Shown: positions 1 through 32,752 of the stretch, piece after piece
Position numbering within the stretch: position 1 is the stretch's first letter
How the letters are laid out: each line of letters begins with the position of its first letter
Translations under genes and position numbers: made by a program
Assembly (NCBI GenBank): GCA_947650005.1
Contig: CANSTU010000038.1
Coordinates: 1 to 32,752, forward strand
From: an uncultured Lachnospiraceae bacterium
GTDB lineage: Bacteria; Bacillota; Clostridia; Lachnospirales; Lachnospiraceae
DNA: 32,752 bases
Direction of reading: 5' to 3'
The notes under the pieces: model-generated
Told to the model about the DNA's origin: nothing
The model's database searches: none
The model's input: the letters and a program-made list of their open reading frames with translations, nothing else

Positions 1-183
1 CCTCCAAAATCTATTAAGTAAAAAAACGCCCTATTTTATTGTAATTTTTCCCTTTTTTAATGACATTGGGCTGCCGCCTGTATCCTATCAAAGCAGGAAT
101 CTTCCGGCCGTGGTCTGCCCATGGCCCAAGAAAACCCCGGCCGGGAGGTTCCTGCCTTCTTCGTGCAGCGTCGGCGCCTCCTG
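1..183. other. A+T-rich left edge, no gene recognised
   Basis: This stretch follows the stop codon of the minus-strand gene that ends at 184. The first 60 bases are T/A-rich, but I see no convincing hairpin followed by a T run. The open frames crossing it continue into the antisense of the neighbouring gene and look like chance frames. Confidence 0.4.
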
Positions 184-582
184 TCACTGATGCCGGTTTC
201 CGAGGATCCTTTCCATGAAAAGTCCGGTGACGAGCCAGCAGGGAAGATAGTCCAGGCGGATGATCCGGCCGATGTTCCAGCGGGCTTTTCCGTAATCCCA
301 GGGACAGAGATTGCGTTCCTTGAGAAAGCGGCCGGAGATATATTCGCCGGCCAGGATGAGCCCGGCATAAATGCTTCCCCGGACTGGCCAGGACAACCGC
401 CGGGCCAGGCGGAAGACGGGAGCTAACAGGCACCCTGCTCCGTAGATGGGAAACATCCATAGGGATGTGGTGCCTTTGAGCATCATATCCCTTCTTTGCA
501 GGGAATGGAGGGCTGTAAAGAGGATTTCCAGGCACCAGCCGAGGATGCCGCATTTGAAAAAGTTTTTGATCAATGTTCGCAT
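184..582 (-). CDS. Small PF06541-like membrane protein (putative ABC-transporter type IV family)
   Basis: This gene encodes 132 residues. The N-terminus carries an LGWCLE segment, followed by a hydrophobic stretch around FPIYGAG and two further hydrophobic segments. This order matches the PF06541 family of multi-pass membrane proteins, whose transport role is only putative. I chose the ATG at 582 because an AGGAAA ribosome site lies just upstream and the family similarity begins there. The longer frame reading back to 786 would translate a palindromic repeat, so I rejected it. The protein is shorter than many family members, which often carry extra C-terminal segments. It is divergent from the AraC-type gene at 1050, with a 91-nt-core palindrome between them. 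Membrane location is fairly sure; function is unknown. Confidence 0.7.
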   Translation of the reverse strand: MRTLIKNFFKCGILGWCLEILFTALHSLQRRDMMLKGTTSLWMFPIYGAGCLLAPVFRLARRLSWPVRGSIYAGLILAGEYISGRFLKERNLCPWDYGKARWNIGRIIRLDYLPCWLVTGLFMERILGNRHQ

Positions 583-629
583 GATTGAAGTATTTCCTGA
601 AACGGCGTCTTTTATGCGGCAGAATGACT

Positions 630-780
630 GCGGCGCGGTCATCCTATGTTTTTGTACGCCATTGCGCCGGACATTCCGATGAGCCCTGGACGCTTTCCAG
701 TCGAGCAATGGCTCTCCTGGAAAGCAGGTCTCATCTACATGGCGCAAAATGCGTACAAAAACATAGGATGGCCGCGCCGC
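630..780. repeat. Palindromic element, copy 1: 91-nt conserved core in 30-bp arms
   Basis: The arms at 630-659 and 751-780 are inverted complements with one mismatch and no indels. The 91-nt core between them (660-750) recurs at 26964-27054 with 81 of 91 positions identical, while the arms of the two copies are unrelated. The core folds further: TGCGCC pairs with GGCGCA, GATGAG with CTCATC, GCTTTCCAG with CTGGAAAGC, and GAGC with GCTC around a four-base loop. It lies in the divergent gap between the gene starting at 582 and the promoter at 893. The arms lack the 3' T run of an intrinsic terminator. Confidence 0.85.
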
Positions 781-892
781 CTCCACCCTGCCGCCTCCAT
801 CCTGGGACTCTCCTCTCCTGCCAAGCTCCTGATGGGGATGGGCGCGGCAACGAGACGGGGCAAGGGCGGTTGGGGGATATCCGCTTTTTCGC

Positions 893-922
893 TTTACAGA
901 AGGATGAGGGCGGAGATATAAT
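893..922 (+). promoter_or_regulatory. Predicted sigma-A promoter of the AraC-type gene
   Basis: TTTACA (893-898) and TATAAT (917-922) are separated by 18 bases. Transcription would begin near 929 and give a leader of about 120 nt containing both tandem hairpin units. Confidence 0.6.
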
Positions 923-944
923 AATTGTGGAAAGATGGATGTTA

Positions 945-1049
945 AGATCGAAATTTCATTTTAATCACTTCGATTTGACTGCGTGCTTTGCACGTAGATG
1001 GGATTATCCTGATTTGTATGCGCGCTCTGGCGCGCAGATGGGAGGGAAC
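945..1049 (+). promoter_or_regulatory. Tandem hairpin-GATGGGA leader (two units)
   Basis: An ATCGAA/TTCGAT hairpin is followed by GATTTGA, a GCGTGC-TTT-GCACGT hairpin and AGATGGGA (972-1003). Then comes GATTTG, a perfect 7-bp stem (1019-1025 with 1030-1036, loop TCTG) and AGATGGGAGG (to about 1045). The last GGGAGG is the ribosome site of the gene starting at 1050. The same arrangement occurs before several other genes in the window. Confidence 0.6.
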
Positions 1050-2237
1050 ATGGATTTTCTGGAGGCGGCGGCGGTTCTCATTCCTTCCCTGACAGGGATG
1101 GCAATGGCCATATATGGGGGGAAACCGGATGTACTGGCTTCTTTTGAAGAAAGGTTCTGCTTCATGCCCTCTGTTCAGAGAATCTATACCGCCGCAGGGT
1201 TGCGGCTTTTTTTGGAAGACGCCCTGGAAGAATGGATCTATGATATCATAGAACCTATGGGATCCCGCCTGTTCCTTTTCGGCCTGGAGGGACGGTGGAT
1301 CCTTTTGGGGCCCTATGTGGAGGAAGGGTGGAAGGAGGGAGCGGCCAGACGCATATTAGCTGGCTTGGGAGCTTCCGAGAGCGTAGTTCTGGCCTATAAA
1401 ACATATCGTTGCCAGCTTCCGATTTCTAGGCAGGATTATGTTCAGAAAATCGCTCTCCTGTTGACGGGGCAGGGGAGGGAAGCGGGAAACGGACGCAAGA
1501 TAAAGACGATCCATATGGAGGCGGGGTATCAGAAGGATGCGCCGGCCTTTCTGGGGATCTATGAAGATATCCATATCATCAACAGACGGTATCACCTGGA
1601 AGATCTCTTTATGGATGCTGTCAGCCGCGGGGATACACAGGAGGCATATCGGCTGCTGAAGGAGACAGGAAGCCTGGAAGTGGGCCTGCGGTTTCTTTCG
1701 GATAGTATGAAAGATCAGGCGGCAGGAGCGGCCATTGGAAGGACCATGGTAAGGATGGGGGCGAAAAAGGCTGGGCTCAGTCCAGTCCTTATCGATTCCA
1801 TCAGCCAGGAATATGCCCAGCGGATGCAGCACGCTTCATCCGGCGATGAATTGAAGCGGCTGTCAAAGCAGCTGGTGGGCCGCATCTGCGAAGAGGTGCG
1901 TAAAGAGCAAAAGAGAGAGTACTCCCCCTACGTAAAAAAGGCCTTGAGCTATATGGATGCGAATTTGGGAAATCCTATGTCCGTTGTGGATGTTTCGAAA
2001 GCGGCTGGGCTCAGCCGTTCCCATTTCGTGAAGTTGTTCGGACGGGAAACGGGCATGACGATGAAGCGTTATCTCGCGGCAAAGCGTTGCGAGATCGCTG
2101 CAAACCTCCTTTTGGATAGTGCCTTGAGCGTACAGGAGATAGGCGCTTACGTGGGCTATCCGGACAATAATTACTTTTCTAAGGTTTTCAGGGCACAAAA
2201 GGGCGTTTCTCCGCAGGATTACCGAAAAGCGCATTAG
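1050..2237 (+). CDS. AraC-family transcriptional regulator
   Basis: This 395-residue protein has a typical AraC/XylS DNA-binding domain over its last ~100 residues. Two helix-turn-helix units are visible, one around VSKAAGLSRSHFVKLF and one around VQEIGAYVGYPDNNYFSKVF, and the chain ends near the usual PQDYRK. The ~280-residue N-terminal part is not a recognised cupin or response-regulator receiver and probably serves as a sensor. The ATG at 1050 follows GGGAGG at good spacing; the frame reads open upstream to 585 but would include the promoter and leader. Regulation may involve the tandem hairpins in the 5' leader. Its targets are unknown: the downstream defence-like gene is one candidate, separated by a repeat array, and the divergent membrane protein is another. 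Confidence 0.85.
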   Translation: MDFLEAAAVLIPSLTGMAMAIYGGKPDVLASFEERFCFMPSVQRIYTAAGLRLFLEDALEEWIYDIIEPMGSRLFLFGLEGRWILLGPYVEEGWKEGAARRILAGLGASESVVLAYKTYRCQLPISRQDYVQKIALLLTGQGREAGNGRKIKTIHMEAGYQKDAPAFLGIYEDIHIINRRYHLEDLFMDAVSRGDTQEAYRLLKETGSLEVGLRFLSDSMKDQAAGAAIGRTMVRMGAKKAGLSPVLIDSISQEYAQRMQHASSGDELKRLSKQLVGRICEEVRKEQKREYSPYVKKALSYMDANLGNPMSVVDVSKAAGLSRSHFVKLFGRETGMTMKRYLAAKRCEIAANLLLDSALSVQEIGAYVGYPDNNYFSKVFRAQKGVSPQDYRKAH

Positions 2238-2304
2238 CCGTCCTTTACAGGAAGCTAGGAAGCGCAGGAGGCGGGATGAGAGGATTTTCGGCGGCAGAAA
2301 GAGG

Positions 2305-2494
2305 AAAACATGAGGGAGGAAATCTGCAAAGGAAGAAAGAACGAAGCATGAGGAAGGAAATCTGCGGAGATAGAAAGGACGAAGCGTAAGAGAGGAAGTC
2401 TGGGGAGGAAGAAAGGCCGAAGCATGAGGGAGGAAGTCTGGGGAGGAAGAAAGGCCGAAGCATGGGGAAGGCAGTCTGTGATGGCAGAATGGAA
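2305..2494. repeat. 38-bp tandem repeat array (about 4.5-5 units)
   Basis: The unit begins near GAAGCATGAGGGAGGAAGTC. Unit starts fall at about 2305, 2343, 2381, 2419 and 2457, exactly 38 bases apart. The two middle units are nearly identical and the outer ones have diverged. The unit length is not a multiple of three, so the array is unlikely to encode a repeat protein. There are no unique spacers, so it is not a CRISPR array. Confidence 0.9.
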
Positions 2495-2537
2495 GGAAAG
2501 AAAATGGCCTGCACAGGTAAGTGAAGTATGAGAAAGG

Positions 2538-2565
2538 CCGCCTGCAACGGCGGATGGGAGGAACG
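2538..2565 (+). promoter_or_regulatory. Hairpin-GATGGGAG ribosome-site leader
   Basis: CCGCC (2538-2542) pairs with GGCGG (2549-2553) and is followed at once by ATGGGAGGAACG and the start codon at 2566. The stem differs in sequence from those at 1019 and 14506, but the position and the trailing GATGGGAG are the same. Confidence 0.5.
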
Positions 2566-5004
2566 ATGGAGATTAAAGAAGCTGTTCGATATGCGTTGGA
2601 GGGGCAGGCGATCCTGTTTGCAGGATCAGGGTTTTCTTTTGGGGCGAGAAATATGCGAAACCTTCCGTTTAAGACGGGGATCGGCCTGCGGGACGCCTTG
2701 GCTGCGGAATGCGGCATTGCCAAGACGGAAGAAAGCTTGGAAAACGTATCGCTGCTGTACAAGAAGAAAAAATCTTCGGCGGAGCTGGTGCGTTTCCTCA
2801 AGGAAGAATTTACACTGAATACGATCACCGGCGCGCATAGGACGATCCTGTCCGTGAACTGGAAACGGATCTATACCACCAATTATGATAGGGTAATTGA
2901 GGAGGCGGCCCGGGAAAACGGGAGGAGCCTGTCGCCGGTGATCATAAGCGATGCTCTGGATGATTATGATAAGAGTATGGTCTGCGTCCATATCAACGGG
3001 TTTATCGACAGGCTGACCACCCATAACCTGGACACGGAGTTTAAGCTTACGGAAAAAAGTTATGCCCATGAGACGTTGAACGGAAAACCATGGTTTGAAT
3101 TCATGAAGGCTGATTTCAGGGCTGCCCGGGCAATTATTGTGGTGGGATTTTCCATGAAGTCGGACATAGACATCCAACGGCTGCTCTCCACCCCTGAAAT
3201 GCAGCGGAAAACGATCTATGTCACAGGGCCGGATCTGGATGAGGTTTCATTTGCGTTGTTGGAAGATTACGGCAAGTGTGAGCAGATCGGCACGGACGGC
3301 CTGGCGAAAGCGATTGAAGAAGAGAAAAAGGATTTCATCCCGCCGGTGGACAAGAAGTATTTCTCCAGCTTTACTTATGAATACAGGGAAATCCTGGAAC
3401 CGGAAAGCGTGGAACTCAATGACCTCGTTTCTCTCTTTTACGAGGGGAAATTCCTGCCTAAATTATTGCAGAAGGATGGAAGCGGACAATATAAATATTT
3501 ACTTTTCCGTGCCAAATTGAATTTAATCATCAATAACATTAAAAGTAAAAAGGTTTTCGTGGTGAATTCCGATCTAGGTAACGGTAAAACCGTATTCTGC
3601 CGGATGCTGCGAAACGAGCTGCAGGAAAAGGATATTGCTGTTTATACCCTGAACAAACGCCAGGTGAATATAGAGAGCGAAATCGAATACATTTCGGAAA
3701 AGGAGAAAAAGCACAGCGTCGTAATCATTGACAATTATCAATCCTACTTCGATATACTCAAAAGCTTTGCCCTGTTCGGGACCAGGAACATCACCTTCGT
3801 ACTGACGATCCGCAGCGCCATCAACCACCTGAACTACAGAAAATTGTATCAGGTATTTGACATAGGAGAAGAAGGCTATAGCCCGATTTATTTGGATACA
3901 TTACAGCCGGGAGAAATCAAGGAATTTGCCTATCTGCTTAGCAGCAATTCCCTGACAAGCTCCAAGATAAGCGACAGCGGCATGGATGAGGAGGCTTATT
4001 TGGCAAAGGTCTGCTATGGCAGGCTGAACAATATGCTGCTGGATTTATTTGAGTCCTCTGACATCAAGGCCCGTTACATAAAGGTATATGAGAAAAGTAA
4101 GGAAGAAAGTCAGGCCGTACGGAAATTGGCTATTTTTTCCTTGATGAAAGCAACCATGAATTTTGAAATGGATTTTAGCCAGATGTGCGAAATATTGGAT
4201 ATCGACTATGTCTCTTTGTCGAAGGAAGACAGCGAATATCTAAATGAGATTTTCGATTTTGACCGGGATGAGGTGATTGTAAAGTCGTCTATTACGGCAA
4301 AATATTTCTTGTATTCCGTTATAGAAATCAGTGAGATGGTGAATGTGCTCGTCGAAATCGTGAATCGCGCCGACCAGCTTTATGCATATAATAAAACCTA
4401 CGAAGAATTGTTGAAAAACGTGGTTTCCCATAGCCATTATGTCAATTTTAAAAGCGACAACAGGGAAGCGGAGATTATACGGTTATATGAGAGCATCAGG
4501 AATACGCAGTTCTGCATGCATAATCCCTTCTTTTGGGAGCAGTTCGCGTCGGCCTGCATTGATTTAAACGCCTACACGTTGACGAAACAATGTTTGCAGA
4601 ATGCCTTTGTGGAGGCAAAGAAGTTTGTCCACTTCGTTCCCTTCCAGATAGAGACCATCTATGGAAAATATATCATGCATCAACTGTTATTTGACCTGAA
4701 TAAAAAGAAGGATCCGGGCGGAGATTATGTGATCGGCCAGCTAAAAGAGTTTGAAACGCACGTGATGAAATATTATTCCCACGTGGAGAACAATGTATAT
4801 TATGTGTTTAAGATCGGCGCGAAATACAAGCAGGTTTATGATCTCTATAAAACCCGTTTTGACGCAAAGCAGGCGGCCATCTTCAATAGCCTTGTGAACA
4901 ACATGATCGTTAAAATGCGGAACTTCATAAATACCAGCAAAGACACCTTCTATATCAATACCACGAAAAAATGGATAGGAGAATTACAGTCGTCTAAATT
5001 GTAA
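2566..5004 (+). CDS. SIR2-STAND NTPase, probable Avs5-like antiphage defence protein
   Basis: This protein has 812 residues. The N-terminal SIR2-like domain (about 1-240) shows FAGSGFS (18-24), TTNYD (104-108), VHINGF (141-146) and GFSMKSDID (194-202), typical of the NAD-consuming SIR2 domains in bacterial immunity. A P-loop NTPase follows, with Walker A SDLGNGKT (335-342), Walker B VVIIDN (385-390) and a sensor-like VLTIRS (412-417). Walker A lacks the usual first glycine. The remaining ~400 residues are probably helical, like the target-sensing region of STAND proteins. In this class, ligand binding causes oligomerisation and the SIR2 domain then depletes NAD+, halting infected cells; that is inferred here. 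The ATG at 2566 follows GGGAGG. It stands alone, with no obvious defence partner, and its later part reads more A+T-rich than its neighbours, which suggests acquisition. Confidence 0.82.
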   Translation: MEIKEAVRYALEGQAILFAGSGFSFGARNMRNLPFKTGIGLRDALAAECGIAKTEESLENVSLLYKKKKSSAELVRFLKEEFTLNTITGAHRTILSVNWKRIYTTNYDRVIEEAARENGRSLSPVIISDALDDYDKSMVCVHINGFIDRLTTHNLDTEFKLTEKSYAHETLNGKPWFEFMKADFRAARAIIVVGFSMKSDIDIQRLLSTPEMQRKTIYVTGPDLDEVSFALLEDYGKCEQIGTDGLAKAIEEEKKDFIPPVDKKYFSSFTYEYREILEPESVELNDLVSLFYEGKFLPKLLQKDGSGQYKYLLFRAKLNLIINNIKSKKVFVVNSDLGNGKTVFCRMLRNELQEKDIAVYTLNKRQVNIESEIEYISEKEKKHSVVIIDNYQSYFDILKSFALFGTRNITFVLTIRSAINHLNYRKLYQVFDIGEEGYSPIYLDTLQPGEIKEFAYLLSSNSLTSSKISDSGMDEEAYLAKVCYGRLNNMLLDLFESSDIKARYIKVYEKSKEESQAVRKLAIFSLMKATMNFEMDFSQMCEILDIDYVSLSKEDSEYLNEIFDFDRDEVIVKSSITAKYFLYSVIEISEMVNVLVEIVNRADQLYAYNKTYEELLKNVVSHSHYVNFKSDNREAEIIRLYESIRNTQFCMHNPFFWEQFASACIDLNAYTLTKQCLQNAFVEAKKFVHFVPFQIETIYGKYIMHQLLFDLNKKKDPGGDYVIGQLKEFETHVMKYYSHVENNVYYVFKIGAKYKQVYDLYKTRFDAKQAAIFNSLVNNMIVKMRNFINTSKDTFYINTTKKWIGELQSSKL

Positions 5005-5033
5005 GGAAAAACCCGTGCCAAGTGAGCTGAATA

Positions 5034-5150
5034 GGAGCCGTTTCGCCCCTCTGGCCGCACGCAAATGGCAGATGCCTTCCCGAAACCTCTTCCCGGGCTT
5101 TGGAAAGCATCTGCCATTTGCGTGCGGCCAGAGGGGCGGAAACGGCTTCC
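5034..5150. repeat. Long inverted repeat (about 47-49-bp arms)
   Basis: The arms at 5034-5080 and 5102-5150 are near-perfect complements, with about two small differences. They surround a ~21-base loop with a CCCGGG centre. The repeat fills the gap between convergent genes ending at 5004 and 5176. It could stop transcription from both sides, but neither strand has a T run after the stem. Its loop does not resemble the 91-nt core found elsewhere in the window. Confidence 0.85.
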
Positions 5151-5175
5151 ATGCCGCTGTCACAACGGGGCGTAC

Positions 5176-5880
5176 TTAGAAATGCAGCCGCCTGCGCACT
5201 GCGCTGCGAAGCCTGGAGCGGGAGAGCATGGTGAGCAGGGCAACCGCGATGATGGCGCAGGCTGTGAGCACCACTGCCGACCAGGTGAGGAAGAGTTTTT
5301 TTTCGAGGAAACGGCGGACGAGCAATTCAATGGAAACGCAAAGGGCGGCAATTCCCACAAAGATATAGAGGGAAGCTGCCAGAAAGGAGGAGGAGATCTT
5401 CCGGCATAGGGCGGCGATCAGGATGGCGAGGAGCGTGGCGATGGCCGTGATGGGCAGGGCGAGTTCGTAGAACCAGCGGGAACCGGAAGTATTGAAGGTG
5501 ATTAGGTATTCATAGAGCCCTATGGCCAGCCCGTCGAAAAGCAGGGAAAAGTATACGGGCAGCCTGGTATAGACGAATACAGGGAGAACCAGCACCCACA
5601 GAATGATGCAGGCGCCGATGATATACAGGGACCAGAAGCTGCGATTGAATACGAGCAGGTTCAGAAGGCCGCAGGATGCACCGGAAGCGATGAGGACCAG
5701 GGAATAGAGCAGGATCACATCCCGGTTCTTGACTGGCTCCACGTGCCCGGCTTCTTTGGGGAAGGAAGGAAGAAAATCCTCCCCGCCCTGTTCTCTGGGA
5801 TTGAGCACAGGGGTATTGCATAGGGGGCAGCGCTCCAGGGAACGGTCGAGTTCTACACCACAATTAACGCAATATGACAT
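5176..5880 (-). CDS. Zinc-ribbon multi-pass membrane protein (DUF6320-like)
   Basis: This gene encodes 234 residues. The protein starts with a CVNC ... CPLC zinc ribbon (residues ~4-22), then a short polar linker, then about six hydrophobic segments filling the rest. This order fits the Lachnospiraceae DUF6320 family, whose function is unknown. I chose the ATG at 5880 because GGAG lies upstream and the zinc ribbon begins at once; the frame extends to 6021 without further similarity. It lies 168 bases downstream of the HHxxxDG acyltransferase on the same strand, so the two are probably co-transcribed. The pairing suggests the membrane protein helps localise or supply the acyltransferase, but that is inference. 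Confidence 0.7.
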   Translation of the reverse strand: MSYCVNCGVELDRSLERCPLCNTPVLNPREQGGEDFLPSFPKEAGHVEPVKNRDVILLYSLVLIASGASCGLLNLLVFNRSFWSLYIIGACIILWVLVLPVFVYTRLPVYFSLLFDGLAIGLYEYLITFNTSGSRWFYELALPITAIATLLAILIAALCRKISSSFLAASLYIFVGIAALCVSIELLVRRFLEKKLFLTWSAVVLTACAIIAVALLTMLSRSRLRSAVRRRLHF

Positions 5881-6048
5881 AATAAACTCCAATCTGCCGT
5901 AAGTACGGCGCATTTTTTGAAGCGTCCGGCAAGATCCGCGGACGGACACGATCAGTATAGAAGCACGGCGCGGCTTCATGACAGCCTGGCGCTCCAGGAG
6001 AATCCTTGGGTAGAGCGCCAAAGAGATCTTGTCTGCGGATTTCGGATT

Positions 6049-7386
6049 TCAAAGCATGGCCTTGTGAGAAGTCCGGTTGCTTTCGATTTTTACATGGATT
6101 CCGTCCTGTACCAGTTTCTGAAAAAACAGGCGTTCCACATCCGCTTCGATGATGCAGCTTGCAAAATTCACGGTAAGGATATCGCCATAGCTGATGATCG
6201 CGCAGTTCGTACGGGAAGAGAAAGGCTGGCCCATATAGATATCAAAACGGTCGATGTAGGGCTTCATGCCCTCTGGTACGCGGATGGCGCCCATATTCGT
6301 TAAGCCGGCGGAAGAATTCTTATCCTGTACCTTCCGGTAAAAAGTGCGGACCACAATGTCCTTTAAGAACAGAGGGACGACGCGGATCAAAGGATTGCGC
6401 TGTGTGGCAGCATTCGTGGTAATGTCGCCGCGCAGGAATTTTTCATTGATGTAATAGCGCATATAATTGCGTACCTGGAGGACGATTTCCTCAAAGGTAT
6501 AATCCCCGAGGCGCGGGTCGATGTAAGGATAGACCATGGTAATGAAATTGCGCAGGGTTCGGGAAGGGAAAAAACGGCGCAGATTGACAGGCATGGCAAT
6601 CCGAACAGGACGCAGCCTAATAGGAGCGTCCGCCGCTTGCTTGCACAATAGGGCATAAAGGAGCACGGAATTCAGATACTCGGTGATAGTGGCATGGTAT
6701 TTTTTTGCCACAACATTCACTTCCTGTACGGACAGGATACCGTCGATGATGTTCAGCGTATGAAAGGGCTCCAGAGTGCCGCGGATCCGATAGGTCTTCT
6801 CCGCAGGCCTGGCAGGCCGGACGAGGGCGTTGGCATAACGCATGTAGGCGTCCTCCAGTTCCTCAGGCTCGGGCGGGGAATCCACATCCAGAACGAAGCC
6901 TTCAGCTTCGATTTCGGCGCCCAGCAGGCGCAGATAGACGGCAGTGATGGTCTGCAGCACGCACATACCGCCGGTGCCGTCCCCCAGGCTGTGGTGGCAT
7001 TCCAGGGAAATCCTGCGGTCATAATAATAGACGCGCAGCAGATAACGGTTTCCGGATTTAAAATACATGGGCATGCAGGGATTATGGATATCGGGCCGCA
7101 CAAAAGGCCCTGGCCTATGATTCGGTTCCAGGTAGCGCCAGAAAAGCCCTTTGCGGATGGCCACTTTATAGGTGGGAAAGCGTTTCAGCGCAATATCCAC
7201 GGCCTGCTGCAGCGTGTCCGGCTGAACGATATCCTTGAGCAGGACGGACAGACGGTATACGGAGGAAAAATTCCTTCGCTGCAGGGTGGGATAGACAATG
7301 GCAGACAGATCCAGGCGGTACCAAGTTTCCGGATTGCCTGGAGCTGACGCTTTCGATTGTGGGGTTGATCTGCTTTTCTCAGGCAT
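6049..7386 (-). CDS. Condensation / alcohol acetyltransferase superfamily protein
   Basis: The product has 445 residues with the motif HHSLGDG at 131-137, the HHxxxDG active-site signature of the CoA-dependent acyltransferase and NRPS condensation superfamily. The second histidine is expected to act as general base in acyl transfer. The length fits a stand-alone acyltransferase of the alcohol acetyltransferase or PapA type. No carrier-protein or adenylation gene is nearby, so non-ribosomal peptide synthesis is unlikely. The ATG at 7386 has AAAGGA about ten bases upstream; the alternative ATG at 7416 has no ribosome site. The partner downstream is a zinc-ribbon membrane protein. The substrate cannot be told from the sequence. 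Confidence 0.75.
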   Translation of the reverse strand: MPEKSRSTPQSKASAPGNPETWYRLDLSAIVYPTLQRRNFSSVYRLSVLLKDIVQPDTLQQAVDIALKRFPTYKVAIRKGLFWRYLEPNHRPGPFVRPDIHNPCMPMYFKSGNRYLLRVYYYDRRISLECHHSLGDGTGGMCVLQTITAVYLRLLGAEIEAEGFVLDVDSPPEPEELEDAYMRYANALVRPARPAEKTYRIRGTLEPFHTLNIIDGILSVQEVNVVAKKYHATITEYLNSVLLYALLCKQAADAPIRLRPVRIAMPVNLRRFFPSRTLRNFITMVYPYIDPRLGDYTFEEIVLQVRNYMRYYINEKFLRGDITTNAATQRNPLIRVVPLFLKDIVVRTFYRKVQDKNSSAGLTNMGAIRVPEGMKPYIDRFDIYMGQPFSSRTNCAIISYGDILTVNFASCIIEADVERLFFQKLVQDGIHVKIESNRTSHKAML

Positions 7387-7708
7387 GGGCGGGGTTCCTT
7401 TCTCGTATAGTCCCATTATAGGATGTTTCCCGGGTCTGTGCAAGGGACAGTTCGGGAGGGGAGGAGGAAGCTGGGAGATAGGCAAGGGCGCAGCCTGCAG
7501 CGGCAAGGGGACGGAGGGTTTTCGTATCCTACAGAATCGGAATGGACTTTAGGCTTTACACTTTTTTCGATATCCGCTATAATGTTACTGTTCCCAATTT
7601 CAGGGAGATTTAAGCGGCATAAGGCGGCTTTTGATGTACAGATGCACAACGCATCATGGCGGTAATGTCCGTATCCCAGCCTTCATAGAATAAGGAGAGA
7701 ACAGACAG
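7387..7708. other. Divergent intergenic region before pyrE
   Basis: This 322-base gap contains the pyrE promoter and a leader of about 120 nt. A GCGGC-rich patch occurs in the leader, but I could not define a convincing PyrR-type antiterminator or attenuator. The minus-strand promoter of the acyltransferase was not clear. Confidence 0.5.
7555..7583 (+). promoter_or_regulatory. Strong predicted promoter of the pyrE operon
   Basis: TTTACA (7555-7560) and a consensus TATAAT (7578-7583) are separated by exactly 17 bases. Transcription would begin near 7590. Confidence 0.8.
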
Positions 7709-8389
7709 ATGGAAAGTTACAAACAGGAATTTATTGATTTCATGATATCCGCGGATGTCCTCAAATTCGGCGATTTTACGTTGAAAAGCGGAAGAAAATC
7801 CCCGTTTTTCATGAACGCGGGCGGTTATGTGACCGGTTCCCAGCTGCGCAGGCTGGGAGAATATTATGCGAAGGCCATCCACGACAACTATGGGCTGGAT
7901 TTCGACGTCCTGTTTGGGCCGGCCTATAAGGGGATTCCCCTTGCAGTGGCTACGGCTATGTCCATCAGTGAACTGTATGGCCGGGAGGTGCGTTATTGTT
8001 CCAATAGAAAAGAAGTGAAGGATCACGGAGATACAGGGATCCTTTTAGGAAGCAAACTGAAGGACGGCGACAGGGTGGTGGTTATCGAGGACGTTACCAC
8101 TTCGGGAAAATCCATTGAAGAGACGTTTCCTGTCCTGCGCGCACAGGCGGATGTGAAAATACAAGGTCTGATCGTTTCCCTGAACCGCTGCGAGCGGGGG
8201 AAGGCAGAAAAGGGCGCGTTGCAGGAAATAGAAGAATTCTACGGATTCCCTGCCAGGGCTATCGTCAGCATGGACGAAGTGGTAGAATACCTGTATAACC
8301 GGCCCCATAATGGAAAAATTATGATAGACGATGCCATGAAGGCGGCGATCGACGCCTATTATGCGGTCTATGGCGTGAAAGGAGAGTAG
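7709..8389 (+). CDS. pyrE: Orotate phosphoribosyltransferase
   Basis: This 226-residue enzyme makes orotidine 5'-phosphate from orotate and PRPP in pyrimidine synthesis. The PRPP-binding motif VVVIEDVTTSGKS sits at 123-135. The N-terminal FTLKSGRKSPFF segment is typical of PyrE, including the lysine and arginine that contact orotate and phosphate. The length is within the family range. The ATG at 7709 follows AAGGAGA. It leads a run of closely spaced plus-strand genes: two small membrane proteins and an M29 aminopeptidase. No other pyr genes are in the window. Confidence 0.95.
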   Translation: MESYKQEFIDFMISADVLKFGDFTLKSGRKSPFFMNAGGYVTGSQLRRLGEYYAKAIHDNYGLDFDVLFGPAYKGIPLAVATAMSISELYGREVRYCSNRKEVKDHGDTGILLGSKLKDGDRVVVIEDVTTSGKSIEETFPVLRAQADVKIQGLIVSLNRCERGKAEKGALQEIEEFYGFPARAIVSMDEVVEYLYNRPHNGKIMIDDAMKAAIDAYYAVYGVKGE

Positions 8390-8396
8390 GAAGCGG

Positions 8397-8549
8397 ATGG
8401 AGGAAAAAGTATATAAGATCATGCGGGGCGCCGGCGCTGCGAATATCGCGGTTGGCGTGGTGGTTTTGGTGACGGGGATTGTGAGCGGCACGCTGATGAT
8501 TGTGGCCGGGTCAAAGCTGCTTGCGGGAAAGGCCAGGATCCTGTTCTGA
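8397..8549 (+). CDS. Small membrane protein, 50 aa
   Basis: This short gene begins 8 bases after the pyrE stop, at the ATG in GCGGATGG, with GGAGAG upstream inside the end of pyrE. The product has a charged N-terminus, a Gly/Val/Ile-rich hydrophobic segment around residues 14-38 that could form one membrane helix or a hairpin, and a basic C-terminus ending GKARILF. The coding-like composition and tight spacing between pyrE and the next gene support it. I do not recognise a function. Confidence 0.6.
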   Translation: MEEKVYKIMRGAGAANIAVGVVVLVTGIVSGTLMIVAGSKLLAGKARILF

Positions 8550-8570
8550 GGAAAGGGGCGCTTCGTCGGT

Positions 8571-8888
8571 ATGGGCCGTAAATATATTTTTACCAACAAA
8601 CAGGAATCGAAGAGAGGGATCATGTCCACCATTCTGGGGGTGATCGCTCTCGTTTCGTTGTTTCTGGCGATCTATGGAACCTTTTTAAACCGGGGGGAGG
8701 CTTTGGTGAAATACGGGGTGGCCGCCCTGTTTTCCCTGCTCTTTTCCCTGGCTGGGGTGGTTCTGGGGATCCTGTCCAAAATGGAGGAAGACCGTTTTTA
8801 TCTGTTTTCCTATCTGGGAATCGCGTTGAATCTGCTGGTGATCGCGGGAATCAGTTATATCTTATATGCGGGAGTGTATGGAATATGA
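8571..8888 (+). CDS. Small membrane protein (DUF6142-like)
   Basis: This 105-residue protein starts with a short basic segment (GRKYIFTNKQESKRGIMS), followed by three hydrophobic segments around residues 19-39, 47-67 and 77-102. The pattern resembles the DUF6142 family of Lachnospiraceae membrane proteins of unknown function. The ATG at 8571 has GAGGAAAGGGG upstream. Its stop overlaps the next start in an ATGA, so the M29 aminopeptidase is probably translationally coupled to it. No catalytic motif is visible. Confidence 0.7.
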   Translation: MGRKYIFTNKQESKRGIMSTILGVIALVSLFLAIYGTFLNRGEALVKYGVAALFSLLFSLAGVVLGILSKMEEDRFYLFSYLGIALNLLVIAGISYILYAGVYGI

Positions 8889-10954
8889 GGGATGAAATGG
8901 TGATGGAACGTCTCGCCCTTTGCCGAGATAGGCTGGCGCAGATTCCGCAGGAGGGAGGAGAGCTGGAGCCCTCCTTCGGAGGCTACTTCGGGCAGACGGC
9001 GCGCATGGCGGCTCTTTTTTTAGCAGAATATGACTTTGTGGCGCAGGGGGGACTGGAGACGGCTTCCCTGGAGGAACTCGGGGAGAGGAACCTCAGGTTG
9101 TATGAGGCAATCCTTCCGGAGAATTATGCGTTCAGCTATGCCAACCCGTGCTATGCGGTGGATCGGCTGGGCAGGCAGTTCGGACAGATGCTTTCTTTTC
9201 TGCATGCGGAACTAAGGAGCCTCATCGCCTCGGCTTATGAACAGGATGAGGAGTCCATAGCGATCCGTCTGGAACTGTTCCTGGAAACCTACCATGCCTT
9301 TTATGCGGCTGCAAGAGAGGGGGAAGGGCTTCCGCCCGTGACGGAGATCAGGGACATCCTCTATTGGTTTGCCAGCGATTATTCGGAGATCTTTTATGAA
9401 AAGAAGGTGAGGGAGCTCTTCGACTGGAAACAGGATTGCTTCCGGCGGATCATCATGGAAAGCGACCTTTCCGATCTGCGCTATTTATACCGCTTCGGGG
9501 AGTATGTGACGGAAAACGATCTGCGCATGGCCCGCTATCTCAATTCGCTGCCCGAGGAACGTATTGCGTTGATGGCGGCTACCTATACGGAGGGCTACCG
9601 TAAGGGTTTTGAGGTGACGGGAAAGGATATCCGAAAAAAGAGATCGGTCAATATCCGCTCTTTCCTGGGCTTTGAACGGGTGGTGCGCCGGGCCGTGGAG
9701 AATTTTGACGCCTTGGGCCTCCATTCCGTGATTTACAGGGCGCCTGCCAGTTTCCTGGAGGGAAGGAAGCTGGAGAAAATCGGTTACTTCGGCACAATTG
9801 CGAACAAGCAGTTTGAATATGACCATGAATATGATCAGGCGCTTTTCTATGATAAAAAATACGTGAACCACCGTCTGGAAAGCTATCAAAATGCTCTGGA
9901 GGATATGAAGGAACTGGCAGGCGTGCATGCGGGCCCGGCGATCATCGAGCGTTTCGGGGAAGCGCCCTTTGTGCCGGAGAGCAAGGAAGAAAACCTGTGT
10001 TTTGACGATGCAAGTCGGAAGCTGTCCGTGGAATACCAGTCCAGGGCCGGCGAGCTGATGAACGCATATGTGAAGGGGGAAGAACGCAGCTTTACCATCA
10101 TCGCGTTCCCAGGGCCGGAAATCGGGGAACAGTTTGAAGAAATCTTTGACGGAGTGGTCAGGATCAATACCCTTGATTATAAACTGTACCAGAAAATCCA
10201 GCAAAAGCTGATCGACGCCCTGGATCAGGCGGACTTTGTTTGGGTAAAGGGAAAGGGAGGGAATCAGACGGATCTGCGAGTGGCCCTCCATAGGCTGAAG
10301 GATCCTGCCGGGGAAACGAACTTTGAGAACTGCGTGGCGGACGTGAACATTCCCTTAGGCGAGGTGTTTACCTCTCCGCTTCTCGCTGGAACCTGCGGAA
10401 AGCTGCACGTGATGAACGCATGCATGAACGGCCTGAAGTATACGGATCTGGAGATGGATTTCAAAGACGGGATGGTGGAAAACTACACCTGCAGAAATTT
10501 TGCATCCGAGGAAGAAAACCGGAAATTCGTCCGGGAAAATGTGATGGCCCATCATGAGACGCTTCCTATGGGGGAATTTGCCATCGGGACCAATACCACA
10601 GCCTATGTATTTGCGCGCCAGTATGGAATAGAAGAGAAGCTTCCTTTCCTGATTACGGAGAAGATGGGCCCCCATTTTGCGGTGGGAGATACCTGTTATT
10701 CCTATGAGGAGGACCTCGAAACATTCAATCCGGATGGGAAACGGCTGGCCGCCAAGGAAAACGAGGTTTCCGCACTGCGCAGAGAGGATGTGCGCAAAGC
10801 CTATCTGAACTGCCACATGGATATTACCATCCCTTACGATGAATTGGGGGAACTGTGCGCCGTGGCAGCGGACGGCAGCCGGCGGACGCTCATCCGGGAT
10901 GGCAGGTTCGTGCTGGAGGGCTGCGAGGAATTAAACCGGGCATTTGAAGGATAA
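8885..10954 (+). CDS. M29-family aminopeptidase with a long N-terminal extension
   Basis: The protein has 689 residues. The C-terminal half (from about 340) resembles metal-dependent M29 aminopeptidases (AmpS, PepS, aminopeptidase T), which remove N-terminal amino acids in the cytoplasm. Recognisable pieces are PLGEVFTSP, the segment ending GEFAIGTNT, and EKMGPHFAVGDTCYS, which carry the expected Glu, His and Asp metal ligands. Family members are usually about 370-410 residues, so the first ~300 helical, acidic residues are an extension of unknown role. The start at 8885 overlaps the preceding stop by four bases; an in-frame ATG at 8897 is an alternative. It is the last gene of the pyrE run and is followed by a terminator-like hairpin at 11078. 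Confidence 0.82.
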   Translation: MRDEMVMERLALCRDRLAQIPQEGGELEPSFGGYFGQTARMAALFLAEYDFVAQGGLETASLEELGERNLRLYEAILPENYAFSYANPCYAVDRLGRQFGQMLSFLHAELRSLIASAYEQDEESIAIRLELFLETYHAFYAAAREGEGLPPVTEIRDILYWFASDYSEIFYEKKVRELFDWKQDCFRRIIMESDLSDLRYLYRFGEYVTENDLRMARYLNSLPEERIALMAATYTEGYRKGFEVTGKDIRKKRSVNIRSFLGFERVVRRAVENFDALGLHSVIYRAPASFLEGRKLEKIGYFGTIANKQFEYDHEYDQALFYDKKYVNHRLESYQNALEDMKELAGVHAGPAIIERFGEAPFVPESKEENLCFDDASRKLSVEYQSRAGELMNAYVKGEERSFTIIAFPGPEIGEQFEEIFDGVVRINTLDYKLYQKIQQKLIDALDQADFVWVKGKGGNQTDLRVALHRLKDPAGETNFENCVADVNIPLGEVFTSPLLAGTCGKLHVMNACMNGLKYTDLEMDFKDGMVENYTCRNFASEEENRKFVRENVMAHHETLPMGEFAIGTNTTAYVFARQYGIEEKLPFLITEKMGPHFAVGDTCYSYEEDLETFNPDGKRLAAKENEVSALRREDVRKAYLNCHMDITIPYDELGELCAVAADGSRRTLIRDGRFVLEGCEELNRAFEG

Positions 10955-11077
10955 CTCTATGCCAACCTCCTTTAGGCCAGGCCGGATGCACAGGCTATTC
11001 GTGCGTATGGCTTATCTGGCAGCTTAAGAAAATAACGGATATGGCTTCGCTTTGGAGCCAGGCTGATTGTCAACGAA

Positions 11078-11104
11078 CGCCGGGGCATTTTGCCCCGGCG
11101 TAGT
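11078..11104 (+). terminator. Terminator-like hairpin between convergent genes
   Basis: A perfect 10-bp G+C-rich stem (11078-11087 with 11091-11100, loop TTT) is followed by TAGTTTA. The T run is weak. It lies at the end of the M29 gene and right against the convergent AraC-type gene ending at 11105. Confidence 0.6.
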
Positions 11105-11956
11105 TTAATCCTGTTTTTTTCTATAATAAGAAGGGGATTCTCCGAAATGCTTTTTAAAAAGCTTGCTGAAGTGGTAGGCGTCGTCATATCCCACATGCAG
11201 GGCGATGTCCTGAACGCTGATCTCTCTTTCCTGTTCCAGAAGCTGGCGCGCCTTTTCCATGCGAAGGCGTATTAAATGATTGATGGGCGTATCCCCAGTC
11301 TCCATTTTAAATATTTTAGAGATATAAAAAGGGCTCAAATACATGTTTCGGGCGATCTGATCCAGGGAAATTTTTTCATTGTAATGGGAGTCCAGATAGT
11401 CGATGATCTGTTCTACCACATATTTCCGGTTGGTGGATTCAAATTCGCATCCCCTTTCCGCCGCTACCGGCGTCGTAACCTGTTCCCTATATAAAAGAAG
11501 GATCATCTGCGTTACGTAAGCCTTCAACATGAAATAACGTCCTGGTTGGAAGCTGGTGCTTTCCGTGCGGATGGCGGTACATAGCCGGGAAAGGCTGACA
11601 AAGGTCTTTTCCCCCGGATGAAGGATTTTCTCATGTCCAGGAAAATGGATCCGATTAGGCTCCATGTCCCGGATATGGATATCTGTGAACGCCACATAGA
11701 ACTCTTCCATGGGAGCGCGGGGAGAAACCACGGCGCTTTGATGGACCACCCCCGGATTGAAGAGAAGGATATCCCCTTTTTTCACAGGAACCCATTTCCC
11801 ATCCAGCACAAAACTCCCCTCTCCAGAGAGTATGATGGCAATTTCAATGAAATCATGGCTGTGGGGCTGCTCCGGTTCCTGCCGGGAAATCTGGCAGGCA
11901 AACAGGAAGGTGGGGTTCAAGTCCTCGTAGGTCATATCATATTGGATCTGACACAT
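11105..11956 (-). CDS. AraC-family regulator with cupin sensor domain
   Basis: This 283-residue protein has an N-terminal cupin-like ligand domain (about 1-150), with HSHDFIEIAIILSGEG and KKGDILLFNPGVVHQ as its two motifs. The C-terminal AraC domain has two helix-turn-helix units, around LDQIARNMYLSPFYISKIFK and VQDIALHVGYDDAYHFSKLF. Such proteins usually control sugar or glycoside genes in response to a small ligand. The ATG at 11956 has a perfect AAGGAG seven bases upstream; the frame also reads back to a TTG at 11980, which I rejected. It is divergent from the purE operon and transcribed from the promoter at 12010-12038. No sugar gene is adjacent, so its target is unclear. Confidence 0.9.
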   Translation of the reverse strand: MCQIQYDMTYEDLNPTFLFACQISRQEPEQPHSHDFIEIAIILSGEGSFVLDGKWVPVKKGDILLFNPGVVHQSAVVSPRAPMEEFYVAFTDIHIRDMEPNRIHFPGHEKILHPGEKTFVSLSRLCTAIRTESTSFQPGRYFMLKAYVTQMILLLYREQVTTPVAAERGCEFESTNRKYVVEQIIDYLDSHYNEKISLDQIARNMYLSPFYISKIFKMETGDTPINHLIRLRMEKARQLLEQEREISVQDIALHVGYDDAYHFSKLFKKHFGESPSYYRKKQD

Positions 11957-12009
11957 GGCGCGGCTCCTTGGGCTATTCAATCGGAAAAAGGTGATCGGGT
12001 GCGAAGGGT

Positions 12010-12038
12010 ATTATACGCCCAATTGCCGGGGCAGGCAA
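12010..12038 (-). promoter_or_regulatory. Predicted promoter of the cupin-AraC gene
   Basis: Reading the minus strand, TTGCCT (12033-12038) and TATAAT (12010-12015) are 17 bases apart. Confidence 0.65.
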
Positions 12039-12049
12039 GGGGAATTTCA

Positions 12050-12092
12050 GGGAAGCGTCCAGGGCTAATCGAAAGGGCAGGCGCAATGGCGC
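12050..12092 (-). repeat. Partial, diverged copy of the 91-nt core
   Basis: This stretch matches the reverse complement of about half of the conserved core: GGGAAGCGTCCAGGGCT is identical to copy 2, then come six differences, and ATGGCGC ends the match. In all, 37 of 43 positions agree with copy 2. The other half and any long arms are absent, so it looks like a decayed or truncated element. It lies between the divergent araC and purE promoters. Confidence 0.6.
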
Positions 12093-12128
12093 AAAAGTTG
12101 AATTTTTTATTAATTCACCCGGTTAAGG

Positions 12129-12157
12129 TTGCATATCATGAAAAAGTTTAGTAAACT
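12129..12157 (+). promoter_or_regulatory. Predicted promoter of the purE operon
   Basis: TTGCAT (12129-12134) and TAAACT (12152-12157) are 17 bases apart. The ~85-nt leader holds ACGGCC/GGCCGT and the palindrome GCCGCCATGGCGGC (12215-12228) just before the ribosome site. No purine-riboswitch consensus is visible. Confidence 0.5.
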
Positions 12158-12247
12158 GTAACTTGACTAATGATGCGCAGGTTACGGCCTTGTTGGCCGT
12201 ATCTATCTTTTTATGCCGCCATGGCGGCCAAAATAAGGAGGAGAGAC

Positions 12248-12754
12248 GTGGCACAGGTTGGTATAGTGATGGGAAGCGATTCCGATATGCCTGTTATGGC
12301 AAAGGCAGCCGATATCCTGGAGGAATTCGGTATATCCTATGAGATGAAGATTATATCTGCCCACAGGGAGCCGGACGTATTTTTCGATTACGCCAGGACG
12401 GCGGAAGAAAAAGGATTCAAGGTGATCATTGCCGGGGCCGGAATGGCGGCTCATCTTCCGGGAATGTGTGCGGCTATTTTTCCCATGCCCGTGATCGGTA
12501 TTCCTATGCATACCACTTCCCTGGGTGGAAGGGATTCCCTTTACTCCATCGTGCAGATGCCCAGCGGGATCCCGGTGGCCACGGTGGCGATCAATGGCGG
12601 CGCGAACGCAGGACTCCTTGCGGTTAGAATCCTTGCAACCTCGGATGCGGCGCTCTTGGCTCGACTGAAGGACTATAACCTTAAGATGAAGGAGGGCGTT
12701 CAGGAGAAGGACGCCCGCCTGCAGGAAACAGGTTACAGGAACTATACGAAGTAA
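12248..12754 (+). CDS. purE: N5-carboxyaminoimidazole ribonucleotide mutase
   Basis: This 168-residue enzyme interconverts N5-CAIR and CAIR in purine synthesis. The class I signature VGIVMGSDSDMPVM is at the N-terminus, and SAHREPD and the Gly-rich GAGMAAHLPGM segment follow, as expected. I chose the GTG at 12248 because it follows AAGGAGGAGAGAC and starts exactly where PurE homology begins; the frame extends back to 12170 through a palindrome. It heads purE-purM-purN-purD. No purK is visible nearby. Confidence 0.94.
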   Translation: MAQVGIVMGSDSDMPVMAKAADILEEFGISYEMKIISAHREPDVFFDYARTAEEKGFKVIIAGAGMAAHLPGMCAAIFPMPVIGIPMHTTSLGGRDSLYSIVQMPSGIPVATVAINGGANAGLLAVRILATSDAALLARLKDYNLKMKEGVQEKDARLQETGYRNYTK

Positions 12755-12836
12755 GATACACTGGTGTAGACGCGATGCCAAATTGCCGAAGCGGCCTGTG
12801 TCTGTGCCGCGCAGGGCGGCAGGATTGTGAGGAAAA

Positions 12837-13862
12837 ATGGATTACAAAAATGCGGGAGTGGATATCGAAGCCGGTTATAAATCGGTGGAATTGATGAAAA
12901 AATATGTCAAGGAGACCATGCGTCCGGAGGTGCTGGGCGGATTGGGCGGTTTCTCGGGCGCTTTTTCCATGGCGGCTTTTAAGGACATGGAAAAACCTAC
13001 CCTGGTTTCCGGTACGGACGGCGTGGGGACGAAGCTGAAGCTGGCGTTTTTGATGGACAGGCACGACACAGTGGGAATAGACTGCGTGGCCATGTGCGTG
13101 AACGACATCGCTTGTGCGGGAGGCGAACCCCTGTTTTTCCTGGATTATATCGCCTGTGGGAAGAATTATCCGGAGAAAATCGCTTCCATCGTTAAGGGAG
13201 TGACCGAAGGATGCAAGCAGGCAGGAGCGGCTCTGATCGGCGGGGAAACTGCGGAGATGCCTGGGTTTTATCCGGAGGAGGAATACGATTTGGCGGGATT
13301 CGCCGTGGGAATTGTGGATGAGAAGAAGCTGATCTCCGGCGCAGATCTAAAGCCTGGGGATACGCTGATCGGGATAGCCAGCTCCGGCGTGCACAGCAAC
13401 GGATTTTCCCTGGTGAGAAAAGTGTTCGAGATGACCAGGGAGTCTCTGGATACGTGGTACGACGAGTTGGGAAGCACCCTGGGGGAAGCGCTGTTGGCTC
13501 CCACCAAAATCTACGTGAAGGCGCTGCGCAGCGTCCGGGAAGCGGGCGTTGATGTTAAGGCGTGCAGCCATATCACCGGAGGCGGATTCTATGAGAACAT
13601 CCCCAGGATGCTCCCGGAGGGTGTGCGCGCGGTGGTGGAGAAGGACAGTTATGAGGTGCCCGCCATTTTCAGGCTGCTTGCCGCAAAGGGACAGATTGAA
13701 GAACAGATGATGTATAACACCTATAATATGGGAATCGGCATGGTGCTGGCGGTGGATCCTTCCCAGGCTCAGAAGGCCATGGAGGCCATCCGTGCTGCGG
13801 GGGAGACCGCCTATGTGATCGGCAGGACGCAAGCCGGGGAAAAGGGAGTGGAGTTATGCTGA
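12837..13862 (+). CDS. purM: Phosphoribosylformylglycinamidine cyclo-ligase (AIR synthetase)
   Basis: This 341-residue ATP-dependent enzyme closes the imidazole ring of FGAM to give AIR. Visible PurM features are the GGFSGAF segment, [14 protein letters not shown], the [22 protein letters not shown] block and [13 protein letters not shown]. The length is standard. The ATG at 12837 has GAGGAAAA directly upstream, after a GCCGC/GCGGC hairpin. Its last seven bases overlap purN, indicating translational coupling. Confidence 0.96.
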
Positions 13863-14452
13863 GGATCGTGGTGTGCGTATCGGGCGGTGGAACCAACCTG
13901 CAGGCCATTATCGACGGGATTGCGGACGGGAGGATCGCGGATACACAGATTGTGGGCGTAATCAGCAACAATGCGGGCGCTTTTGCATTGGAACGGGCTA
14001 AGCTAAACGGTATCGATGCCGCCTGCATTTCCCCCAGAGATTATGAAGACAGGGCGTCTTTTCATAGGGCCCTTCTGGAGCGGGTGAATGAATATGCGCC
14101 GGATCTGATCGTACTTGCAGGTTTCCTGGTCACGATTCCGCCGGAAATGATCCGGGCTTATCCGAATCGTATCATTAACATCCATCCCTCCTTGATCCCT
14201 TCCTTCTGCGGGGTGGGGTACTATGGGCTGAAGGTGCATGAAGCGGCCCTGAAAAGGGGCGTAAAGGTGACTGGAGCCACGGTACACTTTGTGGACGAGG
14301 GGACGGACACAGGCCCCATCCTTTTACAGAAGAGCGTAAAGGTGCATGAGGACGATACGCCGAAGACGCTGCAGCGGCGCGTGATGGAGGAAGCGGAGTG
14401 GGTTATCCTTCCCCAGGCCATTGACCGGATTGCGAGGAAAGAGCGCTTTTAA
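13856..14452 (+). CDS. purN: Phosphoribosylglycinamide formyltransferase
   Basis: This 198-residue enzyme moves a formyl group from 10-formyl-tetrahydrofolate to GAR. The N-terminal [12 protein letters not shown] is the phosphate-binding loop. The catalytic Asn-x-His is in [12 protein letters not shown] and the catalytic Asp in [10 protein letters not shown]. The ATG at 13856 overlaps the end of purM. About 95 bases with a composite hairpin leader separate it from purD. Confidence 0.95.
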
Positions 14453-14471
14453 TCGTGTATGCAGGGGATAA

Positions 14472-14530
14472 GTTTGAAACTTCGTTTCAATCTCCCTGAT
14501 TTGAGCGCGTGCTTTGCACGCGGATAGGTA
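14472..14530 (+). promoter_or_regulatory. Composite hairpin leader before purD
   Basis: A TTGAAAC-TTC-GTTTCAA hairpin (14474-14490) is followed by CTCCCTGATTTGAG, a perfect CGCGTGC-TTT-GCACGCG hairpin (14506-14522) and GGATAGG. The same order occurs at 945-1003 and, in part, at 32689-32752. Lying inside the operon, it could affect purD translation or mRNA processing. Confidence 0.55.
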
Positions 14531-14547
14531 TAAGGATGAGAGGACAA

Positions 14548-15822
14548 ATGAAAATTCTGATTGTGGGAAGCGGCGGCCGGGAACATGCTATCGCGGCTGC
14601 GGTGGCGAAGAGCCCGAAAGCGGATAAAATCTACTGCGCGCCTGGAAACGCGGGTATAGCGAGCCTGGCGGAGTGCGTGGATATAAAGGTGGATGAATTT
14701 GAGAAAATCGCCTCCTTTGCGAAGGATGAGGGGGTGGATCTGGTTATCGTGGGGCCGGATGACCCGTTGGCGGCCGGGCTTGTGGACGTGCTGGAGGCAG
14801 CGGGGCTGCGCGCCTTTGGACCCAGGAAAAATGCGGCCGTTCTGGAGGGAAGCAAGGCTTTCTCCAAGGATCTGATGAAAAAATACAACATTCCCACCGC
14901 AGCCTATGAGACGTTTTCGGATGCGGACGAGGCGGCGGCTTATTTGGAGCAAGCCGATTTTCCCATCGTGTTAAAGGCGGACGGCCTTGCTTTGGGAAAG
15001 GGTGTGCTGATCTGCCGGACAAAGGAAGAAGCCCTGGCAGGCGTGAAGAGCATCATGCTGGACAAGCAGTTCGGCGCGGCAGGAAACCGCATGGTGATCG
15101 AAGAATACATGACGGGTCGCGAGGTATCCGTACTTTCCTTTGTGGACGGAAAGTCCATCCGGATCATGACGTCCGCACAGGATCACAAACGCGCCTGTGA
15201 CAAAGATCAGGGCCTGAACACGGGCGGCATGGGAACTTTTTCCCCGTCTCCTTTCTATACGCAGGAGGTGGATGCATTCTGCCGGAAATACATTTATCAG
15301 CCCACGGTGGACGCCATGGCAGAGGAAGGGAGGCCCTTTTGCGGGATCATCTTTTTCGGGCTGATGCTTACGGAAAAGGGCCCAAAGGTGTTGGAATACA
15401 ATGCCAGGTTTGGGGATCCGGAGGCTCAGGTGGTACTTCCCCGGATGAAAAATGATATCGTCGAAGTAATGGAGGCATGCATTGACGGCAGGCTGGATGA
15501 AGTGGAGCTGGAGTTTGAAGACAACGCGGCGGTCTGCGTGGTGCTGGCGTCGGAAGGATATCCGGTAAAATACGAGAAGGGCCATGTGATCGAAGGCCTG
15601 GACCGGTTTACGGGTGCCGAAGGGTACTACTGTTTCCATGCGGGAACCGGTTTTGACGCTGCCGGAAGGGTAGTCACAAACGGCGGCCGGGTGCTGGGTA
15701 TCACCGCCACGGGTGAGGATTTGAAAACGGCAAGGGCGAAGGCATACGAAGCTGCAGGATGGGTGAGCTTTGCAAATAAATATATGCGTACAGATATAGG
15801 AAAAGCCATTGATGAGGCTTAA
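14548..15822 (+). CDS. purD: Phosphoribosylamine-glycine ligase (GAR synthetase)
   Basis: This 424-residue ATP-grasp enzyme joins glycine to phosphoribosylamine. The N-terminal KILIVGSGGREHAI is diagnostic. The ATP-grasp region includes PIVLKADGLALGKGV, and the metal-binding end of the site is in EYNARFGDPEAQVVLP. I placed the start at ATG 14548, after GAGAGGAC, where family similarity begins; the frame reads back to 14509 through the leader hairpin. The end is followed within 30 bases by the SH3b protein gene. Confidence 0.96.
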   Translation: MKILIVGSGGREHAIAAAVAKSPKADKIYCAPGNAGIASLAECVDIKVDEFEKIASFAKDEGVDLVIVGPDDPLAAGLVDVLEAAGLRAFGPRKNAAVLEGSKAFSKDLMKKYNIPTAAYETFSDADEAAAYLEQADFPIVLKADGLALGKGVLICRTKEEALAGVKSIMLDKQFGAAGNRMVIEEYMTGREVSVLSFVDGKSIRIMTSAQDHKRACDKDQGLNTGGMGTFSPSPFYTQEVDAFCRKYIYQPTVDAMAEEGRPFCGIIFFGLMLTEKGPKVLEYNARFGDPEAQVVLPRMKNDIVEVMEACIDGRLDEVELEFEDNAAVCVVLASEGYPVKYEKGHVIEGLDRFTGAEGYYCFHAGTGFDAAGRVVTNGGRVLGITATGEDLKTARAKAYEAAGWVSFANKYMRTDIGKAIDEA

Positions 15823-15850
15823 ACCACGGACGGTAAAGGGGTTAAAGAGA

Positions 15851-17029
15851 ATGAACAGAATGAGAACGGGAACGAAGAAAAATACGATCCGTATTGCGGC
15901 AGCCATGCTGGCCATGCTGCTTGCCGCAGGACTGCCCCAGGCGGCGCTTACAGGGTATGCGGCGAACAGCCTGGGAAGCCAGGGCAGCGCATTGGAAGGA
16001 GGAGGCGGGGAACAGTCTGCTCCTGCGGATGGCGAAAACACGGAAGGGGAGGAAGTACAGGCCATTATCGATGAGAATTCCGGAGAAATCGCCACATCCA
16101 CGGTGGCCGAGATCCGTATCAAGGAGCAGAACGGGGTGAAGGTGCGTGCAGAGGCCTCCAAGGATTCCGCCCAGGTGGGAGCCCTGAAAAAGGACGTGGT
16201 GATTGCCGTGGTGGGAGAAACCACAGGCAGCGACGGCATGGTCTGGTATCAGGTTTCCGGTCAAAATGAAGGAAAACAGGTGGATGGTTATATCCGCTCC
16301 GACCTGGTGGAGGTGACGGCCACGGCACAGCCGGAACCGGCCCCTGTTGAACCGGAGCCGGAACCAGCCCCTGAAACGCCCTCGACGGATCCAGGTGCAT
16401 CCTCTGCGAATGAATACGATGTGAGCTATTCAGACGACGGGACGGGTGTGAACGACTGGTTCCTCAATGATAACATCAACGGAAACAGATATAAGATCTC
16501 CGAACTGCTGGGCGCTGCTCAGACCAATGAAAACAACATCGATGTGATGGAAGGACAGACCAAAAACCTGCGTACCATTATCATCGTTTTGGCAGTGATT
16601 ATCGGCCTTCTGGTGGTAGTGTTGACCATCATGATTTTCAAGCTCAGAAATTCCTATGAAGACTTTGGGGATGACGACGACGATGACGATTATGATGGCG
16701 GTTACGATGACGACGATGATGAGGAAGAGGACGACGACGAAGTATATTCCGCTCCCGTGAAACGGTACGGTTCCTTGAGAAACAATTCCAGAAGAAACGA
16801 CAGAAGCCGTTACGAAGACGAGGAAGATGAGGAAGAGGACGACGACGAAAGATATGATGACGAGGAAGAAGAGGAGGAAGACGATCGTTATTCCAGAAAA
16901 TCTTCTTTTAAAGAGCCGCCCCGGGGAAGAGCCGGACAGGCGAGAGGAAGGGGAGGCAGCAGGCCCCGTAACTTTCTGAATGTGGACGAAGATGATGAAA
17001 TGGATTTTGAATTCCTTGACCTGAAGTAA
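15851..17029 (+). CDS. Exported membrane-anchored SH3b-domain protein with acidic tail
   Basis: This 392-residue protein starts with a basic region and a hydrophobic signal segment (about 12-37, ending near LTGYA). A bacterial SH3 (SH3b) domain follows at about 82-155, of the type that binds cell-wall peptides. Next are a Pro/Glu-rich linker, a strong transmembrane helix near 240-262 and a tail with long Asp/Glu runs, then an Arg/Gly-rich patch. The acidic part is highly repetitive, so its length may vary between strains. The ATG at 15851 follows AAAGGGG and GTTAAAGAG; the frame starts at 15809, overlapping purD. Function is unknown, perhaps envelope sensing; the tail should lie in the cytoplasm if the signal segment is cleaved. 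Confidence 0.78.
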   Translation: MNRMRTGTKKNTIRIAAAMLAMLLAAGLPQAALTGYAANSLGSQGSALEGGGGEQSAPADGENTEGEEVQAIIDENSGEIATSTVAEIRIKEQNGVKVRAEASKDSAQVGALKKDVVIAVVGETTGSDGMVWYQVSGQNEGKQVDGYIRSDLVEVTATAQPEPAPVEPEPEPAPETPSTDPGASSANEYDVSYSDDGTGVNDWFLNDNINGNRYKISELLGAAQTNENNIDVMEGQTKNLRTIIIVLAVIIGLLVVVLTIMIFKLRNSYEDFGDDDDDDDYDGGYDDDDDEEEDDDEVYSAPVKRYGSLRNNSRRNDRSRYEDEEDEEEDDDERYDDEEEEEEDDRYSRKSSFKEPPRGRAGQARGRGGSRPRNFLNVDEDDEMDFEFLDLK

Positions 17030-17092
17030 GGGATGCCTTCGGCAGGCTGCACGGGGGCGAGGGAGGACGCCATGAGCCAGGGAGGGCCTATC

Positions 17093-17335
17093 CTTGCGGC
17101 GGGCGATCGGCAGGCCCTCTGTTTTGAAAAAAAGCTGAGACTTTGGGCAGTCTCTAAAGAGGATGGTCCCCTGCTTCGGACATCCTGTCCGGGGCTAAAC
17201 TCCTCGCTTTGCTCGTCGGACGACGCCCCATATGGGATGAAGCAGGGGATTATCCTCTTTAGAGACTTTAAAAAGCCTCAGAAATTTTTCAAAACAGAAG
17301 GGCCTACCAAATCGCCCGCCGCAAGGGTAGGCCCT
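17093..17335. repeat. Long imperfect palindrome with a structured 61-nt core
   Basis: The arms at 17093-17177 and 17239-17335 are inverted complements with scattered differences and a few indels; CTCTAAAGAGGAT and CCCCTGCTTC are clear shared blocks. The core (17178-17238) has its own hairpins: GGACA/TGTCC and GGGGC/GCCCC. Each arm can also fold on itself (GGGCCTACC with GGGTAGGCCC in the right arm). The left-arm hairpin AGGGCCT/AGGCCCT is followed by CTGTTTTG and could end the SH3b transcript. The core does not match the 91-nt core. Confidence 0.85.
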
Positions 17336-17405
17336 TCCTGGTTCGTGGCTGGTTTCCGCTAACCTGGCTGACCTGCGGCATCCTCCTTTTGAACGATAAA
17401 ACCGG

Positions 17406-17434
17406 TTGACAGAATGTGGCTGCTGTTATAATAT
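17406..17434 (+). promoter_or_regulatory. Predicted promoter of the gntR-clpC operon
   Basis: A consensus TTGACA (17406-17411) is followed after 17 bases by TAATAT (17429-17434), or after 15 bases by TATAAT. The nearby ATATGAATATAAC segment could be a GntR operator, which would imply autoregulation. Confidence 0.7.
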
Positions 17435-17486
17435 GAATATAACAATAGGGTTTTACGGCAGAAAGGAAGCGCGATGGATCGTGGAC

Positions 17487-17864
17487 ATGATATTGGAGAT
17501 TGACTTCAGCAGTGATGAGGCCTTGTATATTCAGCTGAGAAATCAGATTGTCCTTGGGATAGCCACCAACCGTTTTCGGGAAGGGGATGTACTGCCCAGC
17601 GTCCGCCAGCTGGCGGATGAAATCGGCATCAATATGCATACGGTGAATAAAGCATATACTGTATTGAAGCAGGAAGGCTTTGTGAAGGTGGACCGAAGAA
17701 AAGGTGCTGTGATTTCCGTGGATGAGGGAAAGATGAAAGCGATGGAGGAGATCCATGAAGAACTGCTCCTGCTTCTGGCAAAAGCAAGCTGTAAGAATAT
17801 TTCCCGTCAGGAAGTGCATGCTCTTATTGATGAAATTTATGAGGAATATGGAGGCTTGGAATGA
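17487..17864 (+). CDS. GntR-family regulator, YtrA type
   Basis: The product has 125 residues. A winged helix-turn-helix domain fills the first ~75: IYIQLRNQIVLGIA-like start, GDVLPSVRQLADEIGINMHTVNKAY and a wing ending RKGAVI. Only a short ~45-residue helical tail follows, so there is no ligand domain; this is the YtrA-type GntR layout, usually repressing its own operon. The ATG at 17487 lies where the family begins; GTG 17481 is an alternative. An overlapping ATG at 17474, with AAAGGAAG upstream, opens a 9-codon frame that could couple translation. The clpC start overlaps its stop (ATGA), an operon in which a GntR protein replaces the usual CtsR. Confidence 0.85.
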   Translation: MILEIDFSSDEALYIQLRNQIVLGIATNRFREGDVLPSVRQLADEIGINMHTVNKAYTVLKQEGFVKVDRRKGAVISVDEGKMKAMEEIHEELLLLLAKASCKNISRQEVHALIDEIYEEYGGLE

Positions 17865-20347
17865 TGCAGTCGCAGTTTACGCAGAAAGCCCGCACAGCGC
17901 TTCAGATTGCGGAACGTTGTGCGCGGAAACTGAAGCAGAACTATGTGGGGACGGAACACATCCTTCTGGGGCTTCTGGAGGAAGGGACCGGCGTGGCAGC
18001 CAGGATCCTGACGGAGGATGGAGCGAAGGCTGAGGAGATCCGGGAGATGATTCAGGATCTGATTGCCCCGGTTTCCCCTGTGCCCGTGAAGGAGCGGGAC
18101 GGGTATACCCCAAGAGCGGCTGCCGTGCTGGAGGAAAGCCACAGGCAGGCGGCCAGATTTCATTCCCGCCTGACAGGGACGGAACACATCCTTTTGGCGT
18201 TGCTGCGGGAAGGGGAAAACGTGGCCGTCAGGCTGCTGAATACCTGCGGGGTGCAGCCCCAGAAATTATATGTGGATACGTTGGGGACGATGGGGCAGGA
18301 TCCTTCCATGATTAAGGAGGAAATGTCCAGAAAGCAGAAAAAGAAGAGCCAAACAGCTACGTTGGATCAGTACAGCCGGGATATGACGGCGCTTGCGGCG
18401 CAGGGAAAGCTGGATCCGGTGGTGGGAAGGGAAAAAGAGATCAGCCGGGTGATCCAAATCCTCAGCCGGCGGACGAAGAACAATCCTTGCCTGGTGGGAG
18501 AACCCGGCGTGGGGAAGACTGCCATTGTGGAAGGGCTGGCTTCGAGGATCGTAGCCGGTGAGGTTCCGGATACGGTGAAGAATAAGCGTGTGCTGACGTT
18601 GGATCTGTCCGGGATGATTGCGGGAAGCAAGTATCGGGGAGAATTTGAGGAGCGGATCAAACGGGTGATCCGTGAGGTGACGGAGAGCGGAAATATTCTG
18701 TTGTTCTTGGATGAGCTGCATACGCTGATCGGAGCTGGCGGCGCGGAAGGAGCGATCGATGCTTCCAATATTCTCAAGCCTTCTTTAGCTCGGGGAGAAA
18801 TTCAGCTGATCGGGGCCACGACCATGGTGGAATACCGAAAGTATGTGGAAAAGGATGCCGCTTTGGAGCGGCGGTTTCAGCCCGTGACCGTGGAAGAGCC
18901 CACGGAGGAAGAGGCGATCCATATTTTGGAGGGTGTCGTATCGCGGTATGAGGAGCATCATCAGGTGACGATCCTGCCGGAAGCTCTGGAGGCGGCCGTC
19001 CGTCTGTCCAGCCGGTATATCAATGACCGCAGGCTGCCGGATAAGGCGATTGACTTAATCGACGAGGCCTCTGCCGTGATGAAGCTGAAAGCCATGGAGC
19101 CGCCGGAAGAGATTCGCAAGCTAAACGATCAAATCAAGGAAACTGACAGAAAAATAGAAGAAGCGATCCGCACGGAGGCGTTTGAACTGGCAGGGCAATG
19201 GAAGCGTCAGCAGGATGAGCTGATGAAGAAGCTGCAGCGCAGGCAGGCAGGATTGAAGCGGCGGAGTGCGGAACGCAGGGAAGAGGTTACGGAGAATGAC
19301 GTCGCGGGTGTGGTGGCGCTTTGGACCAGAATTCCGGTGAGCCGTCTGGAAGAGAAGGAAAGCGAACGGCTTCTGAAACTGGAAAAGATATTGCACAAAA
19401 GGGTGGTGGGCCAGAACGAGGCGGTGGCCGCCGTGGCCCGCGCCATGCGCAGGGGCAGAGTGGGCCTGCAGGATCCAAGGCGTCCCATCGGTTCCTTCCT
19501 GTTGCTGGGCCCTACGGGTGTGGGAAAGACGGAGCTGAGCAAGGCTCTGGCGGAGGCGATGTTCGGAAGCGAAAATGCGCTGATCCGCATTGACATGTCG
19601 GAATATATGGAAGGGCACTCCGTTTCCAAACTCATCGGTTCCCCTCCTGGATATGTGGGCTTTGACGACGGAGGCCAGCTTTCGGAGAAGGTGCGCAGGA
19701 ATCCTTATTCGGTAGTTCTCTTTGACGAGGTGGAGAAGGCGCATCCGGATGTGTTTAACATTCTGCTTCAGGTATTGGATGACGGGCATATTACGGATTC
19801 CAAGGGCCGCAGGGTGAGTTTTAAGAACACGGTGCTCATCATGACCTCCAATGCGGGAGCCCAGAGAATTGTGGATCCCAGGAATTTGGGTTTCATTTCC
19901 GCACCGGATGAGAAAAAGGATTACGAGCGGATGAAAGCAGGGGTGATGGAAGAGGTAAAACGGCTGTTTAAGCCGGAATTCATCAACCGCATTGATGAGA
20001 TCATGGTATTCCATCCATTGACCAAAGAGGATATGAAGCAGATCATCACACTGCTTTCCAAGGATTTGACAGATCGATGCAAAAATCAGCTGGATATCGG
20101 CCTGACGATTACCTCGGCCGCGAAAACATTTCTCGTGGAGAAACATTCAGATTTGAAAATGGGCGCTCGTCCGCTGAAGCGGGCGATCCAGAGTATGATA
20201 GAGGATCCTTTGGCGGAAGAAATCCTGGCCGGGAAAATACATCCCGGCGACCAGGTGTCAGTGGGATGTCAGGAAGGAAAGATCACATTCCGGGTGAAAG
20301 AAAACCCTGGACAAAAAAATGCCGACCTGACAGAGAAGATGGCATAG
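17861..20347 (+). CDS. clpC: ClpC-type AAA+ unfoldase of the Clp protease
   Basis: This 828-residue protein has the ClpC layout: two Clp N-terminal repeats (about 1-145), AAA-1 with Walker A GEPGVGKT (213-220) and [15 protein letters not shown], a middle region with a UVR-like helix pair ([20 protein letters not shown]...), and AAA-2 with [10 protein letters not shown] and [10 protein letters not shown]. It unfolds substrates for ClpP using ATP. The UVR-type middle is where the McsA/McsB or MecA adaptors act in relatives. The start overlaps the GntR stop; a second ATG follows at once. No ctsR, mcsA or mcsB is in the window. A short AAGCC/GGCTT hairpin follows the stop. Confidence 0.94.
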
Positions 20348-20424
20348 AAGCCCGCAGGCTTTCCTATGTGATGGTATGGCATAAGGATATTATGTAAGAA
20401 AAGGAAACAAGGAGGACGAAAGAA

Positions 20425-20838
20425 ATGGCAGCAGTAGAAGAGTTGATCCGCAGTGAAGCAGACGGCAGCATCAGCTTTGGCAACCACACCCTGGCAGCGA
20501 AGGCGAAGGTGGAAGACTTCTCCCACGAAGGTGACCTGTACAAGGTGAAAACCTACCAAACCATGACAAAGCTGGAGAAAAACGGGATGTTCGCCTATGA
20601 ATCCGTACCGGGAACCAGCGTGCTGTGCTTTACGGAAAGCGAGAATGGCGTGAGTTTTGTGGTGGAGGGGAAGGAGGATGCCCAGCTTACCATTGGCCTT
20701 CAGGATGACACGGAATATCGGGTTAGGATTAACGGGGAAGATACCGGCACGATGCGCACGAACCTGGGCGGGAAGCTCAACCTGAGCGTGGAGCTGGCGG
20801 GAGCCGGCGAAGTGAAGGTTGAGGTGTGCAGGCAGTAG
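20425..20838 (+). CDS. Conserved 137-aa protein, often auto-named endosialidase
   Basis: This short protein has no signal peptide or membrane segment and looks beta-rich. It begins with a LIRSEADGSISFGNH segment and contains KLEKNGMFAYESVPGTSV, a pattern I associate with a Lachnospiraceae family commonly labelled 'endosialidase'. No sialidase Asp-box or catalytic triad is visible, so that label should not be taken as function. AAGGAGG lies at ideal spacing before the ATG at 20425. It is 77 bases after clpC and is followed by a strong terminator hairpin. Confidence 0.75.
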   Translation: MAAVEELIRSEADGSISFGNHTLAAKAKVEDFSHEGDLYKVKTYQTMTKLEKNGMFAYESVPGTSVLCFTESENGVSFVVEGKEDAQLTIGLQDDTEYRVRINGEDTGTMRTNLGGKLNLSVELAGAGEVKVEVCRQ

Positions 20839-20862
20839 GAAGCGTTTAACAATGGGAGGATG

Positions 20863-20894
20863 AGAGGTGCGGCCGCAAGTCCGCACCTCTTTTT
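20863..20894 (+). terminator. Intrinsic terminator abutting the radA start
   Basis: AGAGGTGCGG (20863-20872) pairs with CCGCACCTCT (20881-20890) around an 8-base loop, and TTTT follows. The radA ATG is at 20901, only a few bases on, so the stem and T run occupy the place where its ribosome site should be. Confidence 0.85.
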
Positions 20895-20900
20895 AAGAAG

Positions 20901-22271
20901 ATGGCTAAGACAAAATCGGGAACCGTTTTTTATTGTCAGGAATGCGGATACGAGTCGTCCAAATGGATGGGGCAGTGCCCTGGCTGCCATACCTGGAACA
21001 GTTTTGTGGAGGAACCGGCGGCAAAAAAGGGCGTTCGAGGAGAAACGGCTCAGGACAGGATGGCCGCGAGAAAGAAACCGGCGGGTTTATCACAGATTTC
21101 CATGGAAGAACGCAGCCGCGTCCTTACCGGGATCGGGGAGCTGGACCGGGTATTGGGGGGCGGGCTGGTGCCCGGTTCTCTGGTGCTTGTGGGAGGCGAT
21201 CCGGGAATCGGGAAATCCACGCTGTTGCTCCAGGTCTGCAGACTGTTATCCTTAAAGGGAAAAAAGGTGCTCTACATTTCCGGGGAAGAATCCCTTCAGC
21301 AGATCAAGATGCGCGCCCAGCGCATTGGGGAATTCACCGATGACCTGAAGCTCCTTTGCGAAACCAGGCTGGGGGACATCGAGGAAACCATGGTACAAGA
21401 AAAACCCGAGGTGGTGATCATCGATTCCATTCAGACCATGTATCGGGAGGATGTATCGGCGGCTCCGGGAAGCGTATCCCAGGTGCGGGAATCCACAGGG
21501 GCTTTTCTGCGGCTGGCAAAGGGGTATGATATTACGATTCTCATAGTGGGGCATGTGACAAAAGAGGGAACCGTGGCTGGGCCTAGAGTATTGGAACATA
21601 TGGTGGACACGGTGCTGTACTTTGAAGGGGATCGGCATGCGTCGTATCGGATCCTTCGGGGGGTGAAGAACCGTTTCGGTTCCACTGATGAGATCGGCGT
21701 ATTTGAGATGCGCCAGGAGGGTCTGCAGGAGGTGAAAAATCCTTCGGAATTCATGCTGGACGGAAAACCGGAGGGGGCCAGCGGCTCTGTGGTTTCCTGT
21801 TCCATGGAAGGGACGAGGCCGATCCTGGTGGAAATTCAGGCTCTGGTATGCGCCAGCAATTTCGGTTTTCCCAAGCGGCAGGCGGCGGGTACGGATTTCA
21901 ATCGGGTGAGCCTGCTGATGGCCGTATTGGAAAAAAGGCTGGGATTGCAGATTTCAGGTTGTGATGCTTATGTAAATATCGCAGGCGGAATGAAGATCGT
22001 AGAGCCGGCGATCGACCTGGGAATTGTGATGGCAATCATTTCCAGCTTTAAAAACCGGCCAATTGAGGAAGGCCTAATCGCCTTTGGGGAAGTGGGTCTG
22101 AGCGGTGAAATCCGTTCCGTGAATCAGGCCCAGGGCAGGGTGGCGGAAGCGAAGAAGCTAGGATTCCGTATCTGTATTCTGCCCCAGGTCTGCCTGGAAC
22201 ACATGCCGAGCGTAGAAGGGATCCGTTTGGTGGGCGTGCGTTCCGTCCGGGACGTGATCGACTATATCTAA
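20901..22271 (+). CDS. radA: DNA repair protein RadA (Sms)
   Basis: This 456-residue ATPase promotes branch migration in recombination. It has the zinc finger CQEC ... CPGC (C12, C15, C26, C29), Walker A GGDPGIGKST (98-107), the RadA-specific KNRFG (256-260) and a C-terminal Lon-like domain ending near VRSVRDVIDYI. Length and order match the family. The ATG at 20901 fits the usual MAK start, but only AAGAAG touches it, with no spaced ribosome site, because a terminator stem lies directly upstream. It converges on the small minus-strand gene ending at 22299. Confidence 0.95.
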   Translation: MAKTKSGTVFYCQECGYESSKWMGQCPGCHTWNSFVEEPAAKKGVRGETAQDRMAARKKPAGLSQISMEERSRVLTGIGELDRVLGGGLVPGSLVLVGGDPGIGKSTLLLQVCRLLSLKGKKVLYISGEESLQQIKMRAQRIGEFTDDLKLLCETRLGDIEETMVQEKPEVVIIDSIQTMYREDVSAAPGSVSQVRESTGAFLRLAKGYDITILIVGHVTKEGTVAGPRVLEHMVDTVLYFEGDRHASYRILRGVKNRFGSTDEIGVFEMRQEGLQEVKNPSEFMLDGKPEGASGSVVSCSMEGTRPILVEIQALVCASNFGFPKRQAAGTDFNRVSLLMAVLEKRLGLQISGCDAYVNIAGGMKIVEPAIDLGIVMAIISSFKNRPIEEGLIAFGEVGLSGEIRSVNQAQGRVAEAKKLGFRICILPQVCLEHMPSVEGIRLVGVRSVRDVIDYI

Positions 22272-22298
22272 GGGAGGAGAGCCGCCTTTAGGCGTGAA

Positions 22299-22595
22299 TC
22301 AAATCACGTTCCAGGGATCGGTTCCTGCCCCCGGGAAATAGGCGGGCGGGACCGTCCCAGTAAAGCTGCCGGGTATGCCCGGCAGGGAGCTGGGGAAAAG
22401 TAAACTGTCTTGGTCATGGGCCCGGCTTAATTCTTCATCCTGGGAAAGGGGATTACATCCGTCGCCTGACATGACGGTATGTGGATTCATATCAGACGTC
22501 CTTCCGTCTTCTTCGATGCGGATGGCTTCCGGATGGCCATAAGGATCATAAACGGAAGCCGGGATTTTTTCTTTATTCTCTCTTTTTTCTTTCAT
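22299..22595 (-). CDS. Hypothetical 98-aa Pro/Gly-rich protein
   Basis: I do not recognise this protein. It has a charged N-terminus (KEKRENKEK), a segment DPYGHPEAIRIEEDGR and a C-terminus rich in Pro, Gly and aromatic residues ending DPWNVI. It has no membrane segment, signal peptide or Cys motif. The ATG at 22595 has AAAGGG upstream; the frame continues to 22694 without a ribosome site. It is convergent with radA. Confidence 0.5.
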   Translation of the reverse strand: MKEKRENKEKIPASVYDPYGHPEAIRIEEDGRTSDMNPHTVMSGDGCNPLSQDEELSRAHDQDSLLFPSSLPGIPGSFTGTVPPAYFPGAGTDPWNVI

Positions 22596-22929
22596 AGTAC
22601 CCTTTCTGCCCGTTTCATCGGGCCTAAATGCGCGGCTGGAAATGGCCGTTTCCATTTTCAACCGAATCTTGTATTCTACCGTTTGGGGCGGCATATTGCT
22701 TTTCTTCTTGTAAAGGAAATCTTTTCATCAATCATTCGGACAGAGGACAATAAAACTTTTAAAAGTTTATTCTATAGTTTTTCGATACCCACTTGAAAAT
22801 ATTCAATAATACGGTACAATATTTATAAATAAATTTTAAAAGGCATCCGGAAGAAAACGATTGCAGAGGGTGTCTGAATGTATGCTGTAATACTGGAAAG
22901 TAAGTCACAGTATCGGAAAGGGATGAATC
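22596..22929. other. Divergent intergenic region before the LacI gene
   Basis: This 334-base A+T-rich gap holds the LacI promoter (22793-22820), the palindrome ATTTATAAAT and, in the leader, an ATACTG/CAGTAT dyad (22890-22913) close to the ribosome site. No gene is supported. Confidence 0.6.
22793..22830 (+). promoter_or_regulatory. Predicted LacI-gene promoter with operator-like palindrome
   Basis: TTGAAA (22793-22798) and TACAAT (22815-22820) are 16 bases apart. The palindrome ATTTATAAAT (22821-22830) abuts the -10 box and recurs at 24011-24020 before the small-RNA promoter. A regulator bound there would block its own transcription. Confidence 0.55.
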
Positions 22930-23985
22930 GTGGCAATCAAATCGAAAGAGCTTGCCGGTCTTCTGGGAGTGTCCGCAGCCACCGTGTCGTTGGTGCTCAA
23001 CCATAAGCCGGGAATCAGTGATGAATTGAGGAATACCCTTTTGGAGCGGATCCGTGAGATGGGATATGGGTATATGATCAGAGAGGCGTTGTCGGAGGGA
23101 GGACAGACCCCTTTCCAGGGAACCAATGCTATCTGCTATGTGCTCCTGTCAGAATATCCCGACGAAATGACGGAGGCTTCCTTTTTTCCCACAGTCATAG
23201 AAGGAGCGGAGCGGGAGGCGAGATTTCAGGGATACAGCTTTTCTATCGTCCATATGTATGGGGAGAAAGGGCGCCGTCTAAGAGAATGCCTCAGCCCAAG
23301 GCATTATTCAGGCATGATCGTATATGCGAAATCTCTGGATGAGGATACGAAGAAACAGCTGGACGAGACGGAGATTCCTTATATCGTAATCGACTGTTGC
23401 GACCCTCTCCTTCGGGTAAGTTCCGTGACCGTGAATAACAGGCAGGGAGTGGAGGCTGCCATCCGCTACTTATACGGAAAGGGCCACCGCAAGATCGGTT
23501 ATGTGAGTTCCGGAAGGAGTTATGGTTCTTTGTCGGAACGCGGCCGCTGCTTCCGATACGCTATGGAGGAAATGGGACTAGCCGTGGAACCGGATCAGTT
23601 CATTGATACGGGAAAAATCGGGGAAGGGGCGCAGAAATATTTAGAAAAGCTTTGGAAAAAGGAACAGGCCCCGCCCACTGCCCTATTAGTGGAGAACGAT
23701 GTGCTTGCGATTTCCGTTTACCGGGCGCTGAATAGGGCGGGTTATCGGATTCCGGAGGATGTATCTGTAATCGGGTTTGAGGGAAGAAGTATTTGTACCT
23801 TGCTGGAACCCACCCTCACCACCATGCGCGTGCCCAGGCGGCTTCTGGGGCGGGCTCTGATGATGTTGCTGCGCAATAAGATGGATCTGGCGTCCCGTTC
23901 CCTGGAGGATGTTCCGGTTCGTGTAGAGGTGAACGCGGAGTTGGTGGAAATGGAGAGTGTGGCACAGGTGCGGCAGGAACAATGA
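22930..23985 (+). CDS. LacI-family transcriptional regulator
   Basis: This 351-residue repressor-type protein starts at GTG 22930, with GGAAAGGG upstream. The N-terminal LacI helix-turn-helix is clear: KELAGLLGVSAATVSLVLNHK, residues ~5-25, followed by the hinge region. The rest is a periplasmic-binding-like sugar sensor domain, with segments such as GMIVYAKS, HRKIGYVSSG, TALLVENDVLAISVYRAL and VSVIGFEG. The sugar is unknown and no transport or catabolic gene is adjacent. Its nearest downstream transcription unit is the predicted small RNA, and both promoters carry the same palindrome, so it may control that RNA. Confidence 0.92.
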   Translation: MAIKSKELAGLLGVSAATVSLVLNHKPGISDELRNTLLERIREMGYGYMIREALSEGGQTPFQGTNAICYVLLSEYPDEMTEASFFPTVIEGAEREARFQGYSFSIVHMYGEKGRRLRECLSPRHYSGMIVYAKSLDEDTKKQLDETEIPYIVIDCCDPLLRVSSVTVNNRQGVEAAIRYLYGKGHRKIGYVSSGRSYGSLSERGRCFRYAMEEMGLAVEPDQFIDTGKIGEGAQKYLEKLWKKEQAPPTALLVENDVLAISVYRALNRAGYRIPEDVSVIGFEGRSICTLLEPTLTTMRVPRRLLGRALMMLLRNKMDLASRSLEDVPVRVEVNAELVEMESVAQVRQEQ

Positions 23986-24010
23986 TGAGGTCTTTATAAA
24001 AAGAATAAAA

Positions 24011-24053
24011 ATTTATAAATAATATTGACATATTCATAAAAAAAGGTTATGAT
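24011..24053 (+). promoter_or_regulatory. Strong promoter with operator-like palindrome, driving a predicted small RNA
   Basis: TTGACA (24025-24030) and TATGAT (24048-24053) are 17 bases apart. The palindrome ATTTATAAAT (24011-24020) lies just upstream of the -35 box. Confidence 0.75.
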
Positions 24054-24059
24054 ACTTTC

Positions 24060-24173
24060 AGGTTGAGGCAAAACCAACCGAAACTTGGTGCAGCTTATGC
24101 TGCACCAGCACCCCCCCCTTATACGAATTCAAATCATGAAAACATCCTCGCTCGGCGGGGATGTTTTTGTTTA
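24060..24173 (+). ncRNA. Predicted small RNA of about 115 nt with a C8 run
   Basis: From a near-consensus promoter the transcript would fold into three hairpins: GGTTG/CAACC (from 24061), GGTGCAG-CTTATG-CTGCACC (24088-24107), and a terminator of 13 pairs (24139-24167) ending in TTTT and TTGTTT. Between hairpins two and three is an unpaired CACCCCCCCCTT (C8 at 24111-24118). No reading frame with a ribosome site fits. Unpaired C-rich stretches in Gram-positive small RNAs often pair with G-rich ribosome sites of target mRNAs; that role is inferred here. I could not assign a known RNA family. Confidence 0.7.
24139..24172 (+). terminator. Perfect intrinsic terminator of the small RNA
   Basis: AAAACATCC pairs with GGATGTTTT, extended inward by a T-G pair and CGC/GCG around a TCG loop. 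The T run is TTTTTGTTT. Confidence 0.9.
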
Positions 24174-24529
24174 TTAAGGCATGATACTGCTTTCCAATGA
24201 AGAGTTTTTGGTTAAAAAGGGTTTCTGAGAATAAATAAATCGACTGCTGCAAGGGGATTAAAATGATGGTATATGCCAAACGCTGTCTTTTGGACAGGAA
24301 ATCTGAGGATGTAGGCAGCAATGCCATTTCTAAGTTTCGTGGGAAAGCCTTGGTTTCCTCCAGATCAGCAGCTTTTAAACCGTTGTCCCCATAGCGGGAT
24401 ATCCCTGCGTTTGCCCTGGTTACCTTGCGCCTTCCCCTTTTGTTTCTGTGCATAAAGAGGTATAATGGGAATGGCACAACCAGTAAGAGGGATTTTAGAA
24501 GCAGCCCATGGCGGCAGAATGCGGGGAAT
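24174..24529. other. Intergenic region without a recognised gene
   Basis: This 356-base stretch follows the small RNA. A 167-codon minus-strand frame crosses it and the small RNA, but it has no family I recognise. It may be a decayed gene. Near 24461-24466 a TATAAT, with a weak TTTTGT 17 bases upstream, may start the nudix operon. Confidence 0.4.
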
Positions 24530-24991
24530 ATGAAAAAATATAATGTGATAGTGGTTTTCAACGAAGCAGCGGATCGTATCTTAATGTGTAGGCGTAGGAA
24601 GGATCCCTATAAGGGATTGTCAAATTTTGTCGGGGGCAAGGTGGAAAAGGGCGAAAGCGGCCTGAATGCTGCATATAGGGAATTATGGGAAGAAACGTCC
24701 ATCACCAGAGAGGATATCAGCCTAACCCATTTTTCTGATTTTACCTATTATCTGTTTGGGTATTGTCTCGAGGTATATGTGGGAAAACTGAATAAAGAGG
24801 TGAAGGTATTTGGGGAGGAGAATGAATTGTATTGGTCTTCCCTGGAGGAAGATTTTTTTGACATGAATCGTTATGCAGGAGAGGGCAGCGTGGGGCACAT
24901 TCTGGAGGAAATGAAACTTGTGAGGGAGGAGCTGTTCCGGGGAAATGTTTCGGGAGAAACGCAAAAAGTGACGGAGAAAAGGATGGAGTAA
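24530..24991 (+). CDS. Nudix hydrolase
   Basis: The product has 153 residues. The Nudix box is intact: GKVEKGE, seven residues, then RELWEET (about residues 37-59), the Mg-binding helix that cleaves nucleoside diphosphates linked to another group; the usual final Gly is Ser. The preceding CRRRKDPYKGLSNFVGG fits substrate-side Nudix sequences of the MutT type. The ATG at 24530 has GGGGAA upstream. The next gene follows after 3 bases. The substrate cannot be told from sequence. Confidence 0.88.
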   Translation: MKKYNVIVVFNEAADRILMCRRRKDPYKGLSNFVGGKVEKGESGLNAAYRELWEETSITREDISLTHFSDFTYYLFGYCLEVYVGKLNKEVKVFGEENELYWSSLEEDFFDMNRYAGEGSVGHILEEMKLVREELFRGNVSGETQKVTEKRME

Positions 24992-24994
24992 ACG

Positions 24995-25282
24995 ATGAAT
25001 CAGAAAATTTATGAATATGAATCCTTGGTTTATGAAGCGCAGGGGAAGGGTGGCGCTTATGTGATTTTTCCATACGACATCCGGGCGGAATTCGGCCGAG
25101 GGAGAGTGAAGGTACATGCCACATTTGACGATGAGCCCTATGACGGAAGTATCGTGAATATGGGAGTGAAGAATCCGGACGGCAGTGTTTGCTATATTAT
25201 CGGGCTGAAAAAGGATATCCGCCTGAAAATAGGAAAACAGCCGGGGGATCGGGTCCGGGTAACGATAAAGGAGCGGGAATAG
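24995..25282 (+). CDS. DUF1905-like protein
   Basis: This 95-residue protein resembles the DUF1905 family: a small beta-barrel with GGAYVIFPYDIRAEFG near residue 20, PYDGSIVNMG in the middle and a KKDIRLKIGKQPGDRVRVTI end. The function is unknown. It lies 3 bases after the Nudix gene and just before a DUF1801-like gene. DUF1905 and DUF1801-type domains are known to occur together, sometimes in one chain, so the two adjacent genes probably act together. Confidence 0.75.
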   Translation: MNQKIYEYESLVYEAQGKGGAYVIFPYDIRAEFGRGRVKVHATFDDEPYDGSIVNMGVKNPDGSVCYIIGLKKDIRLKIGKQPGDRVRVTIKERE

Positions 25283-25318
25283 CGTTGTTTGGCCGACTGT
25301 GGCAGAATAGGAGCAAAG

Positions 25319-25729
25319 ATGTGGATATGTACGAAGTGTGGCCGCACTTTTAAGAGGCAAAATCAGGATCATTTCTGTAAGGAAGCGCCGAAAACAGTGG
25401 ACGAATATATTTGCGTGCAGCCAGATGGGGTGCAGCAGAAACTGGAGGCGGTAAGGAAGGCAATCCGTAAAGCCCTGCCGGAGGCAGAAGAGAGGCTTTC
25501 ATGGGGAATGCCGACTTTTTGGAAGAAGCATAACATCATCCATTTCGCAGGATTTAAAAATCATATCGGATTGTACCCAGGGCCGGAAGCGGTTATGGAA
25601 TTTTCCGAACGCTTGCAGGGATATAAGACCAGCAAAGGAACCATACAGTTTCCCCACAGCGTCCCGCTTCCGCTGGAGCTGATCGAGGAGATTGCGGCAT
25701 GGTGCTATACGACGGGAAATCATCCCTAG
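25319..25729 (+). CDS. DUF1801 (YdhG)-like protein with N-terminal zinc-finger-like motif
   Basis: The product has 136 residues. The first ~20 hold C4, C7, H18 and C20 (CTKCGRTF and DHFC), a possible small metal site. The rest is DUF1801/YdhG-like: IRKALPEAEERLSWGMPTFWKK, then HFAGFKNHIGLYPGPEA and a segment SKGTIQFPHSVPLP. The family is linked to iron-chaperone-like proteins, but the role is unclear. The ATG at 25319 has AGGAGCAAAG upstream, matching the GGGAGC-type leader seen elsewhere. It is the last gene of the nudix operon. Confidence 0.75.
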   Translation: MWICTKCGRTFKRQNQDHFCKEAPKTVDEYICVQPDGVQQKLEAVRKAIRKALPEAEERLSWGMPTFWKKHNIIHFAGFKNHIGLYPGPEAVMEFSERLQGYKTSKGTIQFPHSVPLPLELIEEIAAWCYTTGNHP

Positions 25730-25826
25730 GCACCGATACGGCAAGGGAATGCAATTCCATACGAATATTGAGATTAGTACACGCTGCCGTCAACTGTGGT
25801 ATGGGAAGGAGGCGGACGGGGTATTG

Positions 25827-25863
25827 CCTTTTCTGCCCGGGCAGAAAGCCCGGACAGAAAAAG
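25827..25863. repeat. Inverted repeat between convergent genes
   Basis: Arms at 25827-25842 and 25848-25863 pair along 16 bases with at most two weak positions (loop AGAAA). Because T lies on the 5' side and A on the 3' side of both strands, it lacks a terminator T run after the stem. It sits just before the end of the convergent mrp gene. Confidence 0.7.
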
Positions 25864-25878
25864 ATACGGATTGTTCTA

Positions 25879-26712
25879 TTATTTGGTGCAACCGTTTTCC
25901 AGCGCTTTGCACAGATCTGCGAGCCAAGGCGCATCCACGGACTCGATCTGGCCGTTATCGCAGGAGGAAGCGATAGAAGAATCGATGGGAAGTTTGGCCA
26001 CATGGGAGATACCGTGGCTGGCTGCAACTTCCTCAATGTGGCTGTTGCCGAAGATACTGTGCTTTTTGCCGCAGTCTGGGCATTCGTAATAGGACATATT
26101 CTCCACGATGCCCAGCACGGGAACGTTCATCATTTCCGCCATGCGTACAGCCTTTTCCACGATCATGGAGACGAGCTCCTGGGGAGAGGTTACGACCACA
26201 ATGCCCTTGATCGGAATGGATTGGAATACCGTGAGGGGAACGTCTCCGGTTCCGGGCGGCATATCGACAAACATGAAATCCACATCTTCCCAGATTACGT
26301 CTGACCAAAACTGGCTCACCGCGCCGGCGATGACCGGGCCGCGCCACAGGACGGGTTCGGTATCGTTTTCCAAAAGGAGATTGATGGACATGACGTCAAT
26401 TCCTCCTGTGGTTTTCACAGGAAGAAGGCCATATTCATTGGCATAGGCCTTTTGATGGAGCCCGAAGGCCTTGGGAATGGACGGGCCGGTGATGTCTGCA
26501 TCCAGGATAGCGGCATGACGGCCAGCCTTTTGCATGGAAGAGGCGAGCAGGGAAGTGACAAGGGACTTACCCACGCCGCCCTTTCCGCTGACTACGGCGA
26601 TCACATTCTTTATGCTGGAAAGTTCATGGGGATTTTGCAGCATGCTCCCGGGCGTCCGATCCTGGCAGGATTCCTGGCAGCTTGCGCAGTCGTGCGTACA
26701 ATTTTCGCTCAT
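25879..26712 (-). CDS. Mrp/NBP35-type iron-sulfur cluster carrier ATPase
   Basis: This 277-residue protein has an N-terminal Cys motif (C5, C9, C12, C16), the deviant Walker A SGKGGVGKS (42-50) and the Mrp signature DADITGPSIPK. Later come FVDMPPGTGDVPLT and a C-terminal CPDC Cys pair, where the shared [4Fe-4S] cluster is bound by the dimer. It would carry Fe-S clusters to target proteins. The N-terminal four-Cys motif resembles eukaryotic-type NBP35 and is common in anaerobe Mrp proteins. The ATG at 26712 has AAAGGA upstream. A 17-spaced promoter is at 26784-26812. Confidence 0.9.
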   Translation of the reverse strand: MSENCTHDCASCQESCQDRTPGSMLQNPHELSSIKNVIAVVSGKGGVGKSLVTSLLASSMQKAGRHAAILDADITGPSIPKAFGLHQKAYANEYGLLPVKTTGGIDVMSINLLLENDTEPVLWRGPVIAGAVSQFWSDVIWEDVDFMFVDMPPGTGDVPLTVFQSIPIKGIVVVTSPQELVSMIVEKAVRMAEMMNVPVLGIVENMSYYECPDCGKKHSIFGNSHIEEVAASHGISHVAKLPIDSSIASSCDNGQIESVDAPWLADLCKALENGCTK

Positions 26713-26756
26713 TGGTTTCGATTCCTTTCTGATTCTTTTTCTGAAAAGAAGCTTTT

Positions 26757-26784
26757 GGATGGAAGGTTCCATCCGCTTTTTTTA
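26757..26784 (+). terminator. Terminator-like hairpin in the mrp leader, plus strand
   Basis: GGATGGAA and TTCCATCC (26757-26764, 26767-26774) form an 8-bp stem, followed on the plus strand by GCTTTTTTTTA. No plus-strand gene precedes it closely; mrp is antisense. On the minus strand the same stem would cap the 5' end of the mrp mRNA. Confidence 0.6.
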
Positions 26785-26812
26785 TCTTAGCCGTTTTTGC
26801 GGAAAAGTACAA
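26784..26812 (-). promoter_or_regulatory. Predicted mrp promoter
   Basis: On the minus strand TTGTAC (26807-26812) and TAAGAT (26784-26789) are 17 bases apart. Transcription would begin near 26777, right at the GGATGGAA/TTCCATCC stem. Confidence 0.6.
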
Positions 26813-26856
26813 GAGAAAGTTTGGCAGTTCTGCTGGGGTGTTTGGTTGGGGGTGCG

Positions 26857-27161
26857 CCATGGAAACAGCATTTCAATCATTGCTGCACAGCCTCCTCCAG
26901 CCTTCCGCCCGGACAGGTGCGTCTTAGGGCAGAGCGCGGCAGCCTTCCCCTGTTCCCGCGCGCCATCGCGCCGGACATTCCGATGAGCCCTGGACGCTTC
27001 CCCCTCGAGCAGAGGCTCTCCGGGGAAGCAGGTCTCATCTCCATGGCGCGAAATGCGCGCGGGAACAGGGGAAGGCTGCCGCGCTCTGCCCTAAGACGCA
27101 CCTGTCCGGGCGGAAGGCTGGAGGAGGCTGTGCAGCAATGATTGAAATGCTGTTTCCATGG
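26857..27161. repeat. Palindromic element, copy 2: 91-nt core in perfect 107-bp arms
   Basis: The arms at 26857-26963 and 27055-27161 appear perfectly complementary over 107 bp without indels. They begin and end with CCATGG. The 91-nt core at 26964-27054 matches copy 1 (660-750). Compensatory changes between copies preserve the inner stems: TGCGCC/GGCGCA becomes CGCGCC/GGCGCG, and GCTTTCCA/TGGAAAGC becomes GCTTCCCC/GGGGAAGC. It lies between the divergent mrp and rhaM promoters, and no protein-like frame is supported in it. Confidence 0.92.
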
Positions 27162-27178
27162 TGGCTGTGATCTTCCCA

Positions 27179-27207
27179 TTGAAGAAACTGTGGGAAACAG
27201 ATATAAT
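27179..27207 (+). promoter_or_regulatory. Predicted rhaM promoter
   Basis: TTGAAG (27179-27184) and a consensus TATAAT (27202-27207) are 17 bases apart. The palindrome ends 18 bases before the -35 box. Confidence 0.75.
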
Positions 27208-27224
27208 TTAGGAGGATAGAGCCT

Positions 27225-27258
27225 GAATTGGGTGTCTGCTTTAGCAGGCAGATGGGAG
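27225..27258 (+). promoter_or_regulatory. Hairpin-GATGGGAG leader of rhaM
   Basis: GAATTG is followed by a CTGCT/AGCAG hairpin and GCAGATGGGAG, at the 5' end of the expected mRNA. Here the GGGAG is about 35 bases before the ATG, too far to be the ribosome site. Confidence 0.5.
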
Positions 27259-27292
27259 TTGGAGTATAAAGGGAAAGGAATGGGGATTTCAA

Positions 27293-27604
27293 ATGAGAAA
27301 AGGATTTAAGATGACGCTTTATGAAGGGCAGGAAGAGGAATATGAACGGCGGCATAACCAGCTTTGGCCTGAGATGAAGGAAATGATCCATGCGCATGGA
27401 GGGAAGAACTATACGATCTTTCTTGACCGGGAAACACATACGCTGTTTGGCTATATCGAGATAGAGGATGAGGCGCTCTGGGCCAAGGGGGCGGATACTG
27501 CCATCAACAGGAAGTGGTGGGACTATATGGCGGATATTATGGAAACCAATCCGGACAACAGCCCGGTGAGCATTGACTTGCAGCCGGTTTTTCATTTGGA
27601 ATAG
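27293..27604 (+). CDS. rhaM: L-rhamnose mutarotase
   Basis: This 103-residue protein interconverts the alpha and beta anomers of L-rhamnose. The family pattern is clear: an N-terminal KGFKMTLYEGQEEEYERRHN with the catalytic-type His, LWPEMKEMI, NYTIFLDRETHTLFGY, and a WWDYMADIM segment near the end. Length matches the ~104-residue family. The ATG at 27293 has GGGGATTT upstream. Other rhamnose catabolic genes are absent; the next gene is an AEC transporter, 42 bases downstream, probably co-transcribed. Confidence 0.92.
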   Translation: MRKGFKMTLYEGQEEEYERRHNQLWPEMKEMIHAHGGKNYTIFLDRETHTLFGYIEIEDEALWAKGADTAINRKWWDYMADIMETNPDNSPVSIDLQPVFHLE

Positions 27605-27616
27605 AAGTGTATGAGA

Positions 27617-27646
27617 GCCCGTTAAATCGGGCGGATGGGAGCAAAG
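27617..27646 (+). promoter_or_regulatory. Hairpin-GATGGGAG ribosome-site leader of the AEC gene
   Basis: GCCCG (27617-27621) pairs with CGGGC (27628-27632), followed by GGATGGGAGCAAAG and the ATG at 27647. It matches the arrangement before the gene at 2566. Confidence 0.6.
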
Positions 27647-28588
27647 ATGGAAAATCTGATTTTCAGCCTGAACGCTACTGTCCCGATTTTTCTGCTCATG
27701 GTCCTTGGGTTTTTGTTACGGCAGGCGGGGCTTTTTGACGAGAATTATGTGGAAAAGACGAATCGGTTCGTTTTTCAGGCAGCGCTGCCTACGCTTTTGT
27801 TTTCCGACCTGGCTGTGGAAGACTTTCGGACGGCGTGGAATGGACGGTTTGTGGGCTTTTGCTTTGCTGCTACGGTAGGGTGCATTTTGTTTTCCGTCCT
27901 GATTTCCCTGTTGCTGCGCAGCCGGATTTTGCAGGGAGAGTTCGTACAGGCTTCCTATCGCAGCAGCGCTGCCATTCTGGGAATCGCCTTTATACGGAAT
28001 ATCTATGGGGATTCGGGTATGGCGCCCCTGATGATCGTAGGGACGGTGCCTCTGTACAATGTGATGGCTGTGATCGTCTTATCTTTGATGAAACCGGGAG
28101 GTGAACTGAACCAAAAGACGTTGGGAAAAACTTTCCGGGGGATTGTGACAAATCCGATTCTTTTGGGAATCGTAGCCGGGCTCGTCTGGTCGGTGGCAGG
28201 ATTGCCCATGCCAGTGATCCTGGAAAAGACGGCAGGGAATGTGGCTGCGCTTGCTACGCCCCTGGGACTGATGGCTATGGGAGCGGCTTTTGATGGAAAA
28301 AAGGCTTTTGCCATGGTTCGGCCAGCGTTGATATGCAGCATGTTGAAGCTTGTGGGATTTGCAGCGGTTCTTCTTCCTATCGCTGTTTGTCTGGGATTTC
28401 GGGAGGAGGCCTTGGTGGCAATCCTGGTGATGGCGGGTTCGGCCACCACCGTGAGCTGCTATGTGATGGCCCGGAATATGGGCCACGAGGGAGTCCTCAC
28501 CTCGAGCGTTGTGATGATGACCACTTTCCTGAGCGCTTTTACCTTGACGGGCTGGCTGTTTGTCCTCAAAATGTTGGGACTCATTTGA
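27647..28588 (+). CDS. AEC-family (auxin efflux carrier-like) transporter
   Basis: This 313-residue membrane protein has about ten hydrophobic segments. Recognisable AEC features are VPIFLLMVLGFLLRQAGLF and the FVFQAALPTLLF segment near the start, TNPILLGIVAGLVWS in the middle and GSATTVSCYVMA in the second half. Bacterial members export or import small organic anions. The ATG at 27647 has GGGAGC upstream; an in-frame ATG at 27635 lies inside the leader motif. It follows rhaM, so a sugar-acid product could be the substrate, but that is a guess. Confidence 0.88.
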   Translation: MENLIFSLNATVPIFLLMVLGFLLRQAGLFDENYVEKTNRFVFQAALPTLLFSDLAVEDFRTAWNGRFVGFCFAATVGCILFSVLISLLLRSRILQGEFVQASYRSSAAILGIAFIRNIYGDSGMAPLMIVGTVPLYNVMAVIVLSLMKPGGELNQKTLGKTFRGIVTNPILLGIVAGLVWSVAGLPMPVILEKTAGNVAALATPLGLMAMGAAFDGKKAFAMVRPALICSMLKLVGFAAVLLPIAVCLGFREEALVAILVMAGSATTVSCYVMARNMGHEGVLTSSVVMMTTFLSAFTLTGWLFVLKMLGLI

Positions 28589-28655
28589 GGCTGCCCTTAT
28601 AGGGATTCAATATGCCGGCATTGGGCCTTGGCTACGCCAGGAAGAACGCGTGAAT

Positions 28656-28748
28656 GCGCTTTCAGCGGTGCGGGCAATAACGGCAGACTTCGGCCATACT
28701 CCCATCAGGGCCAGAGCCTGCCGTTTTCGCCCGCAGCGCTGGAAACGC
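28656..28748. repeat. Imperfect inverted repeat with 31-bp arms
   Basis: Arms at 28656-28686 and 28718-28748 pair at 26 of 31 positions without indels, around a 31-base spacer. A 24-base block of this repeat (28714-28737) recurs in inverse orientation at 30987-31010 with one mismatch. It lies between convergent genes. Confidence 0.75.
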
Positions 28749-28868
28749 CTTGGCAAAGAGCGCAACTGACAGGGCAAACACACGAATATGCCGTGCGGCT
28801 GACGCCGAAGCAAAATAACACAGGAGCCAAAAGGGGCCGGAAAGCGCCTTGGCAGGAGTGCAAAACTG
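28741..28868. repeat. Short direct repeats, about 98 bases apart
   Basis: A block centred on CGCCTTGGCA at 28741-28770 recurs with small changes at 28839-28868, both followed by a GCA(A)AACTG-like end. Confidence 0.5.
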
Positions 28869-28937
28869 TGTCGGGGTTTTCCGGCATAGAGAGGGTTCTT
28901 CTTCGCATATTGCAGCCAAAGAGCTTTAAAGCTCGGC

Positions 28938-29864
28938 TTATTCTCCCTGATTTTCCTGTGGCTCGCAGATGCTGCAGCAGGGAGCGCAGGGAACGTCGCA
29001 TTCTTCCTTGAGGTTCTCTTCATATTTGGGAGGGCCCAGCTCCAGGGGTTTGATGGCCAGATCCAGCAGGTCTCCGCAGACGAAATCAAGGCAGATGGTA
29101 TCGTCGTTGGGACGGGTGCAGGCTTTGGGAACCACGGCTTTTCCATTATGAGGAAGGCGGTACTGAGAGAAATACACGGATTTGAGCAAGATGCTCAGGC
29201 CGATGGTGGCCGTCTCGTCCTCCGCGCAATAACCCAGGACCTTGGGGATGGCGATGAGGTTCAGCCCTTGGTTGAGGGCTGTGTTTCCGCATCCGAAGCC
29301 CACCACATGGATGACTGTGGGGAGCCCTGGCCCGTCGTGGTGCGCCACGCCATAGGGAGCGTAGATCTCGAGCTCCACACAGGGAGGATTGGTATCCTCG
29401 TCCATATACGCATAGTCGGGGCATTCGCAGTCTGCAGGCAGATAGACGGCTGTGACGAGTCGGGTATCGATCACCTTTTTCATGCAGTCGTAGAAGGTGA
29501 CATAGAAGGTAACCGATAGGTTGGTTAGAGTGACCAGATAGCAGTTGGGCCTTCCGTTGATGGGGGCAGCGGTGACCGCCGGATAGCAGGCCTCCAATTT
29601 CGTCTCCCTGGCGGGGACAAAGCAAATATCCACGACCTGGACGGAGATGCTGTCTATGTTGCATGCCGATGATTCCATGGGGATATTGCGGCATAGGTTG
29701 ATTCCCAGCTCGTCATAGACCACGGGCGTGAGGACGGTCAAGCAGTCTGGATCGCCGCAGAGGGGATCGGTACAGACATCCAGGCATTTGCCTTTTCGGT
29801 CGATTGCACAACTTACATATCTTTTGGAACAGCATTTGCACTTTGGGGATTTATTTGTGCTCAT
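28938..29864 (-). CDS. Cys-rich protein, probable spore-coat component
   Basis: I do not recognise the family. The protein has 308 residues, 27 of them Cys (about 9%): a cluster at the N-terminus (KCKCCSKRYVSC, KGKCLDVC, LCGDPDC), scattered ones in a beta-rich middle, and CDVCAPCC-like Cys at the C-terminus. There is no signal peptide or membrane helix. High Cys content in a soluble protein suits disulfide cross-linking in spore coats. A sigma-K-like promoter lies directly upstream, supporting mother-cell expression late in sporulation. The ATG at 29864 follows AAAGGA; the frame runs back to 30152 across that promoter. A metal-binding protein is an alternative. Confidence 0.65.
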   Translation of the reverse strand: MSTNKSPKCKCCSKRYVSCAIDRKGKCLDVCTDPLCGDPDCLTVLTPVVYDELGINLCRNIPMESSACNIDSISVQVVDICFVPARETKLEACYPAVTAAPINGRPNCYLVTLTNLSVTFYVTFYDCMKKVIDTRLVTAVYLPADCECPDYAYMDEDTNPPCVELEIYAPYGVAHHDGPGLPTVIHVVGFGCGNTALNQGLNLIAIPKVLGYCAEDETATIGLSILLKSVYFSQYRLPHNGKAVVPKACTRPNDDTICLDFVCGDLLDLAIKPLELGPPKYEENLKEECDVPCAPCCSICEPQENQGE

Positions 29865-29892
29865 GTGGAATGTTCCTTTCAAATTGTTAGTA

Positions 29893-29919
29893 TATCTTAT
29901 GCATCCCGCTTCTTTTTGT
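29893..29919 (-). promoter_or_regulatory. Sigma-K-like sporulation promoter
   Basis: On the minus strand AC (29918-29919) is followed after 16 bases by CATAAGATA (29893-29901), matching the sigma-K pattern AC-N16-17-CATAnnnTA exactly. It lies about 30 bases before the Cys-rich gene's start. Confidence 0.55.
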
Positions 29920-29963
29920 TCGGAGGGAGCAATATATTTAGGATATAGGGCTCGGATCTGAGG

Positions 29964-29985
29964 CGCAGATGCGAAATTATCTGCG
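29964..29985 (+). promoter_or_regulatory. Leader dyad before the coiled-coil gene
   Basis: CGCAGAT (29964-29970) pairs with ATCTGCG (29979-29985). It sits 30 bases before the ATG at 30015. It resembles the hairpin leaders elsewhere but lacks the GATGGGAG tail. Confidence 0.45.
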
Positions 29986-30014
29986 TAAAACGTTGGAATT
30001 AAGAGGAAGAATGC

Positions 30015-30932
30015 ATGGGATATCAGATTTTTGAAATGGCGGATGGGCAGCGGGTAGCTCTGTATGCACAGGGGAACTCTCTGTTCTCCTGCCTGCTCCC
30101 GTTTGGCAGGAGAATGTTCCCGGTGGAGCTGAAAAAAGATTATCTGGCGCATTTAGAAGCGGTTATTTTCCGGGATACGGTGTGCTATGTATATGAAGAT
30201 CTGGCGCACAGGGTCGTGATGGATACGCTGGGGGCAGGACCTGCCAGGATCGTTTTGACACAGGGGGAATCGGGATTCGGTTTCCATGACTTGAGGCTGC
30301 AGGTGCGGGATGGGGAACTCTATCTGTTTTACCAGGCGAAAACTGGATACGGGGAAGGTTATGGGCTGTATGTGTGCATGCCCTATTTGGAAAACCGACG
30401 GGGAACGGTCTGTACGGGAGGGGAACTGCCTGCCCGGGTTGCCTTTCTGCGCCCAGATACGCTCGTGAAGGTGATCTATGCGGAGGCTAAGGGCGGAGGA
30501 GTGCGGATTTTTAACTGGATCCGGGAACTCGAGTTTGAGGAATACCGCCTGATCGAGGAAGAGGAGCACGGAAGGAGAATGAACAGCCTGCGGGCGGCAT
30601 GGGATCAGGAAAGGCAGATGTGGGACGAAAGGAAGGAAGAGATCCAGGCGGAGGCGCGCTCAAGGCTTGGCGAAGCCCGGGAGGAGCGACAGGCCCGGTT
30701 GGAGCAGTGCAGGCGGGAATACGAGGGAAAGGTGGAGAATCTGAGGGCGGAGTACGAGGGAAAGCTTGCAGCCTGCCGGGAAAATTGTGAAATGCAGCTT
30801 CAGCATGCCAAAAAACAGTATGACGAATTGGCAGAAACAGCGGTGAAGCTCCAACAGATCGGCAGAAGATGGCGGGATAAATACTTCGGAAAGGAGGAGG
30901 CGGCAGAGGGCGGCGGGAACGAGACTGATTAG
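30015..30932 (+). CDS. Hypothetical protein with C-terminal coiled coil
   Basis: I do not recognise this 305-residue protein. The first ~170 residues are probably beta-rich, with patterns such as DGELYLFYQAKTGYGEGYGLYVC. From about 178 to 290 it becomes strongly charged, with Glu/Arg/Gln heptad-like runs (EERQARLEQCRREYEGKVE), a long coiled coil. There is no signal peptide or membrane helix. The ATG at 30015 has AGAGGAAG upstream. It is divergent from the Cys-rich sporulation gene, so a spore role is possible, but no sporulation promoter is visible. Confidence 0.72.
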   Translation: MGYQIFEMADGQRVALYAQGNSLFSCLLPFGRRMFPVELKKDYLAHLEAVIFRDTVCYVYEDLAHRVVMDTLGAGPARIVLTQGESGFGFHDLRLQVRDGELYLFYQAKTGYGEGYGLYVCMPYLENRRGTVCTGGELPARVAFLRPDTLVKVIYAEAKGGGVRIFNWIRELEFEEYRLIEEEEHGRRMNSLRAAWDQERQMWDERKEEIQAEARSRLGEAREERQARLEQCRREYEGKVENLRAEYEGKLAACRENCEMQLQHAKKQYDELAETAVKLQQIGRRWRDKYFGKEEAAEGGGNETD

Positions 30933-30986
30933 GCCAATGCGGTCAACCTGAGGCCATGGCGTCGCCCCGTCCAGGGCCTTTCCCGG

Positions 30987-31010
30987 GCTGCGGACGAAAA
31001 CGGCAGGCTC
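30987..31010. repeat. Second copy of a 24-base repeat block
   Basis: This matches the reverse complement of 28714-28737 with one mismatch. It lies in the gap between the coiled-coil gene and the GNAT gene. The rest of this gap holds Gly/Cys-rich dyads (CCGG-type) but no gene. Confidence 0.55.
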
Positions 31011-31144
31011 CAAAGCAGAAGGCGCTTAAAAAATGCCGGTCCGCACCGGTTTTTGAAAACGGGGAAAAGAAACCGGCCTGGCAGAAGCGAAGGATCGGTG
31101 AATACGACAGACAAACGCTGGAATGGAAAAGAGGAAAAAGGGAA

Positions 31145-31579
31145 ATGCTGACAGAGAAAATAACAATACGCCTTGCCACAGGGCAGGATGCAGAAATCCT
31201 GTGGGAGATGAACGAAGAATTTAATGGAAAGGGATGCAATACCGTTTCATCCGTAAAGAAATCTTTGGAAGAAAACGGGAACGAAATCATTTGTTTAGCC
31301 GAATGGGAAGGGCGCGGAGCGGGCTTTTGCTGTGCCCGGATCATGCGCTCCGTCTGTTATGCTGATGCATATGCGGAGATTACGGAACTCTACGTCCGAA
31401 AAGAGCACAGAAGGAAGGGGATCGGAAAAGGGCTGATCGCCTTTGCGGAAGGGCTCTGCCGCAAAAGGGATGGGGTAGAGGAGTTTAAATTGCTTACAGG
31501 GGCGGACAACCTGTCGGCACAGGCTCTGTATAAATCCATGGGCTATAAGAAAGAGGACGAGGTGGTTTTTGCAAAATGA
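31145..31579 (+). CDS. GNAT-family N-acetyltransferase
   Basis: This 144-residue protein has the GNAT acetyl-CoA loop KEHRRKGIGKGLI (the RxxGxG-type motif A) and typical end ADNLSAQALYKSMGYKKE. It would acetylate an amino group of a small molecule or protein; the acceptor cannot be told. The ATG at 31145 follows a purine-rich AGGAAAAAGGGAA; the frame runs back to 30956 without similarity. Confidence 0.85.
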   Translation: MLTEKITIRLATGQDAEILWEMNEEFNGKGCNTVSSVKKSLEENGNEIICLAEWEGRGAGFCCARIMRSVCYADAYAEITELYVRKEHRRKGIGKGLIAFAEGLCRKRDGVEEFKLLTGADNLSAQALYKSMGYKKEDEVVFAK

Positions 31580-31645
31580 TGATGGGATTCTCCCGGGAAT
31601 TGTGGTAAGATAAGTCAGATGGTAATTAGGAAAGGAAAGACTTTT

Positions 31646-32665
31646 ATGAAAGTAGTGACGTTTGGGGAAATCATGCTGCGTCTTGAGCCGGAGGGATATT
31701 TTCGGTTTATACAGGCAGACCGGTACAATGCCTCTTATGGGGGCGGTGAAGCGAATGTGGCCGTATCCCTGGCGAACTTTGGCCTGGATTCCAAATTTGT
31801 GTCCAAGCTGCCAAGACATGAAATCGGACAAGCCGCTGTCAATTCCCTGCGAAAATTCGGAGTGGACACCTCGGATATCGTAAGGGGAGGAGAACGAGTG
31901 GGCATTTATTATCTGGAGAAGGGAGCCAGCCAAAGGCCTTCCAAGGTTATTTATGATCGGGCCGGTTCTTCCATTTCCCAGGCCGTACGGGAAGATTTCG
32001 ATTGGGATCGGATTTTGGAGGGAGCGGATTGGTTCCATTTTACGGGGATTACCCCTGCGCTCTCCGACAACGTGGCGGCAATCTGCCTGGAGGCGGTCAA
32101 AAAGGCGAGGGAAAAAGGGATCACCGTAAGCTGTGACCTGAACTATAGGAATAAACTCTGGAGCGTGCAAAAGGCCGGACAGGTTATGGGCGAACTGTGT
32201 AAATATGTGGATGTATGTATAGCCAACGAAGAAGACGCGCAGGACGTATTCGGCATCCGGGCGGCGGATACGGACGCAAAAAGCGGCCAGGTCAACCGGG
32301 AAGGGTACAAGGATGTGGCGAAAGGGCTTGCGGATCAGTTTGGGTTTCGCAAGGTTGCCATTACGCTGCGCACCTCCCTTTCCGCGAACGATAACGGTTG
32401 GGCTGCCCTGCTTTACGACGGACAAGAATATTATTTCAGTAAAAATTATGCCATGCACATCGTGGACCGGGTGGGAGGCGGCGATTCCTTTGGCGCAGGC
32501 CTGATCTATGCCTGTCTGCGCGGAATGGAGCCGGAAGGGCTGATCGAATTCGCTGTGGCGGCAAGCTGTTTAAAACACAGCATTGAGGGGGATTTCAATC
32601 TGGTTACTGTGGACGAAGTGCTGAAACTGGCTGGAGGGGATGCTTCCGGCAGAGTACAGCGTTAA
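31646..32665 (+). CDS. kdgK: PfkB-family sugar kinase, probable 2-keto-3-deoxygluconate kinase
   Basis: This 339-residue kinase begins VVTFGEIMLRLEP and has YGGGEANVAVSLANFG, typical of ribokinase-family sugar binding. The PfkB catalytic signature RVGGGDSFGAGL near the C-terminus holds the general-base Asp. The overall pattern fits KDG kinases, which make KDPG in the pectin/hexuronate pathway; a related sugar kinase is possible. The ATG at 31646 has AGGAAAGGA upstream. A hairpin leader follows the stop, so another gene, perhaps the aldolase, may lie beyond the window edge. Confidence 0.85.
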   Translation: MKVVTFGEIMLRLEPEGYFRFIQADRYNASYGGGEANVAVSLANFGLDSKFVSKLPRHEIGQAAVNSLRKFGVDTSDIVRGGERVGIYYLEKGASQRPSKVIYDRAGSSISQAVREDFDWDRILEGADWFHFTGITPALSDNVAAICLEAVKKAREKGITVSCDLNYRNKLWSVQKAGQVMGELCKYVDVCIANEEDAQDVFGIRAADTDAKSGQVNREGYKDVAKGLADQFGFRKVAITLRTSLSANDNGWAALLYDGQEYYFSKNYAMHIVDRVGGGDSFGAGLIYACLRGMEPEGLIEFAVAASCLKHSIEGDFNLVTVDEVLKLAGGDASGRVQR

Positions 32666-32688
32666 AGGAACGGGGCTAGGAACCTAAG

Positions 32689-32752
32689 ATTTCCCTGCGG
32701 GCGGACGGGAGCAAGGTTGAAGAAGGACGTATTCAACCTCCCTGATGTGAGT
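32689..32752 (+). promoter_or_regulatory. Hairpin leader units at the right edge
   Basis: GATTTCCCTGCGGGCGGACGGGAGC repeats the hairpin-plus-GAYGGGAG pattern in shortened words: GATTT, CCC/GGG stem, GACGGGAGC. It is followed by a GGTTGAA/TTCAACC hairpin (32715-32738) and CTCCCTGATGTGAG, matching the purD leader. The array is cut by the window end; it probably precedes the next gene. Confidence 0.5.

Follow-up and report, generated by a model that had tools for sequence, protein, structure and literature searches.

Two hairpins with a common core in the window

The window (the whole stretch of DNA analyzed here, 32,752 nt from an uncultured Lachnospiraceae bacterium, called the source genome below) carries two hairpins in which a core is framed by self-complementary arms; both are given here on the forward strand. 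Copy 1, upstream of an AraC-type gene, consists of a left arm (616..659), a core (660..750), and a right arm (751..794). Copy 2 lies between divergent genes, for a P-loop NTPase and rhaM, and consists of a left arm (26857..26963), a core (26964..27054), and a right arm (27055..27161). Each core is 91 nt long, and the two agree at 81 of 91 positions. Six of the exactly 10 differences form three compensatory pairs, at core positions 4/87, 37/62, and 40/59 (alignment columns 19-102, 52-77, and 55-74); on all of these points our recount agreed with the original prediction, which had been made from the window alone. That prediction also gave the arms as 30 and 107 bp long. The 107-bp arms of copy 2 stood up and are perfect complements of each other (100%), whereas the arms of copy 1 proved to be 44 bp long and 86% complementary, with 29 matches to the right arm in the inner 30 bp of the left arm (630-659).

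The core folds into four stems around an asymmetric internal loop. In copy 1, P1 pairs 662-668 with 741-747, P2 pairs 678-687 with 726-735, P3 pairs 692-699 with 718-725, and P4 pairs 703-706 with 711-714; the loop comprises 669-677 and 736-740, with the approximate sequences GGNCATTSC and TNCAT, respectively. Compared with shuffles, the two window copies gave folding z-scores of -14.9 and -11.1, the folded stretches including the arms. An armless relic, the 5' half of a core, lies on the reverse strand (12050..12096) between an AraC-type gene and an AIR carboxylase family gene and is absent from the covariance-model matches in the source genome.

Copies of the core in the source genome and in other Lachnospiraceae

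A DNA search of the source genome gave 40 scored matches to the core, and a covariance model built from 25 copies found 110 at an E value of ≤0.1, a number that includes both strands of many palindromic copies as well as fragments at contig ends. The search for further copies that the original prediction had suggested was thus productive, the recurrence is too frequent to be due to chance, and the arms differ between loci. At 62 places that were read out in the source genome, the core is exactly 91 nt long in 51. Many contigs end within a core (e.g., C33:1-95, C93:1-89, C6:1-50, C6:86002-86051, and C108:1-54), and assembly therefore probably breaks at the hairpins, which makes the copy number uncertain. 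The core is present in dozens of copies in this genome and also occurs in scattered Lachnospiraceae, every time as a covarying hairpin.

Among 61 genomes (60 relatives and the source genome), 6 had model matches, the source genome being one of the 6. With a broader model, matches were found in 20 of 397 Lachnospiraceae genomes and in 16 of 334 genera (source genome counted), and in an order-wide search 13 of 392 genomes matched, all 13 of them in Lachnospiraceae; in both of these searches the best 9 candidates per genome were scored, so that per-genome copy numbers are lower bounds. A scan of named genomes with the core pattern returned at least 99 stretches. Carriers among the 80 matches listed include Eisenbergiella tayi DSM 26961, E. 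porci, CE91-St56, and Hungatella metagenome-assembled genomes (MAGs), along with several further Lachnospiraceae or unplaced MAGs. The exact core pattern gave 0 stretches in a viral collection, and as far as that pattern goes, a phage carrier is unlikely.

The covariation of core stems P1 to P3 is not RNA-like

In an alignment of 63 copies, drawn from about 17 genome records, the covariation score was 0.721, compared with 0.188 in shuffles, and 92.1% of cells paired, compared with 39 to 48% in slid registers; the alignment had been fitted to the model, and both figures therefore lean toward structure. The fold and its covariation are real, as the original prediction had it when it proposed that a folded RNA or single-stranded DNA is selected. 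If RNA were selected, the element would be a structured noncoding RNA with a long double-stranded stem, and the compensatory changes would have been kept for the RNA fold; the strong covariation and the conserved loop bases are in keeping with this. Functional RNAs tolerate the G-U step and commonly show it. Across the 63 copies, P1 to P3 together contain 1435 Watson-Crick cells, 6 G-U cells, 19 A-C cells, and 47 others, and P4 holds 195 Watson-Crick cells, 6 G-U cells, 0 A-C cells, and 42 others. In 25 copies from the source genome, both sides were changed in 112 cells and a single side in 12, and G-U and A-C cells numbered 9 and 16 (a tally that omits columns 25-96, a program-added pair with 21 G-U cells). 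SAM riboswitches from 31 genomes of Lachnospiraceae served as a control (31 of 34 prepared copies were aligned; two long copies and one odd copy were omitted). These showed 33 cells changed on both sides and 24 changed on one side, with 31 G-U and 4 A-C cells, one pair supplying 18 of the 31.

In P1 to P3, G-U is thus rarer than A-C, the reverse of what is seen in SAM riboswitches of the same family, and these stems do not covary by way of tolerated G-U pairs. P4 and the arms lean the opposite way: P4 has G-U pairs and no A-C, and the arms show a modest G-U excess over A-C, with mismatches at 103 to 71 in copies from the source genome and 55 to 37 elsewhere and with 36 G-U versus 20 A-C in the arm part of the 63-copy alignment. 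Some RNA-level selection or a strand bias is possible there. The G-U and A-C tallies and the SAM control, together with the changes in young copies described below, make RNA selection unlikely as the main cause, and we regard a structured RNA as quite an unlikely explanation of the element. The RNA half of the original proposal is therefore unsupported, the changes being almost purely Watson-Crick and in step on both arms. It is possible that the core is a single-stranded DNA fold under selection.

The placement of the copies and the database searches also argue against an RNA. Orientation relative to neighboring genes was counted for the copies that have a called gene no more than 500 bp away on each side, 89 of 107. 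In the source genome, the four gene arrangements were found 15, 11, 13, and 12 times, with no orientation bias and no sign of the core serving a neighboring gene in one direction. In the other genomes, the counts were 20, 10, 4, and 4, where 20 versus 10 refers to the two orientations between co-directional genes; an orientation bias outside the source genome is possible. At the gathering score, Rfam had 0 matches in the window, and at an E value of ≤5 it had 0 matches in window positions 580-830. One other copy (L066) gave four subthreshold matches to unrelated hairpin families, e.g., isrG and plant microRNAs.

Core and arms insert as one unit in CE91-St56

The original prediction offered two origins for the hairpins, namely, that the core inserts into the center of existing palindromes or that it forms arms as inverted copies of adjacent host DNA. 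The arms can seem unrelated from one locus to the next, as either origin would have it, and at one locus in the source genome (L043, C39:4207-4327) two arm-like segments stand in series, symmetric on both sides, apparently as one hairpin nested in the center of another. In CE91-St56, however, whole units bear target duplications. The 28 full copies in the stretches read are 255 to 257 bp long (23 copies) or 272 to 274 bp long (5 copies) and share terminal inverted repeats, with ends like CTCAAACTTCGCAGG, as expected of miniature inverted-repeat transposable elements (MITEs). On either side of these copies lie 7-bp target duplications (T-----A), which are exact in 15 of the 28 and within one mismatch in 20 of 28; in a control with flanks of different copies, 4 of 756 were exact and 33 of 756 were within one mismatch. 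One of the insertion sites is uninterrupted in an E. porci-type genome (G003), so called because the element sequences it has in common with E. porci make a match probable. Core and arms insert as one unit here. On the strength of the duplications and the uninterrupted site, we reject insertion of the core into existing palindromes as a general rule, and with arms that are homologous between copies (see below), both origins in their proposed form are highly improbable. Inverted copying as such is very likely involved, but between the arms and not from adjacent host DNA, since the palindromy in this class stops at the element end or no more than a few bases away from it.

Insertion with a target duplication, and an empty site to match, had been named in the original prediction as evidence that would speak against it. 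We found both for the CE91-St56 subfamily and, among the classes compared, for that subfamily only. In the source genome, where arms and ends vary widely between copies, there are few clear target duplications (a handful of candidates among 59 copies), and in E. porci-type copies no target duplication was seen. With the duplications clear in one subfamily only, unit insertion is not settled for every copy. Five core-less derivatives of 43 to 86 bp have the same ends as full copies, and three of them have exact 7-bp duplications (read by eye); an inserted element may thus lose its core. In a mouse MAG (MGBC000181; L157 2240-3250 and L182 6105-6763), cores often occur as inverted pairs within a larger inverted-repeat element in which no obvious gene was seen, and the paired hairpins differ in their arm words.

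No transposase or other partner gene was found in the element-bearing stretches, in the neighboring open reading frames (ORFs), or in searches for the ends in genomes of the genus. Likewise, no larger element with the same ends was recognized in the stretches read, the whole-genome search for ends covering the genus only, and no gene was a constant neighbor among 829 ORFs around copies. The Y1/RAYT transposase profile (PF01797) had no match in the source genome; of nine hairpin-carrying genomes searched, four had a match (one of them weak) and five had none. In CE91-St56, a 309-aa ORF (L137 4859-5788) is located next to an isolated element end; we take this ORF to resemble Rpn-type PD-(D/E)XK proteins.

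Arms are alike within copies and diverge between copies

In 50 copies from the source genome, the two arms of one copy had a median identity of 98.8%, whereas arms of different copies had a mean identity of 0.644, compared with 0.587 (standard deviation, 0.035) for shuffled arms; the median identity with the nearest neighbor was 0.77. Perfect arms were found in 17 of 57 copies (of the 62 copies read out, 57 had arms of ≥40 bp and entered the mismatch count, and 50 entered the identity count). The original prediction stated that the arms share no sequence. This did not hold: 19 of the innermost 30 arm bases agree between the two window copies, the mean identity exceeds that of shuffled arms, and recurrent words are visible in the arms of source-genome copies. 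By these sequence comparisons, the arms of different copies are fast-diverging homologues and not unrelated. High identity within copies and low identity between them mean that each copy has drifted far from all others that were read while its own arms stayed alike.

Arms could stay alike if they were made anew at each transposition, with a hairpin or a single-stranded intermediate copied on itself. Many copies have perfect arms and are nevertheless unlike all others, and recent copies in CE91-St56 have identical arms, as this explanation would predict. The changes in young copies argue otherwise. We took as young 13 of the 28 CE91-St56 copies, those with an arm within 5 differences of that of L131, and omitted the 4 innermost alignment columns, where CE91-St56 copies have a fixed asymmetry. 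Over 884 paired sites in these copies, 21 changes affect one arm and 8 affect both (7 distinct events), compared with a chance expectation of 0.04 two-arm changes; uncorrected and corrected changes thus stand side by side. The 21 one-arm changes (11 G-U, 7 A-C, and 3 other) are not clearly filtered by RNA pairing, and with two-arm changes so far above chance, this also counts against an RNA. Dropping those choices and comparing all 28 copies with the consensus gives 201 two-arm changes and 94 one-arm changes, many of which go back to common ancestry. In 15 of the 28 copies, the two ends have the same first 20 bases, and several of these 15 have nonconsensus ends.

Arms and spacer change in place at orthologous loci

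At one locus shared by two species of another genus (L332/L348), the flanks are 78% and 91% identical and the arms are 34 and 33 bp long, each pair perfect. Seven substitutions and one indel separate the arms of the two hairpins, and all of them are mirrored in both arms; barring replacement of the whole element at this locus, the arms have changed in place. Arm homogenization in place was thus seen at this locus and in the young copies, and renewal of the arms at each transposition is, in our view, unlikely. In a second ortholog pair (L342/L346), the arms are strongly different yet largely paired. In a third (L300/L302), the cores are identical and the arms show a single mirrored Watson-Crick change; the remaining arm changes leave T-G or G-T mismatches (read by eye), so this is a weaker case of homogenization, and the G-T pairs fit selection for an RNA fold. 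At a fourth locus (L297/L301), the hairpin is inverted (145 bp, 94.5% identity) within surroundings that are 96% identical over 9.7 kb; it lies between two genes which, as read from their translations, are putative parts of a peptide-transport operon, and its arms pair poorly (19/27 and 17/25). Inversion of the spacer in place was seen at this one locus, and it is not what would be expected if the hairpin served as an RNA.

Between G132 (8 loci) and G428 (6 loci), no orthologous pair was found, and loci common to the E. porci-type, CE91-St56, and source genomes were separate insertions near the same genes.

Relation to known elements

No named element with this combination of features was found in Rfam or in the open-access literature searched, in agreement with the original prediction; no published description of such repeats in Lachnospiraceae or Eisenbergiella was found in that literature, and an earlier account in a subscription journal is possible. 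Bacterial MITEs include ERIC, Correia, RUP, and the like. Our hairpin resembles MITEs in being short, noncoding, repeated, and located between genes, in its terminal inverted repeats, and, in one subfamily, in its target duplication. It differs from them in that nearly the entire element is one hairpin, that the arms vary from copy to copy and still stay self-complementary, that elements unlike in their arms and ends have the same constant, asymmetric core, and that no matching transposase was found for the family. Integron attC sites are hairpins with conserved unpaired bases, a likeness that is general only.

As described in PMC3116915, REPINs and REP elements with RAYT transposases are, like our hairpin, extragenic, nonautonomous, hairpin-forming inverted repeats present in many copies per genome. 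Our hairpin differs in its much longer arms, in the 7-bp duplications of one subfamily, and in a source genome that lacks a Y1 profile match; the PF01797 result led us to reject membership in the REPIN/RAYT group. Template-switched quasipalindromes, as portrayed in PMC8604942 and PMC8794818, show the same arm homogenization, spacer inversion, and multibase compensatory changes. Quasipalindrome correction as presented there is a mutation mechanism, unlike the dispersed element family seen here, in which the loop bases stay asymmetric.

A probable DNA-level explanation of the hairpins

We consider it probable that the element is a MITE-like, nonautonomous mobile DNA hairpin of Lachnospiraceae whose arms are homogenized in place at the DNA level. 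According to PMC8604942 and PMC8794818, template switching between inverted repeats accounts for arm homogenization and spacer inversion, and PMC8794818 also proposes it as a means by which RNA stems are maintained. Template switching in replication, or recombination, between the arms would rewrite one arm from the other and would sometimes flip the spacer; recombination could give the same products, so the two are not told apart by our data. The same process would explain why the core stems covary by Watson-Crick changes only. The noncomplementary bases of the core loop resist this symmetrizing pressure, and from that we infer that they are selected. Most likely, the loop would be recognized, in folded or in duplex DNA, by the agent that moves the element or maintains it, and the lasting asymmetry of the loop points to a putative partner. 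A more specific version, in which the core is the folded-DNA recognition site of a mobile system that acts on extruded hairpins and in which one enzyme both moves the hairpin and renews one arm from the other, has in our estimation a small chance of being correct; if it were true, arm sequence would be free to drift while the hairpin itself was inherited.

Under DNA-level homogenization, the hairpin family would provide natural cases of template switching and of in-place inversion in gut bacteria. Compensatory changes are usually taken as evidence of a functional RNA; here, DNA repeats covary more than a riboswitch does, without G-U intermediates. The ratio of G-U to A-C offers a simple test to tell RNA-selected from DNA-level covariation.

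Other repeats near the hairpins

Small hairpins followed by AGATGGGA or a similar word occur before or near gene starts in the window (975-1050, 14469-14528, and 27228-27252), and the same combination is found at the edge of another element of the source genome (L015). In one genome (G388), a second, different hairpin lies beside the first at about 6728-7007 of L302 and is absent at the same place in G072. The window also holds a 38-bp tandem unit repeated four times (2290-2493), an inverted repeat with 40-nt arms that are 95% complementary and spaced by 21 nt (5041-5141), and a nested pair of imperfect inverted repeats, one of 63 nt (83%) and one of 39 nt (90%), at 17069-17349.
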